A DNA stretch of 64,000 nt. It comes from Rhodopseudomonas sp. P2A-2r (GTDB lineage Bacteria > Pseudomonadota > Alphaproteobacteria > Rhizobiales > Xanthobacteraceae). Below are positions 1 to 64,000 of this stretch, one piece after another. Under the pieces are notes generated by a model. That model had not been told where the DNA came from. It saw only the letters and a program-made list of their open reading frames with translations, and ran no database searches. The DNA lies in NCBI RefSeq assembly GCF_026015985.1, contig NZ_CP110389.1, positions 1,830,001 through 1,894,000 of the forward strand. Direction: 5' to 3'. The stretch's first letter is position 1. The number at the start of each line of letters is the position of its first letter. The position numbers and the translations under genes were made by a program.

Positions 1-171
1 GCAGGCGGAAATCCGCTCGATCATTTCCGCCGAGATCAGGTGCCGCTTTGCCGGATTGAGCGCGCGCGACACTGTCGACCAGTGCACGCCGGCGCGTTCC
101 GCGACGTCGATGATCGTCGCCCGCGCGATCCGCGGCGGTGTCTTGCCATCCTTCTTTTTCGCGCGGTCCAT
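1..171 (-). CDS. LacI-family transcriptional regulator, N-terminal part (runs off the left edge)
   Basis: The reverse strand from the ATG at 171 reads open for 57 codons to the window edge. After a basic leader (MDRAKKKDGK) comes a typical LacI helix-turn-helix: ATIIDVAERAGVHWSTVSRAL, then an N-P-x-x-R-H-L-I hinge-like stretch. This is the DNA-binding domain at about residues 19-55; the periplasmic-binding-protein-like effector domain lies outside the window. The gene is divergent from the catabolic operon starting at 501, which contains a ribose-type ABC transporter, so it is the likely regulator of that operon (inferred from position and from the usual pairing of LacI proteins with sugar transporters). 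Confidence 0.85.
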   Translation of the reverse strand, partial: MDRAKKKDGKTPPRIARATIIDVAERAGVHWSTVSRALNPAKRHLISAEMIERISAC

Positions 172-500
172 TGCTGCTTCCGGTTTTGTGCCGAACGGGT
201 CGACGACCGGTTGTAGCCGAACTGCATCGCGAGGGCGACAGCTCCTGATGTTGCAGAGCAGCATCGCACGCTGCGTCAAAATAGGCTGCAACGGCCCGTT
301 GACAAACGTGTGCATAGAATCGAGATTGGCGCCGGGAATGAAACGCAGCCACCGGACTTAGGTCACGGAGGCGGCGATGCAATGGCCACGAAGATGGTCG
401 CGCGGAGGAGCGTCGCGGTGAGGCAACTCATTGATCACAGCAGCATGACGTGGGCGACCCATCGGTCGGACGCAGACGCGCGGGTTGCGGGCATGCGCCG
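172..500. promoter_or_regulatory. Divergent regulatory region between LacI gene and catabolic operon
   Basis: No convincing gene lies here. A 7-bp inverted repeat (GTTGCAG at 250-256, CTGCAAC at 286-292, spacer 29 bp) and an internal GCAGC/GCTGC pair sit between the divergent genes and could be LacI-type operator sequence. A consensus-like -35 hexamer TTGACA is at 299-304, but no good -10 box follows at 16-18 bp, so the promoter is only tentative. Confidence 0.35.
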
Positions 501-1860
501 ATGACGCGCGTCCTGATCAAGGCGGCCACGCTCATCACCATGGATGACACGCTGGGCGATCTCGCCGGCGCCGATCTTCTGGTTGAGAACGGCCGCATCG
601 CCGCCGTCGGTACGAATATCGAGGCCGACGGCGCGGAGATCGTCGACGGCAGCGGACGCATCGTGATCCCCGGGCTGATCAATGCGCACATGCACACTTG
701 GCAGACCGCGCTGCGCGGCTACGCGTCGAACTGGACGCTGCCAGAATATTTCGGAAAGATGCATTCCGGCCTGGCCACCGTGTTCCGGCCCGATGACATC
801 CATATCGCTACGCTGGTCGGCGCGCTCAACCAGATCGACTGCGGCACCACCACGCTGGTGGACTGGTGCCACAACAATCCGACGCCGGAACATACCGACG
901 CGGCGGTGGCCGCCTTGACCGAGAGCGGCATTCGTGCGGCGTTCTTCCATGGCTCGCCGAAGCCGGATCCAAAGCCCGGCCAGCCGCATTTTTCCGAAGT
1001 GCCGCATCCGCGCCGCGAGGTCGAGCGACTGCTGGCCGGGCCGTTTGCCGACAGCAGCGGCCTGATGACGCTGGGTCTCGCCGTGCTCGGGCCGCACTAT
1101 GCGATCCTCGACGTGGCGCGGCAGGATTTTTCGCTGGCCCGCGAATTCGGCCTCGTCGCATCGATGCATCAGGGGCGGCGCGGCGCGCACGCCCGAGGGC
1201 TGGGGCATTCTCGTCGCCGAGGGGCTGGTCGGGCCTGATATCAACATCGTGCACGGCAACAATCTGACCGACGACGAATTGCGCCTCTTCGTCGATCTCG
1301 GCGTGTCGTTCTCGGTGACGCCGGAGAACGAGCTGATCCAGGGCCATGGCTTTCCGATCACCGGCCGGCTGCGGCAGCTCGGTGCTGCGCCGTCCCTCGG
1401 CGTCGATCTGGAGTCGGTGATATCAGGCGACATGTTCGCGGTGGCGCGGATGGCGCTGACCACGCAGCGCGCTCTGGACAACAGCGTGGAGCGGCGCGCG
1501 CGCGACGCGATTCCGTCGACCACCACGGTCCCGGTGCGCGAGGCGCTGCGTTGGGTGACCATGGAAGGCGCCCGCATGCTCGGCCTCGAGAACCGCATCG
1601 GCTCGCTGACCCCCGGCAAGCAGGCCGACCTGGTGATCCTCAATGCCACCGCCATGAACCTGTGGCCGGTGCACGATCCGGTCTCGACGGTGGTGATGCA
1701 GGCGGGTCCGGCCAATGTCGAGGCCGTGATGATCGCCGGCGCCTGGAAGAAGCGCGACGGCAACATGCGGATCGCCGACCGGCAACAGAAGCTTGATGCG
1801 CTGGCGGCGTCCGGCCGCCGCATCATCGATGACATGAACCAGATCAACAAGGCGGCATGA
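501..1860 (+). pseudogene. Amidohydrolase, cytosine deaminase/AtzA-TrzN-like (frameshifted)
   Basis: Metal-dependent hydrolase of the amidohydrolase superfamily, deaminase/chlorohydrolase branch, cytoplasmic. The N-terminal frame (ATG 501; an in-frame ATG at 450 gives an implausible leader) carries the first metal ligands His63 and His65 in NAHMHT. The C-terminal frame carries VHGNNLTDDE, SLGVD and the closing TPGKQADLVI motif of the family. The frames switch at the GGGG run 1172-1175: adding one G joins SMHQGG to GAARTPEGWG and gives a protein of about 453 residues, normal for the family. The loss looks like a homopolymer error rather than decay. It is first in an operon with two dehydrogenases and a sugar-type ABC transporter. 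Substrate unknown; N-heterocycle or guanidino compounds are possible. Confidence 0.8.
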
Positions 1861-1861
1861 C

Positions 1862-2772
1862 GTGAGCAAGACAGCAAGCATCGGTTGGATCGGCGTCGGC
1901 AAGATGGGCTTGCCCATGGCTGTGCTGGCCCGCAAGGCAGGGTTCGATGTGACGGCCTATGACCGCGGCGCCGAGCGGCTGGCGCTGGCATCGGGCGAGG
2001 GGTGGTTTCGGCCACCAGCGCTGCGGCGGCTGTCGTCGGCAAGGATGTGGTCATTGCTTCCCTGCCGGATGACAAGGCCTTGCGCGGCGCCATGCTCGGG
2101 CCGGACGGCGTGGTCGCGGCGATGTCGCCCGGCGCGGTTCTCGTGGAGACCAGCACCGTCAGTGCCGAGATCTCCGCCGAGTTGGGTGCGGCGGCGGAGG
2201 CCGCGGGAATTCATTATCTGCGCGCGCCGGTGTCCGGCAACGCCAGCATCGCCCATACCGGTGCGCTGACCTGTTTCGTGTCCGGGCCGAAAGCGGCCTT
2301 TGACGGTGTGCGCCCGGTGCTTGCGAGTTTCACGCGGGCGCAGACGTATCTCGGTGGCGCCGAGGAGGCGCGCTACGCCAAGCTCGCCGTTAACCTGATG
2401 ATCGCGGTGTCCGCCGGCATGATGGCGGAGAGCCTGGCGCTGGCGCGCAAGGGCGGCATCGCGTGGCAGGACATTCTCAACGTGCTCGACGACAGCGCGA
2501 TCGCCTCGCCGATGGTCAAGTACAAGACGGCACCACTGCGCCATCGCAATTTTGACTCGACATTTTCCTGCCGTCAGATGGCCAAGGACCTCGACCTCAT
2601 TCTCGGCGCCGGCCACCATGTTGACGTACCGCTGCCGCTCGCTGCGCATATGCGCGAAGTCTACGGATCCCTAATCGCCCAAGGAGAGGGCGAGGTCGAT
2701 TTCATCGCCCCGGTGCGCCTGGCCGAGCGTCTGTCGGGCCTCGGCGAACCCGATGGGGGCGGTGCAGCGTGA
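1862..2772 (+). pseudogene. NAD(P)-binding 3-hydroxyisobutyrate dehydrogenase-family oxidoreductase (frameshifted)
   Basis: Member of the beta-hydroxyacid dehydrogenase family (6-phosphogluconate/3-hydroxyisobutyrate/tartronate semialdehyde reductase type). The GTG start at 1862 lies one base after the upstream stop. The first frame holds the Rossmann start IGWIGVGKMGLPMA. The second frame holds the substrate motif APVSGNASIAHTG and the catalytic-lysine segment AKLAVNLMI. The frame switches at the GGGG run 1999-2002; one added G makes GEGVVSATSAA continuous and gives about 303 residues, the usual size. This is the second consecutive gene with a missing G in a G run. Its neighbours (amidohydrolase, FAD oxidase) suggest oxidation of a hydroxy acid formed in the pathway. 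Confidence 0.8.
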
Positions 2773-2922
2773 CGAGGGCTTTGGAAAGCAGCATCATGGC
2801 TGCGGCGACGTCGGCCCGAAACTAACGACAACCAGTCCGGCGGGGCGCCGTTCTGTCTGAACGAGGTGCGAGAACACGAGGTGCGCGAGTCCGATTAACG
2901 GGCCGGCACAGGGGTGGAAACG

Positions 2923-4332
2923 ATGGGTGTCATGGATCACGTGGCGAGCGTTGCCGATAGCCTGACCGCGATGTTCGGATCGCGCGTCACGACGGCGGCC
3001 GGGACGCTGGCCGGTCACGGCGGTAGCGAGGCCTATCATGCCGCTGCGCCGCCCGACGTGGTGGTATTCCCGCAATCGACCGACGACGTTCGCCGTATCG
3101 TCGAGATCTGCGCGCGCATGAACATGCCCATGGTGGCCTTTGGCGCCGGCACCTCGCTGGAAGGGAATACCGCGGCGATCCATGGCGGCGTCTGTCTGGA
3201 TTTCTCGCAGATGGACCGTATTGTCGCCGTCCACGGCGACGATCTCGACGTGGTGGTGCAGCCCGGCATCACCCGTAAGCAGCTCAATGCGCAATTGCGT
3301 GACACCGGGCTGTTCTTCCCCATCGATCCCGGCGCCGACGCCTCCATCGGCGGCATGTCGTCGACGCGGGCGTCGGGCACCATGGCGGTGCGCTATGGCA
3401 CCATGAAGGACAATGTACTGGCGCTCGAAGTCGTACTCGCCGACGGAAGGGTGATTCGCACCAGCAAACGCGCGCGCAAATCGGCCGCCGGCTACGACCT
3501 GACGCGGCTGTTCGTCGGCGCCGAGGGCACGCTCGGGATCATTACCGAAGTGACATTGAAGTTGCATCCCATTCCGCAGGCGATTTCATCGGCGGTGTGC
3601 AGCTTCGACACGCTCGACGACGCGGTGGCGACGGCGATTGCCGTGATCCAGTGCGGCGTGCCGGTGGCGCGCATGGAGCTGCTCGACGACGTCATGATGC
3701 GCGGCATCAACGCTTATGGGAAATTGTCCTACCGCGAGGCGCCGACGCTGTTCTTCGAATTCCATGGCACCGACGCCTGGGTGAAGGAGCAGGCCGACAT
3801 CGCCGAGGAGATCGCCGCCGATCATCGCGGGCAGGGCTTCCAGTGGGCGACCGCGACAGAGGATCGCTCACGGTTGTGGCACGCCCGCGACAACACGCTG
3901 TATGCCGGCCTCGGCCTGCGGCCCGGTGCGCGGGCGATGATCACTGATGTCTGCGTGCCGGTGTCGCGGCTCGCCGAATGCCTGCTGGAGACGAAGAGGG
4001 ATCTGGACGTTGCCCGCCTGATCGCGCCGATCGTCGGCCACGTCGGCGACGGCAATTTCCACGTACTGATCCTGGTCAATCCCGGCGACCAGGATGAAAT
4101 GGTGCGCGCCAAGGACGTGCACCGGCGCATGGTCGAGCGCGCCATCGCCTTCGACGGCACCTGCACCGGCGAGCACGGCATCGGCATCGGCAAGATCGAC
4201 TTTCTCGAACAGGAGCTGGGCGACGCTGTCGACGTGATGCGGATGCTGAAGAATGCACTCGATCCCGCCAACCTGATGAACCCCGGCAAGATCTTCAGAT
4301 CCCGCCCGGCAGCAGCCGGAGTCTCGGAATGA
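2923..4332 (+). CDS. FAD-binding oxidase, GlcD/D-lactate dehydrogenase family
   Basis: Flavoprotein of the vanillyl-alcohol-oxidase/PCMH fold, oxidising a 2-hydroxy acid (glycolate, D-lactate or similar). The FAD domain has PQSTDDVRRIV and the phosphate-binding GAGTSLEGN near residue 80, then PGADASIGGM. The C-terminal cap ends with the family signature GEHGIGIGK and LDPANLMNPGKIF. ATG 2923 is chosen because an AGGGGTGG-like ribosome site precedes it; GTG 2914 and ATG 2932 are alternatives. About 469 residues, normal. Its stop overlaps the ATPase start by ATGA, so it is translationally coupled to the transporter. With the preceding dehydrogenase it probably processes hydroxy acids from the imported substrate. 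Confidence 0.85.
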   Translation: MGVMDHVASVADSLTAMFGSRVTTAAGTLAGHGGSEAYHAAAPPDVVVFPQSTDDVRRIVEICARMNMPMVAFGAGTSLEGNTAAIHGGVCLDFSQMDRIVAVHGDDLDVVVQPGITRKQLNAQLRDTGLFFPIDPGADASIGGMSSTRASGTMAVRYGTMKDNVLALEVVLADGRVIRTSKRARKSAAGYDLTRLFVGAEGTLGIITEVTLKLHPIPQAISSAVCSFDTLDDAVATAIAVIQCGVPVARMELLDDVMMRGINAYGKLSYREAPTLFFEFHGTDAWVKEQADIAEEIAADHRGQGFQWATATEDRSRLWHARDNTLYAGLGLRPGARAMITDVCVPVSRLAECLLETKRDLDVARLIAPIVGHVGDGNFHVLILVNPGDQDEMVRAKDVHRRMVERAIAFDGTCTGEHGIGIGKIDFLEQELGDAVDVMRMLKNALDPANLMNPGKIFRSRPAAAGVSE

Positions 4333-5855
4333 ACGCCTCCGCTCCGATGCCGTCCACCGACGCGGCGGCGCCGCTGTTCGAGCTGCGCGGCATTTCGAAA
4401 TCGTTTCCGGGCGTCAAGGCGCTCGAGGACGTCTCGTTCGCGATCTGGCCCGGCGAAGTCCACATGCTGCTCGGCGAGAACGGCGCCGGCAAATCCAGCC
4501 TGATGAAGGTGCTGTGCGGCGCCTACACCGCCGACGGCGGCGAGTTCTTTCTCAATGGCCGCAAGGTCGAGATGTCCTCCGCGGCCGATGCGCGCCAGCT
4601 TGGCATCGCGGTGATCTTCCAGGAATTCTCGCTGGTGCCGTATATCGACATTGCGCAGAACATCTATCTCGGCCGTGAGCCGAAGGGCTGGCTGCCTGGA
4701 ACCATCGACCGCGGCAAGATCCTGCGCGACGCCAAGGCCTTGCTGGCAACGATCGGATTCGATATCGACCCGTCGACGCCGGTGCACAAGCTCGGCGTCG
4801 CCCAGCAGCAGATGGTCGAGATCGCCAAGGCGCTGAGCCAGGATGCCCGCATCCTGGTGATGGACGAGCCGACGGCGGCGCTGTCCGATCGCGAGACCGA
4901 ACTGCTATTCGCCATGATCGCCAAGCTGAAGGCGAAGGGCGTGGCCATCGTCTACATCTCGCATCGCATGGCCGAGGTTTTCGCGCTTGGCGATCGCATC
5001 ACCGTGCTGCGCGACGGCAAGAAGGTCGCCGAAGCGATGCCCGGCCAATCCTCGCCGAACGAGTTGATCCGGCTGATGGTGGGCCGCAACGTCGACACCA
5101 GCTATCCACGCAATTTCGCAGCCGAGCCCGGTCCCATCGTGCTCGAGGTGTGCAACGTATCGGCTGCCAGCGGCATCGAGGATATCAATCTGGTGGTGCG
5201 GGCCGGTGAGATCGTTGGGCTGTGCGGCCTTGTCGGCTCCGGGCGGACCGAAGTCGCGCGTGCCATTTTCGGCGCCGACCGAACCAGCGCCGGCGAGATC
5301 CGACTCAACGGCCGGCTGCGCAGCGGCGGACCCGACAAGGCGTCGCGCATGGGCCTCGCGCTGATCCCCGAGAGCCGCAAGGCCGAGGGCCTCGCGCTGA
5401 TCCGATCGGTCGGCGACAACCTGGTGGTCTCCGCGCTGCAAAAACTTTTTCCGCTCGGCTTGTTCGTGCCACAGCGCGCGCGCGAGGAGAGCGGTGGCCT
5501 GGTGCGCCAGTTGCGTGTGGCGACGCCGTCGACCAAGCAGCCGGTCGGTCTGTTGTCCGGCGGCAACCAGCAGAAGGTGGTGATCGGCAAGTGGTTGGCC
5601 GCGGGCGCCAAGGTGTTCATCTTCGACGAGCCCACCCGTGGCATCGATGTCGGCGCCAAGTCCGAAATTTTTGCGCTGATCGACGACCTCGTCGCCAAGG
5701 GCGCGGCGGTGCTGATGATCTCGTCGGAGCAGGCGGAGATCGTCCATGTCTGCGACCGCGCCTATGTGATGCGCGACGGCGGCATCGTCGGCGAACTGGC
5801 GCGTCACGAATTGTCCGAAGAAAACATCGTCCGGATGGGGATGCATCATGCATGA
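4329..5855 (+). CDS. Sugar ABC transporter ATP-binding protein, RbsA/MglA type
   Basis: Tandem ABC ATPase of 508 residues, the standard size for ribose/galactose-type importers. The first half has Walker A GENGAGKS at about 49-56, the signature-region variant LGVAQQQ and Walker B ILVMDEPTAAL. The second half has the degenerate P-loop GLVGSGRTE (no lysine, typical of this family), the signature LSGGNQQK and Walker B VFIFDEPTRGID. It powers the two permeases that follow, with which it overlaps. Substrate cannot be read from sequence; the family takes pentoses, hexoses, polyols and also AI-2 and purine nucleosides. Confidence 0.92.
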   Translation: MNASAPMPSTDAAAPLFELRGISKSFPGVKALEDVSFAIWPGEVHMLLGENGAGKSSLMKVLCGAYTADGGEFFLNGRKVEMSSAADARQLGIAVIFQEFSLVPYIDIAQNIYLGREPKGWLPGTIDRGKILRDAKALLATIGFDIDPSTPVHKLGVAQQQMVEIAKALSQDARILVMDEPTAALSDRETELLFAMIAKLKAKGVAIVYISHRMAEVFALGDRITVLRDGKKVAEAMPGQSSPNELIRLMVGRNVDTSYPRNFAAEPGPIVLEVCNVSAASGIEDINLVVRAGEIVGLCGLVGSGRTEVARAIFGADRTSAGEIRLNGRLRSGGPDKASRMGLALIPESRKAEGLALIRSVGDNLVVSALQKLFPLGLFVPQRAREESGGLVRQLRVATPSTKQPVGLLSGGNQQKVVIGKWLAAGAKVFIFDEPTRGIDVGAKSEIFALIDDLVAKGAAVLMISSEQAEIVHVCDRAYVMRDGGIVGELARHELSEENIVRMGMHHA

Positions 5856-6798
5856 TGTCGCAATGAACTCGCCGGTGGGCCGCTTGCGCAGCATCCCCGG
5901 CGTCGCCGTGATGCTGATCGTCCTGGTGGCCGCCTTTGCCGTCACCAGTCCCGGCTTCCTGACGGTGCCGAACCTGTCCAACGTGCTGGTGCAGTCTACC
6001 GTGCTGCTGCTGCTGGCGCTGCCGATGACGCTGATCATCATGACTGAAGGGCTCGATCTGTCGATGGGCGCCGTGCTCACGCTGGCGTCGCTGGTGGTCG
6101 CGCTCGTCACTCTGTCCACCGGCTCGGTGCTGCTCGGTATGCTTGCGGCCTGCGCGGTCGGCAGCGTGTTCGGCGTGGTGAACGGCTGGCTGGTTGCGAT
6201 CCTGGGCATCCCGCCCTTCGTCGCCACATTGGGCACGCTCGGCATGGCGCAGGGCCTGTCGCTGATCGTCAGCGACGGCCAGAGCGTGGTCGGCATGCCC
6301 GTCGCCATCCAGAAGATCTATTCGGGCACCGTCGCGGCGCTGCCGGTGCCGATCGTGATGGCCATTGTCGCCTATGCGGCGTTTTACCTGCTGCTGTATC
6401 ACACCCGGCTCGGCACTTTCGTGTTTGCGCTCGGCGGCAACCGCGACGCCTTGCGCTTCGCCGGCGTCAAGGTCGAGCGCATGCTGATCGTGGTCTATGC
6501 CATCGGCGGCGCCATGGCAGGGCTCGCCGGCGTGCTGATGACGGCGCGCATGAATGCCGGCCATCCCACCGCCGGCCTCGGATTGGAGTTCGACGCCATC
6601 GCCGCAGTCGCGGTCGGCGGAACCTCGTTCGAGCGCGGCAATGGCTGGCTGCTCGGCACGCTGCTCGGCGTGCTCACCGTCGGCGTGCTGCGCAACGGCC
6701 TCAACCTGCTGGCGATCCCGTCCTCGGTGCAGGTGTCCTGCGTCGGCGTGCTGGTGATCCTGGCCTTGTTCTTAGACGGATTGCGGAGCCGGACATGA
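5848..6798 (+). CDS. Sugar ABC transporter permease, RbsC type (1)
   Basis: Hydrophobic inner-membrane protein of 316 residues with about eight to ten predicted membrane segments and the BPD_transp_2 features: the helix TEGLDLSMGAV early on, GTSFERGNGW and a hydrophobic end. It overlaps the ATPase gene by 8 bp. An in-frame ATG at 5863 (MNSPVGR) is an alternative start. It forms a heterodimeric channel with the next permease. Confidence 0.9.
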   Translation: MHDVAMNSPVGRLRSIPGVAVMLIVLVAAFAVTSPGFLTVPNLSNVLVQSTVLLLLALPMTLIIMTEGLDLSMGAVLTLASLVVALVTLSTGSVLLGMLAACAVGSVFGVVNGWLVAILGIPPFVATLGTLGMAQGLSLIVSDGQSVVGMPVAIQKIYSGTVAALPVPIVMAIVAYAAFYLLLYHTRLGTFVFALGGNRDALRFAGVKVERMLIVVYAIGGAMAGLAGVLMTARMNAGHPTAGLGLEFDAIAAVAVGGTSFERGNGWLLGTLLGVLTVGVLRNGLNLLAIPSSVQVSCVGVLVILALFLDGLRSRT

Positions 6799-7772
6799 CC
6801 GATACCACCAAGATCATGCCGGGACGGACCGGGTTTCATATCTCCGGCGACGTGCTGCAGCTGTCGTATCGCCTGCTGGCGGCGTTGCTGATCTGCGTCC
6901 TGCTGTCGTTGCTCACCGACTCCTTCCTGTCGCTCAACAACATTCTCAACGTGCTGCGCCAGGCCAGCCTGATGTTCTTCGTCGCCGCCGGCCTGACGCT
7001 AGTGGTGCTGACCGCCGGGCTTGATCTTTCGATCGGCGCCAATGTCGGCCTGACCGCGTGCCTCGCCGGCACCGTGATCCATGTCACCGGCTCGCCGACG
7101 CTGGGCGTGCTGGTGGGCATCGGCGTCGGCGCGGCCATCGGGCTGGCCAACGGCATCATGGTCACCGCGCTGCGGATTCCCTCCTTCATCGCCACCTATG
7201 GCATGCTGTGGATCCTGCAGGGCGTCGCCTACTGGTATATGGCCGGCGAAACCATCCATGGCTTTCCGCCGTCGTTCCGCCAGCTCGGCAGCGGCTATTT
7301 CCTCGGCCTGCCGATTCCGGTCTACTTGCTGGTGATCTTTCTCGCGGTCGGCACCATCCTCGCGCAGCGCACCACCTGGGGTCAGGAGATCTATGCCATC
7401 GGCGCCAATCCGGTCGCCGCGCGGCTGTCGGGCATTCCGGTCGCGGCGCGCCTGCTGCTGGTTTACACGGTGTCCGGCACCATGGCCGGCCTTGCCTCGA
7501 TCATCTTCCTGGCCCGGCTGAATTCGGCCGAGGCGGATATCGGGGAATCGCTGACCCTGCCGGCCATCGCTTCGGTGCTGATCGGCGGCACCTCCCTGTT
7601 CGGCGGCGTCGGCACCGTGTTCGGCACCTTCATCGGTGCGCTGATCCTGACGCTGGTCCTCAACGGCATGAACCTGCTGCAGATCAGCGCCAGCTGGCAG
7701 CCGCTGGTCACTGGCGCCATCGTCATTCTCGCCGTCTGGCTCGACCGCATGACAAGGCGGCGGGCATTCTAA
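6795..7772 (+). CDS. Sugar ABC transporter permease, RbsC type (2)
   Basis: Second permease of the pair, 325 residues, overlapping the first by ATGA. It has the parallel motif TAGLDLSIGANVG and the loop GGTSLFGGVGTV typical of RbsC-like proteins, and alternating hydrophobic segments throughout. Two different permeases with one tandem ATPase is a common alphaproteobacterial arrangement of this transporter class. Confidence 0.9.
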   Translation: MTDTTKIMPGRTGFHISGDVLQLSYRLLAALLICVLLSLLTDSFLSLNNILNVLRQASLMFFVAAGLTLVVLTAGLDLSIGANVGLTACLAGTVIHVTGSPTLGVLVGIGVGAAIGLANGIMVTALRIPSFIATYGMLWILQGVAYWYMAGETIHGFPPSFRQLGSGYFLGLPIPVYLLVIFLAVGTILAQRTTWGQEIYAIGANPVAARLSGIPVAARLLLVYTVSGTMAGLASIIFLARLNSAEADIGESLTLPAIASVLIGGTSLFGGVGTVFGTFIGALILTLVLNGMNLLQISASWQPLVTGAIVILAVWLDRMTRRRAF

Positions 7773-7809
7773 CCACCCCAACAATCAAAAAACACCACGG
7801 AGGACCACC

Positions 7810-8784
7810 ATGAAAATGCTGACTTCAGTTCTGGCGCTCGGGCTTGCCGGCGTCACCTCGATTTCCGCGGCGCGCGCCGACGGCGAGACCATCGCGGTCT
7901 TCACCAAGAACCAGACCAATCCATATTTCCAGACAGTGCGCGTTGGCGCCGACGTTGCGGCGAAATCGATGAACGCAAAAGTCCTGCACTATATTCCCAC
8001 CAAGCCCGACAGCATCCCCGAGCAGCTCAGCCAGATCGAGGACGTGATCGTCAAGAAGCCGTCGGCCATCGTCTTCATCCCGGTCGACTACAAGGCGATG
8101 GTACCGGGTGCAGAGAAGATCAATGCGGCCGGCATTCCCATGGTCAACGTCACCGACCGCTCGGCCGGCGGCAAGTTCAGCAGCTTCGTCGGCGCCGACG
8201 ATTACAGTCTGGGCCTGGAGACGGCGCGCTATCTGCTCAAGAGCCTCGGCGGCAAGGGCAAGATCGTGATCATCGAGGGCGTCAAGGGCTCGCTGACCAA
8301 CGTTGACCGCGTCCGCGGCTTCAACGATGCGCTGAAGGAGAACGCCGGCGCCAAGCTGGTGGCCTCGCAGCCCGCGAACTATCAGCGCCTGGCAGCGCTG
8401 CAGGTGATGGAAAACCTGATGCAGTCGAACTCCGAGATCGACGGCGTGCTGGCCGCCAACGACGCGATGGCCGTCGGCGCGATCGAAGCACTGGACGGCG
8501 CCAACCGCAAGGCGCTGGTGGTCGGCATCAACGGCACGAAGGAAGCCGTCGACGCCATCAAGAGCGGCAAGATGCTGGCCAGCGGCGACTACAACGGCTT
8601 TTTGCAGGGTTGCCTCGGCACGATGATCGCGATCCGCGACCTCCGCAAGCAGCCGATCGTGCCTGAGATCGTGCTCGCCCCCACCGTCATCACCAAGGAC
8701 AATTACAAACCCTATGATGTGGCTCTCGAAACCCGCGCCTGCCCGAGCTGGGAAGAGGGTTCGAAAATGGGTATGAAGAAATAG
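7810..8784 (+). CDS. Sugar-type ABC transporter substrate-binding protein, RbsB type
   Basis: Periplasmic binding protein of 324 residues. A signal peptide (MKMLTSVLALGLAG ... ARA, probable cleavage near residue 24) is followed by the Peripla_BP_4 pattern: IAVFTKNQTNPYFQTVRVG, DAIVF-like IVFIPVDY, the GxD hinge FVGADDYSLG and LAANDAMAVGAIEAL. The start is well placed behind an ACGGAGGACCACC ribosome site. It is encoded 37 bp after the second permease and delivers the unknown ligand to it. Confidence 0.92.
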   Translation: MKMLTSVLALGLAGVTSISAARADGETIAVFTKNQTNPYFQTVRVGADVAAKSMNAKVLHYIPTKPDSIPEQLSQIEDVIVKKPSAIVFIPVDYKAMVPGAEKINAAGIPMVNVTDRSAGGKFSSFVGADDYSLGLETARYLLKSLGGKGKIVIIEGVKGSLTNVDRVRGFNDALKENAGAKLVASQPANYQRLAALQVMENLMQSNSEIDGVLAANDAMAVGAIEALDGANRKALVVGINGTKEAVDAIKSGKMLASGDYNGFLQGCLGTMIAIRDLRKQPIVPEIVLAPTVITKDNYKPYDVALETRACPSWEEGSKMGMKK

Positions 8785-8857
8785 CTGAAGCCGGGCGGGG
8801 GCCGCCGCCGCAGAGCGACGGCTCCCCTCCCGACAACGCAACTGCAAAGGATATGAT

Positions 8858-9145
8858 GTGCTGTTTGCTCTCCACGCGATTGACCGTCGCGGCGCGCTGC
8901 CAAAACGGCTCGCCAACTACGATGCCCACAAGGCGTTCCTGTCCGACACCAGCCCTTATGGGGTCAGCATCGCGATGTCCGGCCCGCTGACCGCGGATGA
9001 CGGCACCACCATGATCGGCAGCCTGTTCCTGATCGAGGCACCCGATCGCGCGGCTGTCGAGCGCTTCAACGCGGCCGATCCGTTTTACGCGGCGGACATC
9101 TGGGAGACCGTCAGCATCACAGGCTTTATCCGGCGACAGGGCTGA
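8858..9145 (+). CDS. YciI family protein
   Basis: Small protein of 95 residues of the YciI/dimeric alpha-beta barrel family (LFALHAIDRRGALPKR, then YDAHKAFL and a central GPLTADDGTTMIGSL). Family members are often small enzymes or isomerase-like proteins associated with catabolic operons. The GTG at 8858 is the only suitable start, with AAAGG about 8 bp upstream. It ends the first operon, so a role in the same pathway is likely; exact function unknown. Confidence 0.8.
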   Translation: MLFALHAIDRRGALPKRLANYDAHKAFLSDTSPYGVSIAMSGPLTADDGTTMIGSLFLIEAPDRAAVERFNAADPFYAADIWETVSITGFIRRQG

Positions 9146-9781
9146 CCGACATGTTTCCAGAACGACAGGCGACCTGACGCCCGCGATGGATGTCGACGCT
9201 GCCGTCTGCCGTCGATCAGTCTGTTTTGCAACGAGTTGGCCTGCGGGCGTTCATTTCCCGACGCAGGATTATCGGCAACATTCCGCCAGCCCTGAGCGTC
9301 TCGACTTCCAGCGAGGTCTCGATAGCCGCCGCGGTCTCAAAGGTGGCGCAGTGTCGAACCGTCGAACGGCAAGCTGACGATGACTGAGGGGACGGTGAAT
9401 GTCGGGAGCCCTGTGTGCATCATATTCCTGACGGTGGCATGATCGGAGTGGCCGTGATAACGGCGCGGCGGCCGCTCGAGAAGTGACGTTAAATTCGCTC
9501 CCAGCATCTTCTTGTTCAGCAGAGCATCCGACTTTGGACGTGATCGGCGGGTCTGCATCTGTAGTCGCGCTGACTCGAATAGCAGACTTAGCGGCTCCGC
9601 CTCTTCTCGCTGCGATGCCGCAGGCCTGATCGTGCGAAAAGATAGCGTTCATCGACTTACTGGGTGCGGGCGGGCGCATGTTCGGAGCGGCAACTGACCA
9701 TTATTGCACGGAGCGGCAGCCAGAATACTGAGCGGCTTTCCTCGACCGACCGCTCCTGGCGCGAAGCGGACATATTTTCGC
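9146..9781. other. Intergenic stretch without a convincing gene
   Basis: The 636 bp between the YciI gene and the GntR gene contain only short overlapping reading frames in several phases, none with a ribosome site or recognisable motif. It may hold the terminator regions of the two converging units or gene remnants, but nothing can be named. Confidence 0.5.
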
Positions 9782-10465
9782 CTATTCACCTTTTTGAGCT
9801 TGGTCAGTTAGCGACTTGACGAGAGAAGCTCGCACCCCGGATACGTGTTCGCGCATCAGGATTTCGGCGCGGTAGGGCTCCCGCGCCAGGATGGCCTCGA
9901 AGATGCGGTGGTGATCGTCATGGCGGCGGCGGACGTCGCGGTGTTCGAAGGCGACGATGTTGCGGCTCGACGACATCGGCACGTGGTGGCAGATCCGGAT
10001 CATCTCGGCGAGCATGCGGTTGCGCGCTGCCCCCAGCAGCGTGTCATGAAAATCGCCATTGATGCCGCGGTAGACGGTGATGGCGCCGGCCTCGAAGTGG
10101 CCCGGCGCCAGCAACGCATCGCCGGCTATCAGGCTCCGTTCGATGACGGCGCGCTCTTCAGCGGACAAACCACGCTCGGCGGCAAAGCGCGCGGCGACGC
10201 CTTCCAGCGAGGCGCGGATCTCATAGGCGTCGACGATGGCATCGAGCGGGAATTCGCGCACCGTGAAACCCCGGTTGGGCGCGTAGTCGAGCAGGCCTTC
10301 GCCGGCCAGCGCCTGCAACGCCGCCCGCACCGGGGTGCGCGACACCGCCAGCGTCTTGCTGAAGCGGACCTCGTTGATGCGCTCGCCGGCGCTGACCGCC
10401 CCGTCGAGGATCGCCTCACGGATCTGCTCTGTCACCGACAATGATCGGTTGCCGGATCGGGCCAC
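9782..10465 (-). CDS. GntR-family transcriptional regulator, FadR/FCD subgroup
   Basis: 227 residues. N-terminal winged helix (about 8-75): SVTEQIREAILDGAVSAG, ERINEVRFSKTL, then the recognition part VSRTPVRAALQALAGEGL. The C-terminal half is an all-helical FCD ligand domain with the metal-type residues expected in such proteins (E-I-R-A-S-L-E-G, F-H-D-T-L, a late D-H-H-R-I-F). Such regulators usually repress an adjacent catabolic operon and release DNA on binding a carboxylate effector. It is divergent from the operon at 10718, the probable target. Confidence 0.9.
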   Translation of the reverse strand: MARSGNRSLSVTEQIREAILDGAVSAGERINEVRFSKTLAVSRTPVRAALQALAGEGLLDYAPNRGFTVREFPLDAIVDAYEIRASLEGVAARFAAERGLSAEERAVIERSLIAGDALLAPGHFEAGAITVYRGINGDFHDTLLGAARNRMLAEMIRICHHVPMSSSRNIVAFEHRDVRRRHDDHHRIFEAILAREPYRAEILMREHVSGVRASLVKSLTDQAQKGE

Positions 10466-10517
10466 AGCGAGGGGTGGAGATCGATCGGTTCAGGCTCTAT
10501 GACCATCCGGCGCTCCC

Positions 10518-10531
10518 AAGTGAATACACTT
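10518..10531. promoter_or_regulatory. Candidate GntR operator (inverted repeat)
   Basis: AAGTGAATACACTT is an inverted repeat (AAGTG/CACTT) in the GntR-hydrolase divergent region. Its core ATACACTT recurs on the other strand at 10643-10650 (AAGTGTAT), just upstream of a promoter-like sequence. Two copies of one 8-mer in this short region suggest binding sites for the adjacent regulator; inferred from sequence only. Confidence 0.45.
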
Positions 10532-10660
10532 ACGAAGTGTGCGGCCAAGCGTCGCTGACATCAACAAAATAGTTGGCTAATTCGCTCGATATTCCGGCCG
10601 CTCATTAATGCGGCAAGGCGCGGAAATGATATGCAGATGAACAAGTGTATGTAATTGTCG

Positions 10661-10690
10661 TTGACTCACGGCGCTGTTGGAGGATGATAC
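10661..10690 (+). promoter_or_regulatory. Candidate sigma-70 promoter of the catabolic operon
   Basis: TTGACT at 10661-10666 and TGATAC at 10685-10690 are separated by 18 bp and lie 28 bp upstream of the hydrolase start. The AAGTGTAT copy at 10643-10650 sits just upstream of the -35 box. Confidence 0.4.
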
Positions 10691-10717
10691 GGCCGTCAAT
10701 GACGACGAAGGTGATCC

Positions 10718-11959
10718 ATGGCGGCAGCGAAACCAATCAGCGAAAACGCCATCGAGGAGATCACCTCGGATCGCGGCCCGCACTACGAGCCGTTCGGTTG
10801 GCATCACTGGCCTGAGCATCCCTGGCTCGCCTATCAGTTCCGTCGCGGCCTCGGTGAGACCCAGGAAGGCGGCGGCGCCGTCAGCGAGGTGCTGCTGGCC
10901 GGATCGCGCATGATCCCGGGCGATCTCGAAAGCTGGCACGCGGAGTGGATGGTGATTGCCGACAGCAACTGGCAGCGCGGTCTGGCCGAGGAAAAGCTCG
11001 GCCATATCCGGACCGCCATGAACTGCTTCCTCCGGGCTGCGGACTACTATCGCCAGGCCGAATTCCACCTCGAACCGGACGATGCCCGCCGGCTGCCGAC
11101 CTTCGAGAAGATGGAAGCCTGCTCGCACAAGTTCATCTCCTATCTCAATCCGCCCGGTGAAGTCGTCGATATCCCCTACGAGGATGGCAAGCCGATCTGC
11201 GGCTATTTCATCCGCGCCCCGTTCCCCGGCAAGAAGCTGCCGGTGTTGATCTGCATGGGCGGGCTGGATTCCATCAAGGACGAGATGTGGTTCATGCAGG
11301 CGCACGGCTGCCTGCAGCGCGGCATCTCGGTACTGATGGTGGATCTGCCCGGCCAGGGCGGCACGCTGCGCCGCCATGGCCTTGCCACGCGCGTCGATTC
11401 CGAAGTTCCGGTCGGCAAGTGCATCGACTGGCTGGAGCAGCGCGACGACGTCGACGCTTCGAAGATCGGCGTCTGCGGCTCCAGCATGGGCGGCTTCTAC
11501 GCCGCGCGCGCCGGTTGTTACGAGCATCGCCTGGCGGCCGTGATTTCGCACGGCGCGGTGTGGTCGGTGCACGACATGTGGGGCCAGAAGGGCGACGATT
11601 TCGGGCTCGCGATGCACATCCGCTGGGTGTTTGGCGCCAAGACCATGAAGGAAGCCCACGTGCTGATGAAGCCGTTCACGCTGGAAGGGCATCTCGAACA
11701 CATGAAGGCGCCGTATCTGGTGCTGCATGGCGGCCACGACGTGCTGACCGTCACTGCGGCACGCTCGACCTATGACCATGCGATCGCCAGCGGAGTCGAT
11801 GCGACGCTCCGCGTGCTGCAGCCCGACGAGACCGGCGCCGAGCATTGCCAGCACGACAACCCGACCATCGGCCAGGAAGTGCTGGCCGACTGGCTCGCCG
11901 ACAAGTTCGGTATCGATCAGCGTGCGTTGCTGAAGACCTCCTTCAACCCGCTGGTGTAA
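10718..11959 (+). CDS. Alpha/beta hydrolase, FrsA/2,6-dihydroxypseudooxynicotine hydrolase-like
   Basis: 413 residues with an N-terminal helical part (about 1-150) and a C-terminal alpha/beta hydrolase domain. Catalytic triad visible: Ser256 in GSSMGG, Asp341 in LHGGHD and His376 in AEHCQHD. The oxyanion region is around MGGLDSIKDE. The layout (long helical lead, then hydrolase domain) resembles the C-C bond hydrolase of nicotine breakdown and FrsA-like esterases. The start follows GAAGGTGATCC. First gene of an operon with amidases, an FAH hydrolase and a Liv transporter, so probably a ring-cleavage-product hydrolase; this assignment is inference. Confidence 0.82.
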   Translation: MAAAKPISENAIEEITSDRGPHYEPFGWHHWPEHPWLAYQFRRGLGETQEGGGAVSEVLLAGSRMIPGDLESWHAEWMVIADSNWQRGLAEEKLGHIRTAMNCFLRAADYYRQAEFHLEPDDARRLPTFEKMEACSHKFISYLNPPGEVVDIPYEDGKPICGYFIRAPFPGKKLPVLICMGGLDSIKDEMWFMQAHGCLQRGISVLMVDLPGQGGTLRRHGLATRVDSEVPVGKCIDWLEQRDDVDASKIGVCGSSMGGFYAARAGCYEHRLAAVISHGAVWSVHDMWGQKGDDFGLAMHIRWVFGAKTMKEAHVLMKPFTLEGHLEHMKAPYLVLHGGHDVLTVTAARSTYDHAIASGVDATLRVLQPDETGAEHCQHDNPTIGQEVLADWLADKFGIDQRALLKTSFNPLV

Positions 11960-11961
11960 CG

Positions 11962-12594
11962 ATGAATCTCGGCGTCGACACCATCAAGGCCGCTGTCGTT
12001 GCGATCGACCTGCATCGCGGCCATCTCGACATGACCGTCGCCACCATGCCGACCACACCGGACGTGGCGACGCGGATCATTGCCGCCAACAAGCGGTTGT
12101 TCGACTGGTGCCGGAGTGTCGGCATCCCTGTGATCCATCAGGTCACGTCGTACCGCGACGAAGCGGAGATCCGCGCCAACCCATTCTGGCGCACCCGCGC
12201 GGAAGATCCCAATGCGACCCGCAAGAACGTGATGCGGCACAACATCATCGGCGGCCCCGGCTGCACGGTGATGCCCGATCTACTGGATCCGCGGGACTTC
12301 ATCGTCTCCACCAAGAAGCGCTACGACTGCTTCCTCGGCTCCGACCTCGATTTCCTGCTGAAATCGCACGGTATCAACACGCTGCTGATTACCGGCGTGA
12401 ACACCAATTCCTGCGTGCTAGCGACCACGACCTCTGCCAATGTCCGAGACTATTCGGTGATCGTCGTCGAGGACTGCGTCGACAGCATGGACGGCCCAGC
12501 GATGCACGAAGCGGGCCTCGCCTGCATCCGCACCGCCTTTGGCTTCGTGATGGACACCGACGCGGTGATTAAGCTTGACGGGCTTGCCGCATGA
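11962..12594 (+). CDS. Isochorismatase-family cysteine hydrolase (amidase)
   Basis: 210 residues. The catalytic triad of the family is visible: Asp16 in AIDLHRGH, Lys118/119 in STKKRYD and Cys151 in NTNSCVLATT; the cis-peptide segment is just before Cys (GVNTNS). Family members hydrolyse small amides and ureides (N-carbamoylsarcosine, biuret, ureidoacrylate, maleamate). It begins 2 bp after the preceding stop. With the AtzE-like amidase downstream it supports a pathway releasing ammonia from an amide or ureide. Confidence 0.88.
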   Translation: MNLGVDTIKAAVVAIDLHRGHLDMTVATMPTTPDVATRIIAANKRLFDWCRSVGIPVIHQVTSYRDEAEIRANPFWRTRAEDPNATRKNVMRHNIIGGPGCTVMPDLLDPRDFIVSTKKRYDCFLGSDLDFLLKSHGINTLLITGVNTNSCVLATTTSANVRDYSVIVVEDCVDSMDGPAMHEAGLACIRTAFGFVMDTDAVIKLDGLAA

Positions 12595-12628
12595 AACTTC
12601 ACCGCATTCACAACCTGAAAGGCCAGCC

Positions 12629-13528
12629 ATGACCGGTCCCATGCAGCCGCGCGAGCGCTCCGACTATTCGGCGATCGTCGACCGACCGAAGATGAAGCTG
12701 CCCGGTGGCGCCAAGATCGTCATCTGGACCATCGTCAATCTCGAGGTCTGGGACATTTCCAAGCCGATGGCGCGCCAGGTCATTCCGGCGCCCACCGGCG
12801 CCGTGCTGCTGCCCGACGTCGCCAACTGGAGCTGGCACGAATACGGCATGCGGGTCGGCGTCTGGCGCTTTTTCGATCTCTACAAGAAGCAGGGCATCAA
12901 GCCGACGCTGTCGATCAACGCCCGCGTCTGCGAGGATTATCCTCGCGTCGCGCAGGAAGCCAAGGACGCCGGCTGGGAATTCATGGGCCACGCCTATGAG
13001 CAGGGACCGATCCACAAGGAGCCGGACCAGCAGGCGATGATTGCGCGTTCGATGGACGTCATCGAGAAGTTCACCGGCAAGCGCCCGGTCGGCTGGCTCG
13101 GGCCCGGCCTGACGCAGACGCTCGACACCCCGGAATACCTCGCAGAGGCCGGCGTCAAATATATCGGCGACTGGGTCTATGACGACGAGCCGACCACCAT
13201 CAATACCGCCAAGGGGCCGCTGGTGACGCTGCCCTACACGGTGGAGCTGAACGACATTCCGATGATGATGGTGCAGCACCACGAGAACGATCACTTCAAG
13301 AAGCGGGCGATCGACATGTTTGACCGACTGTACCAGGAGAGCGAGGACCGCCCGAAGGTCGTGTCGCTGGCGATTCATCCCTACATTTCCGGCCAGCCGT
13401 TCCGCATCAAATATCTCGAAGAACTGTACGACTATTTCAACGGCCACGAAGGCGTCGTGCACTGGAACGGCGAGCAGATCCTCGACTGGTACAATGGCCA
13501 GAAGGCCGAGATGGACAAGAACAAGTGA
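12629..13528 (+). CDS. Polysaccharide deacetylase-family protein, PuuE/allantoinase-like (1)
   Basis: 299 residues, NodB-homology fold. The usual catalytic TFDDG-type motif is replaced by the NLEVWD region, as in the uric-acid/allantoin branch of the family; the later motifs EFMGHAYEQ and GWLGPGLTQT match that branch, as does the late SLAIHPYISG. The ATG at 12629 lies after AAAGGCCAGCC; an upstream in-frame start at 12575 would overlap the previous gene. These proteins cleave cyclic or linear amides rather than polysaccharide. A clear paralogue follows at 14234. Confidence 0.85.
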   Translation: MTGPMQPRERSDYSAIVDRPKMKLPGGAKIVIWTIVNLEVWDISKPMARQVIPAPTGAVLLPDVANWSWHEYGMRVGVWRFFDLYKKQGIKPTLSINARVCEDYPRVAQEAKDAGWEFMGHAYEQGPIHKEPDQQAMIARSMDVIEKFTGKRPVGWLGPGLTQTLDTPEYLAEAGVKYIGDWVYDDEPTTINTAKGPLVTLPYTVELNDIPMMMVQHHENDHFKKRAIDMFDRLYQESEDRPKVVSLAIHPYISGQPFRIKYLEELYDYFNGHEGVVHWNGEQILDWYNGQKAEMDKNK

Positions 13529-14232
13529 ACGCCACTCTCCCCCGCATGCCGTCTTCTATCCCGGTCACCGCAGTCCCGGTGGTCGGCGGCGGCATGTTCC
13601 CGGTGCGGCGTGTCTATTGCGTCGGCCGCAACTATCTCGACCACATCCGCGAGATGGGCGAAGCCGACGAGCGCGATCCGCCGTTCTTCTTCCAGAAGCC
13701 GCGCGATGCTGTCGTTCATGACGGCGCGCGCGTGCCCTATCCGCCGTTCACCGACGATCTGCAATTCGAGGTCGAGCTGGTGATCGCGATCGGAAGCAGC
13801 GGCAAGAACATCCCGGTCAAGCAGGCGCTCGATCACATCTGGGGCTACGCCGTCGGCATCGACCTGACCCGCCGCGACCGCCAGTATGAATCGCGCGACC
13901 GCAAATGGCCGTGGGAAATGGGCAAGAGCTTCGACGCCTCCGCGCCGTGCGGGCCGATCGTGCCGGCGCGCGATGCCCGCTATTTCAAAGGTTGCGCCAT
14001 CATTTTGTCGGTCAACGGCGTCGAGAAGCAGCGCGGCGACATCGGCCAGATGATCTGGAGCGTTCCGGAGATCGTGGCGCAGCTGTCGCAGCAGATGACC
14101 TTGCATCCGGGCGACCTGATCTACACCGGCACGCCCGCCGGCGTGGGCCCCGTTGTGCCTGGCGACGTCATCGACGCCCGCATCGAGGGCCTGCCGTCGC
14201 TGACCATCAGCATCACCGAGCGGGAAGCCTGA
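13525..14232 (+). CDS. Fumarylacetoacetate hydrolase-family protein (fumarylpyruvate hydrolase-like)
   Basis: 235 residues; short FAH form without the N-terminal domain. Seen: VYCVGRNYLDH, the PPFFFQKP segment, metal-binding FEVELVIAIG, GYAVGIDLTRRD and the end GDLIYTGTPAGVGP. The family hydrolyses or hydrates 2,4-diketo acids, giving pyruvate and a dicarboxylate. The GTG start overlaps the previous stop (GTGA); ATG 13546 is an alternative. Sandwiched between two PuuE-like genes, it probably acts late in ring breakdown. Confidence 0.88.
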   Translation: MNATLPRMPSSIPVTAVPVVGGGMFPVRRVYCVGRNYLDHIREMGEADERDPPFFFQKPRDAVVHDGARVPYPPFTDDLQFEVELVIAIGSSGKNIPVKQALDHIWGYAVGIDLTRRDRQYESRDRKWPWEMGKSFDASAPCGPIVPARDARYFKGCAIILSVNGVEKQRGDIGQMIWSVPEIVAQLSQQMTLHPGDLIYTGTPAGVGPVVPGDVIDARIEGLPSLTISITEREA

Positions 14233-14233
14233 C

Positions 14234-15124
14234 ATGCTGCCGACCGAACGCATTACCTATTCGCCGATCGTGACCCGCCCGCCGATCAAGCTGCCGGACG
14301 GCAAGCGCATGGCGGTGTGGGTGATCGTCAATGTCGAGGAATGGGACATCAACCAGACCATGCCGCGCACGGTGCTGACGCCGCCCGCCGGCGGCTCGCC
14401 GATGCCCGACATTCCAAACTGGGCCTGGCACGAATACGGCAACCGCGTCGGCTTCTGGCGCATGCTGAAAGTGTTCGACGACTATAAAATCCCGGCGGCG
14501 CTGGCGATCAACGGCGCGGCCATTGCGGCTTATCCTGAGATTGCGGACGCCGCAAAGGAGCGCAACTGGGAATTCATTGGCCACGGCTTTACCCAGCGCA
14601 ACATGCAGAAGGTGGAGAACGAGCAGGACGACATCCGCAAGACCGCCGATGTCATCGAAGCCGCCACCGGCAGGCGCCCGCGTGGCTGGCTCGGACCCGG
14701 CCTCACCGAAAGCTGGAACACGCCGGACCTGCTGAAGCAGGAAGGTTACGAGTATGTCTGCGACTGGGTGCTGGACGACCAGCCGGTGTGGCTGGAGACG
14801 ACAACGACCCCGATCGTCAACGTGCCCTACACCCAGGAATGCAACGACGTCGCCATGATGCTGATTCAGCATCACAAGGCGTCGGAATATTACGACCGGG
14901 CAATCGACCAGTTCGAGCAGATTTATGACGATTCGGCCGACTCCGCCCGGATCATGGCACTGGTTGTGCATCCCTACATCATGGGGGCGCCACATCGCCT
15001 GAAACACTTTCGTCGCATCTTCGAGACCATCCAGCAGAAGCCGGATGTGGCGTTCATGACCGGCGAGCAAATTCTCGACTGGTATCTTGAGGTCGGACCC
15101 AAAGCACCTACCGGGGCGCCATAG
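14234..15124 (+). CDS. Polysaccharide deacetylase-family protein, PuuE/allantoinase-like (2)
   Basis: 296 residues, colinear with the protein encoded at 12629: matching segments include RPPIKLPDGK, NVEEWDI, NWAWHEYGNRVG, WEFIGHGFTQ, RGWLGPGLTESWNTP and VVHPYIMGAP. Similarity runs over the full length, so the two genes are paralogues from a duplication, or subunits of one enzyme. Starts 2 bp after the FAH stop. Probably hydrolyses an amide or ureide bond; substrate unknown. Confidence 0.85.
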   Translation: MLPTERITYSPIVTRPPIKLPDGKRMAVWVIVNVEEWDINQTMPRTVLTPPAGGSPMPDIPNWAWHEYGNRVGFWRMLKVFDDYKIPAALAINGAAIAAYPEIADAAKERNWEFIGHGFTQRNMQKVENEQDDIRKTADVIEAATGRRPRGWLGPGLTESWNTPDLLKQEGYEYVCDWVLDDQPVWLETTTTPIVNVPYTQECNDVAMMLIQHHKASEYYDRAIDQFEQIYDDSADSARIMALVVHPYIMGAPHRLKHFRRIFETIQQKPDVAFMTGEQILDWYLEVGPKAPTGAP

Positions 15125-15127
15125 ACA

Positions 15128-15979
15128 GTGAGCATCTTTCAAATCCTCAGCGGCCTGACCTTTGCTGCGTTGCTGTTCGTGGTGGCGAGCGGCTTTACGC
15201 TGATCTTCGGGCTGTTGCGGATCGTCAACCTGGCGCACGGCGCACTGTATCTGTTCGGCGGTTATGTCGGCTTTACAGTGGCGACGAAGACCGGCAGCTT
15301 CGTGCTCGGCGGCGTCGGTGCTATGGCGGCGATCGCTGCGATCGGATTGGTCCTCGACCAGGGCCTGCTGCGCTTTGTCCGCGGCAACGAGTTGCGGCAG
15401 GTGCTGCTGACGCTCGGCGTCGCGTTCTTCCTCAATGATCTGTCGCTGGTGATCTGGGGCGGCGACAGCTTTACGGTGCCGATCCCCGCCATCTTGCGCG
15501 GTGGCACCAAGGTGTTCGGCACATACTATCCGATCTATCGGCTGTTCGTGCTCGGCATGGGCATCTTCGTGTTTGCCGGCCTGTGGCTACTGCTCAACCG
15601 CACAAGGCTCGGCGCGCTGATTCGCGCCGGCGTCGACGATGCCGAGATGGTGGAGGCCTCCGGCGTCAACATCCAGCGCGTCTTCCTGTTCACCTTTCTG
15701 TTCGGCTCCGCTTTGGCCGGCCTCGGCGGCTTGATGGGCGGCGCCTTCCTGTCGCTGTATCCTTCGGCGGATGCGGAAATTCTCACCTTCAGCCTCGCGG
15801 TGGTGATCATCGGCGGTCGCGGCAGCCTGGTCGGCGTCGCCATTGGCAGCCTCCTGGTCGGCCTGCTCAACACGCTCGGCCAGGTGATGTTTCCCGAGCT
15901 CGCTTACTTCGTCATCTTCGGGCCGATGGCGATACTGCTCGCCTTCCGTCCGCTCGGCCTGTTCGGACGTGCCACATGA
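15128..15979 (+). CDS. livH: Branched-chain-amino-acid-type ABC transporter permease, LivH
   Basis: 283 residues, very hydrophobic, with the LivH opening FALLFVVASGFTLIFGLLRIVNLAHGALYL and a C-terminal GSLVGVAIGSLLVG loop. GTG start 4 bp after the preceding stop. First of a complete HAAT-family importer (permeases 15128 and 15976, binding protein 16972, ATPases 18418 and 19166). In catabolic operons such transporters often carry aromatic acids or amides rather than amino acids. Confidence 0.9.
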   Translation: MSIFQILSGLTFAALLFVVASGFTLIFGLLRIVNLAHGALYLFGGYVGFTVATKTGSFVLGGVGAMAAIAAIGLVLDQGLLRFVRGNELRQVLLTLGVAFFLNDLSLVIWGGDSFTVPIPAILRGGTKVFGTYYPIYRLFVLGMGIFVFAGLWLLLNRTRLGALIRAGVDDAEMVEASGVNIQRVFLFTFLFGSALAGLGGLMGGAFLSLYPSADAEILTFSLAVVIIGGRGSLVGVAIGSLLVGLLNTLGQVMFPELAYFVIFGPMAILLAFRPLGLFGRAT

Positions 15980-16944
15980 CCATGACTCCTATCGTTTCCG
16001 AACCCTCGCGCATCGCCGGCATGAGCGGCCGCGCCGCCATCGTTGCCGGTCTGGTCATGGTGGTTGCGGCCTGTCTGCCGCTGCCGCTGTCAAATTATCA
16101 GGTTGGCCTCGCCACCGAAGTGCTGATCTTCGGCATGCTCGCGATGTCGATCGACATTCTCGCCGGTTTCGCCGGCCGCACCTCGCTGGGACACGGCGCT
16201 ATCTTCGGCGTGTCTACTTATGTCGTCGTCTATAGCACAGCCAAGCTGGGACTGTCGCCTGCGGCGGCCTTTGCGTGCGGCGTGCTGGCGGCCACCGCGG
16301 TCGCTTCGGTGTTCGCGCTGCTCGCGGTGCGAACCTCCGGCGTCTACTTTCTGCTGCTGACTTTGGCGCTGGGCATGATCGTGTGGGGCGTCTGCGTGCG
16401 CTGGACACCGGTGACCGGAGGCGAAAACGGCATGCGCGCTGACGTCCGCCCGGCCATGCTGCTGAGCCACAATGCGTTTTACTGGGCGGTGCTGGCCGGT
16501 GCGGCCATCGTGTCGTTCGCCATGTGGCGGTTCGTGCACTCGCCGTTCGGCCTCACCCTGCGCGGCATCCGCGACAGCGAAAGCCGGATGCGCAGCCTCG
16601 GCTATAACGTGCCGCTGCACCTGTTCATCGGCTTCACGGTGTCGGGCTTCTTCGCCGGCGTGGCCGGGGCGCTGTACGCGATGTTCAACAATTTCGTCAG
16701 CCCGTCGACGGTTGCGCTGGCGCAGTCCGTCGAAGGCGTGCTGATGATGATCGCCGGCGGCGTCGGCACCTTGTTCGGCGCCTTCGTCGGCGCCGCAGCC
16801 ATCATCGCATTGGAAAACGTCGTCAGCGCCTATACCGAGCGCTGGCAGATGGTGCTCGGCATCACCTTCGTCCTCATCATGATCTTCGCCCCCGAGGGCA
16901 TCACAGGCAAGCTGCGCGGCATGCTGTCGCGCAAGGTGCGCTAG
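15976..16944 (+). CDS. livM: Branched-chain-amino-acid-type ABC transporter permease, LivM
   Basis: 322 residues from the ATG at 15976, which overlaps the LivH stop by ATGA. LivM hallmarks: AMSIDILAGFAGRTSLGHGAIFG, VRTSGVYFLLLTLALGM and GGENGMRADVRP, followed by ESRMRSLGYNV. The long in-frame extension upstream to 15583 is inside livH and is not real. Confidence 0.9.
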   Translation: MTMTPIVSEPSRIAGMSGRAAIVAGLVMVVAACLPLPLSNYQVGLATEVLIFGMLAMSIDILAGFAGRTSLGHGAIFGVSTYVVVYSTAKLGLSPAAAFACGVLAATAVASVFALLAVRTSGVYFLLLTLALGMIVWGVCVRWTPVTGGENGMRADVRPAMLLSHNAFYWAVLAGAAIVSFAMWRFVHSPFGLTLRGIRDSESRMRSLGYNVPLHLFIGFTVSGFFAGVAGALYAMFNNFVSPSTVALAQSVEGVLMMIAGGVGTLFGAFVGAAAIIALENVVSAYTERWQMVLGITFVLIMIFAPEGITGKLRGMLSRKVR

Positions 16945-16971
16945 TCAATGTTGTCACGAAAGGACATCGAG

Positions 16972-18231
16972 ATGGACCGCAGGCAATTTCTGAAGACCAC
17001 CACCGCTGTGCTCGCGGCGACCGGCGTCGGCGCCGCACCCTGGCGCTCAGCCTCGGCCCAGGCGGCGCCGATCAAGATCGGCCTGCTGGCGCCGCTAACC
17101 GGTGTCGTTGCATCCGGCGGCAAGGAGATGGTCGAAGGCGTGCAGTTCTATCTCGAGCAGGTCAAGAACGAGATGGGCGGCCGCAAGGTCGAATTGATCA
17201 TCGAAGATGATGCGTCGAATCCCGATACCGCCTTGCAGAAGGCCCGCCGTTTGGTCGAGCAGGCCAAATGCGACATGCTGATCGGCGACCTTCTCGCCAA
17301 TACCGGCCTTGCAGTGGCCAACTACGTTAAGGGCACCGGTACGCCGTACTTCATTCCGATCATCGCCGCCGATGACCTGACCCAGCGCGCCCGCATCAAG
17401 AACGTGATCCGCGTCGCCGGCTACACCGCCAGCGCCTTCACCCATCCGTTCGGCGACTGGTGCCTGAAGCAGGGCTACAAGCGGATCGCCACCATAAGCC
17501 AGGACTACACCTTCGGTCACGAACAGTGCGGCGGCCTTGCCCAGGTGTTTACCGAAGGCGGCGGCGAAATCGTGCAGCAGTTCTGGCATCCGCTGAATAC
17601 CGCGGACTTCAGCCCGTATCTCGGTCAGCTCGCCGAGCTCAAGGTGGATGCCATCTTCGCCATGGAGACCGGTGCTGACTCCACCCGCCTGATCAAGCAG
17701 TACGCTTCGTTCGGTCTGAAAGAGAAGACGCCGCTGCTGATGTCTATGAACGGCACGGACCAGTCGGTGATCCGCACCATGGGCGAAGAATGCGAAGGCA
17801 TCATCTCGGCGGCGCAGTTCGCCGAGGGTTCGGACAACCCGGTGACGGTTAAATTCGAGAAGGAATACGAAGCGAAGTACGGCAAGATTCCGTCGCTGTA
17901 CGGGTTCTCGATGTATTCCGGCATGATGTGGATCGACGCCGCGCTGAAGAAGATCGGCGGCAAGGTCGAGGACCGCGACATGTTCATCGATACTGTGCTG
18001 AAGACCCAGCTCGACGATTCGCCCCTGGGCAAGACGGTCAAGTTCGACGCTTACGGCAACCCGATCTACGACGTCTACATCCGCAAGGTCGTCAAGCGCG
18101 CCGACGGAAAATTCTGGAATGTGCCGATCCAGACCTATCCGGCGGTCGGCCAGTTCTGGAAGTACGATCCGGAGACCTACATGAAGCAGCCGCCCTATTC
18201 GCGCACCTTCCAGGGCATCAAGAAGGCTTGA
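16972..18231 (+). CDS. ABC transporter substrate-binding protein, Leu/Ile/Val-binding family, Tat signal
   Basis: 419 residues. The N terminus MDRRQFLKTTTAVLAATG has a twin-arginine-like motif and ends at a probable cleavage site after ASA; export in folded form is likely. The mature part is Peripla_BP_6: IKIGLLAPLTGVVASGGKEM, VELIIEDDASNPDTALQKARRL. ATG 16972 is preferred over the in-frame ATG/TTG at 16948 because GAAAGGACATCGAG precedes it and it places the Arg pair correctly. Supplies ligand to the LivHM channel. Confidence 0.9.
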   Translation: MDRRQFLKTTTAVLAATGVGAAPWRSASAQAAPIKIGLLAPLTGVVASGGKEMVEGVQFYLEQVKNEMGGRKVELIIEDDASNPDTALQKARRLVEQAKCDMLIGDLLANTGLAVANYVKGTGTPYFIPIIAADDLTQRARIKNVIRVAGYTASAFTHPFGDWCLKQGYKRIATISQDYTFGHEQCGGLAQVFTEGGGEIVQQFWHPLNTADFSPYLGQLAELKVDAIFAMETGADSTRLIKQYASFGLKEKTPLLMSMNGTDQSVIRTMGEECEGIISAAQFAEGSDNPVTVKFEKEYEAKYGKIPSLYGFSMYSGMMWIDAALKKIGGKVEDRDMFIDTVLKTQLDDSPLGKTVKFDAYGNPIYDVYIRKVVKRADGKFWNVPIQTYPAVGQFWKYDPETYMKQPPYSRTFQGIKKA

Positions 18232-18238
18232 TGGCTTC

Positions 18239-18355
18239 TTCACCCCTCCCGTTGGGGAGAGGTCGAATCGCGCAGCGATCCGGGTGAGGGGCTTGGCGCG
18301 TACAGAGTTTGTGGCGCACCCTCACCCCATCCCTCTCCCCGGTGGGGGAGGGGGC
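18239..18355. repeat. Dispersed-type GC-rich palindromic repeat
   Basis: Between the binding-protein and ATPase genes there are two related palindromic blocks: CCCCTCCCGTTGGGGAG with the tail ATCCGGGTGAGGGG, and CACCCCATCCCTCTCCCC with GGTGGGGGAGGG. This type of CTCACCCC/CTCTCCCC element is familiar between genes in Bradyrhizobiaceae (known from memory). It forms strong hairpins and may end or stabilise mRNA inside the operon. Confidence 0.7.
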
Positions 18356-18417
18356 CTACGACGTTCGTTGTTGAGTTTGAGTGTGCCACTGACTACCAAC
18401 ATCAACTGGAATCCTCC

Positions 18418-19173
18418 TTGTCCGAACCGATCCTCACCCTGACCGATGTGGTCGTCGCCTTCGACGCTTTGCGCGCGGTCGATGGCGTCAGCCTGACCGT
18501 GCCGCGCGGCCAGCGCCGCGCCATCATCGGGCCGAACGGCGCCGGCAAGACTACCCTGTTCAATGCCATCGCCGGCGCGGTGCCGCCGACGTCGGGAAAA
18601 ATCATGTTCGACGGTCATGCGGTGACAAGGCTGCCGCCGCATCGCCGCGCCCGGCTCGGAATCTCCCGCACCTTCCAGATTACCAACCTGTTTCCGACCC
18701 TCACCGTGCGCGACAACATGGTTCTGGCGCTGCGTGGCCTGTCACCGCGAAAATTTGCGCTGTTCGGCAAGCCGGACACCGACGCTGCGGAAGCGCAGCG
18801 GATCGACACCGCCTTGCATGCGGCGCGGATCGGCGCGCGCGCCGATGTCATCGTAAAAGAAATGTCCTACGGCGAGCAGCGCCAGCTCGAGATCGCCATC
18901 GCGCTGGTCACCACGCCGATGCTGCTGCTGCTCGACGAGCCGGCCGCCGGGCTGTCGCCGTCGGAGCGCTCCATGGTTGCCGAGATCATCCGCGGTCTGG
19001 ATCGCGACATTACCGTGGTGCTGATCGAACACGACATGGACCTCGCGCTGGGTCTCGTCGACCACGTCACCTGCATGTTCGAGGGCCGCGTCCTGGTCGA
19101 GGAAGCGCCCGACGGCATCCGCCGCAACAAGCAGGTACAGGAAGTCTATCTCGGGAAGCCGCGTCATGCTTGA
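18418..19173 (+). CDS. livG: Branched-chain-amino-acid-type ABC transporter ATP-binding protein, LivG
   Basis: 251 residues. Walker A GPNGAGKTT, the LivG-specific GISRTFQITNLFPTLTV, a variant signature MSYGEQRQLEIA (in place of LSGGQ) and Walker B LLLLDEPAAGLSP, then IEHDMDLALGL. The start is a TTG at 18418; an ATCCTCCTT stretch precedes it and no ribosome site is obvious. It is separated from the permease block by the palindromic repeat. Confidence 0.9.
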   Translation: MSEPILTLTDVVVAFDALRAVDGVSLTVPRGQRRAIIGPNGAGKTTLFNAIAGAVPPTSGKIMFDGHAVTRLPPHRRARLGISRTFQITNLFPTLTVRDNMVLALRGLSPRKFALFGKPDTDAAEAQRIDTALHAARIGARADVIVKEMSYGEQRQLEIAIALVTTPMLLLLDEPAAGLSPSERSMVAEIIRGLDRDITVVLIEHDMDLALGLVDHVTCMFEGRVLVEEAPDGIRRNKQVQEVYLGKPRHA

Positions 19174-19870
19174 GGTCAGGGATCTGCACAGCGGCTATGG
19201 CGAGGCGGTTGTGGTGCGCGGCGTCTCGCTCGACGTCAAGGCCGGCGAGATCGTCGCATTGCTCGGCCGCAACGGCATGGGCAAGACCACGTTGATCCGC
19301 TCGATCATGGGGCTGGTGCCGCCGCAAATCCGTTCCGGCTCGATCACATGGCGCGGCGACAGTCTGGTCGGCCTCAAGCCGCATGACATTGCGTCGCGAA
19401 AAATCGCCATCGTGCCGCAGGGGCGCCGGCTGTTTCCGTCGCTAACGGTCACCGAACATCTCACCATGCTGAAGAGTGCCCGGGCAAAGGACGGCTGGAC
19501 CGTCGACCGGGTGTTCGGAATCTTTCCGCGGCTGGCCGAGCGCCGCCATCACCGCGGCGGGCAATTGTCCGGCGGCGAGCGCGGCATGCTCGCGGTCGGC
19601 CGCGCGCTGATGATCGATCCTGAACTGATCCTGATGGACGAGCCGTCGGAAGGCCTGGCGCCAGTGATGGTGCAGCATCTCGAGGAGATCATTCTCGATC
19701 TTAAGCGCGAGGGACTGTCGATCCTGCTGGTCGAACAGAACCTCTACAGCGCGCTGGCGGTGGCCGACCGCGTCTACATTCTTGAAACCGGCCAGGTGGT
19801 GCATCAGGGCGATGCCAAAGACCTGAGCCAGCAAACCGACCTGCTGTTCCAGCGGCTCGGCGTGCAGTGA
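19166..19870 (+). CDS. livF: Branched-chain-amino-acid-type ABC transporter ATP-binding protein, LivF
   Basis: 234 residues overlapping livG by 8 bp. Walker A GRNGMGKTT, LivF-type VPQGRRLFPSLTVTEHL, signature LSGGERGML and Walker B LILMDEPSEGLAP, then VEQNLYSALAVADR. Completes the second transporter; the amidase pair follows within 10 bp. Confidence 0.92.
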   Translation: MLEVRDLHSGYGEAVVVRGVSLDVKAGEIVALLGRNGMGKTTLIRSIMGLVPPQIRSGSITWRGDSLVGLKPHDIASRKIAIVPQGRRLFPSLTVTEHLTMLKSARAKDGWTVDRVFGIFPRLAERRHHRGGQLSGGERGMLAVGRALMIDPELILMDEPSEGLAPVMVQHLEEIILDLKREGLSILLVEQNLYSALAVADRVYILETGQVVHQGDAKDLSQQTDLLFQRLGVQ

Positions 19871-19877
19871 GGACATT

Positions 19878-20063
19878 ATGAGCGAAGACCTGTTGCGGCA
19901 AGTGGCCGCCGACCTGAATTTTGCAGTGGATGCGGCGACGCGCGTGCCGCGCATCGCCGCTTTGGTAAAGGATACCAACCGCCGCGTCGCCGACGTCGCG
20001 TTGCCGTTCGATTCGTCGCCCTATGCGATGCCGCTATGGCTTTCCGCAACGGACAAGGCCTGA
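19878..20063 (+). CDS. AtzG-like/DUF4089-type small amidase partner
   Basis: 61 residues (MSEDLLRQVAADLNFAVDAA ... PYAMPLW). Its stop TGA overlaps the amidase ATG (TGATG at 20061-20065), so translation is coupled. In s-triazine and oxalurate pathways, small GatC-like proteins (AtzG, HpxX; DUF4089 family) are encoded just before the AtzE-type amidase and are needed as its partner. Length, position and the pattern of an N-terminal helix followed by a short extended tail fit this; assignment is by context and resemblance, not by a clear motif. Confidence 0.65.
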   Translation: MSEDLLRQVAADLNFAVDAATRVPRIAALVKDTNRRVADVALPFDSSPYAMPLWLSATDKA

Positions 20064-21451
20064 TGTCCCACGCGATTGCCGAACTCGATCTCTGCGCGCT
20101 GTCCCACGCCCTTGCCAAGGGCGATATCACCTCGGTGGCCGCCACCACGGTGGCGCTGGACCGGCTCGACACCGTCGGCCGCAAGCTCAACGCCGTGGTT
20201 CGCCTCGACAGCGCCCGTGCGCTCGAAGCCGCCGAAGCCGCCGACAAATTGCGCGCCACGGGCGTCGTGCTGCTGCCGCCGCTGCACGGCGTGCCATTGG
20301 CGCACAAGGACCTGTTCTACCGCGCCGGCGATCTGTCCGCCGGCGGCTCCAAGATCCGCGCCGGTTTTCGTGCCGATGTCACGGCGACGGTGATCGATCG
20401 CCTCGATGCCTCCGGCGCGCTTGATCTCGGCCGGCTGCAACTCGCCGAATTCGCCATGAGCCCGACCGGCTACAACGAACACAACGGCCACGCGCTCAAT
20501 CCGTGGAATCCGGACCACGTGCCCGGCGGCTCGTCGTCGGGCTCCGGCGTGGCGGTCGCCGCGCGCCTGGTCACCGGCTCGCTCGGCACCGACACCGGCG
20601 GCTCTCTGCGCCATCCCGGCGCCATGTGCGGTCTGGTCGGATTGAAGCCGACCTGGGGCCTGGTGCCCACCGACGGCGTGATGCCGCTGTCGGCATCGTT
20701 GGATTGCACGGGACCGCTGACCCGCACCGCGCGCGATTCGGCGCGGCTGTTGTCGGTGATATCAGGCCGCGACTATGAATCGCATTTCAGCGGCGACATC
20801 TGCGGCATGACCATCGCGATTCCCGGTGGCTACTACCGCGAACTGCTCGATCCGGTGATCGCCGTGCGGCTGGAGCAGGCGGTCGTGACGCTGCGAAAAC
20901 TCGGCGCCACCACCATCGAGACCGCGCCGCCGGATATGGCGCTGGTCAATGCGCTGATGCAGGTGTTGATGAGCGTCGAGGCTGCGACGATCCATCGCCG
21001 CTGGCTGATCGAGCGGCCGCAGGATTATGCCGATCAGGTCCGCGCCCGCATCGAGCCGGGGTTGCTGTATCCCGCCACGCGCTATGTCGAGGCGCTGTCG
21101 CTGCGCGCGCAGATCACGCAAGGTTGGATCGCCTCGTGCATCGGCGCAGCCGATCTGGCGCTGCTGCCGGCGATCTCGATTCCGGTGCCGAGCATTGCCG
21201 CGACCACCGAGGGCGACCCCGCCGACGTGGCGCGGGTGATCGGCCAGCTCACGCATTGCACCCGCGGCATCAACTATCTCGGCCTGCCGGCCGCCTCTGT
21301 GCCCTGCGGCTTCGATCCTATCGGGCTGCCTATCGCCTTCCAACTTGTCGGCCGCCCTTATAGCGAGGCCGCGTTGCTACGCGCCGCGCACGCCTATCAA
21401 GGCCAAACCGATTGGCATCAACGGATGCCGGCCGCAGCCGAACTTAACTAG
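20063..21451 (+). CDS. Amidase-signature hydrolase, AtzE/GatA-like
   Basis: 462 residues from ATG 20063 (the upstream in-frame ATG 20036 is inside the previous gene). Catalytic Lys82 in PLAHKDLF, cis-Ser about 158 in GGSSSGSG and nucleophile Ser181 in GTDTGGSLRHP are all present, followed by CGLVGLKPTWG. Cytoplasmic. The preceding AtzG-like gene suggests a carboxybiuret/oxalurate-type heterodimeric hydrolase, though other amide substrates are possible. Part of the operon with isochorismatase-like and PuuE-like enzymes. Confidence 0.88.
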   Translation: MSHAIAELDLCALSHALAKGDITSVAATTVALDRLDTVGRKLNAVVRLDSARALEAAEAADKLRATGVVLLPPLHGVPLAHKDLFYRAGDLSAGGSKIRAGFRADVTATVIDRLDASGALDLGRLQLAEFAMSPTGYNEHNGHALNPWNPDHVPGGSSSGSGVAVAARLVTGSLGTDTGGSLRHPGAMCGLVGLKPTWGLVPTDGVMPLSASLDCTGPLTRTARDSARLLSVISGRDYESHFSGDICGMTIAIPGGYYRELLDPVIAVRLEQAVVTLRKLGATTIETAPPDMALVNALMQVLMSVEAATIHRRWLIERPQDYADQVRARIEPGLLYPATRYVEALSLRAQITQGWIASCIGAADLALLPAISIPVPSIAATTEGDPADVARVIGQLTHCTRGINYLGLPAASVPCGFDPIGLPIAFQLVGRPYSEAALLRAAHAYQGQTDWHQRMPAAAELN

Positions 21452-21463
21452 AAGAGACGTTTC

Positions 21464-22453
21464 ATGCCCATCATCGACATGCATACACACGCCCTCAGCA
21501 AGCGCGTCGAGCCGCTCGTGGCCGGAAAATACGATCCGATGGACAATCCCTATCGCCGCGACATGTCGCCGGCGAGCCGCGAGACCGATGCGGAGCAGGG
21601 CAAGATCCTGCCGGGCCTGATGCTAGATATCACCAAGCGCCGCGAGATGATGGCGAAAATGGGCGTCGATATTCAGGTGATTGCGCCGGCGCCAGCACAG
21701 CAAAACTACTGGGCTGATGAGGAACTGCTGGTCGCGCTGTCACGCGTGCAGAACGAGGACATCGCCGCGCTGGTGGCTCAGGATCCCGCGCATTTCGTCG
21801 GCATGGGCACACTGCCGATGCGCTTTCCGGAGCGCGCGATCGCGGAAGCAGTCCATGCTGTCGAAACGCTCGGTCTGCGCGGGTTCCAGATCGATACCCG
21901 TGTCGAGGATATCGAGCTTTCAGATGCGGCGCTGGATCCACTTTATGCACGTCTCGTCAAGCTGCGCGTGCCGTTATTCATTCATCCGCTTGGCTTCTCC
22001 CAGGGTCAGCGCCTCAGCCACTTCTTCATGGTCAACAGCGTTGGCCAGCCAGTGGAAGAGACGATCGCTATCGCACATCTCATCATGGGCGGCGTCATGG
22101 ACCGGCATCCCGACCTCGACGTCGTGATCGCCCATGGCGGCGGCTATTTTCCCTTCTACAGCGCGCGCATGGACCATGCCTGGAAGGTCCGCCCCGAAGT
22201 CCGCAAGCTCACCGCCGACGCGCCGTCGACCTATCTGAAGCGGCTGTGGTTCGACACCTGCGTGTTCTCGCCGAGCTTGATCGATCAGCTCATTGCCACG
22301 GTCGGCGTTGATCGGGTCATGATGGGATCGGACTATCCGTTCGACATGGGCGACCAAGATCCGGTCCGCCTCGTGCGGGAAGCGAATCTGTCAGATGCGG
22401 ACCGTGAGAAAGTTCTGTTCGGCAATGCGAGCAGGCTGTTTCGCATCAAGTGA
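21464..22453 (+). CDS. Amidohydrolase-2 family protein, ACMSD-like decarboxylase/hydrolase
   Basis: 329 residues, metal-dependent TIM barrel. Metal ligands visible: His7 and His9 in IDMHTH, a later His in LFIHPLG, His in VIAHGGGYFPF and Asp in MGSDYPFDMGD. The pattern is that of 2-amino-3-carboxymuconate-6-semialdehyde decarboxylase and related aromatic decarboxylases. The start has AGAAGAGACG upstream. Followed directly by an aldehyde dehydrogenase, as in aminomuconate pathways. Confidence 0.88.
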   Translation: MPIIDMHTHALSKRVEPLVAGKYDPMDNPYRRDMSPASRETDAEQGKILPGLMLDITKRREMMAKMGVDIQVIAPAPAQQNYWADEELLVALSRVQNEDIAALVAQDPAHFVGMGTLPMRFPERAIAEAVHAVETLGLRGFQIDTRVEDIELSDAALDPLYARLVKLRVPLFIHPLGFSQGQRLSHFFMVNSVGQPVEETIAIAHLIMGGVMDRHPDLDVVIAHGGGYFPFYSARMDHAWKVRPEVRKLTADAPSTYLKRLWFDTCVFSPSLIDQLIATVGVDRVMMGSDYPFDMGDQDPVRLVREANLSDADREKVLFGNASRLFRIK

Positions 22454-22497
22454 ATTGAGCGCGCCCAGTCGAGACCGTTCGCGTGGAAGGATAACGC

Positions 22498-24000
22498 ATG
22501 ATGAATGATGGCAAGCCCTATGGGCTCTATATCGGCGGAAAGTTTCGATCGGCCTCCACGGGACGCGTCATTCGTGTCGAGAATCCGAAGGACGGAAGCC
22601 ATCTGGCGGATGTCGCGGAAGGCGATGAGGCGGATATCGATCGGGCAATAGACGCCGCAGAAGAGGCAGCGAAGATCTGGGCGGCAACGCCCGGCGCCGT
22701 ACGTGGCGATATCATGCATCGTGCCGGCGAATTGCTGGCGGCGAAGCTGCCGGAACTGGTCACCATCGAGGTGGATCAGATCGGTCGCGCTCGGCGCGAG
22801 ATGAGCGCGCAGCTCGGCCGTTTGCCGGAGTGGTTTCGCTATTTCGGCGCACTCGCGCGCACGCACGAGGACACGGTGCCGCCATTCGGCGGGAAATTCT
22901 TGAACTATACGCGCCGTGTCCCGCTCGGCGTGGTCGGCCATGTGACGCCGTGGAATCACCCATTGCTGATCCTGACCAAGAAGATCGCGCCGTCCATGGC
23001 GGCAGGAAATACGATGGTCGTAAAGCCAAGCGAGCTGGCGCCGATCACGCCGCTCCTGCTCGGCGACATCTTCAAGGAAGCTGGCGTGCCCGATGGCGTC
23101 TACAATGTAGTCCCGGGGTATGGCGCGACCGCAGGCAAGGCGTTGACCACCAGCAAGCGCATCAAGAAAATTGATCTTACCGGCGGCACCGAGACCGGAA
23201 AGATGGTCGCATCGCTCGCCGGTGCCAATTTAACAAAAGTGTCGGCCGAGCTTGGCGGCAAGGCTGCGGTGATCTTGTTCGACGATACACCGATCGAACG
23301 CGGCGTTGCCGCGGCATTGTTCGCGTCCTTTATCGCCAGCGGCCAGACCTGCGTGCAAGGCGCGCGTCTTCTCGTGCAGCGTTCGGTGCATGATGCAGTG
23401 GTGGCCGAGTTGGTGAAGCGCACCAATGCGATCCATATCGGCGATCCGCAGGACATGGCGACCCAGATGGGGCCGCTCGTGTCCGCCCGGCAGCGCGATC
23501 TCACCGAGCGTTATGTGAAGATCGGCCTGGAGGAAGGCGCCACGCTCGCGGCCGGCGGCAAGCGGCCGGAAGGTAGGCCATTCAAAAATGGCTATTTTCA
23601 CCAGCCGACGATCTTTACCCATGTGACGCCGAACATGCGCATCGCTCAGGAGGAGATTTTTGGTCCGGTGGTGTGTGTCATCCCGTTTGATACCGAGGAC
23701 GAAGCCATCACGATTGCGAATGGCACCGAATTCGGCCTCGCCACCTCGATCTGGACGCGCGATGTCACCCGTGCTCACCGGGTTGCGCACCAGCTTCAGA
23801 GCGGCATTGTCTGGATCAACGATCACCACCGTATCGATCCGTGCTCGCCTTGGGGCGGCTTCAAGATGAGCGGCATCGGACGCGAGAACGGCATTGTCGC
23901 TTATGAGGAATACACCCAGATCCAGAACGTCATCGTCAACCTATCGGATGAGCCGTTCGACTGGTACGCCGAAGACGGCAAAGAGAAGCGCTACAGCTAG
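22498..24000 (+). CDS. NAD(P)-dependent aldehyde dehydrogenase
   Basis: 500 residues, typical ALDH length. Catalytic Cys285 in SGQTCVQG and general base Glu251 in AELGGKA are present, with TPWNHPLLI (cofactor/active-site Asn) and KPSELAPITP. The end contains GFKMSGIGRENG. Acts on an aldehyde formed by the upstream ACMSD-like or hydrolase step; a 2-aminomuconic- or muconic-semialdehyde-type substrate is a reasonable guess. Last gene of the block that begins at 10718. Confidence 0.9.
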   Translation: MMNDGKPYGLYIGGKFRSASTGRVIRVENPKDGSHLADVAEGDEADIDRAIDAAEEAAKIWAATPGAVRGDIMHRAGELLAAKLPELVTIEVDQIGRARREMSAQLGRLPEWFRYFGALARTHEDTVPPFGGKFLNYTRRVPLGVVGHVTPWNHPLLILTKKIAPSMAAGNTMVVKPSELAPITPLLLGDIFKEAGVPDGVYNVVPGYGATAGKALTTSKRIKKIDLTGGTETGKMVASLAGANLTKVSAELGGKAAVILFDDTPIERGVAAALFASFIASGQTCVQGARLLVQRSVHDAVVAELVKRTNAIHIGDPQDMATQMGPLVSARQRDLTERYVKIGLEEGATLAAGGKRPEGRPFKNGYFHQPTIFTHVTPNMRIAQEEIFGPVVCVIPFDTEDEAITIANGTEFGLATSIWTRDVTRAHRVAHQLQSGIVWINDHHRIDPCSPWGGFKMSGIGRENGIVAYEEYTQIQNVIVNLSDEPFDWYAEDGKEKRYS

Positions 24001-24465
24001 AAGTATTGCGAGAAGGGAAATCGGATATGCTAGTTCGTAAGTCTGCGCTTCGATGCTGGTTATTCAATTATTTCTGGGATGTATCATCGCTTACCAATGC
24101 TATCTGATAATCTATTTCAGCGAAATCGACTTGGGATAAATTTTCCTGAGGGTGCATCGAGAATTCCGGGCCTTTGCGTTGCAGCGATTGGTTGAACCCG
24201 CCGCGCAAAGCAGCCATCGCCAATATAGAAGCCCTGCTGCTTCAACCTGGCGGCAATGGCACGAACGACGATGGCGATCCTTACGATGAAGCCGCTGTCC
24301 GGCCGATGAATTTCTGGAGAAGCGACCGCACGTCAGGGCGGACGAGGCGACGTCACGGTCCGTACCTCGAGCCCGGGAGATCAAGGTCCGTCGAAGTATC
24401 GGCAAACACCGACGTTCCGGCCGACTTTCGGAGCCGTGTCTTTCTGCTTCTGGATGCCCGCTAAG
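24001..24465. other. Intergenic stretch, possible gene remnants
   Basis: No gene can be supported. The part near 24170-24320 has a short open stretch on the reverse strand reading IAIVVRAIAARLKQQGFYIG, which looks protein-like, but it has no start or recognisable domain and is probably a remnant. Confidence 0.35.
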
Positions 24466-24839
24466 CTAGACGCGTAGGCTGCAAGGCTCAACGCCGAACG
24501 TCGCAATCGCGTTATCCTCTGAGCCGCGCAGGACGGCCTTCATCTGACCGATAGCGCCCTCAAGGAGCCGCCCTCGAAGCGATAGACATTGTTCTCGCCG
24601 CGGCCCCGCATGCTCAGCCTGCTGGTGTCGGAGCCATACAGCGTGCGGATGCCGGGGTCGAAGTTGTGACGTTTCCCGGTGATCACGGCGGAGACCTCGC
24701 CGTCCGCCCTTTCCTGATAGGTGCCGGTGTGCGCGAACGCGGAATTGCCGCCCAGCATCTTGCCGTCGGCGCAATACATCACGCTGCGACTGAACACGTC
24801 GCCCACGCCGTACTCACACTTGTAGAAACCGTCGAACAA
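24466..24839 (-). pseudogene. GrlR-like regulatory protein (frameshifted)
   Basis: The reverse strand reads ALFDGFYKCEYGVGD, then GKMLGGNSAFAHTGTYQE and a repeat of beta-strand-like segments; this is the pattern of GrlR-type proteins (D-G-L-Y start, G-G-D-S, T-G-x-Y). The frame is lost at about 24562-24565 (AAGG on the + strand), where one extra base would join FEGGS to EGAIGQMKAVLRGSEDN and give about 124 residues. The start is uncertain: TTG 24839 follows a GGGGGCGAG site. Such proteins occur alone in many proteobacteria; function here unknown. Confidence 0.55.
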
Positions 24840-25141
24840 CGCTCGCCCCCCATGGCCCTTCCCGGGCCGCGCCCCGTTATAGCCTAACACGCACCGCCGC
24901 ATGGGCCGCAACAGCATTGCGGCGCAATGCGGTCTGGCCCGCGATGAATTCACGCCGGTCGCCCAAAACGCACTTGAATGTGGAGCCGGCTGCGCGGCTT
25001 TTCGGCGGCTTTGCCGTCGACCATCAGGCGCCCCAATCAGCCCTGCTCTCTCGTCAAACGTCGGGGGGCTGCCAACAGCGCATGCGGTCCGTCTCGCACG
25101 GAGAACGACAGGTCAATGTCCACGCCGCCCCATCCCACACG
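24840..25141. other. Intergenic stretch without a convincing gene
   Basis: Short frames only, none with a start signal or family pattern. It lies upstream of the GrlR-like gene and downstream of the converging-side end of the TctC gene, so it may carry the GrlR promoter. Confidence 0.4.
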
Positions 25142-25172
25142 AAAAAGGCCCTGCCGATCCCTCGGCAAGGCC
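25142..25172 (-). terminator. Rho-independent terminator of the TctC gene
   Basis: Read on the reverse strand: an 11-bp stem GGCCTTGCCGA/TCGGCAGGGCC (one G-U pair) with a four-base loop, followed by five T. It starts 27 bp after the stop of the TctC gene. Confidence 0.85.
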
Positions 25173-25198
25173 CATCTCATCCGCCATCAACCTGCGCC

Positions 25199-26230
25199 TC
25201 AGAACGCCTTGATGCCCGCGTTCCTCACCACCTTGCCCCAGCGATCGTAGTCCGCCCGGATTGTCGCCGCGAAGGCGTCGGGGGTCGAGGTGGTGACGCT
25301 GAGGCCCTGCGCTTCCAGCCGGGCGCGGACGTCGGGCAGGGCGCCGATGCGGACCACTTCGGCGTTGAGGCGTGCCACGATCTCCGGCGGCGTGCCCTTC
25401 GGCGCGACCAGGCCGAACCAGGAATCGATGACGTAGTCGGCGACGCCGGCCTCGGCGGCGGTCGGCACGTCCGGCAGCTGCGGCGAACGCTCGCGGCTGG
25501 TCACCAGAAGGCCCTTGACCTTACCGTCGCGGATCTGCGGCGCCAGCACGGTGACCGTGTCGAAGGACAGGTTGACCACGTTGCCCAGGAGCGCGTTGAC
25601 CGCCTGCGCGCTACCCTTGAACGGCACGTGCAAGAGCTCGGTGCCGGTCTGGCCCTCGAACAGCTCGCCGCTGAGGTGGCACAAGGTGCCCGGGCCGCAC
25701 GACGAATAGGTGAATTTGCCCGGCGCGGTTCGCGCGGCGGCGATCAGCTCGCGGGCGCTCGCGAACGGCGCGTCGGGGCTCGCCGCCAGCACATAGGCCA
25801 CGGCCGCCAGATTCGACACCGGCACGAAGCTGGTGAACGGATCGTAGGTAATCTCCTTGTTGATATGCGGCAGGATGGCGAGCTGGCCCGTCGGCGCCAG
25901 CGACAAAGTGTAGCCGTCGGGCTCGGCATGGGCGACGTAGTCGGCGGCGATGGCGGTGCCGGCGCCGGGCTTGTTCTCGATCACCACGGTCTGCTGCAGC
26001 GCCTCGCCGAGCTTGTCGGCATAGATGCGCGCGGTCGCGTCCGCCGCGCCGCCCGGCGGAAACGGCACGATCAGCTTGATGGTGCGGCTCGGCCATGCCG
26101 CGGCGAAGGCGCCGCCAGTGCTCAGCAGAAGGGAGGCCGCGGTGACGGCGGCGGCGGCGAAACGAAGCAACGGGGCAGGGCGCACGGCAGCAATCCTTTG
26201 TGACATCGCGTCGTCGGCTGCGCGCTTCAT
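25199..26230 (-). CDS. Tripartite tricarboxylate transporter substrate-binding protein, TctC/Bug family
   Basis: 343 residues from the ATG at 26230 (ATG 26206 is also possible; the frame stays open to 26377 without a good start). A hydrophobic signal (AAAAVTAASLLLSTGGAFA) is followed by the Bug hallmarks WPSRTIKLIVPFPPGGAADATAR, VIENKPGAGTAIAADYVA and the late PKGTPPEIVARLN. These periplasmic proteins bind carboxylates. No TctA/TctB membrane genes are adjacent, so it is an orphan receptor. A strong terminator follows. Confidence 0.9.
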   Translation of the reverse strand: MKRAADDAMSQRIAAVRPAPLLRFAAAAVTAASLLLSTGGAFAAAWPSRTIKLIVPFPPGGAADATARIYADKLGEALQQTVVIENKPGAGTAIAADYVAHAEPDGYTLSLAPTGQLAILPHINKEITYDPFTSFVPVSNLAAVAYVLAASPDAPFASARELIAAARTAPGKFTYSSCGPGTLCHLSGELFEGQTGTELLHVPFKGSAQAVNALLGNVVNLSFDTVTVLAPQIRDGKVKGLLVTSRERSPQLPDVPTAAEAGVADYVIDSWFGLVAPKGTPPEIVARLNAEVVRIGALPDVRARLEAQGLSVTTSTPDAFAATIRADYDRWGKVVRNAGIKAF

Positions 26231-26702
26231 ATTGAGAGATGCGGCGCTCGCCGACGCTGCGGGGAGACACAGATAGATGCGATCTGCGCCGGTTTTCGGC
26301 AATGGAACCGGATTGCAAAGGTGAGAACCGGCGTGGTGGATTGCTACTGCCGTGCTGGCGGCTGCGAGCAAAAGCATCTATTGGCCGTCCGAAGCGATGC
26401 CGCCGCGTCCGCCGCCCCGGTTTTGCGGATGGTGTATTGACAATAATCCTATTTAGGGCTATGGGCTATTCGTCTTGTTCGCGAGGGGGCGCTGTCATGA
26501 GGCGTCTTGGTAGCGGAGCAGGATGCGGTGTCCCGCGCGCGCGCCTCGCAAGTGCGCCCCGGGAGGCTGGACGTCACCGTCCGGGCCCACTACGGGGCTC
26601 TGCCGCAATCTGTCGGCTGGACGCGGACAGGGGAAGGCGGGGAAATCCCGTTGGAAGCTGTCCCGGAAGCACGGTCCCCCAGCCTTAAATCCCGCGGTGG
26701 CG

Positions 26703-26772
26703 CGTCCACAGGCGCCGCGATTCCATCGCGAGATGGATCGCGTCCCAACCACCACCCCCGCGCCTGTGGGCG
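26703..26772. repeat. Large imperfect inverted repeat
   Basis: CGTCCACAGGCGC at 26703-26715 pairs with GCGCCTGTGGGCG at 26760-26772 (12 of 13), with a 44-base loop. It lies inside the gene-poor stretch and may be the core of a dispersed element. Confidence 0.5.
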
Positions 26773-27035
26773 CGCCGCCTCCCCTCATGGGTTCGAGGGG
26801 AGAACTGCTCACACCTCGGACGCATCATGCGCCGCGAGAATGCGCAAGCGTGGCTGTTTGACATTCGCATCGCGCGCGTGCGCTCAGCCTGATGTCAGGC
26901 CAGCAGCGATCGCAACACGAGGCTGTCTCGCGCGGCCTGTCGTTGCAATGCCCGGTCGTCGAGGCCGAAGACGTCGCCAGCGTTGCACTCGATCAACTAC
27001 ACACCCGCGCCGGCCTGGCGCATCATTCAAGTTGG

Positions 27036-27078
27036 CGGGAAATTGTCCCGCATGCTGCGGGACATGATCCCGAACCAA
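27036..27078. promoter_or_regulatory. Nested, mutually exclusive hairpins upstream of PQQ dehydrogenase
   Basis: A perfect 9-bp stem TGTCCCGCA/TGCGGGACA (27044-27064, loop TGC) overlaps a left hairpin GCGGGA/TCCCGC (27036-27051) and a right GGGA/TCCC pair near 27059-27071. Only one can form at a time. Could be a protein site or RNA switch about 220 bp upstream of the dehydrogenase start; inferred. Confidence 0.4.
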
Positions 27079-27217
27079 AAATCACGATGCCTGTGCTGCA
27101 TCGAAACTGACGACATGCGAGTCCATGTGATGTCGTACGGTCGATATCGGCATTGTCGCATTCGGCGCGCGGCATTTGTGTCTGCTTTCTCCTCCGCATG
27201 TCGCAATCGGTATTCGA

Positions 27218-27247
27218 TTGACCCGACGATTTTCTTTCGCATACGAT
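27218..27247 (+). promoter_or_regulatory. Candidate sigma-70 promoter of the PQQ dehydrogenase
   Basis: TTGACC at 27218-27223 and TACGAT at 27242-27247, spacer 18 bp, 39 bp upstream of the ATG. Confidence 0.45.
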
Positions 27248-27286
27248 ATCGGCAGATCCGCTAGAGATCATTTGGGAGGAATATTA

Positions 27287-29458
27287 ATGGCTCGTTTGCG
27301 ACGCCCCGATTCTGTGCGTGGTCATTCCTCCGAAACCCTTTGTCTTTCTTCACTGGCGCGTGTGGCGTCGATCACGCTGGCGCTCAGCCTCACGGTTTCT
27401 GCCGGCACTGCATTTGCCCAGAGCGCAGCAAAGGGCTCTGCCGATCACATCAAGGCGGTGACCTCCGCGGTCGATGGTGCGTCGATCAAGGCTAACACGG
27501 CGACCTCGCAGGATTGGCCGACCATCGGTCTGGACTATGCGGAAACGCGTTTCAGCAAGCTCAACCAGATCAACGTCGATAACGTCAAGAAGCTGGGGCT
27601 GGTCTGGAGCTACAGTCTGGGATCGTCGCGCGGCGTCGAGGCGACTCCCGTGGTGGTCGACGGCATCATGTATCAGACCGCGTCATGGAGCGTGGTGCAC
27701 GCCATCGATGCGCGCACCGGCAAGAATATCTGGACGTTCGATCCCGGCGTGGATCGCGAGAAGGGCTACAAGGGTTGCTGCGACGTCGTCAACCGCGGCG
27801 TCGCCCTTTACAAGGGCAAGGTGTTAGTCGCCGCCTATGACGGGCGGCTGATCGCGCTCGATGCGGTCACCGGGCAGAAGGTGTGGGAAAAGGACACGCT
27901 GATCGATCACGATCATTCCTACACCATCACTGGCGCGCCGCGCGTGTTCAACGGCAAGGTCATCATCGGCCAGGGCGGCGCGGAATACGGCGCGCGCGGC
28001 TATGTCACGGCTTACGATGCCGAGACGGGCAGCCAGGCGTGGCGCTGGTTCACCGTTCCCGGCGATCCGGCCAAGCCGTTCGAAGACGAGTCGATGGCCG
28101 CGGCGGCCAAGACCTGGGATCCGGCCGGCAAGTACTGGCTCAATGGCGGCGGCGGCACGCCGTGGGACACCATGACTTACGATCCCGAGCTCAATCTGGT
28201 CTATATCGGCACCGGCAACGGCTCGCCCTGGAACAGGAACGTGCGCAGCCCCGACGGCGGCGACAACCTGTATCTCGCCTCGCTGGTGGCGCTGAATGCC
28301 GACACCGGAAAATACGTCTGGCACTATCAGGAAACGCCGGGCGACAACTGGGACTACACCTCGACCCAGCCGATGATTCTCGCCGATATCACCATCGACG
28401 GCGCGCCCCGCAAGGTCATCCTGCATGCGCCCAAGAACGGTTTCTTCTTCGTCGTCGACCGGACCAACGGCAAGTTCATCTCGGCCAAAAACTTCGTCGA
28501 TGTGAACTGGGCCACCGGCTACGATGCCAACGGCCGGCCGATCGAGGTTGCGGCGGCGCGCGGCGATGCGCCCTATGACGCTGTTCCCGGCCCCTACGGT
28601 GCGCATAACTGGCATCCCATGTCGTTCAATCCGCAGACCGGGCTGGTCTATCTGCCGGCGCAGAACGTGCCGGTGAACCTCACGCCAGAAAAGACCTTTG
28701 CCCAGAATGCGCCGACGCCCGGCAAGTTCGGCGGCACCACCGGCTGGAATGTCGGCTTCATGCTCAATGCCACGCCGCCCAAGGCTCCGGCTTTCGGGCG
28801 CCTCATCGCGTGGGATCCGGTGAAGCAGAAGGAGGCGTGGCGCGCCGAATATGTGGCGCCGTGGAACGGCGGCACGCTCACCACCGCCGGCAACCTGGTG
28901 TTTCAGGGCACCGCCGACGGCCGCTTCATCGCCTATAATGCCGCTAACGGCGACAAGCTATGGGAGTCGCCGACCGGCACCGGCGTCGTCGCCGCGGCAT
29001 CGACCTATCTGATCGACGGCAAGCAATATGTGTCCATCGCAGTCGGCTGGGGCGGCGTGTTCGGGATCTCGCAACGCGCCACCGAGTTGCAGAGCCCGGG
29101 CACCGTCTACACCTTTGCCGTCGACGGCAAAGCACCGCTGCCGGCCTTCGTGAAGTACCAGACCGAGGGCCTGCTCAAGGGCGTGAAATATGACCCCGCC
29201 GACGTCGCCGAAGGCACCGCGATCTATGTCGCAGCCTGCGCCACCTGCCACGGCGTCCCGGGCGTCGACAAAGGCGGCAACGTTCCGAACCTGGGCTATT
29301 TGCCGACTGAAACCATTGCCAACCTGAAGGGCATTGTTTTCAAGGGCCCGTTCCGCGACAGGGGCATGCCGGATTTCACCGGCAAGCTGACCGACAAGGA
29401 TGTGGTGAAGATCCAGGCCTTCATCCAGGGCACCGCCGACGCCATCCGGCCCAAGTAG
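27287..29458 (+). CDS. PQQ-dependent quinohaemoprotein alcohol dehydrogenase, type II
   Basis: 723 residues; soluble periplasmic enzyme oxidising alcohols with PQQ and passing electrons to its own haem c. Signal peptide to about residue 45 (ending TAFA). The PQQ beta-propeller has the repeated W-motif blades (GLVWSYSLG, HAIDARTGKNIWTF) and the vicinal disulfide Cys164-Cys165 in KGCCDVV typical of PQQ dehydrogenases. A C-terminal cytochrome c domain has Cys651-x-x-Cys654-His655 (CATCH) with a likely Met ligand in DRGMPDF. The ATG follows TTTGGGAGGAATATTA. No PQQ biosynthesis or cytochrome partner genes are near. Confidence 0.92.
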   Translation: MARLRRPDSVRGHSSETLCLSSLARVASITLALSLTVSAGTAFAQSAAKGSADHIKAVTSAVDGASIKANTATSQDWPTIGLDYAETRFSKLNQINVDNVKKLGLVWSYSLGSSRGVEATPVVVDGIMYQTASWSVVHAIDARTGKNIWTFDPGVDREKGYKGCCDVVNRGVALYKGKVLVAAYDGRLIALDAVTGQKVWEKDTLIDHDHSYTITGAPRVFNGKVIIGQGGAEYGARGYVTAYDAETGSQAWRWFTVPGDPAKPFEDESMAAAAKTWDPAGKYWLNGGGGTPWDTMTYDPELNLVYIGTGNGSPWNRNVRSPDGGDNLYLASLVALNADTGKYVWHYQETPGDNWDYTSTQPMILADITIDGAPRKVILHAPKNGFFFVVDRTNGKFISAKNFVDVNWATGYDANGRPIEVAAARGDAPYDAVPGPYGAHNWHPMSFNPQTGLVYLPAQNVPVNLTPEKTFAQNAPTPGKFGGTTGWNVGFMLNATPPKAPAFGRLIAWDPVKQKEAWRAEYVAPWNGGTLTTAGNLVFQGTADGRFIAYNAANGDKLWESPTGTGVVAAASTYLIDGKQYVSIAVGWGGVFGISQRATELQSPGTVYTFAVDGKAPLPAFVKYQTEGLLKGVKYDPADVAEGTAIYVAACATCHGVPGVDKGGNVPNLGYLPTETIANLKGIVFKGPFRDRGMPDFTGKLTDKDVVKIQAFIQGTADAIRPK

Positions 29459-29646
29459 TCGTCACGCCGGGGAGGGGCATTCTTGAGGAGCCGCCTCGAC
29501 GAAATCGCGAAAGTTGAGAATTATCCGGACCGGATTGACTAGCTTCGGTCCAGACAGGTTCTCTTCACGATCGGGCGTCACCCCACACTCGTTCGCGCCC
29601 GCAATCGCGACGCGGATTGGCCGCACATGCGGCGCAACGCCGCTGG

Positions 29647-30312
29647 TCATTTGCCGGCCGGAATTATGTCCGGCAGCAGAACGCGTGAGCCGGCAATGAA
29701 GCCCCTGACGGCATCATGGACGATATCGTCGAGCCGTCCGGGGGTCGGGGTGCCGTACACGAACCGCCGGATGGCCATGTAGAAGATCCGGCCGTGCAAT
29801 CCCCAGTACATCTCGACTTCGCGCTCCGACAGCGGAATAGTTGAACTACCGGGCAGCCGCAGTTCGCTTCGCAGCTCGTGGCAGGCTGGTTCGATGATCT
29901 CCTTGCGGACGATCTCAAGATAGCGCCCGGTGATATCGAACGACTTCAAGCCCGAGAACACGAAAATTCTCACCCAGTCGTACTCGAAAACGCGTTCGAC
30001 ATATTCGAGATAGAACTGCGTCAGGCGCTGCTCGACGGACATGCTGCGGTTCTTGATCAGTGCACCCCACGAAGTGTCCCACCGGCTAAGATAGACCTCT
30101 TCATAGACCCGTTCGATCAGCGCCTCCTTGCTCGGGAAGTGGCGGTAGATCGCCGAGTGCGTGATGCCCATCCGTTTGGCGAGTTCGCGCGTCTGTCCTT
30201 CGAAGCCGTGTTCCGCAAAAAAGCGGATAGCTTCGTCGACAATTAATCGCTCGCGGTCTGCGGCCCGCATGTTGCGCCGCGGTGCCTTTGTTTTTGCGGC
30301 TTTTTTCGCCAT
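29647..30312 (-). CDS. TetR-family transcriptional regulator
   Basis: 221 residues from the ATG at 30312; the frame is open to 30384 but MAKKAAKTKAPRR is a natural start. HTH at about 20-66: IVDEAIRFFAEHGFEGQTRELAKRMGITHSAIYRHFPSKEALI, a clear TetR DNA-binding domain, then an all-helical ligand domain. Convergent with the alcohol dehydrogenase and divergent from the Cox-type operon; two GACCA-NN-TGGT sites lie in the shared region, so it probably represses both itself and that operon. Confidence 0.9.
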   Translation of the reverse strand: MAKKAAKTKAPRRNMRAADRERLIVDEAIRFFAEHGFEGQTRELAKRMGITHSAIYRHFPSKEALIERVYEEVYLSRWDTSWGALIKNRSMSVEQRLTQFYLEYVERVFEYDWVRIFVFSGLKSFDITGRYLEIVRKEIIEPACHELRSELRLPGSSTIPLSEREVEMYWGLHGRIFYMAIRRFVYGTPTPGRLDDIVHDAVRGFIAGSRVLLPDIIPAGK

Positions 30313-30368
30313 CGACGTCCTGCATTGCTCCGCTGTTCCCCTACGTTGATAGCGTAGCGCTAGAAAAT

Positions 30369-30380
30369 GACCAAATGGTC
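30369..30380. promoter_or_regulatory. Candidate TetR operator 1
   Basis: GACCAAATGGTC, a 5-bp inverted repeat with two central bases, just upstream of the -35 box of the Cox-type operon. A second copy lies at 30423-30434. Confidence 0.55.
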
Positions 30381-30388
30381 GCAACCCG

Positions 30389-30417
30389 TTGACTCCGGTT
30401 TCGACGCGTGATCTAGA
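30389..30417 (+). promoter_or_regulatory. Candidate promoter of the Cox-type operon
   Basis: TTGACT at 30389-30394 and TCTAGA at 30412-30417 with a 17-bp spacer. The two TetR-like sites flank it on both sides. Confidence 0.45.
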
Positions 30418-30422
30418 TTTCA

Positions 30423-30434
30423 GACCAGTTGGTT
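30423..30434. promoter_or_regulatory. Candidate TetR operator 2
   Basis: GACCAGTTGGTT matches GACCA-NN-TGGT of operator 1; the centres are 54 bp apart, about five helical turns. It would cover the predicted transcription start. Confidence 0.5.
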
Positions 30435-30473
30435 ACAAATCTGGGTGAGTGGGACGGCCCTGGAGAATTTATC

Positions 30474-31334
30474 TTGAAGGCTCGAGCGTTCAGCTACGCG
30501 CGTCCCGCCACGGTGGCGGAGGCGCTGGAGACATTCGCGACGTCCGGCGCGGATGCGAGCTATATCGCTGGTGGCCAGAGTCTGGTGCCCGCGCTGGCGT
30601 TGCGGCTGCAGGCGCCGGAATTGCTGATCGACGTCGCCCATATCGAATCCATGCGTGGCGTCGAGCTTCAAGGCGATTGGCTTCGCATGGGCGCGCTGAC
30701 CCGGCATTGCGAGGCGCTGACCGATCCCCTGATCGCCCGGCATGCGCCGCTGCTGCGCGAGGCCGCGCCGTTCGTGGCGCATCCGGCGATCCGCAACAAG
30801 GGCACGCTCGGCGGCAGCGTTGCGCTGGCGGATCCTGCGTCGGAATTTCCCGCGATGATGCTGGCGATGGGCGCCGAACTTGAAATCGCCGGCCGCGACG
30901 GCAATCGCCGCGTGGCGGCCGATGATTTCTTCATCGACCTGTTCCAGACCGCCATCGAGCCGGGCGAACTGCTGGTCGCCATTCACGTTCCCGTTGTCGG
31001 TCCCCGCCATCGCTGGGCGTTCGATGAACTCGCGCGTCGCCGCGGCGATTACGCCATCGTCGGATCAGGACTGCTCGCCGAGTTCAGCGGACCTCGCGTC
31101 GAGTCGATGAGGGTTGCGTTTTTCTCGGTGGGCAACACGCCGATGCGGGCAGCAAAGGTCGAAGGCCTTTTGACCGGCCGCGACCTCGACCAGACGGGTA
31201 TCGTCGAAGCCCAGGCCGCGCTCGCCGGCGACCTGTCGCCGCCCGACGACGAACACACGCCGGCAGCTGCCCGGTTGCATCTGGCGCGCGTGCTGCTCGG
31301 GCGGTTGCTCGGAAGACTGATGGTGGCGTCATGA
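30474..31334 (+). CDS. FAD-binding medium subunit of a xanthine dehydrogenase/CO dehydrogenase-type molybdoenzyme (CoxM-like)
   Basis: 286 residues from the TTG at 30474 (MKARAFSYARP ... after GGAGAATTTATC); an in-frame TTG at 30429 is less likely because it lies in operator 2. FAD motifs are AGGQSLVPALALR near the N terminus and the later RNKGTLGGSVALADPASEFP. The CO-dehydrogenase-flavoprotein C-terminal domain follows. Transfers electrons from the 2Fe-2S subunit to quinone or another acceptor. Overlaps the small subunit by ATGA. Confidence 0.9.
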   Translation: MKARAFSYARPATVAEALETFATSGADASYIAGGQSLVPALALRLQAPELLIDVAHIESMRGVELQGDWLRMGALTRHCEALTDPLIARHAPLLREAAPFVAHPAIRNKGTLGGSVALADPASEFPAMMLAMGAELEIAGRDGNRRVAADDFFIDLFQTAIEPGELLVAIHVPVVGPRHRWAFDELARRRGDYAIVGSGLLAEFSGPRVESMRVAFFSVGNTPMRAAKVEGLLTGRDLDQTGIVEAQAALAGDLSPPDDEHTPAAARLHLARVLLGRLLGRLMVAS

Positions 31335-31834
31335 CCGATCTCGCCGCGATCAAGATGACGGTGAACGGCGAGGCCGTTTCGTGCGGCGTCGCGCCGCGCG
31401 AGACGCTGGCCGATTTTCTGCGCCAGGGGCTCGAACTCACCGGCACGCACACCGGCTGCGAGATGGGCGCATGCGGCGCCTGCCTTGTGCTGGTGGACGG
31501 TCGCGTGGTGCATTCCTGCCTGATGTTTGCGGTACAGGCCGATGGCTCGGCCATCGAGACCATCGAGGGATTGAGCGATCGCTCGGTAATTGCCGACTTG
31601 CAGGAAGCCTTTCATGAACGCAACGCCCTGCAGTGCGGGTTCTGTACCTCCGGCATCCTGATGACTGCGCACGGCCTGCTGTCGCTGCCCGGCGTGCCGT
31701 CGCGCGACGCGATCCGCGATGCGCTGTCGGGCAATTACTGTCGCTGCACCGGCTATGAAGCGATCGTCGACGCGATCGAAGTCGTGGCGCTGCGCCGCGC
31801 CGAAAGCCGGCAGACCGAGGAGGCTGGCGCATGA
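31331..31834 (+). CDS. [2Fe-2S] small subunit of the molybdoenzyme (CoxS-like)
   Basis: 167 residues. The plant-ferredoxin-type cluster motif GCEMGACGACLV is in the N-terminal half and the second cluster is formed by CGFCTSG and CRCTGYE near the C terminus, as in all CoxS/XdhA-type subunits. Overlaps both neighbours by ATGA, so the three subunits are co-translated. Confidence 0.93.
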   Translation: MTDLAAIKMTVNGEAVSCGVAPRETLADFLRQGLELTGTHTGCEMGACGACLVLVDGRVVHSCLMFAVQADGSAIETIEGLSDRSVIADLQEAFHERNALQCGFCTSGILMTAHGLLSLPGVPSRDAIRDALSGNYCRCTGYEAIVDAIEVVALRRAESRQTEEAGA

Positions 31835-34206
31835 ATGCTCCGTTGAGCCCGCTTGATCGCCCGAACTCCTATATCGGCCGCTCGGTCCCTCGTCCCAATG
31901 CCAAGCGGCTGCTCGCCGGCCGCGGTCGCTACGTCACGGACATCGTGCTACCGCGCATGCTGCATGCGGCGTTCGTGCGCAGCCCCTACGCTCATGCCCG
32001 TGTTGTTTCCATCGACACCGAAGCTGCCAAAGCGATGCCCGGCGTGCGGCTGATTGCTACGGGCGAGGATCTCGCGCGGCTTTGCACGCCCTGGGTCGGC
32101 ACGCTCGATCATTTCAAGGGCATGAAGTCGCCACCGCAACTGCCGCTCCCGATCGACAAGGTGGTGTGGTCCGGCCAGGCCGTGGTTGCCATCGTCGCCG
32201 ATACGCGCGCGCTGGCCGAGGATGCCGCAGAAGTGGTCTCCATCGAATTCGAGGAGCTAGAGGCGATCGTCGATCTCGATGCGGCGCGGGCTCCTGGATC
32301 GCCGGTGATCTCGCCGGAGCTTGGCGACAACGTCTGCTTTCATGCCACCATCGATACCGGCGGCGTGGACGAGATTTTCGCCAGCGCTGCGCACGTCGTC
32401 GAGGGTGAGTTCCATTTCGGACGCCACACCGCGGTGACGATGGAGCCGCGCGCCATCATCGCTGACTACGATGCCAGCGAGCCGCGACTGACGGTGCACC
32501 ACGCGACGCAAACGCCGTACCAGTTCCAGGACCTCTACGCGCGCCATTACGGCATTCCGGAAGCCTGCGTACGGGTGATCGCGCCGGATATCGGCGGTTC
32601 GTTCGGCATGAAGCTGCACGTCTATCACGAGGACATGGCGGTGGTCGGCATCAGCATCATGCTGGGCCGTCCCGTAAAATATGTCGCCGACCGCATGGAA
32701 TCCTTCGTATCGGATATTCACGCCCGCGACCACCGCGTCCGCGCCCGTATGGCGGCGGATGCCGATGGCATGATTGTGGCGATGGATGTCGAGGATGTGA
32801 CCGGCATCGGCGCGTTTTCGGCCTATCCGCGCACCAGCGTCGTGGAAGGCAATCAGGTTTTTCGCCTGATGGGTGCGCCTTACGGCTTCCAGAACTATCG
32901 TGCCGATCTACAGGTGGTGTTCCAAAACAAGGTGCAGATGAGTCAGTACCGGGCGGTCGGTCATCCCATCGCCTGCACGGTCACCGAGCGGCTGGTGGAT
33001 TTGGTCGCAGCCAGGACATCGCGGGACGTGTTCGACGTCCGTGCCCAAAACCTTATTCCGGACGATGCCTATCCCTGCGCGTCGCCGACCGGCTACAAGT
33101 TCGAGGCGCTGTCGCATCACGCCTGTCTCGCGAAGCTGCGATCGCTGATGGATTACGACAGGCTGCGCGCCGAACAGGTCGAGTTGCGGGCGCGTGGGAT
33201 TCATCGCGGCATCGGCATCGCGAGCTTCGTCGAGATCACCAACCCGGGTCCGGCGTTTTACGGCGTCGGTGGTGCGCGGATTTCCGCCCAGGACGGCGCG
33301 TTTCTGAAGATCACGCCGTCGGGAGACGTGCATTGCGCGATCTCTGTCACCGAGCTGGGGCAGGGCACCGAAACGATCATCGGCCAGATCGTCGCCGAGC
33401 ATCTCGGCGTCGACCGCGCGCGCGTCAAGGTGATCACCGGCGATACCGAGACGACGCCGCACGGCGGTGCGACCTGGGCCTGCCGCGGCGCCGGCATCGG
33501 TGGCGAAACCGCGTTGCGGACGGCCCGGAAGCTGAAGGCAAATGTGCTGTCGGTTGCCGCCGTCATCCTGCAGGAGCAGCCGGAGCGGCTCGACCTGCAG
33601 AACGGCTGGGTGGTCGATGCGGCAACGGCGCAGCCGCGTATCGAGCTCGCGGAGCTCGCCCGCATCGCCTATTTCCGTTCCGATACGCTGCCGCCCGGCA
33701 CCCAGGCGCAGCTTTCGGTCGCGCATCATTACGCGCCCGAGGGCTATCCGTTCGCCTTCACCAATGGCATTCAAGGCTGCCTCGTCGAGCTCGATGCGGA
33801 GACCGGTTTCGTCAGGATCCTCAAACACTGGGTGGTCGAGGATTGCGGCCGCGTCATCAACCCGATGCTGGTGGACGAGCAGATCCGCGGCGGCGTCGTC
33901 CAGGGTCTTGGCGCCGCCTTTTTCGAGGAATGTCTCTATGGCGACAGCGGCCAGCTGATCAACGGCTCGCTGGCGGACTATCTGGTGCCGATGGCGGTGG
34001 AAATGCCGGACATCGTCATCGATCACGTCGAGACGTTGACCATGGACACGCAACTCGGTGCCAAGGGCGTTGGCGAAGCGGGAACCGCTGCCGCATCGGC
34101 GGCGGCACTGAACGCGGTGAACGACGCACTGGCGCCGTTCGGCGGGTCGCTCGCGCAAGTGCCCATGACGCCCGTACGAATCCTGAAGGCACTCGGTCAT
34201 ATCTAA
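31831..34206 (+). CDS. Molybdopterin-binding large subunit, form II-like CoxL/xanthine dehydrogenase family
   Basis: 791 residues. Family segments: GRGRYVTDIVLP, GGSFGMKLHVYHED, GQGTETIIGQIVAEHLG and the catalytic Glu749 in GVGEAGT. The active-site loop at 371-379 is SQYRAVGHP, not the AYxCSFR of true (form I) CO dehydrogenase, so a carbon-monoxide oxidase is unlikely; hydroxylation of an N-heterocycle, aldehyde or aromatic acid is more probable. No molybdenum-cofactor maturation (CoxD/E/F-like) gene follows; instead a Liv transporter does, which may import the substrate. Confidence 0.9.
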   Translation: MNAPLSPLDRPNSYIGRSVPRPNAKRLLAGRGRYVTDIVLPRMLHAAFVRSPYAHARVVSIDTEAAKAMPGVRLIATGEDLARLCTPWVGTLDHFKGMKSPPQLPLPIDKVVWSGQAVVAIVADTRALAEDAAEVVSIEFEELEAIVDLDAARAPGSPVISPELGDNVCFHATIDTGGVDEIFASAAHVVEGEFHFGRHTAVTMEPRAIIADYDASEPRLTVHHATQTPYQFQDLYARHYGIPEACVRVIAPDIGGSFGMKLHVYHEDMAVVGISIMLGRPVKYVADRMESFVSDIHARDHRVRARMAADADGMIVAMDVEDVTGIGAFSAYPRTSVVEGNQVFRLMGAPYGFQNYRADLQVVFQNKVQMSQYRAVGHPIACTVTERLVDLVAARTSRDVFDVRAQNLIPDDAYPCASPTGYKFEALSHHACLAKLRSLMDYDRLRAEQVELRARGIHRGIGIASFVEITNPGPAFYGVGGARISAQDGAFLKITPSGDVHCAISVTELGQGTETIIGQIVAEHLGVDRARVKVITGDTETTPHGGATWACRGAGIGGETALRTARKLKANVLSVAAVILQEQPERLDLQNGWVVDAATAQPRIELAELARIAYFRSDTLPPGTQAQLSVAHHYAPEGYPFAFTNGIQGCLVELDAETGFVRILKHWVVEDCGRVINPMLVDEQIRGGVVQGLGAAFFEECLYGDSGQLINGSLADYLVPMAVEMPDIVIDHVETLTMDTQLGAKGVGEAGTAAASAAALNAVNDALAPFGGSLAQVPMTPVRILKALGHI

Positions 34207-34239
34207 CAAAGCCAACAAAAACGCATACGGAGGGAAGTC

Positions 34240-35490
34240 ATGAGAGACGTCATTCGGAATATCTCGCAGCAGAAAATTTCACGGCGTCGTGCGCTGGCTG
34301 GGCTGGGCGCAGGTGCAAGCTTTCTTGCAATGCCATGGGTCGCACGCGCCGCGGACGACACCGTCCGCATCGGCTTTCCGACGCCGCTGACTGGACCCTT
34401 CGCAGCCGAAGCCAAGGATCAGGTCAAAAGCGCCGAGCTTGCCGTCAGGCAGTTCAACGAGAAGGGCGGCATCAATGGCCGCAAGATTGAACTTCTGGTG
34501 CGCGACGACAAGCTCAACGGCGGCGAAGCCGCGACGCGGACGCTCGAGCTGATCGAAAAGGACAAGGTCCACGCCATCGTCGGCTCACTGTCGAGCGCCG
34601 TGCAGCTCGCGGTCAACGAAGTGACCCGTGCGCGCGGCGTGATCTACGTCTCGATCAGCCAGTCCGACACCATTAACGAGCTCAAGGACGCCAGCAAGTT
34701 CACCTTCCATGAAGCGCTCAATCCGCACATGACGGCGGGCGCCGTGGCGCGGCACACGTTCAAGAAGGGCACCAAGGTCGCCTATCTCTCGGCCGACTAT
34801 GCCTATGGCCACGAGATGGTGCGCGGCTTCAAGCGCGCGCAGGCCGCGATCGGCGCGGAGAATGTCGGCGAGATCCTGCATCCGTTCGGCGCGGCGGACT
34901 ATTCGACGCTGATGCCGCGTCTGCGCTCGATGCGGCCTGACATCCTGTGCATCAGCAATTTCGGCCGCGACCAGGCCAATTCCATCAAGCAGGCGGTCGA
35001 TTTCGGCCTCAAGCAGCAGATGAAGATCGTGGTGCCCGTCCTGTTGCACAACCAGCGGCTGGCGGTTGGACCCGAGGTGTTCGAAGGTGTGGTCGGCGGC
35101 GCCAACTACTATTGGGGTCTGGAAAGCGAGATCCCGTCGGCAAAAGCGTTTAACGATGCCTATCGCGCGGCCAATGGCGGCGCGATCCCGACCGACTACG
35201 GCGCCTATGGTTATACCGGATTGTCGTCGCTGCTGCTGGCTATGCAGGCCGCGGGCGGCACCGAGACCGACAAGGTGATCGCGGCGCTGGAAGACCTCAA
35301 ATACAACGTCGCCAAGGGGCCGCAGTACTATCGCAAGTGCGACCATCAGTCGATCCAGTCGGTGCTGGTGCTCGAATCGAAGAAGAAGGCTGACATGAAG
35401 AGCGACATGGATCTGTTCCAGGTCGTCGCCAACGAACCGGCTTCGGAAGAGGTTCTGCGGAGCTGCACCGAACTCGGTTTCCCCGCCTGA
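34240..35490 (+). CDS. ABC transporter substrate-binding protein, Leu/Ile/Val-binding family, Tat signal
   Basis: 416 residues. Signal with twin arginine (ISRRRALAGLGAGASFLA) and cleavage after ARA near 37. Mature part: VRIGFPTPLTGPFAAEAKD, KGGINGRKIELLVRDDK, Peripla_BP_6 family. The ATG follows ACGGAGGGAAGTC, 33 bp after the large subunit. Binding protein of the second Liv-type transporter (34240-38837), probably for the substrate of the molybdoenzyme. Confidence 0.9.
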   Translation: MRDVIRNISQQKISRRRALAGLGAGASFLAMPWVARAADDTVRIGFPTPLTGPFAAEAKDQVKSAELAVRQFNEKGGINGRKIELLVRDDKLNGGEAATRTLELIEKDKVHAIVGSLSSAVQLAVNEVTRARGVIYVSISQSDTINELKDASKFTFHEALNPHMTAGAVARHTFKKGTKVAYLSADYAYGHEMVRGFKRAQAAIGAENVGEILHPFGAADYSTLMPRLRSMRPDILCISNFGRDQANSIKQAVDFGLKQQMKIVVPVLLHNQRLAVGPEVFEGVVGGANYYWGLESEIPSAKAFNDAYRAANGGAIPTDYGAYGYTGLSSLLLAMQAAGGTETDKVIAALEDLKYNVAKGPQYYRKCDHQSIQSVLVLESKKKADMKSDMDLFQVVANEPASEEVLRSCTELGFPA

Positions 35491-35509
35491 CAGGAAATCG
35501 AACCCGACC

Positions 35510-36376
35510 ATGGACGCAGAACTCATCCTGATGCAGCTCTTTTCCGGAGTTGCCCTCGGCGCGATCCTCGTCATCGCTGCGCTTGGCCTGTCGATCATCT
35601 TCGGCATGCTGGGCGTGGTGAATTTTGCGCATGGCGCGCTGTTCATGGTCGGCGCCTATGCCGGATTGTGGGTGGCGTCGGTCACCGGAAGCTTCTGGTG
35701 GGGCCTGGTCGCGGCGCCGATCATGGTCGGCCTGTTCGGCATGGTGATCGAATTCGTCCTCGTGCGGCCGTTGTACGGCCGCTCCATCGACGATCCGCTG
35801 CTGCTGACCTTCGGTCTGGGCTATGTGCTGGTTGAAGCTGTCAGGATCGTCTTCGGCAGCGACGGCATTCCGTTCCCGACGCCGCCGCAGCTCACCGGCG
35901 TGCTCGACCTCGGCGTCGGTTTCTTCCCGATCTATCGCCTGTTCGTAGTCGGCGTCGTCATCGCTGTGCTCGTCCTGCTGTGGCTTGGTCTGGAGAAGAC
36001 CAGGTTCGGACTGATCGTCCGCGCCGGCGCGCGCGACCCGACCATCATGAAGGTGCTCGGTGTCGACATCAGCAAGGTGTGGCTGCTGGTGTTCGGTCTC
36101 GGCGCCGCCCTGGCCGCGCTCGGCGGCGTGCTGGCCGGGCCGATGCGGTCGGTAAATCCTGAAATGGGATCGCTGGTGCTCGCCGAAGCCTTCGTGGTGA
36201 CGGTGATCGGCGGCCTCGGCTCGCTGCTGGGATCGATCATCGCCGGCGTCCTGGTCGGCGTTGCCGTCAGCATGACCGCATTGTTCGCGCCGGAAATGGC
36301 CACCATCGTGATGTTCGCGCTGATGGCGATCGTCCTCCTGATCCGGCCCGAAGGCCTGTTCGGCAAACTCGCGTAA
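35510..36376 (+). CDS. livH: Branched-chain-amino-acid-type ABC transporter permease, LivH
   Basis: 288 residues with LivH motifs ALGLSIIFGMLGVVNFAHGALFMVGAYAG near the N terminus and a late GGLGSLLGSIIAGVLVG loop. Follows the binding protein by 19 bp. Confidence 0.92.
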   Translation: MDAELILMQLFSGVALGAILVIAALGLSIIFGMLGVVNFAHGALFMVGAYAGLWVASVTGSFWWGLVAAPIMVGLFGMVIEFVLVRPLYGRSIDDPLLLTFGLGYVLVEAVRIVFGSDGIPFPTPPQLTGVLDLGVGFFPIYRLFVVGVVIAVLVLLWLGLEKTRFGLIVRAGARDPTIMKVLGVDISKVWLLVFGLGAALAALGGVLAGPMRSVNPEMGSLVLAEAFVVTVIGGLGSLLGSIIAGVLVGVAVSMTALFAPEMATIVMFALMAIVLLIRPEGLFGKLA

Positions 36377-36388
36377 CGGAACAAAACC

Positions 36389-37380
36389 ATGTCAACTCCG
36401 GCGCTCGCCGCACCGATCCCTTCCAGCACGGCCGCCCCCTCCGCGCTCGCCGGCACCCTAACGACGTACCGCGTGCCGCTGTCGATTGTGGCGCTGTGCC
36501 TGCTGCCGTGGCTGCTGCCGTCGCAGGCGCTTGCCGTCAACGTGCTGATCTACGGCGTGCTGGCGGTGGGCTACAATCTGCTGTTTGGCTACACGGGCAT
36601 GCTGTCGTTCGGTCACGCGGCGTTCTTCGGCGCCGGCGCTTACATCACCGGCATTGCCATCGGCCGGTTCGGCATTCCGTGGTTTGCGGCGGTGCCGCTC
36701 GGCGTGCTCTGCGGCGGCGTGCTGGCCTTCATCATCGGAATGCTCTCGACGCGTACGCGGGGGATCTACTTCTCGATGGTGACGCTGGCGCTGGCGCAGC
36801 TGATCTACTACGCCGCGCTGCAGGCATCGTCCTGGACCGGTGGCGAGAACGGTCTGCGCGGCTTCACCGTGGAGAGCATCAACCTGGTCGGATGGAAGAT
36901 CAATTTCCTCGATCCGGTGAACAAGTACTACATCCTGCTGGCATTCGCGGCGCTGGCACTGTGGGCGGTCTCGCGCATCCTGAATTCGCCGTTCGGCGCG
37001 GCCATCGAGGCGATCCGCGAGAATGAGCGTCGCGCGCGGACCTGCGGCTTCGATATCGAACTGACCAAGCTGCTGGCCTTCACCTTGTCGGGCCTGATCT
37101 GCGCGCTGGCCGGCACCATGACGGCGCTTCACCTCGCCTTCGTGCCGCTGGACCTTCTGCACTATCAGACCTCGGGCATGATCGTGATGATGACCCTGTT
37201 GGGCGGCGCACGCAGCTTTTTGGCCCGTTCGTCGGCGCGCTGGTGTTCCTGCTGATGGAGGATGTGTTCTCGCTGTGGACGTCGCACTGGCAGATCATCG
37301 TTGGATCGATCTTCGTTCTTTTCGTCCTGTTCCTGCCCAAAGGTATCTGGGGCACCTTCTTGGCAAAGGTCATTCGATGA
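36389..37380 (+). pseudogene. livM: Branched-chain-amino-acid-type ABC transporter permease, LivM (frameshifted near C terminus)
   Basis: LivM with NLLFGYTGMLSFGHAAFFGAGAY, RTRGIYFSMVTLAL and GGENGLRGF. The frame breaks after GGARSF at the TTTTT run 37217-37221; one added T gives GGARSFFGPFVGALVFLLMEDVF and runs to the TGA at 37378-37380, where it overlaps livG by ATGA. Restored length about 330 residues, normal. Almost certainly a homopolymer undercall, not a real defect. Confidence 0.85.
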
Positions 37381-38140
37381 ACGCGCCGCTTCTTGCCGTT
37401 AACAACATCGGATGCAGGTTTGGCGGCTTCGTCGCGCTGGAGGGCGTCACCACCACGTTCCTGCCGGGCAAGGTGACGTCGATCATCGGACCGAACGGCG
37501 CCGGCAAGAGCACCTTCTTCAACCTGCTGTCGGGGGTGCTGACGCCGTCGAGCGGATTGATCCGGTTCAAGGGCAAGGATCTGTCGGGAACGCCCCAGCA
37601 TCAGTTCGTGCATCTCGGAATCGCGCGGTCATACCAGATCACCAACATCTTTCCCGACCTCAGCGTGCACGAGAATGTCCGCGTCGCGGCCCAGGCGACC
37701 GCGGGGGCCGTTCGCGCTACAATATCTGGACCAACCGAAACAGTTTTTCCGAACTCGGTGCAAAGGCCGACGCCGCACTCGAGTCGGTTGGGCTGATCGG
37801 CCGGCGCAATGACATCGCGAAATATTTGGCCCATGGCCAGCAGCGCGCCCTCGAAGTGGCCATCTCGGTGGTTTCCGATCCCGAAGTTCTGCTGCTGGAC
37901 GAGCCGACCGCGGGCATGGGACCGGAGGAGACCAAGGAGATGGTGGCGCTGCTGGAGAAGCTGGCGGCGCAGCGGACCATACTCCTCGTTGAGCACAAAA
38001 TGAAGATGATCCTCGGCCTCAGCGATCGCATCCTCGTGCTGCATCACGGTCGCCTGATCGCCGATGGCTCGCCGCACGACATCCAGACGGACCCCGAGGT
38101 CCGTCGCGTCTATCTGGGACAGAACGATGGCTATGCTTGA
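37377..38140 (+). pseudogene. livG: Branched-chain-amino-acid-type ABC transporter ATP-binding protein, LivG (frameshifted)
   Basis: Walker A GPNGAGKST and LivG motif ARSYQITNIFPDLSV are in the first frame; Walker B LLLDEPTAGMGP and VEHKMKMILGLSDR in the next. The switch is at the GGGGG run 37703-37707: adding one G joins QATAGG to RSRYNIWTN and yields about 254 residues. A frameshift of this type in the gene next to another homopolymer frameshift argues for sequence error. Confidence 0.85.
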
Positions 38141-38837
38141 AACCACGGACCTGCACGCTTGGTACGGCTCGAGTCATACCCTGCACGGCGTGTCGATCTC
38201 GGTTGCCCAGGGCGAGGTCGTTGCGTTGGTCGGCCGCAACGGCGCGGGCAAGACCACCACGATCCGTTCGGTTATGGGATTGATGCCGAAGACCACCGGC
38301 GCGATGCGCTTCGCCGGCACGGATCTGTCGCCGCTGCGCGCCCACCAGCGCTTCAAGCTCGGCCTCGCTTATGTTCCGGAAGAGCGTCGCATCGTGCCCG
38401 GGCTAACGGTGCGGGAGAACCTGCAGCTTGGTCTGGTCGCCAGCGACGCCAAGATCAACGAGCGCGTCGCGATCGACGAGATCGCTGAAAGCTTCCCGCG
38501 CCTGAAAGAGCGCCTCGATCAGGAGGCGGTGACCATGTCGGGCGGCGAACAGCAGATGCTGGCAATAGCGCGAGCGATGATCGCCAAGCCGAAGATGATC
38601 CTGCTCGACGAACCCTCCGAAGGCATCATGCCGGTGCTGGTCGAGGAGATGGGCGTGTTGTTTCGTCGCCTACGCGATGAGGGCGTCACGCTGCTGCTAG
38701 TGGAGCAGAATGTCGAATGGGCGCTGCGGCTCGCCGATCGCGCAATCATCATCGACCAGGGTGAGGTGGTCTATGAGAGCAGTGCCGCGGCCCTGCTCGC
38801 CGACAAGGAAATCCAGGAGCGCTACTGCGCGGTCTGA
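38127..38837 (+). CDS. livF: Branched-chain-amino-acid-type ABC transporter ATP-binding protein, LivF
   Basis: 236 residues from ATG 38127 (ATG 38133 equally possible). Walker A GRNGAGKTT, YVPEERRIVPGLTVRENL, signature MSGGEQQML, Walker B LLDEPSEGIMP and VEQNVEWALRLADR. Overlaps livG. Last gene of the operon; the convergent LysR gene ends 11 bp away. Confidence 0.92.
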   Translation: MAMLETTDLHAWYGSSHTLHGVSISVAQGEVVALVGRNGAGKTTTIRSVMGLMPKTTGAMRFAGTDLSPLRAHQRFKLGLAYVPEERRIVPGLTVRENLQLGLVASDAKINERVAIDEIAESFPRLKERLDQEAVTMSGGEQQMLAIARAMIAKPKMILLDEPSEGIMPVLVEEMGVLFRRLRDEGVTLLLVEQNVEWALRLADRAIIIDQGEVVYESSAAALLADKEIQERYCAV

Positions 38838-38847
38838 AGCGCCGTCG

Positions 38848-39785
38848 TCAGGACGGCGCCGAGAATCCGCCGGCCAGCCGTTCGCGCAGGAACGACACCA
38901 GCGCCTCCACGGTGCGCGGCACCTGCGGCGCATAGGGGCGGATGGCGAACAATTGCTCGCCGAACGCGCCGACCACGCGCCAATCGGCCAGCACCGGATG
39001 CAGCCGGCCGGCGGCGATCTCCTGCTGGGCGCTGAAGTCCGGCACCAAGGCGATGCCGAGCCCGGCAAGTGCCGCCTCACGCAACACCTCGCTGTTGTTG
39101 GCGGCGAACACACCGGAAATCTTCACGATGATCCGCCCGCTCTTGCCCTTGCGCGGCTCGAACGCCCAAGTCGGCGCCACGCTGTCGCGCAGATAGTGCA
39201 GGCAATCATGGGCGCCGAGATCCTCCGGTCGGGCCGGCGTGCCGCGGCGCTTCAGATAGCTGCGGCTGGCGACCAGCACTGACTGGGTATCGCAGAGTTT
39301 CCACGCCACATGGGTATCCGGCACCGTGGCGACGTGGCGGACCGCAAGGTCGAATCCTTCTTTCGCCAGCGAGCTCAGGCGATCCGACAGTTCGAGCTCG
39401 ATGCGGACCTCCGGATACAGCCGGAGAAAGTCGGGGATCAGCGGCACGATGCGCTGCCGTCCCAGCGCCACCGGCACGGTGACGCGCAGCACCCCCGCGG
39501 CGCGCCGGCGAGATCCTTCACCCCCGCGAAATTGCGCTCGATCTCGGCAAAGGACGCGCGCGTGGAGTCGACCAGATGCTGCCCGGCCTCGGACAGCCGC
39601 ACGCTGCGCGTGGTGCGCCGGACCAGCGGCACGCCGATCGCCTGCTCGAGCTCGCTGACACGGTGGCTCATGGCCGCCTTGCTGACGCCGAGCCGGCCGG
39701 CGGCGGCCGTGAAGCTGCCGGTCTCGGCCAGCACGCCGAGCCAATGCAGATGCGACCACAGCGATTCCACCTTCTTGGTTTTCAT
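38848..39785 (-). pseudogene. LysR-family transcriptional regulator (frameshifted)
   Basis: N-terminal HTH reads [39 protein letters not shown]; the effector domain, in another frame, reads [32 protein letters not shown]. They join by adding one base to the CCCCC run 39492-39496 on the + strand ([12 protein letters not shown]), giving about 312 residues. ATG 39785 is preferred to 39800 because the latter overlaps a perfect inverted repeat that looks like its operator. Divergent from mmsA and probably its regulator. Confidence 0.85.
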
Positions 39786-39793
39786 CGGTCTAT

Positions 39794-39811
39794 TGTTCAA
39801 TATCTTGAACA
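39794..39811. promoter_or_regulatory. Candidate LysR-type operator
   Basis: TGTTCAA-TATC-TTGAACA, a perfect 7-bp inverted repeat with T-N-A symmetry typical of LysR sites, in the 103-bp region between the LysR gene and mmsA. Confidence 0.6.
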
Positions 39812-39888
39812 GTCAGTCCAATCATTTGATCTGTGGTCGCGGGAGCGCGGCCGCTAAATACACCGGACGTTTCAACCGAGGACCGATC

Positions 39889-41406
39889 ATGAGCACGCCA
39901 GCCTATTCAGCCACCCAGGACGTCGGAAACTTCATCGACGGCGCGCCGTCCGCGCTTGCGGCAAACCGAAGGCAGGCGGTCTACAACCCGGCGACCGGTG
40001 CCGTGGCGCGACAGGTGGTGTTGTCCTCCGTCGAGGAGGTGAACGACGCGGTCAAGAGCGCGCGTCGCGCCTTCCCGGCCTGGGCCGATATGCCGCCGAT
40101 CCGCCGCGCCCGCATCATGAACAAGTTCCTAGCGCTGATGAACGAGCACACCGACACGCTGGCGGCGATGATCACCGCCGAGCACGGCAAGGTATTCTCC
40201 GATGCCCAGGGCGAGGTCGCGCGCGGCATCGACATCATTGAATTCGCCTGCGGCATTCCGCAGCTCCTGAAGGGCGACTACACCGACCAGGTCTCCACCG
40301 GCATCGACAACTGGACCATGCGCCAGCCGCTCGGCGTGGTCGCTGGCATCACCCCGTTCAACTTCCCGGTGATGGTGCCGTGCTGGATGTTCCCGGTGGC
40401 GATTGCCGCCGGCAACTGCTTCATCCTGAAGCCGAGCGAACGCGATCCCTCGCCGTCGTTGTTCATGGCGGACCTGCTGATGCAGGCGGGGCTGCCAAAG
40501 GGCGTGTTCAACGTGGTGCAGGGCGACAAGGTCGTCGTCGACGCGCTGCTGCAGCATCAGGGCGTCTCCGCCGTCAGCTTCGTCGGCTCGACGCCGATCG
40601 CCCACTATGTGCACCAGCAGGGCGCGCAATACGGCAAGCGCGTGCAGGCGCTCGGCGGCGCAAAGAACCACATGGTTGTCATGCCCGACGCCGACCTTAA
40701 CCAGGCCGTGGATGCGCTGATCGGTGCCGGCTTCGGCTCGGCTGGGGAGCGCTGCATGGCGATCTCGGTCGCCGTGCTGGTCGGCGATGTCGGCGACAAG
40801 ATCGTCCCGCTGCTTGCCGAGCGGGTCAAGCAGCTGAAGATCCTCAACGGCATGGAAGCAGCGGCGGAAATGGGCCCGGTCGTGACGAAGCAGGCGCTGG
40901 AGCGCATCGAAGGCTATATCGGCCTCGGTGTCGAGGAAGGTGCCAAGCTGGTCGTCGACGGTCGCGGCATCAAAGTCGCCGGTCACGAGAACGGCTTCTT
41001 CACCGGCGGCACGCTGTTCGACAACGTCACGCCGGAGATGAAGATCTACAAGGAAGAGATTTTTGGGCCGGTGCTGTCCTGCGTCCGCGTCGCCGATTTC
41101 GCCGAAGCGTTGCAGCTGATCAACGACCACGAGTTCGGCAACGGCGTGTCCTGCTACACCCGCGACGGCAATGTCGCCCGCGAGTTTTCGCGCCGCGTCC
41201 AGGTCGGCATGGTCGGCATCAACGTGCCGATCCCGGTGCCGATGGCCTGGCATGGCTTCGGCGGCTGGAAGCGCAGCCTGTTCGGCGACATGCATGCCTA
41301 CGGCGAGGAAGGCGTGCGCTTCTACACCAAGCAGAAGTCGATCATGCAGCGCTGGCCGGAAAGCACGGCGCACGGCGCCGAATTCGCGATGCCGACGGCA
41401 AAATAG
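39889..41406 (+). CDS. mmsA: Methylmalonate-semialdehyde dehydrogenase (CoA-acylating)
   Basis: 505 residues from the ATG at 39889 (upstream frame to 39310 is antisense to the LysR gene). Family-specific pattern: [58 protein letters not shown] and catalytic Cys289 in GERCMAISV; the usual ALDH general-base Glu is replaced by Asn in GGAKNH, as expected for the CoA-dependent enzyme. Converts methylmalonate or malonate semialdehyde to propionyl- or acetyl-CoA, in valine, beta-alanine, pyrimidine or inositol breakdown. Confidence 0.93.
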
Positions 41407-41417
41407 GTCTGCCGATT

Positions 41418-41452
41418 GATCCGGTGCGAGGCAATTATTCTCGCACCGGATC
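41418..41452 (+). terminator. Strong hairpin after mmsA
   Basis: Perfect 13-bp stem GATCCGGTGCGAG/CTCGCACCGGATC with a nine-base loop, 12 bp after the stop. No T run follows, so it may be a Rho-dependent or mRNA-stabilising hairpin. Confidence 0.65.
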
Positions 41453-41788
41453 AAACCGGGACAAAAAGGCTGCCGAGTGGAATCGACGGCTACCGATGCC
41501 TAGATGGCGCCACATGGCCGCCAACGTAGGAGCGTGCTCGGCCCGTATAGCCCGCGTCGCGCGGCCAACAACATCTTCGCCGGGGACGGGACGCGCCACC
41601 GCATGACCACGCTGGAGTTAGCTCAGCTCTGAGCGCCCGTTTAGCATAGGGCATGGGGTGTATCATTCTATACACTACGGCCCGGCAGGCGATCCAGTTC
41701 CAGAGCCGCTCATCCATCGTCTCGCGTTAGCGTTCGCAACGATTTCCTTCAATTGACTGGAAGCAAGTGACGGCATTTCCTTCGCATC
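41453..41788. other. Left flank of the 21-bp repeat region
   Basis: No gene supported. Base composition falls visibly towards A+T from about 41630 onward, marking the start of an island between mmsA and the P450 gene. Degenerate repeat-like pieces (CGTTCGCAACGATTTCCTTC) occur near 41731. Confidence 0.4.
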
Positions 41789-41914
41789 CGATTCAACACT
41801 TTGAAACAGCGATTCAAAGACGTGCAAGTGCGTTGCAAAGTTCGGTAAACCTGATTCATATCGACATAATTCCGATTCAGATCCCATGATTTCCGTTACT
41901 TTTATCATGTAAGG
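41789..41914. repeat. Phased 21-bp repeat cluster A (six units)
   Basis: Six adjoining units of exactly 21 bp, starting at 41789, 41810, 41831, 41852, 41873 and 41894. Each begins with CGATTCA, CGTTGCA, TGATTCA or CGTTACT; the rest is degenerate. Two helical turns per unit would put every unit on one face of the DNA. Confidence 0.8.
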
Positions 41915-42082
41915 TGAATACCCCTTTGCGATCTTCGCGACGGACGACGATTTTCGAACATGTGCCGCGCCACCAGCCATTGGTTCAGCAGTTGGAGACC
42001 ATCTCGCTCTGTCGGCGACCTTGTCCAATTCCCAGACATGTCGAAATCAGTTGCCGCGTACGCGATCGCAGTTGCGCATTTA

Positions 42083-42166
42083 CGATTCAAACTCAGAGAA
42101 TGACGATTCAAATCCCGAAATCTTCGTTTCATCGTTCAATAGCCGCGCTGCAGACATGGCAAAATC
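42083..42166. repeat. Phased 21-bp repeat cluster B (four units)
   Basis: Units at 42083, 42104, 42125 and 42146, beginning CGATTCAAAC, CGATTCAAAT, CGTTTCATC and CGCTGCAG. Preceded by GCAGTTGCGCATTT at 42068-42081, which also precedes cluster D at the same distance. Cluster B starts exactly 14 x 21 bp after cluster A. Confidence 0.75.
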
Positions 42167-42197
42167 CACGCAAGTGAGCTCCGCATTTTGAAACATC

Positions 42198-42302
42198 TGA
42201 TTCAAAGCCCGATATTTACGTTGCAAAGTTCGATATCGATGATTCGAGATCAGACAGCGCCGATTCAATGTTAAGTATATGCGTTGCATTCCTTGAATGA
42301 CG
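42198..42302. repeat. Phased 21-bp repeat cluster C (five units)
   Basis: Units at 42198, 42219, 42240, 42261 and 42282, beginning TGATTCAAAG, CGTTGCAAAG, TGATTCGAG, CGATTCAATG and CGTTGCATT. Offset from cluster B by 5.5 units, so it is half a unit (about one helical turn) out of register. Confidence 0.8.
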
Positions 42303-42480
42303 CTTACGCTATTGATCTGTAACGGGGCGACCGCAAGATTTCGCCATGCGCAAGCTCACATACGTTCCCGGAGACTGCTTAGTCAGGCTTTCCCCCGTGT
42401 TTGATGTTCGGGGCAACCCGGGGCAAGTTGCGCAAACAGCAACTAAAGTTGCACCAGACGCAGAAGCAGTTGCGCATTTT

Positions 42481-42585
42481 TGATTCAAAGTTCGAAAATG
42501 GCGATTCAAAGCCAGATATCTTCGTTGCAATCCTCGAGTTTTGCGTTGCGGAGTCCGAAATTTCCGATTCAGAATGTGATGTGGG
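42481..42585. repeat. Phased 21-bp repeat cluster D (five units)
   Basis: Units at 42481, 42502, 42523, 42544 and 42565, beginning TGATTCAAAG, CGATTCAAAG, CGTTGCAATC, CGTTGCGGAG and CGATTCAGAA. Preceded by GCAGTTGCGCATTT at 42466-42479, identical to the leader of cluster B. Confidence 0.8.
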
Positions 42586-42957
42586 CGAGGCGCCGCGGGA
42601 GCGGCGTTCACGCGTTGCCGGGGGACTAGTCGCTTTCTTCCATCGATTGCGATCTCAGAGACGCGACACGGGTTCGCCAAAACGCCCGGCCTCCGATCGT
42701 CTTTTCCGCCTGGTCAAACGCTCGTAACGACCCCGGTCCTTCCGACGGTCCGTCCGATTTCTCGAAGGTCGCTCGATATCACCTGATTTTCCGCATTCAG
42801 CCAAGGGTTTGATTTCGATCAGCATCGAGGCCTGGTCGAAGGAAAGAATCTCTGCCGGCGCAGATTTGTCGCTTGCTCCGACCAGACGCATACTCGAATG
42901 GCTGGAACGTGTGTGCCGCGGGGGCCAGCGTAATGAACATTTTCCGGAGGATTGCTG
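42586..42957. other. Leader of the small-protein/sigma/ParA/AAA+ gene set
   Basis: No gene supported. Contains the ribosome site CGGAGG at 42945-42950 of the next gene. The promoter is not clear by eye; the repeat clusters end about 370 bp before the first gene. Confidence 0.4.
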
Positions 42958-43272
42958 ATGCGTAGACCGATCACGCAACGCCGCGCTGAGCAAGCGGAGC
43001 AGCAGCGGGCGTATCGCTTGCAGCAGACTGCGTTGCGCAAACCGTCGCGTGACGATGTGGCGAGGGTGGCGCTCCACCTGATGATCACTGAAGCTCTGCG
43101 CACCCCGGATGCTAAATTCGGGTCGTGGTGTGATCACCTCGTTTTGCTCCTGGCAGCCCAGGGTTTCGACCGTGATGCTGCATATCGCCGAATTGACCAA
43201 CTGGTGGAGCGCTACGCTGACGGCTGGCTAGCACAGCGCAAGCCTCATCTGGCACGGCCGGGCGCGGGTTGA
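42958..43272 (+). CDS. Small basic protein of unknown function
   Basis: 104 residues. The ATG at 42958 has CGGAGG seven bases upstream, so this is a real gene. The N-terminal third is rich in Arg and Gln (MRRPITQRRAEQAEQQRAY, a likely basic helix that could bind DNA or RNA); the rest is predicted helical with a conserved-looking WCDHLVLLLAAQGFD core. Not recognised as a known family. First gene of the island operon and closest to the 21-bp repeats, so a role in binding them can be proposed but is untested. Confidence 0.7.
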   Translation: MRRPITQRRAEQAEQQRAYRLQQTALRKPSRDDVARVALHLMITEALRTPDAKFGSWCDHLVLLLAAQGFDRDAAYRRIDQLVERYADGWLAQRKPHLARPGAG

Positions 43273-43600
43273 CGCCCAGCAGTTGGTGTATTCCCCCGTT
43301 ACTTCACCCAACGGCGTTGACGTCTGAATCGCCTTCCAGACTGCCGCTCGCAAGGTGCCTGGACTGTTTTCGGGCGGGCCGTGACGCACCTTCCGGAAGC
43401 ACTTCCCCAGCCGCCGGCTTCATTCGGCCAGTATATCGAGTGGCTGTCGGATCTCCGGCCAGGCGTTGGATGCCGCAATGGGACGCTGGCTGGATGGTTG
43501 ACCAGATGAGGCCAGCGAGCGGGCGGTCCACAAAATAGGATCTAGATCCTAGACAACCCTTTGGGATCCTGCCAGGTTCGCCCCAGGCAAAGGAGCGCAC
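43273..43600. other. Gap before the sigma-factor gene
   Basis: An 89-codon frame (43269-43538) is proline/serine-rich without a ribosome site or motif and is not taken as a gene. The right end carries a 16-bp palindrome and the ribosome site CAAAGGAG of the sigma gene. Confidence 0.45.
43536..43551. promoter_or_regulatory. Perfect 16-bp palindrome upstream of the sigma-factor gene
   Basis: TAGGATCTAGATCCTA is its own reverse complement and ends 49 bp before the sigma-factor ATG. A half-similar GGGATCCT follows at about 43562. It is A/T-containing in an otherwise GC-rich setting, so it is a good candidate operator for the operon. Confidence 0.55.
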
Positions 43601-44176
43601 ATGTCACCGTCCAGGTTTCCCCCGAAATATATCGAACGCATCATCGCTCTGCGGCCGGCCCTGCGCCGCCAGGCCACGTTTCTGATCGGTAGACGGACCC
43701 AGATCGGTGCCCCTGACGATTACGTACAGGACACGATGATCACTGCGCTGATGAGCGCGGATCGGTATGCCGAGGACAATCTGTCCGGCTGGTTGATGTC
43801 CATTCTGAACAGCCACATCCGGAATGCGCGCCGCCGCGCTCACGTCCGCACCTCGGTGCCACTGTCGCCGGTGACTACGGATGACGGCGATGCAGTAACG
43901 ATCGACCTGCCGGTCGCCGCGCCCCAGGAACTCAGGCTTGACGTCGCCGATGCGTTGGCAGCGCTTTCTACGTTGCGGGTGGTCGATCAAGAGATCATCT
44001 ATCTCGCGCGGATCGAAGAACTGTCGCATGACGAGATCGCGGCACGGCTCGGATTGCCGATCGGCACCCTGCATGCGCGGTTGTCCCGCGCAACCGCGCG
44101 GTTGCGCGCTGCATATGACGCAGAACCGGGCGGGCCGGAGACGCTGGGTTGCGCTCGTTCTCGTCGTGCCGCGTGA
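43601..44176 (+). CDS. ECF-like RNA polymerase sigma factor
   Basis: 191 residues, region 2 and region 4 only. Region 2 (about 36-80): DDYVQDTMITALMSADRY, NLSGWLMSILNSHIRNARRRA. Region 4 (about 115-168): ALSTLRVVDQEIIYLARIEELSHDEIAARLGLPIGTLHARLSRA, a clear sigma-70 HTH. No linked anti-sigma factor with a zinc motif is seen. CAAAGGAG lies upstream of the ATG. In an operon with a ParA-like and an AAA+ protein, it may direct transcription of this island or be controlled by those ATPases. Confidence 0.85.
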   Translation: MSPSRFPPKYIERIIALRPALRRQATFLIGRRTQIGAPDDYVQDTMITALMSADRYAEDNLSGWLMSILNSHIRNARRRAHVRTSVPLSPVTTDDGDAVTIDLPVAAPQELRLDVADALAALSTLRVVDQEIIYLARIEELSHDEIAARLGLPIGTLHARLSRATARLRAAYDAEPGGPETLGCARSRRAA

Positions 44177-44186
44177 GAATGCCATC

Positions 44187-44966
44187 ATGACCATGCAGAT
44201 TTATCTGGTCGCCGGTCTCAACGGCGGCGGCGGCCGCAGCCTGACCGCTGCGCTGCTCGCGTACGGACTGCACTTACAGGATAGACCGACGATCCTGGTG
44301 CGACAGACCTACCATGGCCTTCTCTCGACGATTGAGCCGCTCGAGGCAACGCTACCGGTAACGTGCTGCGAGCTGATGCTGCCAGCCCCCTATGCGCTTC
44401 CGTCGGACCTCAGCGCCGGACTGGCGACCATGATCCACAGCGCCGACGCTCGCTTTGTGACTGCGTTGCGCGAGATGGCCATGGCCGAGGTAGGCAAAGA
44501 CGGACATGTCGTAGTGGATCTATGCTGCAACGAGCGCGCCGCGAATGCCGCCACTATGCGCGATGCGTCAATGGTGCTGATACCGGCGCGCGCGTCGGTT
44601 CTAGAAATCGATTGGGCGGTGCGCACCTTCGCGCGGGCCCGCGACGTCCAGCGTTATCGTGATATCGCCGTGCCGACGCTCATCGCAACCATTGTTCCGG
44701 ACAGCGGGCGTACCCACCAGATAGATGTGCTGGGTCGCATGCTGCGCGACTGCGATCCGCATCGCGAACTCCTGCCGGGTGAGCCGCGGGAGGTGGCAAT
44801 CGAGGTCCCGTTCCTCGACGAGAGTACCCTGATGACGCTCTTCGACGAACGCTCGATCTGGCAGAATCCGCTTTTGAGCGCTCAATGCCGCGCCTTCGCG
44901 ACAGCAGCGGCGGTTCGGGCCGATGCGTTCATGCTCATGCTGGCTGAAGATGACGGTGATCTTTGA
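44187..44966 (+). CDS. ParA/MinD-like P-loop protein with degenerate Walker A
   Basis: 259 residues (ATG 44187 or 44193), 10 bp after the sigma gene. The start MQIYLVAGLNGGGGRSLTAALLAYGL resembles the deviant Walker A of ParA proteins (KGGxGKS) but both lysines are replaced: Asn12 and Arg17. The strand HVVVDLCCNERAANAATMRDA corresponds to the Walker A'/switch region and LIPARASVLEIDWAVRTF to a later ParA segment. Without the lysines, ATP hydrolysis may be weak or lost. Also possibly a VirC1-like or SIMIBI-class relative. Function unknown; partition-like or scaffold role inferred. Confidence 0.65.
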   Translation: MTMQIYLVAGLNGGGGRSLTAALLAYGLHLQDRPTILVRQTYHGLLSTIEPLEATLPVTCCELMLPAPYALPSDLSAGLATMIHSADARFVTALREMAMAEVGKDGHVVVDLCCNERAANAATMRDASMVLIPARASVLEIDWAVRTFARARDVQRYRDIAVPTLIATIVPDSGRTHQIDVLGRMLRDCDPHRELLPGEPREVAIEVPFLDESTLMTLFDERSIWQNPLLSAQCRAFATAAAVRADAFMLMLAEDDGDL

Positions 44967-45089
44967 CGTTCAAGCGAACTCCGTCAGCCGCCCGTGGTCT
45001 CAACAGCATTGCTTGCCGGATGGGCGTGCCAAGGCAGGCAGCCTTGGTGCCTCCCCCGGTTGACCCGTTCTGACCAACGAAAGACTTCC

Positions 45090-45497
45090 ATGCTGACCAA
45101 AATGTTTCCATTTCTCGATCCAGTTCACATCACGCGCGCATTATCAGACCGGCTACAAGCGTTGGCCGAGGATTGCCTCATGCTGGAACATGACCTCACG
45201 TTCGTGTCGGTGCGATTGCGCACCGCACCAATGCTTGATTCCTATGTCCCCGTGCTCTCGCCGCTCGGCCTGCATCTCGTCGGCCAGGTCACGCAGCATC
45301 CGCTGCTAGGATCGCGCAGAATCGTCACTTCACAGGTCTGGGTTGCCGATCCGGAAGGACACTGGGCTCGGACTCTCTCACGATTCTACCGCCTGGGACG
45401 CCCCGCCGATCCCGACGATTGCGATCGCATCCTCGCAACCTCGCCGTTTACGTTCGACGGCTGCGACGAAGCCGGCTGGTCCGGAGACGTCAATTGA
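45090..45497 (+). CDS. Protein of unknown function in the sigma/ParA/AAA+ operon
   Basis: 135 residues from the ATG at 45090 (the frame is open from 44994 but earlier starts lack ribosome sites). Begins MLTKMFPFLDPVHITRALSDRLQ and contains LEHDLTFVSVRLRTAPMLDSYVPV; mixed alpha/beta, soluble, no motif recognised. Its stop overlaps the TTG start of the AAA+ gene (TTGA), indicating coupled translation and probably physical partnership. Confidence 0.7.
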   Translation: MLTKMFPFLDPVHITRALSDRLQALAEDCLMLEHDLTFVSVRLRTAPMLDSYVPVLSPLGLHLVGQVTQHPLLGSRRIVTSQVWVADPEGHWARTLSRFYRLGRPADPDDCDRILATSPFTFDGCDEAGWSGDVN

Positions 45498-47077
45498 ACC
45501 ACGACGACGACGACGGCAATGATGCCTTGAGCCCCCGTGAAGTCGATCCGGACACTGTCGCAAACGGCGCTGCGGCAGATTCAGCCGATAGCGAGTTGGA
45601 GCGTCTCAAAGGCCTGCCAAGAATTTTGCGATACGCTATGCTGTCCAGGGAAAACCGCGACGAAGTCGTCGCGCAACGCCTCGTTGCGGAGATCGATGAA
45701 CTCTACCCTAATCTCCCGCAAAACGCCGTATGGGCTGCCACCCAGGACGCCGAAAGCGGTCGCGCTCTCGCTGCCGAACTCGACCGCCTCGCTGTGATAG
45801 CGGACCTGCCGCTTTTGCGCAGCCTGAGTGACTGCGTTCGATTGCTGTCGCTGTCGGTGCCACACGACTTCGAAAGCTTCACAGCCTACCGGCGCGTCAC
45901 GCGCGCCATGATCCACGCCCTGCATCAGGTTGCCGCACATCTCGAGGATCAGCAGTGCGCGGACCTCGAAGAATTAGTCTACGGTTTTGCCGCGCTGCCC
46001 GCCGCGAAAGGGTTGACCGATGGTACTCGCCATTGGCCGGCGATAAGCAGCGCGGTGTACCTGGGCGACCGGTCGGCGCGCCATCGCATCCGCGCCGCAG
46101 TCGTCAATGCGACGAACTATATCCGCCGTGACATGGAGACAAATCAGGCGGTCAGGCAATCGCATCAACCGGCCGCAGATTCCACAATGCGCGATCAGCT
46201 AACGATCGAGCCGATTGCTGAGCACCATGTGACCGTCGGGCGCATGTCTGAGACCGAGATGAAGGCCCTTAAACTTACAGAGCCGCTGAAACACGTTCTG
46301 CGAACTTCGTTGCCGCTCATCCATACACCTCCCCTCGACCGCGTCCGCGCGGCATTGTTCGCCGAATTTCCCTATGCCATCGATGTCATCGATTTCACAC
46401 TTACAGACCTCGTCAGCCGTCCCACTGTGCGGTTGCGACCGCTGCTGCTCGTCGGCGAACCGGGCAGTGGAAAATCCCGATTCGCCCGCCGGCTAGGCGA
46501 GGTTTTGGGCTTGACTATCTGGCGCAATGACGCTGCACAATCAGACGGTAACACCTTTGCCGGCACCGATCGGCGATGGAACACGGCCCAACCATGCCAT
46601 GCCTTCCTCGCGATTGCCCGGGGCAAAACCGCCAATCCTTTTGTATTGATCGACGAGATCGAAAAGACCAGCACGCGCAATGATTACGGTCGGTTGTGGG
46701 ATTGTCTGCTTGGCCTGTTGGAGTCCGAAACAAGCGCTTGTTATCCGGATCCTGCATTGCAGATCCCGCTCGATCTAAGCCACGTGAACTACATTGCGAC
46801 CGCCAACACAATTGATCCACTTCCCCTTCCGCTCCTCGACCGCTTCAGGATCATTGCGTTTCCAAAACCGACAATCCGGGATCTTGATGCGCTGTTGCCT
46901 GTGATGATCAGAGGTCTTGCCGCCGATCGCGGCATTGATAACCGCTGGATCACTCCGCTCGATGCCCATGAACTCGCCAGCGTCACTGCCGCGTGGCCCG
47001 GTGGATCCGTGCGTCATCTGCGACGTATTCTTGAGATTATCATTCAGACCCGCGATCGAATGGCGTCCAAGCATTGA
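45494..47077 (+). CDS. AAA+ ATPase, Lon/MoxR-like
   Basis: 527 residues from the TTG at 45494, overlapping the previous stop, with GGAG upstream. N-terminal part (1 to about 280) is of unknown fold with an acidic start. The AAA+ module has Walker A GEPGSGKS at 321-328, Walker B with Asp387-Glu388 in LIDEIEK, sensor 1 Asn438 in IATANTI, and GGSVRHLRR as sensor 2/arginine. The layout recalls the Lon ATPase domain (LLLVGEPGSGK, substrate-facing FAGTDRRW) but there is no protease domain. Probably remodels a partner protein or nucleoprotein complex. Confidence 0.8.
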   Translation: MNHDDDDGNDALSPREVDPDTVANGAAADSADSELERLKGLPRILRYAMLSRENRDEVVAQRLVAEIDELYPNLPQNAVWAATQDAESGRALAAELDRLAVIADLPLLRSLSDCVRLLSLSVPHDFESFTAYRRVTRAMIHALHQVAAHLEDQQCADLEELVYGFAALPAAKGLTDGTRHWPAISSAVYLGDRSARHRIRAAVVNATNYIRRDMETNQAVRQSHQPAADSTMRDQLTIEPIAEHHVTVGRMSETEMKALKLTEPLKHVLRTSLPLIHTPPLDRVRAALFAEFPYAIDVIDFTLTDLVSRPTVRLRPLLLVGEPGSGKSRFARRLGEVLGLTIWRNDAAQSDGNTFAGTDRRWNTAQPCHAFLAIARGKTANPFVLIDEIEKTSTRNDYGRLWDCLLGLLESETSACYPDPALQIPLDLSHVNYIATANTIDPLPLPLLDRFRIIAFPKPTIRDLDALLPVMIRGLAADRGIDNRWITPLDAHELASVTAAWPGGSVRHLRRILEIIIQTRDRMASKH

Positions 47078-47400
47078 AGTCTATTTCGCAACACGTCGAC
47101 AAGAACTCTGGCCCGAAGCTGCCACCCAGGGAATTGCCATCCTGGTTAGATACTCGAGATGTTGCATTATCCGATCCGGAGCGCTGCAAACCGTCACGGC
47201 TCTTCAAAAACGCTTCAAGGAACGGACTTCGCTTCAGTGGATGAGCAGCAAGACGGCAGACGCAGGGCCTTCGATCTAGCTAGAAAGCAACAACAAATCA
47301 TCCATGGCAGTGCCCCCACACCGCCATTGAATCAATCACCCAACCATCGCGCAACAAATTTAATGGGTCCTGAGCCTGGCCGGTGACCGGCTGGCCCGAT
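47078..47400. other. Right flank of the island
   Basis: 323 bp between the AAA+ gene and the P450 gene on the other strand. A frame ending at 47279 reads SGALQTVTALQKRFKERTSLQW but has no start; it may be a remnant. No integrase, tRNA or terminal repeat was found. Confidence 0.4.
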
Positions 47401-48573
47401 CTAGTGAACGCGAACTCGGACACTTGAAAAGCCGCGCAGCACGTTATTGATGGCGGGAACGGTCGCGCCGATCTCGAATCGCTCGACCTTTGGTACCAGC
47501 GCTGCCAGCACCGAGTGAATTTCCAGCCGCGCCAGATGCATGCCCGCGCAGGTGTGGACACCGTGGCCGTAGCCCACGTGGTCGTTGACCTTGCGGCGGA
47601 CATCGAACGCTTCCGGGGCCTCCCATTTACGTTCGTCGCGATTGGCGGAGGCATAGAACAGCGCGACGCGCGACCCCGCCGGAATGCGGACGTCCTCAAT
47701 GTCGTGATCGGCGGTCAACTGGCGTGTAAAGCCGCGGATCGGCGACTCCAGGCGCACGGCCTCATTGAGAGCGTTAGGAATCAGAGCCGGGTCGGCGCGG
47801 ACCAGATCCCATTGTTCCGGAAACCTGCCGAACAGCCAGATGATGTTCGCCATGGCGAAGATGGTCGTGTCGAGGGCGGGACCGAGGTAATCGCGCATCA
47901 GCACCGGACAGCGTGACTCCGGAAAAAGACCGCGGTCGCTGGCATCGTAGATTTTGGAAATCCAGCTCCCCGGGCGAATCTTGTCGCGGGTTGCCTCGTT
48001 GATCACGTAGCTGCGCATTTCGCGGATGCTGTCCTGCGCAGCGGCACAACGATCGTTCGCGGCGCCGAGCATGTCGAAGGTCGCGGCAGCCCATTTCAGC
48101 ATGTTCTGGCGGCCCTGCTCGGGCAGGCCGACGAGCTCGGATACGATATTGACCGGGATATGCTGGGCCAGATCGGTGACCGCATCGAAGTCTCGTTGCG
48201 CCACCAGCCGCTCGACCAGCGCGCCGGCCATTTCCTCGATCCGCGGGCGGATCAGCGCCAGCTGGCTTGGCAGCATCGGCGCGCCGATCACCTGCCGCAT
48301 CGCGGTGTGGTCGGGTGGATCGCTGGCGATTGTGGTGCCCTTCGAGCCCTGGTTGGCCGCCTCGTTGGCGGCAACGCCTTCGGCAGAGGAGAACACCTTA
48401 TGGGCGCGCAGGGATTCTCGCACGTCCTTGTAGCGCGCGATGGCATAGAGGTCGTTGCGGGGCAGCCAGACCACGGGACCGGCGTCCCGCAGCGCCTTGT
48501 AATGCGGGTAGGGCTCGGCCAGCACCTCATCGCTGTATAGATCGACGTCATAAGACGGAATCGCAGCGCCCAT
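47401..48573 (-). CDS. Cytochrome P450
   Basis: 390 residues from the ATG at 48573, chosen because GGGAGGAGAAGACGC precedes it; the longer frame to 48651 has no such site. I-helix LGPALDTTIFAMANI, ExxR in NEAVRLESP, and the haem loop GYGHGVHTCAGMHLAR with ligand Cys342 (first residue of the usual F-G-x-G is Y). Bacterial class I P450, needing a ferredoxin and reductase, none of which is adjacent. Monooxygenation of an aromatic or related compound feeding the meta-cleavage set is likely. Confidence 0.92.
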   Translation of the reverse strand: MGAAIPSYDVDLYSDEVLAEPYPHYKALRDAGPVVWLPRNDLYAIARYKDVRESLRAHKVFSSAEGVAANEAANQGSKGTTIASDPPDHTAMRQVIGAPMLPSQLALIRPRIEEMAGALVERLVAQRDFDAVTDLAQHIPVNIVSELVGLPEQGRQNMLKWAAATFDMLGAANDRCAAAQDSIREMRSYVINEATRDKIRPGSWISKIYDASDRGLFPESRCPVLMRDYLGPALDTTIFAMANIIWLFGRFPEQWDLVRADPALIPNALNEAVRLESPIRGFTRQLTADHDIEDVRIPAGSRVALFYASANRDERKWEAPEAFDVRRKVNDHVGYGHGVHTCAGMHLARLEIHSVLAALVPKVERFEIGATVPAINNVLRGFSSVRVRVH

Positions 48574-48640
48574 CGCGTCTTCTCCTCCCGGCATTATTCT
48601 TGATTTTGGCGCGGCATAGGGATCGATGCCGCGCCGTTTG

Positions 48641-49491
48641 TTATTCGGCAATCACGGGGTTACGCAGCACGCCGATCCCGGAGACTTCGACCTCGACGGT
48701 GTCGCCCGGCTTCATGAAAAGCGGTGGATTGCGCTTGAGGCCGACGCCTCCTGGCGTGCCGGTGACGATGACGTCACCCGGAAGCAGCGGCAGCATCGTC
48801 GAACAATAGGCAATCAGTTCGGGAATGCTGGTGATCAGCTTGTCTGTCGTCGTGCTCTGCACGGTCTGACCGTTCAGCCGGGTTTCCAGCGTCAGCGTGG
48901 TCGGGTCGGGGATTTCGTCCGACGTAACCAGCCAGGGACCGAAGGCGCCGGTGCCAGCGAAGGTCTTTCCCGCCAGGAACTGGGTGGTGTGGCGCTGCCA
49001 GTCGCGGATGCTACCTTCATTGTAGCAGGAATAGCCCGCGATATGGCTGAGCGCGTCGGCTTCCGAGATGTGCCGGCCGGCCTTGCCGATCACCACGGCG
49101 ACCTCGCCCTCATAGTCGAACTGTTCGGAGACGGTCGGCTTGACCATGGGTTGCAAATGCCCGACCTGGCTGCCGGCGAAGCGCGCGAACAGCGACGGCT
49201 TCTCCGTCACGGCCCTGCCGACTTCGGCTACGTGATCGCGATAGTTCATCCCAACGCAGATGATCTTGTCGGGGTCCGGGATGACAGGCGCAAGCTGGAT
49301 TTTTCGAGCGAAAAATCCGCCTGCTCGGATGCGGCAAGCCTGGCGGCGTCCGCGAGTGCGTTGCCGGCCAGCAGTTGACGCAGCGTCGCGAAGCCGCGTT
49401 CGCTCAGTCGCCGGCCGAGGTCGACGACGCCTTTTTCCTTCACGACGCCGTAGGAGGAGCGGCCGTTTTCGACGAACGAGACGAGCTTCAT
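48641..49491 (-). pseudogene. Fumarylacetoacetate hydrolase-family protein (frameshifted)
   Basis: ATG 49491 follows AAAAGGAAGTCCC. The first frame reads MKLVSFVENGRSSYGVVKEKG to ADFSLEK; the C-terminal frame has ICVGMNYRDHVAEVG, FDYEGEVAVVIGKAG, GYSCYNEGSIRDWQ and PGDVIVTGTPGGVG. They join by adding one base to the TTTTT run 49302-49306 on the + strand (GAAAAAATC, giving LEKIQLAPVIP). Restored length about 283 residues, the normal FAH form. Probably hydrolyses or hydrates the ring-cleavage product in the aromatic pathway. Confidence 0.85.
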
Positions 49492-49544
49492 GGGACTTCC
49501 TTTTGATATTCCGTTTCGAGGTGGAGAGTTGCCAAGAGCCGCAA

Positions 49545-51070
49545 CTAGGACACCGGGCAGGGGCGGAAACGAGTGCTCCCAGCAGTGTCGGGAGGTCGGC
49601 TTGATCGCGGACAAATCCGAGCACGTAGCGATCTGGTCGCACCAGAACGAGTCCGGCGTTGTTCTGCGACAGCCAGTCTTGCAGCGCCGGTACGGCATCG
49701 TCGACGAGGACGATGTCGGCATCGGCAATCTGGCGTCGCACATCGTCCGACAGCGCGGCGGAAACGGCGGGAGTTGCCAGCAGCGCAAACCGGTAGCCGA
49801 TGCGCGCATCCAGTCGCGTGCCGTCGGCGAGTACGGGTTGCGGAGCAAGCTGTCCGGTCATCTCGCTTCGGCCTGCGCTCAGGCCGGCGCCCAGAAACGG
49901 CTTTGTCGATTCCATCCGCGGTGCGCCGTCGGCGTTGCGTTGGCCATTGGGCAACCCGGCCTCGATGGCCTTGGTGTTGATGACGCCGCCCAGCCTGATC
50001 GCCAGCTCGATATACTCTTGCACGTGCGGCGCGCGCTCGCTCTGATAGCTGTCGAGCAGCGCGTCGTTATCATCGCCCTTGACCACGCGTGCCAGCTTCC
50101 AGGCGAGGTTCGCCGCGTCGCGAATGCCGGCGCACATGCCCTGGCCGAGAAAGGGCGGCGTCTGATGTGCGGAGTCGCCGGCCAGCAGCAGGCGTCCTCC
50201 GCGCCAGCGCTCGGCGATCACCGAATGGAATGTGTAGACCGCCGCGCGCTCAAGCTCGGCATCGTCCGGCGTGATCCATTTCTGCAGCAGGTCCCACACC
50301 CGGGCCGGCGTGGTCATGGCCTGAGAATCCTCGTTGTCCCGCAGGGTGATTTCCCATCGACGGCGATTGCCGGTGCCACGCACATAGGTGGCCGGCCGCG
50401 CCGGATCGCAATGTTGCAGGCTGTAGTCGCCGAGATCGGGGCGCGGTCGCGTCAGCAGTGCGTCGATCACCAGCCATCGCTCGTGGAAGCCCAGGTCGAG
50501 CATGCCGGACCCGATCAGCCGGCGCACCAGCGAGCGTGCACCATCGCAGCCGACCACATACTTGGCGCGACAGCGCGACAGGCGCCCGTTGGCGAGGTCC
50601 TCGAAGCGGACCGTGACGCCGTCCGCGTCGCAATCCAGCGCGAAGACGTCGCAGCGGCTGCGGACGGTCACGCTCGGCCACCTGGCCAGGCCGGCGCGCA
50701 ACACCCGCTCCAGGTCGGGTTGGTGGAAGCGATAACTCGGGTGCCAGCCCATTGCCGAGATGTGGGCGGGGCGCGACCAGTCGAGGATCATTTTGCCGTT
50801 TGCATCGACGAAATGCATGCCGGGCGACAGAATGACGTCGCGGGCGATCTGGTCGCTGAGACCGATCGTCTCGAACACCCGCATGACCTCGTCGTCGAAG
50901 TGGACCGCGCGGGGCAGGTGGTAGGCGTCGGCCTCGCGCTCGAGGACAAGCGTGCGGATGCCGCAAAGGCCGAGCAGGTTTGCCAGCGTCGAACCGACCG
51001 GGCCCAGCCCGACGATGACGATGACGATGTCGGTGTTGGCGTCAGATGCTGCAGGATTGTTGTGTACCAT
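49545..51070 (-). CDS. FAD-dependent aromatic monooxygenase, MhpA-like (C-terminal end uncertain)
   Basis: About 508 residues. GxGxxG in VGLGPVGSTLANLLG, the DG motif VGCDGARSLVRRLIG and the GD motif LLLAGDSAHQTPPFLGQG are all present, as in 3-(3-hydroxyphenyl)propionate hydroxylase and other class A hydroxylases. As given, the frame runs on through the FAH gene and makes a false 809-residue protein. One added base in a short C run (CCCC/CCC near 49551-49563) would end it at the TAG at 49545-49547, 53 bp before the FAH start. Introduces a hydroxyl on the aromatic ring using NAD(P)H. Confidence 0.8.
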
Positions 51071-51356
51071 GCGTCATCTGTTTCGCAGCTACCGCGGCCG
51101 TTCAACCTCATCGCCACATTTGTCCGCGCAGCGGACAGCGTGATCGGCCGACTGCTCGTCATGCTCGATGCGGCGATGGGTGTCGTGCTGCAAGCCCCGG
51201 CGGAGCCGACAGGGGCTGGCCGAGCGCAGAGCTCGGCAAGAGTCCGCCACGCGGACAAACTACGCAATTGGTTATTTTTATCGAGGGTTGTCGTTTAGCG
51301 GTAGCAGTGGAAACGCCGAGCACAGGCGCAAAACACAACGCTTCGAGGAGGACTCC
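51071..51356. promoter_or_regulatory. Divergent region between monooxygenase and third Liv transporter
   Basis: 286 bp with no gene. Must hold the promoters of both units. TTCGAGGAGGACTCC at the right end is the ribosome site of the binding-protein gene. No clear operator is seen by eye. Confidence 0.4.
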
Positions 51357-52514
51357 GTGACGTCTCATTTCGACAGGTTTTCGTTTGTGATGGCGCTTGG
51401 GCTCGTGATCTGCCCGATCGGTGCAAAAGCCGACGTCAACATCGGCGTGCTGGTGTCGTCGACCGGCCCCGCTGCCACGATAGGCAATGCGGAAAAGAAT
51501 GGCGCAGGTTTTGGTCCCGCCGAAATCGCCGGGCAGAAGGTCAATTACATCGCAGTCGATGAAGCCTCGGATACGACGGCGGCCGTGACCGGGATGCGCA
51601 AGCTGATCCAGGAATCCAATATCGACATTTTGATCGGGCCGACCACCACTCCGGGCTCGTTTGCGATCATCGATACGGCGGCCGAAGCCAAGGTCCCGAT
51701 GATCACTCTGGCGCCGACCAATGCGTTGGTGTCTCCCGTCGACGCGAAGCGGCGCTGGGTGTTCAAGACCACGCCGAACGATGAGCACGAAGCCACGCCG
51801 CTGTTCGAGAATATGAAGAAGTCCGGCGTCAAGCGCCTTGCGGTGATCGGCTTTGCGGATCCGTATGGCGAAGCCTGGAGCAAGGTTGCTGCCGAGCTTT
51901 CCAAGAACGCCGGCATCGAGATCGTGGCTGATGAAAAATATGCCCGTACCGATACCAGCGTGGTCGGCCAGGTCCTGAAGATCGTCGCGGCCAAGCCGGA
52001 CGCCGTATTGATCGCGGCGTCTGCAGCGCCTGCGGCATTGCCGGTGCTGCAATTGCGCGAGAAGGGCTATCGCGGCGCGCTATACGGCACGCTGGGGGCG
52101 ACCTTCGGCGATTTCCGCAAGCTGACGGGGACAAAGAGCGAAGGCATCTTCGTGCCGCTGAGCCCGACCATAGGTGCGGAATCGTTCCCCGACAGCTATC
52201 CCGCCAAGAAGGCGGCCCTGGAGTTCATCGCCAAATACGAAGGCAAGTATGGCGTCGACACCCGGAATATCTTTGCCGGGTCGGCCTATGACGCGGTGAT
52301 CCTGGTCGAGCGGGCCGTTCCCGCCGCGATCAAGGCCGGCAAGCCCGGCACCGCGGAATTCCGCGAGGGATTGCGGACAGCGATCGAAAACCTGAAGGGC
52401 GTCATGGGATCGCGCGGCGAATACAACATGAGCCCGACCTATCATACCGGGCTCGAGCAGAGCTCGCTGCTGCTCGGCAAACTCGATAAGGGCAAGTGGG
52501 TGCTGGTCCAGTAA
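51357..52514 (+). CDS. ABC transporter substrate-binding protein, Leu/Ile/Val-binding family
   Basis: 385 residues. The GTG at 51357 is chosen by the GAGGAGGA ribosome site; the frame is open further upstream without a good start. Signal peptide FSFVMALGLVICPIGAKA, then VNIGVLVSSTGPAATIGNAEKNG and VNYIAVDEASDTTAAVTG. Binding protein of the third Liv-type importer, here beside aromatic-degradation genes, so an aromatic acid is a likely ligand. Confidence 0.9.
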   Translation: MTSHFDRFSFVMALGLVICPIGAKADVNIGVLVSSTGPAATIGNAEKNGAGFGPAEIAGQKVNYIAVDEASDTTAAVTGMRKLIQESNIDILIGPTTTPGSFAIIDTAAEAKVPMITLAPTNALVSPVDAKRRWVFKTTPNDEHEATPLFENMKKSGVKRLAVIGFADPYGEAWSKVAAELSKNAGIEIVADEKYARTDTSVVGQVLKIVAAKPDAVLIAASAAPAALPVLQLREKGYRGALYGTLGATFGDFRKLTGTKSEGIFVPLSPTIGAESFPDSYPAKKAALEFIAKYEGKYGVDTRNIFAGSAYDAVILVERAVPAAIKAGKPGTAEFREGLRTAIENLKGVMGSRGEYNMSPTYHTGLEQSSLLLGKLDKGKWVLVQ

Positions 52515-52622
52515 CCGTCATTACGTTCTCCACGACACCGCCTCCGGCATCGGCCGATGGCGGTGTCGTGCCTGCCGCGGCTTCGCCCCGCCGCTGATGA
52601 CCAATTGTGAATCGCATCGCCC

Positions 52623-53660
52623 ATGAATTTCGACATTGCCCTGATGCTCGCCCAGGACGGGATCGTGAACGGTGCGATCTATGCCTTGCTGGCATTGTCA
52701 ACCGTGCTCGTGTTCCAGATCACGCGGGTGATTTTCATTCCGTCCGGAACATTCGTGGCGTTCGCCGCGCTGACGCTGGCTGCACTGCAGGCTGGCAAAT
52801 GCCCGGCGACGGTCTGGCTGCTGGTCGGAGGCGGCCTTGCCGTTGCCGCGCTCGATATCTATCAGCGGCAGTGGCGCACGTGCGGCGATCTCGCTGCCAT
52901 CCTGTTCTGGAATGTCGGATATCCGCTCGCGCTGGCGGCGCTGCTGCAGGTGGTGAAGACCGACGACTGGCCGGTCCTGGCGCAGGGTGCCTTGTGTTGC
53001 CTGATCCTGGTGCCGCTGGGACCGGTGATGTATCGCCTTGTCTACGCGCCGGTCGTAGCTGCCAGCGTTCTCGTGCTGCTGATCGTCTCCATCGCCGTTG
53101 ACGTTGCGCTGGTCAGCTTCGGCCTGCTGGTGTTCGGGTCGGACGGCATGCGGGCGCCGTCGATGATCGACGTTGACTTTGCGCTCGGACCGTTGACCAT
53201 CACCGGCCAGTCGCTGGTCATTCTCGGAACCTCCGTCGCGCTGATCGCAGGTCTCTACGTCTTCTTCGAACATACGCTCGAGGGCAAGGCGCTGCGCGCC
53301 ACCGCCGTCAACCGCGTCGGCGCCCGGCTGATGGGCATCGCCACCGGGAAATCCGGCAAGCGCGCCTTTGCACTGGCGGTGTTCATCGCGGTCTGCGCCG
53401 GGCTGCTCGCCGCGCCGACCACGACGATCTATTACGACACCGGATTTCTGATCGGACTGCGCGGCCTGGTTGGCGCCATTTTCGGCGGGCTCGCGAGCTA
53501 TCCGCTGGCGGCCTTGGGCGCGATCCTCCTTGGCCTGATCGAGTCCGTGTCCGCTTTCGAGGCATCCTCCTTCAAGGAGGTCATCGTCTTCTCGCTGCTG
53601 ATTCCGGTGCTGCTCGCCCGAACGCTGCTGACCGATGATCCGGGGCACGAAGAAGAATGA
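52623..53660 (+). CDS. livH: Branched-chain-amino-acid-type ABC transporter permease, LivH
   Basis: 345 residues, longer than usual LivH (about 290) because of an inserted segment around 55-110. Family motifs are partly diverged: AQDGIVNGAIYALLALSTVLVF at the start, GLRGLVGAIFGGLASYP near the end. Ends at TGA overlapping the fusion-gene ATG at 53657 (ATGA). Confidence 0.88.
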   Translation: MNFDIALMLAQDGIVNGAIYALLALSTVLVFQITRVIFIPSGTFVAFAALTLAALQAGKCPATVWLLVGGGLAVAALDIYQRQWRTCGDLAAILFWNVGYPLALAALLQVVKTDDWPVLAQGALCCLILVPLGPVMYRLVYAPVVAASVLVLLIVSIAVDVALVSFGLLVFGSDGMRAPSMIDVDFALGPLTITGQSLVILGTSVALIAGLYVFFEHTLEGKALRATAVNRVGARLMGIATGKSGKRAFALAVFIAVCAGLLAAPTTTIYYDTGFLIGLRGLVGAIFGGLASYPLAALGAILLGLIESVSAFEASSFKEVIVFSLLIPVLLARTLLTDDPGHEEE

Positions 53661-55419
53661 TTCATCCGCGCATCCTGGTCCTCGTTTTCGTTGCCGTTGT
53701 GGGCGTCGCCCCTTCGTGCTGTCGCCATTCTCGGTGACGATCCTCAACTATATCGGTCTGTATTCGCTGGCGACGCTCGGCCTTGTGCTGCTCACCGGCG
53801 TCGGCGGCCTCACTTCGTTCGGCCAGGCGGCGTTTGCAGGCCTCGGTGCCTACTCCACGGCTTGGTTGACCGCCGCCTATGGCCTGTCGCCGTGGCTGAC
53901 CCTGGTGATCGGCCTGCTGTTCACGCTTGGCGTCGGTTCGATCATCGGCTTCGCGACGCTGAAACTATCCGGGCATTATCTGCCGCTCGCGACCATCGCC
54001 TGGGCGGTCAGCCTGTATTTCATGTTCGGAAATCTGCAGACGCTGGGTGGCCACACCGGCATGGGCGGTTTGCCTCCCGTCACCATCGGGACATTCGCAC
54101 TGAGCGACAATTCGGCGTTCTACTATCTGATCTGGGTCGCGGTGCTGGGCGCGCTGTGGCTGTCGAGCAACCTGCTGGATTCCCGCCCGGGCCGCGCCAT
54201 GCGCGCGCTCAAGGGCGGCATCGATGTGGCCGAGGCGATGGGCGTCAACACCCAGCGCAGCAAGCTGATCGCGTTCCTGATTGCAGCCGGTCTCGCCAGC
54301 GTGTCGGGCTGGCTCTATGCCCACATGCAGCGCTTCGTGAATCCGACGCCGTTCGGCCTGCAGATCGGAATCGAATACCTGTTCATGGCCGTGCTCGGCG
54401 GCGCCGGCCATATCTGGGGCGCGGTGCTGGGTGCTGGCGTCGTCACCTTGCTCAAGCAAAAACTGCAGGACGTGCTGCCGCACCTCGCCGGCAGCCAGGG
54501 CAATCTCGAGGGCATCGCCTTCGGGCTGATTATGGTGCTGGTGCTGCAGCGCGCCAAGGATGGCCTGTGGCCGTGGATCGCCCGCGTCGCGGTCAAGCGG
54601 CAACCCCGCGCAATCGATGCGACCGCGGCCGACCTGCCGACGCGCGAGAAGGTCGATACGCGCGCGCCGCTGCTGCAGGTCGACGGCGTCAGCAAGCGCT
54701 TCGGCGGCCTGACCGCCGTTCGCGACATGAGTCTCGATATCTCCCGCGGCGAGATCCTTGGCCTGCTCGGTCCGAACGGCGCCGGCAAGAGCACGATGTT
54801 CAATCTGATTGCCGGCAGCCTGGGCATCAGCGGCGGCACCGTGACCTTCAACGGAGAACGGATCGACGGACTGCGGCCGCCGGCCATCGCCCGGCGCGGC
54901 ATCAGCCGGACGTTCCAGCATGTTCGGCTGCTGCCGGACATGACCGTGCTCGACAACGTTGCCCTCGGCGCGCATCTGCGCGCATCGCAAGGCGTGCTGG
55001 TGTCGGCGCTGCACGCCGAACGGGGACGCGAAGAGATGCTGATGAAGGAGGCGGCACGCCAGATCGCGCGCGTCGGCCTCGGCGCGCATATCAACGATCT
55101 CGCCGGTTCGCTGTCGCTCGGTCAGCAGCGCATTCTCGAAATCGCCCGTGCGCTCGCCGCCGATCCGCTGCTGCTGCTGCTCGATGAGCCGGCCGCCGGC
55201 CTGCGGCTGAAGGAGAAGGAGGCGCTGTCCGATCTGCTCAAGAGCCTGCGCAGCGAAGGCCTCGCCATCCTGCTGGTCGAGCACGACATGGATTTCGTGA
55301 TGAACCTCGTGGACCGCCTCGTGGTCATGAGTTTTGGCGAGAAGATCGCCGCGGGGACGCCTGTGGAGGTGCAGCAGAACGAGCGCGTCATCGAAGCCTA
55401 TCTCGGGAGTGTCGCATGA
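53657..55419 (+). CDS. LivM-LivG fusion: permease fused to ATP-binding protein
   Basis: Permease half (about 1-310): TSFGQAAFAGLGAYS, KLSGHYLPLATIAW and GVNTQRSKLIAFLIA. ATPase half (about 330-585): Walker A GPNGAGKST, GISRTFQHVRLLPDMTV, signature LSLGQQRILE, Walker B LLLLDEPAAGLR and VEHDMDFVMNLVDR. A natural fusion in one frame, known for this transporter class. The proper start ATG 53657 is in another frame: adding one C to the CCCC run 53709-53712 makes MIHPRILVLVFVAVVGVA continue into PFVLSPFSVTILNYIG. The frame as given would begin at 53635 inside livH. Confidence 0.85.
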
Positions 55420-56162
55420 ACGTCCCCCTCCTGCAGGTCCGCGATCTCAGCGTATCCTACGGCCAGATCGAGGCCGTGCGCGCGGTCTCGCTCAGCGTGG
55501 ATGCCGGCGCCATTGTCACGGTGATCGGGCCGAACGGCGCGGGGAAGACGACGCTGCTGTCCACCATCATGGGTCTGCTGCCGCGCCAGTCCGGCCAGAT
55601 CAGCTTCCGCGGCCAGCCGGATGCCGGCGAACATGTGGAGTGGCTGGTCGCCGAGGGTATGTCGCTGGTGCCGGAAACCCGGCAGTTGTTCACCACCATG
55701 AGCGTGCAGGACAATCTGCTGCTCGGGCATTATCCGCGGCGGGCCGCGCGCGGCGATCTCGCCGCCTCGTTCGATCGGGTCTATGGCATCTTTCCCCGGC
55801 TCAAGGAACGCCGGTCGCAATTGGCAAAGACGCTATCGGGCGGCGAACGCCAGATGCTGGCGCTCGGCCGCGCGCTGATGTCGCAACCCAAACTGCTGCT
55901 GCTGGACGAGCCCAGCCTTGGCCTGGCGCCGCTGATCGTGCGCGAGATTTTCCGTGTCATCGCCGACCTCAGACGCACCGGCGTCGGCATCCTGCTGGTG
56001 GAGCAGAACGCACGCGCGGCGCTCCAGGTCGCGGACTACGGATACGTCATGGAGACCGGCGAAATTTCCTTCGAGGGGCCGGCCGCGGCGCTGGCCGACA
56101 ATCCGCGCATCGTCGCATCCTATCTGGGCGCCGGCCGTGCCGTTGCGCCCAAGACCGCTTGA
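55416..56162 (+). CDS. livF: Branched-chain-amino-acid-type ABC transporter ATP-binding protein, LivF
   Basis: 248 residues, overlapping the fusion gene by ATGA. Walker A GPNGAGKTT, LVPETRQLFTTMSVQDNL, signature LSGGERQML, Walker B LLLDEPSLGLAP. Completes the third Liv transporter. Confidence 0.92.
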   Translation: MNVPLLQVRDLSVSYGQIEAVRAVSLSVDAGAIVTVIGPNGAGKTTLLSTIMGLLPRQSGQISFRGQPDAGEHVEWLVAEGMSLVPETRQLFTTMSVQDNLLLGHYPRRAARGDLAASFDRVYGIFPRLKERRSQLAKTLSGGERQMLALGRALMSQPKLLLLDEPSLGLAPLIVREIFRVIADLRRTGVGILLVEQNARAALQVADYGYVMETGEISFEGPAAALADNPRIVASYLGAGRAVAPKTA

Positions 56163-56236
56163 TTTTCGTCGGTCATCCGAACAATGCCGGCTGCTTCTCG
56201 GAAGCCGCGAGAGGACTCTCTTCGTTGCACGGGGTG

Positions 56237-57019
56237 CTAGATGCTGACCGGAATGGCGGCGGCCGTCTCCTGCATCGGCTGCGCGAACTGCGCTATGGCT
56301 TCCTCCAGCTTGAGGGCGGCGCTGATCCAGATCACGGAAATGCAGCCGAGCACCAGGTCGTCGCGGACGATCGGCACCGCGATGCTTGAGGTCTTGATGT
56401 TGAATTCGCCTTCGCTGCGCACTGCGTAACCGCGCTCCGCCGTCTCCGCCATCATGCGTTCGAAACGTCCTGGCTCCAGATAGGGGCCGTCGGCGGGATC
56501 GTCGATCCGCCGCAGGTGCTTGACGATCACGTCACGCTCGGACCCGGGACATGACGCCAGGTAGGCGCGGCCGGCGGAGGTGCGCAGCATCGGCAGCCGC
56601 CGCCCGATCATGGCCCGATCGATCGAGAGCGGACTGCGCGCATGGGTCGTCTCCTGGATCACCATCGCCGCATTCTCATAAGTCGACAGGTCCATCGGCC
56701 AGATCAGCCGCTTGCTGAGGTCGCTGATGAAGGGCGCCGCCGCCTGGCAAATGACCACGCTGGGGTCGTAGCCGTCGCCCAGGTTGCTGGCGCGGCGGGT
56801 CACCCGGAACCGTTCGTCGGACGAACTGCGGGCGATGTAGCCGAGCTCTTCCAGCGTCTCCAGCAGCCGATAGACGGTCGGTCGCGCCAGTTGAAGCCGC
56901 TGAGCGACTTCGCCGGCACGAATGCCGCCGGAGCGATTGACCTCCTGCAGCACGTCGAGCCCGCGCTTGAAGGCGCGAACGCCTTCCGTTCTTCTGGCTT
57001 TCTGGTCAGGCATCATCAT
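56237..57019 (-). CDS. IclR-family transcriptional regulator, MhpR-like
   Basis: 260 residues. N-terminal winged helix: AFKRGLDVLQEVNRSGGIRAGEVAQRLQLARPTVYRLLETLEELGYI (about 16-66); the C-terminal IclR effector domain ends with TSSIAVPIVRDDLVLGCISVIW. MhpR of phenylpropionate breakdown is of this type. It lies between the Liv transporter and the extradiol dioxygenase and is divergent from the latter, so it probably controls the aromatic gene set. Confidence 0.9.
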   Translation of the reverse strand: MMMPDQKARRTEGVRAFKRGLDVLQEVNRSGGIRAGEVAQRLQLARPTVYRLLETLEELGYIARSSSDERFRVTRRASNLGDGYDPSVVICQAAAPFISDLSKRLIWPMDLSTYENAAMVIQETTHARSPLSIDRAMIGRRLPMLRTSAGRAYLASCPGSERDVIVKHLRRIDDPADGPYLEPGRFERMMAETAERGYAVRSEGEFNIKTSSIAVPIVRDDLVLGCISVIWISAALKLEEAIAQFAQPMQETAAAIPVSI

Positions 57020-57241
57020 CTCTGCTTAGGGCGGCGCGCCGCGTCATCGCAGCTCGAATCCGCAACATTAGCCGGAATCTGCGATAAAATATCGGAGTGA
57101 GCATGCCAGCGGCAATCGCATCGTCCGCTTACCGGACACATTGCGCGAGCCGATTGCCGGGCGTCGTCCGTCCCGTATTCTGCAAACAGGCGCGATGCGC
57201 TTTCGCGCCGCAACAACAGATCGCCGATTACGGAGGCTCCG

Positions 57242-58225
57242 ATGGAACTCAAATCCCTGGGATATATCGGAATTCAATCTGCCAAACTTGACGACTGGAG
57301 CAATCTGGCGACGCGGCTGCTGGGTATGCAGGAAGTCGACCGCGGCGGTAAGTTGCGTGCGTTCCGCATGGACGACCGCAAGCAGCGTCTCGTGGTGGAT
57401 GGCGATCACGACAACGGTCTCGGTTTCCTTGGTTGGGAAGTCGACCACAAATCCGATCTGCAATCGATCGCGGCGCGTTTCGAGTCCCACGGCACAGCGG
57501 TGACCGCGGGCAGCCGCGCGCTGGCCGACGCGCGCCACGTCGCCGAGCTGATCTCCTTCGCCGATCCCGGCGGCAACCGGATCGAGATCTTCTGGAAGCC
57601 CGAACTCGCCAGCGAACCGTTCGTCCCCGGACGCCCGATCAGCGGATTTCGGACCGGGCCGCTCGGCATGGGCCATGCGGTGCTCAATGTCGACGATATC
57701 GAGCCGATGCTCGCCTTCTACCGCGATCTGCTCGGATTCCATGTCAGCGATTACGGGCTGACACCGTACAAGCTGTATTTCTTCCATCTCAACGGACGCC
57801 ACCACAGCTTTGCCATGGTGGAATCCGGCAAGCGCAGCATGCATCATTTCATGGTCGAACTCGGCAGCCTGGATGACGTCGGCCAAGGCTACGATCTCGC
57901 CCAGCTGGACGAGGGCCGCGTTGCCTACACGCTTGGACGCCACACCAACGACCACGTCACCTCGTTCTATTCCCACACGCCGTCCGGCTTTTTCATCGAA
58001 TACGGCTGGGGCGGACGGGTGATCGATCCGGAGACGTGGCAACCCCACGAAACCTTCGACGGCCCGAGCCTCTGGGGCCACGAGCGACTTTATATGCCGG
58101 AGGATATGCGTGGCAGGTTGCGCAACATGCGACTCGACGCTGCCGCCCGAGGCGTCCAAGTGCCGGATCCGTCGGTGCCGCCGCTCAATTGTCCCTGGCT
58201 GGATTCGGTGATCGCGCGCGAGTGA
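57242..58225 (+). CDS. Extradiol ring-cleavage dioxygenase, type I (BphC-like)
   Basis: 327 residues, two glyoxalase-fold halves. The Fe(II) ligands fit His145 (GMGHAVLNV), His202 (MHHFMVEL) and Glu253 (FFIEYGWG), with additional active-site residues His187/188, His234/238 and a Tyr near 242. Spacing matches 2,3-dihydroxybiphenyl dioxygenase (146/210/260) within a few residues. Opens a catechol ring next to one hydroxyl. The ATG follows ACGGAGGCTCCG. Together with the MhpA-like hydroxylase and FAH protein it forms a meta-cleavage route. Confidence 0.92.
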   Translation: MELKSLGYIGIQSAKLDDWSNLATRLLGMQEVDRGGKLRAFRMDDRKQRLVVDGDHDNGLGFLGWEVDHKSDLQSIAARFESHGTAVTAGSRALADARHVAELISFADPGGNRIEIFWKPELASEPFVPGRPISGFRTGPLGMGHAVLNVDDIEPMLAFYRDLLGFHVSDYGLTPYKLYFFHLNGRHHSFAMVESGKRSMHHFMVELGSLDDVGQGYDLAQLDEGRVAYTLGRHTNDHVTSFYSHTPSGFFIEYGWGGRVIDPETWQPHETFDGPSLWGHERLYMPEDMRGRLRNMRLDAAARGVQVPDPSVPPLNCPWLDSVIARE

Positions 58226-58507
58226 TCGCGGCGCCGTCGGGTTGCCCGATCGCGCGTTGCAAGACCGTCCGGTTTCGACTGAACATCCGCAGGACGGATG
58301 AACGTGGCTGCGTGCGGTCGCCCGAACCCCGCGATAAGTCCAGCCGGAGGCGATTTTCACCCAAATCTGGTCAGGGGTAGCAGAAATCACTCCTTGAGCG
58401 CTGTCGTCGGCAACTTCCTTCTTAATTCCCGCGCTCTATGGACCGCCCCCGGCGGCGGCATAAGTCTGTGTCGATATTGATGAATTTGGATCGGCCGGGG
58501 AATTTGC

Positions 58508-59557
58508 ATGCTCGATATATCGGTTTCTGCCGGATTTGTGACGGGCATTGCCTTCGGTGTGATCGGCCTGTTGAGCGGTTTTTGCCTCTCCAGCGGTCTG
58601 CGTGACTGGTGGAACGCGAATGACGGCCGCAAAATTCGCAGCTATGCCGTCGCTTTGGCCGTGGCGATTGCCGGCGCGCAGGTCCTTGCGGCAGCGGGTG
58701 TCGTGGAGATCGGCAAGTCGCTGTATCTGCAGCCGTCGTTTTCGCCGCCGTTGATTTTCGTAGGCGGGCTGCTGTTCGGCCTCGGCATGATCCTGTCGAA
58801 CGGATGCGCGTCGCGTGCGCTGGTGTTGCTGGGCAACGGCAATCTGCGGTCGCTGGTGGTTCTGGTGATCATCGGGATCGCGGCCCAGATGACGCTGAAA
58901 GGCCTGCTCGCGCCGTCGCGCCTTGCGATCATGCAATGGACCCAGATTTCGCCAGCGACCGTGTCGGCACCGGCCTTGCTGGCGTCGATCGGGATTGGCG
59001 ATACCGCAGCCCGTATCGTTGCGACGCTGATCGGCAGCGGAGCGCTTCTGGCGTTTGCATTTTCCGACCGGCAGTTCCGTCGTTCGCGCGCGCAGATCGC
59101 GACGGGGCTTGCCATCGGTCTGCTGGTGACGGCGGGATGGCTGACCACAGGCTGGCTCGGCGCTGACGAGTTCAACCCGATCCCCGTGACCTCGCTGACC
59201 TTCATCGCCCCCGTTGCCGACACGTTGCAGTATGCGATGCTGTCGACCGGGCTCTCGCTGAACTTCGGCATTGCCGTCGTACTCGGCGTCCTGACCGGCA
59301 GCGTCGCGACCTCGCTGCTCACCGGACGCTTTCGCGTCGAGGGATATGCCTCGGCCGATCACATGATGCGCTCGATGTCGGGTGCGGCGCTGATGGGGAT
59401 CGGCGGCGCCATGGCCTATGGCTGTTCGGTGGGGCAGGGCCTGACCGGCCTCTCGACGCTGTCGATCTCGTCGGCCATCGCAGTTGCTGGAATCCTGACC
59501 GGTGCGGCAGTGGGCCTGCGACGCCGCGCGGTGGCGCCGGCGCTGGTCGCCCAATAG
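58508..59557 (+). CDS. YeeE/YedE family transporter, SoxT-like (1)
   Basis: 349 residues, about nine to ten membrane segments. Conserved Cys motifs of the sulfur-compound (thiosulfate) transporter family: LSGFCLSSG, ILSNGCASRALV and AYGCSVGQGLTG. Start after CCGGGGAATTTGC. Two such genes flank DsrE-like genes here and lie next to a SoxR-type regulator, so uptake of a sulfur compound for oxidation is likely. Confidence 0.88.
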   Translation: MLDISVSAGFVTGIAFGVIGLLSGFCLSSGLRDWWNANDGRKIRSYAVALAVAIAGAQVLAAAGVVEIGKSLYLQPSFSPPLIFVGGLLFGLGMILSNGCASRALVLLGNGNLRSLVVLVIIGIAAQMTLKGLLAPSRLAIMQWTQISPATVSAPALLASIGIGDTAARIVATLIGSGALLAFAFSDRQFRRSRAQIATGLAIGLLVTAGWLTTGWLGADEFNPIPVTSLTFIAPVADTLQYAMLSTGLSLNFGIAVVLGVLTGSVATSLLTGRFRVEGYASADHMMRSMSGAALMGIGGAMAYGCSVGQGLTGLSTLSISSAIAVAGILTGAAVGLRRRAVAPALVAQ

Positions 59558-59666
59558 CGTTCAGCGCAACAGCCTGACCGCGACTGCGCGATGGTCTGAC
59601 AGCGCAGAATGGGTTAGACCATCATGGCCGGTTCGGAAGAAGCCAGGCGATGAGGGGCGAGCCCAG

Positions 59667-60140
59667 ATGATGCGACGACTTTTGCTGACGGCACTCCTGG
59701 CAATTGCCGTCGGACCTGCGATGGTGATGCCCGCGGCCTCGCAGAGCAGGCCCGCGACCGCGGTGCCATCCGAAGACAAGCCTTTCGCCGAACATTTTCT
59801 CGCGCTGCAGCTCTCGGAATCCGATTCCAGGAAGGAGCGGCTGGTGCTCAGCGTTGCGAGCAATATCCTGAAGTTTTATGGCCCCGACAAGGTGGCCGTC
59901 GAGGTGGTGACCTTCGGCCCCGGGATCGATCTCCTGAAAACCGGCAACGAGCACCGGCAGCTCGTGGACAGCCTGGCGAGCCAGGGCGTCCGCTTCTCGG
60001 TGTGCGGAAACACCCTGGATACGATCGAACGCGAGACGGGCAAGCGGCCGGAGATCAATCCGCACGCGAAGGAAGTCGAAGCCGGCGTCGCCGAATTACA
60101 GAAGCTGAGCGAAAGCGGCTATACGATTGTCCGCCCCTGA
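59667..60140 (+). CDS. Secreted DsrE-family protein (1)
   Basis: 157 residues from ATG 59667 (the frame is open to 59502 inside the previous gene). Signal peptide MMRRLLLTALLAIAVGPAMV ... SQS, then a DsrE/DsrF fold: VLSVASNILKFYG, VEVVTFGPGIDLL and a conserved Cys in RFSVCGNTLD that can carry a persulfide. Periplasmic sulfur carrier is the likely role. A second, related gene follows in 12 bp. Confidence 0.82.
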   Translation: MMRRLLLTALLAIAVGPAMVMPAASQSRPATAVPSEDKPFAEHFLALQLSESDSRKERLVLSVASNILKFYGPDKVAVEVVTFGPGIDLLKTGNEHRQLVDSLASQGVRFSVCGNTLDTIERETGKRPEINPHAKEVEAGVAELQKLSESGYTIVRP

Positions 60141-60152
60141 TGGAGAGTTGAG

Positions 60153-60605
60153 ATGAAGTTGTTGTGCAGTGCAGTTGTCGCCATCGGCTTGCTGGTCGCG
60201 AGCGCCGTCGCCGGAACCGCTGCCGAGCCGAAGCAACATCGCGTGGCAATCCAGGTCGACCAGAACGATCCCGACGTTATGAATCTGGCGCTGAACAACG
60301 CGACCAACATCATGGAGCAGTACAAGTCGAAGGGTGAGACGGTTCAGGTCGAGATCGTGACCTACGGCCCGGGCTTGCACATGTTGCGCGCCGATACCTC
60401 GCCGGTGAAGGACCGCATCAAGCAGATCGTGGACGGCAGCTTCCCGTCCGAAATCAAGCTGTCAGCCTGCAACAATACCAAAGAGGGCATGGAGAAGCGG
60501 GAAGGACATGCGATCAGCATCATCGCGCAGGCCCAGCTGGTGCCCTCCGGCGCCGTTCGTCTGATCGAGCTTCAGGAAGACGGCTGGAGCTATTTGCGGC
60601 CGTAA
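60153..60605 (+). CDS. Secreted DsrE-family protein (2)
   Basis: 150 residues. Signal peptide (VVAIGLLVASAVAGTAAEP), then HRVAIQVDQNDPDVMNLALNNATNIMEQYK, VEIVTYGPGLHML and a single Cys in KLSACNNTKEG, colinear with the preceding protein. Both end in a GYTIVRP/GWSYLRP tail. Likely partners or duplicates in periplasmic sulfur transfer. Confidence 0.85.
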   Translation: MKLLCSAVVAIGLLVASAVAGTAAEPKQHRVAIQVDQNDPDVMNLALNNATNIMEQYKSKGETVQVEIVTYGPGLHMLRADTSPVKDRIKQIVDGSFPSEIKLSACNNTKEGMEKREGHAISIIAQAQLVPSGAVRLIELQEDGWSYLRP

Positions 60606-60616
60606 GGCTGCGGCTG

Positions 60617-61726
60617 CTACTTCGACGGATGGGTTTTTCCGAGCAGGCTGGCCCAGCTGCGTGACAGCAGCTGGCGTGGCGTGGTGTCGATCAGCGTGGC
60701 GATCCCCAGCCGCGCGCCGATCATCATGCCGCCCACGGCGAACGGCCATGACAGCGACAGCATGGATCCGGCGGTGATGCCCTGGCCGATGGTGCAGCCG
60801 CCGGCCAGAATGCCGCCAATGCCCATCAATGCCGCTCCGCCGAGATGGCGGCGCATCTCGCGATCATCGTCGAAGGCCTCCCATTGCAGCTCGTCGCTGC
60901 GCCATGCCGCCAGGAATGCGCCGGCGATCACGCCGAACACCGAACCGACGCCGAAATCCGCAAAGCCGGGCGTACTCAGCAGGGCCGCATAGAAGGCCTT
61001 TCCCACGGTGGAGACGAAGGTCAGGCTCTGCGGACGCATCGGGCCGGAAAATTCGTCGCCGATCCAGGACGTGGCGATCCAGCCAGCGACCGTCAGCAGA
61101 CCCAATGCCACACCTGCGGACAGCAGGCGTGGCGAACGGCGGAGTCTCGGGTGGCTGAAGGCGAGCAGGCAGAGGCCGCCGCCTGCGATCGCAGCGATGA
61201 GCGCGCGGACGTCATAACCCAGCGTCCGCGCCGACAGGGATGCCAGGTCGGAGCGGATATCATCCGGCATGGCGATGGAAAGGCCTTCAAGAACAACGAT
61301 GCGGAAGTTGGCGAAGACGCCGCGCAAGGTCGCATAGGCGGTGGCGCCGAGCACGATCAGCACGATCAGGCTGCGCAGGTCGCCGGCCCCCAGCCGCACC
61401 AGCGAACCGAAACCGCAGGTGCCGACCAATGCCATTCCGACCCCGAACATGACGCTGCCGATGATAATCGCAACGATGGGAATGGCGGCCGGCGTATAGG
61501 TCGTCTGCGCCGGATCAAGAAGACCGCCGATGACCAGTGCCTGGGTTCCGACGATCGCAATACCCAAGGCCAGCCCGAAAATTCTCAGGCGGCGACTATC
61601 GCCACCCATCAGCGCGTCTTCGATCGCACCGAACGAACATAGTTTGGCGTGACGTACGGCAAATCCTGCAGCCGCGCCGATGGCAAAGCCAACCAGCGCG
61701 AGCATCCAGGCAGACAGGCTCTGCAT
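60617..61726 (-). CDS. YeeE/YedE family transporter, SoxT-like (2)
   Basis: 369 residues, inner membrane. Cys motifs HAKLCSFGAIEDALMGGDSR, VGTCGFGSLVRLGAGDLRS and LAGGCTIGQGITAGS are those of thiosulfate-type YeeE proteins. Encoded opposite to the first YeeE gene, convergent with the DsrE genes, and next to the ArsR gene. Confidence 0.88.
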   Translation of the reverse strand: MQSLSAWMLALVGFAIGAAAGFAVRHAKLCSFGAIEDALMGGDSRRLRIFGLALGIAIVGTQALVIGGLLDPAQTTYTPAAIPIVAIIIGSVMFGVGMALVGTCGFGSLVRLGAGDLRSLIVLIVLGATAYATLRGVFANFRIVVLEGLSIAMPDDIRSDLASLSARTLGYDVRALIAAIAGGGLCLLAFSHPRLRRSPRLLSAGVALGLLTVAGWIATSWIGDEFSGPMRPQSLTFVSTVGKAFYAALLSTPGFADFGVGSVFGVIAGAFLAAWRSDELQWEAFDDDREMRRHLGGAALMGIGGILAGGCTIGQGITAGSMLSLSWPFAVGGMMIGARLGIATLIDTTPRQLLSRSWASLLGKTHPSK

Positions 61727-61797
61727 GGCGTCACTCCCGAATTCTGCGCGGGCTTGTGTCGCACGCCTGTGGGGCGCGCGGTTGCCCGTTGGCAGAT

Positions 61798-62175
61798 CTA
61801 TGTTTTGGTTGTCGGCACCGGCGGTGCGCAGAAGATGTCGTAAATGACTGAAATGACGCGACGTACGTCGTCATTGGCGAGACTGTAGTAGATCGTCTTG
61901 CCGTCGCGCCGAGTGTCGACCATGCCGTCATAGCGCAGACGCGCCAGCTGCTGGGAAACGGCGGACTGCCGCAAGGACAGGATGTTCTCCAGTTCCGAAA
62001 CCGACCGTTCGCGCTCGGCGAGCAGGCACAGCAGCAACAGCCGGTTCTCATGGGAGACGGCCTTCAGAAAGTTGCTGGCCTTGCGCGCCTTGCGCATCAG
62101 CTGGTCGAGCTCGGGCGAATATTCCGCGCCGTCGCGAAGTTCGGTCTCGATATCGCTTGAAATGATGGATGTCAT
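61798..62175 (-). CDS. soxR: ArsR-family regulator, SoxR/SqrR/BigR-type persulfide sensor
   Basis: 125 residues. Winged helix: FLKAVSHENRLLLLCLLAERERSVSELENILSLRQSAVSQQLARLRYDGMV. Two cysteines, Cys50 in the helix before the HTH and Cys116 near the C terminus, sit as in SqrR/BigR/YgaV, which form a tetrasulfide bridge with reactive sulfur. Size equals known SoxR proteins. Overlaps the downstream-side gene start by ATGA (62172-62175). Likely represses this sulfur locus until sulfide or thiosulfate is present. Confidence 0.85.
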   Translation of the reverse strand: MTSIISSDIETELRDGAEYSPELDQLMRKARKASNFLKAVSHENRLLLLCLLAERERSVSELENILSLRQSAVSQQLARLRYDGMVDTRRDGKTIYYSLANDDVRRVISVIYDIFCAPPVPTTKT

Positions 62176-62612
62176 GGCGTCTGCGTGCCGTTCGACCTGT
62201 CGAAGGATGATTGGCCCAGCTGCGAGTGCTCGGTCAGGCGACGGGATTGCAGCCGGGGCACGAATGTGCCGAGCAATCCCCAGAAGGCATCGTCGTTGAT
62301 GTAACCGGTGATGCGGCCGATTTCGCGACCCTCATCGACGACTACGAAGGTCGGAGTAAAGCGCACGGCCGATGCGAGCGTGACGCCAGCAGTCGACTGC
62401 TTGTCGATGTCGATGCGCCGCAGCGGAAGCAGCTTGGCTTCGTCGGTCTTGTCGAAGATCGGCCCGACGTCGCGATTCCAGCGCTGGCAATACACGCATC
62501 CGTCGCGCTCGAACATCAGCAATTCTGAAGCTCGCGACGTAACGGGCGCAAGAAACAGAACCACAAGAGACAGCTGAATGAGCCACGATTTAAGAAGCAA
62601 TTTGCCGACCAT
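62172..62612 (-). CDS. Periplasmic thioredoxin-like protein, SoxW-like
   Basis: 146 residues from the ATG at 62612 (the frame is open to 62729, but the membrane signal KLLLKSWLIQLSLVVLFLAP begins here). Active site Cys39-Val-Tyr-Cys42, then FTPTFVVVDEGREIGRITGY with the cis-Pro of the fold. Probably a periplasmic reductase or disulfide protein, reduced via the CcdA-like protein encoded divergently. Its stop overlaps the ArsR ATG. Confidence 0.82.
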   Translation of the reverse strand: MVGKLLLKSWLIQLSLVVLFLAPVTSRASELLMFERDGCVYCQRWNRDVGPIFDKTDEAKLLPLRRIDIDKQSTAGVTLASAVRFTPTFVVVDEGREIGRITGYINDDAFWGLLGTFVPRLQSRRLTEHSQLGQSSFDRSNGTQTP

Positions 62613-62661
62613 ATGATACATATACACGAATTCGCATGTATCTACCAGAGCTGGTAATGCC

Positions 62662-63405
62662 GTGATTTCGAATATTTCCCTGTTTGGCGCGTTGGGGGCG
62701 GGACTGCTTTCATTCCTCTCGCCGTGCATCCTGCCCTTGGTGCCGCCCTATCTGTGCTTTCTCGCCGGGGTCAGCCTCGACGAACTGACAAGCCCGGAGC
62801 AGGGGAGAGCGGCGCGGCCGAATTGGCATGTGGTGGCGATGTCGGTCGCCTTCGTGCTCGGCTTTGCCACCGTGTTCGTGGCGCTCGGCGCGTCCGCCTC
62901 GCTGATCGGCAAGGCCGTGACGCAGTATTTCGACACGCTTGGACTCATTGCCGGCGCGGTGATCCTGATTCTTGGCCTGCACTTTCTCGGCGTGTTCCGG
63001 ATCGGCCTGCTGTTTCGCGAGGCGCGTTTTCAAGCGGTGCGCAAACCGGCAGGCTATCTAGGGAGCTACGTTGTCGGCCTGGCGTTCGCCTTCGGCTGGA
63101 CGCCCTGCGTGGGGCCGGTGCTGGCGGCGATCCTGATGGTCGCCGGTGTCGAGGGATCGGCCGGCCGCGGCGCTCTGCTGCTCGGTGTCTACGCGTTCGG
63201 GATTGGTATTCCGTTTCTGCTCGCCGCGCTTTTTGCCGGTCGCTTCGTCCGGCTGATGGCGCGGCTGCGCGGTCATATGAACCTTGTCGAGAAGGTGATC
63301 GGCTCGGCCCTTGTGCTGACCGGCGTTCTGTTTTTGACTGGCGCGATGCCGCACATTGCCGGTTGGCTGCTGCAGGCATTTCCCGCGTTTTCGTCGATCG
63401 GTTGA
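62662..63405 (+). CDS. soxV: CcdA/SoxV-type transmembrane thiol-disulfide transporter
   Basis: 247 residues, six membrane segments. Conserved Cys in LSFLSPCILPLVPPYLCF and in GWTPCVGPVLAAIL, the two redox-active positions of the DsbD/CcdA family. GTG start 50 bp from the divergent thioredoxin gene. Moves reducing power from cytoplasmic thioredoxin to periplasmic partners; in sox loci SoxV serves SoxW/SoxS and keeps the Sox system reduced. Confidence 0.88.
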   Translation: MISNISLFGALGAGLLSFLSPCILPLVPPYLCFLAGVSLDELTSPEQGRAARPNWHVVAMSVAFVLGFATVFVALGASASLIGKAVTQYFDTLGLIAGAVILILGLHFLGVFRIGLLFREARFQAVRKPAGYLGSYVVGLAFAFGWTPCVGPVLAAILMVAGVEGSAGRGALLLGVYAFGIGIPFLLAALFAGRFVRLMARLRGHMNLVEKVIGSALVLTGVLFLTGAMPHIAGWLLQAFPAFSSIG

Positions 63406-63430
63406 GCCGGGAAACAAGGAGGAGACGCCG

Positions 63431-64000
63431 GTGCTGAAACCTGCAGGCCTGTTAACACGAAGGGATGTCGTTGTCGGCCTTGGTCTCGGCTTCGGCGCGA
63501 TGGCCTTCGGATCGTCGCCTGCGAAGGCCGCTGCGAAGCTGGGCGACGACGGCCTGTACCAGATGGACTGGTATCTGGAGAGTTTTCTCGATCTCTCCGA
63601 GGACCTCGCCGGCGCCACCGCGAAGGGCAAGCGTTTGGCGATCATGTGGGGCCTCCGGGGATGTCCGGCATGCAAGCGGATGCATGAGGTCCATATGATG
63701 GATCCGAAGATCGAGAACTATATCCGCGACAATTTCGAAGTGCTGCACCTCAATCATATCGGCTCGCGCGCCGTGACCGATTTCGACGGCCGCAAGCTGG
63801 CCGAAAAGGCGCTCGGCGAGGCCTATGGCGTTCGCTTCACCCCGACGATCCAGTTTCTTGCGGAGAAGGTCGATGGTCTCGCCGGCAAGAGCGGCCAGGC
63901 GCGCGAGGTTGCCCGCATGCCCGGCCTGCTGGAGCCGTCGGAATTTCTCGCCATGTTCCGCTACGTGCGCGAAAACGGCTACGACACCATGTCGTTTCCC
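63431..64000 (+). CDS. soxS: Periplasmic thioredoxin-family protein, SoxS-like (runs off the right edge)
   Basis: 190 codons to the edge. GTG 63431 follows AAGGAGGAGACGCCG. Signal with twin arginine (LLTRRDVVVGLGLGFGAMAFG), then a thioredoxin fold with Cys78-Pro-Ala-Cys81 in RGCPACKRMH and FTPTIQFL. SoxS proteins reactivate the SoxYZ carrier. The gene order SoxR, SoxW-like, SoxV, SoxS strongly suggests that soxXYZABCD follow outside the window. Confidence 0.8.
   Translation, partial: MLKPAGLLTRRDVVVGLGLGFGAMAFGSSPAKAAAKLGDDGLYQMDWYLESFLDLSEDLAGATAKGKRLAIMWGLRGCPACKRMHEVHMMDPKIENYIRDNFEVLHLNHIGSRAVTDFDGRKLAEKALGEAYGVRFTPTIQFLAEKVDGLAGKSGQAREVARMPGLLEPSEFLAMFRYVRENGYDTMSFP

Follow-up and report, generated by a model that had tools for sequence, protein, structure and literature searches.

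The five genes between positions 42958 and 47077 of the window (the whole 64-kb stretch of soil-bacterium DNA analysed here) belong to a cassette that is conserved in Tardiphaga and Rhodopseudomonas. In order, the cassette comprises a 21-bp phased array, a gene for a small basic protein (orf1), a palindromic control region, and genes for an ECF sigma factor, a ParA-like protein, a DUF6634 protein and an AAA+ ATPase. Any novelty lies in this architecture. We tentatively interpret the cassette as a mobile, self-regulated module of defence islands that acts as an AAA+ effector or as a regulator, and in which Orf1 would bind the array. The interpretation starts from the observed anatomy, conservation, array–orf1 linkage, a single sigma–ParA fusion, replacement of one AAA type by another, duplication of the unit and the defence-rich flanks of other copies; we infer every binding, switching and target step, as well as the trigger.

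Anatomy and base composition of the cassette

The features of the window copy are as follows.

41788-41892, + strand, array cluster 1, 5 units
42082-42144, + strand, array cluster 2, 3 units
42197-42302, + strand, array cluster 3, 5 positions including a degenerate one
42480-42585, + strand, proximal array cluster, 5 positions including a degenerate one, units in the order A-A-B-B-A
42958-43272, + strand, orf1, small basic protein of 104 aa, pI 10.5
43536-43576, + strand, control region upstream of the sigma gene, palindrome TAGGA-N4-GATCCTAGACA plus further GATCCTGCCAGG
43601-44176, + strand, sigma gene, 191 aa, predicted ECF-type, regions 2 and 4
44187-44966, + strand, ParA/MinD-like gene, 259 aa, GGxGR[ST] P-loop
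45090-45497, + strand, DUF6634 gene, 135 aa
45494-47077, + strand, AAA+ ATPase gene, 527 aa from TTG, Lon-like
about 41499 to about 47281, + strand, whole duplicated unit, by comparison with a near-copy on the same chromosome

All five ORFs occur where the original prediction placed them, and the end of the DUF6634 gene shares 4 bp (TTGA) with the TTG start of the AAA+ gene, as it described. The genes are not uniformly tightly spaced as proposed, however, given that 328 bp separate orf1 from the sigma gene (a gap that holds the control region) and 123 bp separate the parA and DUF6634 genes. The duplicated unit also extends past the five genes on both sides. The stretch does differ in base composition: GC content is 0.513 over 41700-42960 and, for the unit as a whole, 0.587, compared with 0.638 in the rest of the 64-kb window. 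The near-copy with its unrelated flanks supports the suggestion of an acquired cassette.

Duplication and distribution

The near-copy lies at 5,275,294-5,281,066 and shares 97.8% identity over 5785 bp with the window copy. The 131 differences over 5.8 kb are distributed as a mosaic: divergence between the copies is about 8% at their ends but minimal in the nearly identical core, a pattern consistent with an older spread and gene conversion. A transposable element of unrecognised type, with the array as its recombination end and the AAA+ ATPase as a transposition helper, could account for the duplication of a unit whose left edge is sharp and whose flanks are unrelated, for the paired cassettes in two other genomes (G002 and G299) and for the patchy distribution across family genomes. 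We consider it very improbable, as searches with Pfam and NCBIfam-type profile libraries identified none of the five genes as a transposase or integrase, neither terminal inverted repeats nor a target-site duplication could be made out convincingly, an empty site was not recovered, only one end of the unit carries the array, and the divergence is concentrated in the copy ends rather than the core.

Gene order, together with the upstream repeats, is kept in other genomes, in line with the proposal of an undescribed conserved set. None of the libraries searched labels the set as phage or as a known system, and comparison of the five proteins with the PADLOC-DB models gave a best E of 0.038, with no catalogued anti-phage system matched. 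Failure of the genes to co-occur elsewhere, or their membership in a known phage, ICE or plasmid module, had been named as grounds for abandoning the prediction. The genes do co-occur, but single components are found in plasmid records (39 with AAA relatives, 18 with DUF6634 and 8 with Orf1), and one of these plasmid matches, in Tardiphaga, is a cassette remnant. The ParA-like protein had no plasmid match.

The array is linked to orf1

The repeats that had been noted upstream of the genes are spaced by exactly 21 bp, with 16 strict in-phase sites in four clusters (41788-42585) and further degenerate sites; shuffled versions of the sequence contain a mean of 0.00 sites. When self-similarity was scanned across the whole 64 kb (210-bp windows, lags 14-63), the lag-21 signal at 42043 was one of two that exceeded z 6. 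The proximal cluster combines units of a GATTCA type (A) and a GTTGCA type (B), and its unit order was found again in other genomes.

Among 296 family genomes, the array pattern was detected in 9, all of which belong to the 12 genomes with orf1 (Fisher p about 5e-15). The pattern occurs at 33 places in those genomes, and every one adjoins orf1; a reversed-pattern control gave 0 matches. Within the family genomes searched, the linkage of array to orf1 is thus exclusive. Conversely, an array lies upstream of orf1 at 16 of the family's 17 orf1 places, the exception being in the distant genome G266. Outside the family an array accompanies 6 of 15 orf1 places; no clear array was seen at the other 9, and Pseudorhizobium (L176) has a two-unit run only. 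Arrays were also identified upstream of Orf1 homologues with 38-45% identity, in genome G088 and on two Rhizobiaceae plasmids.

Orf1 carries the motif PxRDDVAR and had no match in Pfam, NCBIfam, PADLOC or PHROG. Its predicted structure is an all-helical monomer of four helices without a strand (pLDDT 82.5, pTM 0.55), for which fold comparison returned no match and no recognised DNA-binding fold.

Sigma factor and ParA-like protein

The control-region pattern has three matches in the genome, one ahead of each of its three sigma copies, and was found there solely upstream of sigma genes. The sigma factor scores above the cut-off for PF04542 and PF08281, comprises regions 2 and 4 only, and matches the ECF structures SigE, SigH and CnrH; by sequence it classifies as an ECF-type factor. 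In one copy in the same genome (P0095) it is fused to the ParA-like protein, which could reflect a lost stop codon. The literature searched yielded no description of a sigma factor coupled with a ParA-like protein.

A profile built from 34 relatives of the ParA-like protein matched Rv3679 (E 0.002) and ParA and Soj chains (E 0.015-0.065). The protein itself shows a weak, N-terminal match to TIGR03371 (E 7e-4), and PF06564 was matched in 8 of the 34 homologues (E<=0.05). We assign it to the ParA/MinD superfamily on this weak similarity, which is restricted to the N terminus. The likeness to BcsQ/MinD-like atypical ATPases is similarly weak and N-terminal, and the cassette protein differs in adjoining, or being fused to, a sigma factor. 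The Walker A lysine is required in Walker A-type ParA ATPases. Here it is replaced by arginine (Arg17, GGxGR) in all 73 homologues covering the site, and the signature lysine is kept in 1 of 66 strict matches.

These features bear on a partition-like role, raised in the original prediction, in which the array would be the centromere, Orf1 the centromere-binding protein and the ParA-like protein the motor that maintains an island or former plasmid. The layout fits: type Ib partition systems (ParF-ParG, delta-omega) likewise combine a small basic protein and a ParA-like protein with repeats upstream of the operon (PMC5016525), and Orf1 with its array also occurs on plasmids. The cassette departs from them in the arginine of its P-loop, in its several chromosomal copies, with up to four places on one chromosome, in the added sigma factor and AAA+ ATPase, and in arrays with orf1 that lack ParA (4 of 16 family copies, and L072). 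Moreover, the Orf1 model offers no strand for a ribbon-helix-helix. We regard a partition role as improbable.

DUF6634 and the AAA+ ATPase

The 135-residue protein, previously taken to be of no recognised family, is a member of DUF6634 (PF20339) by score (56.2 bits against a Pfam cut-off of 27), set here alongside the array, Orf1, sigma factor and ParA-like protein. The AAA+ protein shares with Lon its AAA+ domain, matching model TIGR00763 over residues 316-456 only, and a Pfam search found no protease domain, as had been predicted. An assignment as Lon protease was rejected, since the AAA part matched alone, at 73.6 bits against a cut-off of 608. About 300 N-terminal residues have no family match; the annotated start is TTG, and later starts are possible.

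The AAA type is exchanged between cassettes. An AAA+ protein with an FtsH-type M41 peptidase replaces the Lon-like AAA in L057 and L118, and on Neorhizobium and Agrobacterium plasmids AAA and M41 are adjacent ORFs beside the array and orf1. Because the last gene of these sister cassettes encodes an AAA+ fused to or beside an M41 protease, the cassette would probably act by unfolding or degrading a target.

Genomic context of other copies

Defence genes (restriction-modification, Cas3, Fic, HipA or GmrSD by Pfam) lie near 8 of 13 places where other copies were found. At E<=1e-15, 152 PADLOC models were matched over 130 flank ORFs compared with 3 over 128 random ORFs, although the 152 are redundant, as one methylase matches many models. 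The commonest model, mad3, matched 5 flank ORFs and 11 control ORFs, and is thus commoner in the control. Defence genes in a shared island are no proof of a defence role, and no defence gene was seen alongside the window copy, whose neighbours are an aldehyde dehydrogenase and a P450.

Some of these contexts suggest a regulator for nearby immune operons, whereby Orf1 on the array (and the sigma–ParA pair) would silence or induce an adjacent defence operon, with the AAA+ ATPase as the regulator's protein-quality partner. In L148, the array and orf1, without sigma or ParA, are about 230 bp upstream of an Eco57I-type methylase ORF on the same strand, and in L116 the array, orf1 and a partial sigma gene are near a C5 methylase on the opposite strand. 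There is a precedent in CapK/CapS, a compact regulatory pair adjoining diverse immune operons, in which CapK resembles anti-sigma kinases (PMC13373217); these are described as protein types other than those of the cassette, which has a sigma factor with a ParA-like protein, a phased array and an AAA+ ATPase. Nevertheless, most family copies have DUF6634 and AAA genes of their own further downstream, no immune operon was seen alongside the window copy, and in its genome the control region was found solely ahead of sigma genes. We consider this role unlikely.

Proposed mode of action

In the self-regulated module that we favour, Orf1 would bind cooperatively to the array upstream of its gene and form a nucleoprotein complex on one side of the helix (21 bp corresponds to two helical turns), and this complex would determine how strongly the cassette is expressed. 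The sigma factor may pair physically with the ParA-like protein, which would not segregate DNA as a motor but act as a switch that senses a nucleotide or a partner. Acting at the palindromic control region, the pair would activate DUF6634 and the AAA+ ATPase, and these two might then remodel their target, either a protein or a nucleoprotein complex, most likely under phage or foreign-DNA stress.

A more far-reaching version is possible but rather doubtful: a new kind of immune or stress module in which Orf1 and its array serve as a nucleoprotein sensor for an AAA+ unfoldase or protease effector, the two being coupled by a sigma factor and its partner, a ParA-like switch with altered catalysis. 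Its array–Orf1–AAA core would extend across several Hyphomicrobiales families and plasmids, with the sigma–ParA part added in Tardiphaga and Rhodopseudomonas.

If correct, the favoured reading describes a module that places an AAA+ machine under the control of a phased array and a small dedicated protein, with a sigma factor coupled to a ParA-like protein, and it gives Orf1 and DUF6634, two families without assigned function, a testable context. It is directly testable in Rhodopseudomonas palustris HaA2, in which the ParA-like gene is RPB_3061.

Anatomy of the cassette

All five ORFs of the original prediction were found in place, and the phased repeats that it had described ahead of them were borne out. 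Under a strict rule, the 2.5 kb before orf1 contain 16 in-phase sites, versus an average of 0.00 in shuffled sequences. In a self-similarity scan of the window, the 21-bp lag at 42043 was one of two signals above z 6. The consensus of the array unit, over 144 positions, is about YCGATTCAAAGTTCGANATTT.

Layout of the cassette
41499..47281, duplicated unit holding array and genes
42958..47077, the five genes
orf1 to sigma gene: gap of 328 bp
sigma gene to ParA-like gene: gap of 10 bp
ParA-like gene to DUF6634 gene: gap of 123 bp
DUF6634 gene to AAA+ gene: overlap in TTGA (AAA+ start assumed at TTG 45494; alternatives are later TTGs and ATG 45638)

Orf1, the 104-residue basic protein, had no match in Pfam, NCBIfam, PADLOC or PHROGs. 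We retrieved 75 relatives, and its predicted structure has four helices (mean pLDDT 82.5, pTM 0.55). Profile and structure matches identify the sigma factor as ECF type, with regions 2 and 4, and the 135-residue protein is a DUF6634 protein (Pfam, 56.2 bits versus a cut-off of 27). Residues ~316-456 of the AAA+ protein form a Lon-type AAA domain, and no protease domain was found in the window protein. The canonical Walker A expression was matched by 15 of 16 AAA+ relatives of about full length, the exception being that at locus L147. Between the window copy and genome G007, dN/dS is ~0.16 for orf1 (0.138/0.858) and ~0.14 for the AAA gene (0.126/0.874); thus both proteins are under purifying selection.

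Searched singly, the ParA-like protein had no Pfam match and a weak match to BcsQ. A profile of 34 relatives matched ParA/MinD-type structures over the N-terminal part only. Nearly all relatives have the P-loop GGxGR[ST], and Arg17 occurs in all 73 (of 76 retrieved) that cover the position, where canonical ParA has Lys.

Linkage of the array to orf1 within the family

Among 296 family genomes, orf1 occurs in 12, at 17 places. The array pattern A-A-B (A, GATTCA type; B, GTTGCA type; one mismatch) was detected in nine genomes, all among these 12. All of its 33 places have an orf1 or orf1 fragment no more than about 1.5 kb away; as the pattern was built from these same arrays, its absence elsewhere is informative, not its presence beside orf1. 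The reversed control pattern had no match in the 296 genomes. Two orf1 genomes lacking an A-A-B match (G056 and G122) have arrays under a looser chain rule, and G266 encodes a distant Orf1 with no array. Arrays therefore accompany orf1 at 16 of 17 places, with 3-17 in-phase sites each. Judged by eye with one changed base per unit allowed, the units of the proximal cluster run A-A-B-B-A at 11 of the 16. We propose that Orf1 would bind the array.

Tardiphaga, Rhodopseudomonas and one Rhizobiales MAG share the order array-orf1-sigma-ParA-like-DUF6634, ending in an AAA gene, and some of these copies carry truncated or damaged genes. A pattern-based scan covering ~85,000 species genomes recovered seven loci with the ParA-like protein, a lower bound because the scan missed at least the G181 and G299 copies. 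The full set looks narrowly distributed.

Control region and cassette variants

At 9 of 12 aligned loci, the sigma gene has upstream of it the exact motif TAGGA-N4-GATCCT with a second GATCCT after it; a variant with TGGGA occurs at L060 and L117, and the first part is missing from L116. The P2A-2r genome has three matches (at most one mismatch), one preceding each sigma copy. The sigma factor may control this putative operator.

In L057 and L118 the Lon-like AAA is replaced as last gene by an AAA+M41 gene. At L057 (7847-9229), a single ORF of 451-460 aa contains both sigma and ParA-like parts, which suggests that the two proteins work together; the plain alternative is a lost stop codon. In the proposed mechanism, the ParA-like protein would serve as a switch, the AAA protein would have a target, and a trigger would set the cassette off.

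Relatives beyond the family and on plasmids

Orf1 relatives occur in 14 of 397 genomes of the order (P2A-2r counted). Outside the family, 6 of 15 orf1 places (L179, L180, L182, L186, L187 and L190) have three or more in-phase units in a row, a run reached by at most 1 of 500 random sequences. L189 is borderline, with two units, and the remaining eight have no array run (for L185, the true upstream sequence available spanned 437 bp). Motif-free analysis of these nine revealed no clear 21-bp periodicity. On plasmids, 7 units precede orf1 in Neorhizobium pNg7g2 and 4 in Agrobacterium pB7.6 (each run in 0 of 2000 random sequences), and 2 units only in Pseudorhizobium. Neighbours of orf1 on pNg7g2 and pB7.6 include AAA ATPase and M41 protease as separate genes. 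In G088, array and orf1 come after a Lon-like AAA gene accompanied by DUF6634, and the 20 kb searched gave no match to sigma or ParA-like proteins. From the distribution of these parts, we infer that array, orf1 and AAA are the core and sigma-ParA an addition.

Cassette-type AAA and DUF6634 genes also occur without orf1 or array, on plasmids of Bradyrhizobium and other alphaproteobacteria, accompanied by metallophosphoesterases and DUF2130 proteins. Three Bradyrhizobium plasmid loci (L107, L108, L109) share a second recurrent operon type, free of array and orf1, in which the cassette AAA family is followed by a DUF2130 protein. Small proteins precede the AAA (c6, and c7 in L108 and L109), as does a metallophosphoesterase in L108.

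Defence-gene context

Pfam searches of selected flank ORFs gave defence-type matches near 8 of 13 cassette places, counting L060 and L116 as one and leaving out L058 (6.4-kb contig); at the other five (the window, L057, L115, L117, L118) few flank ORFs were scanned.

Defence-type Pfam matches in cassette flanks
L056, L116, L119: C5 methylases
L059: DUF6079 with N6/N4 methylase
L148: Eco57I methylase with helicase
L146: HNH, Eco57I and N6 methylases
L145: Cas3
L147: Fic
L060: HipA
L116: GmrSD

At E<=1e-15, 152 PADLOC models were matched over 130 flank ORFs versus 3 over 128 control ORFs drawn from randomly chosen stretches in four genomes; these are models, not ORFs, and many of them stand for the same methylases. 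In flanks and control alike the model matched most often was mad3, with more ORFs in the control (11) than in the flanks (5). L148 also has a second array and orf1 (10667-13654) that lack sigma and ParA; an Eco57I-type methylase ORF follows about 230 bp downstream on the same strand.

Duplication and mobility

The unit 41499..47281 has a second copy at 5.275-5.281 Mb (97.8% identity), beside a glutathione transferase gene and a C5 methylase; the window copy adjoins aldehyde dehydrogenase and P450 genes. The 131 differences are unevenly spread, with identical tracts of 943, 751 and 649 bp, whereas the left and right ends diverge by 7.7% and 8.2% and the array by 3.3%. In our reading, the duplication is probably an older one, and gene conversion later made its copies more alike. 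In the second copy, parA carries a frameshift. The genome also has a third, diverged copy at 3.766 Mb and, at 2.144 Mb, a remnant.

Locus L064, from a different genome of the same genus, has at 15032-15106 a 75-bp copy (87% identity) of the 3′ end of the aldehyde dehydrogenase gene (window 41331-41405). As in the window, the copy is near an AAA gene, here a relative of the cassette one at a distance of about 4.5 kb. This 3′ end is possibly a preferred insertion site. Just past the aldehyde dehydrogenase stop and directly left of the unit, 41416-41454 is an imperfect, terminator-like inverted repeat (88% self-match on the other strand). Further right, a single minus-strand ORF (48641-51070) encodes first an FAD-binding monooxygenase domain and then a fumarylacetoacetate hydrolase domain, and may reflect a fusion or a sequencing frameshift.
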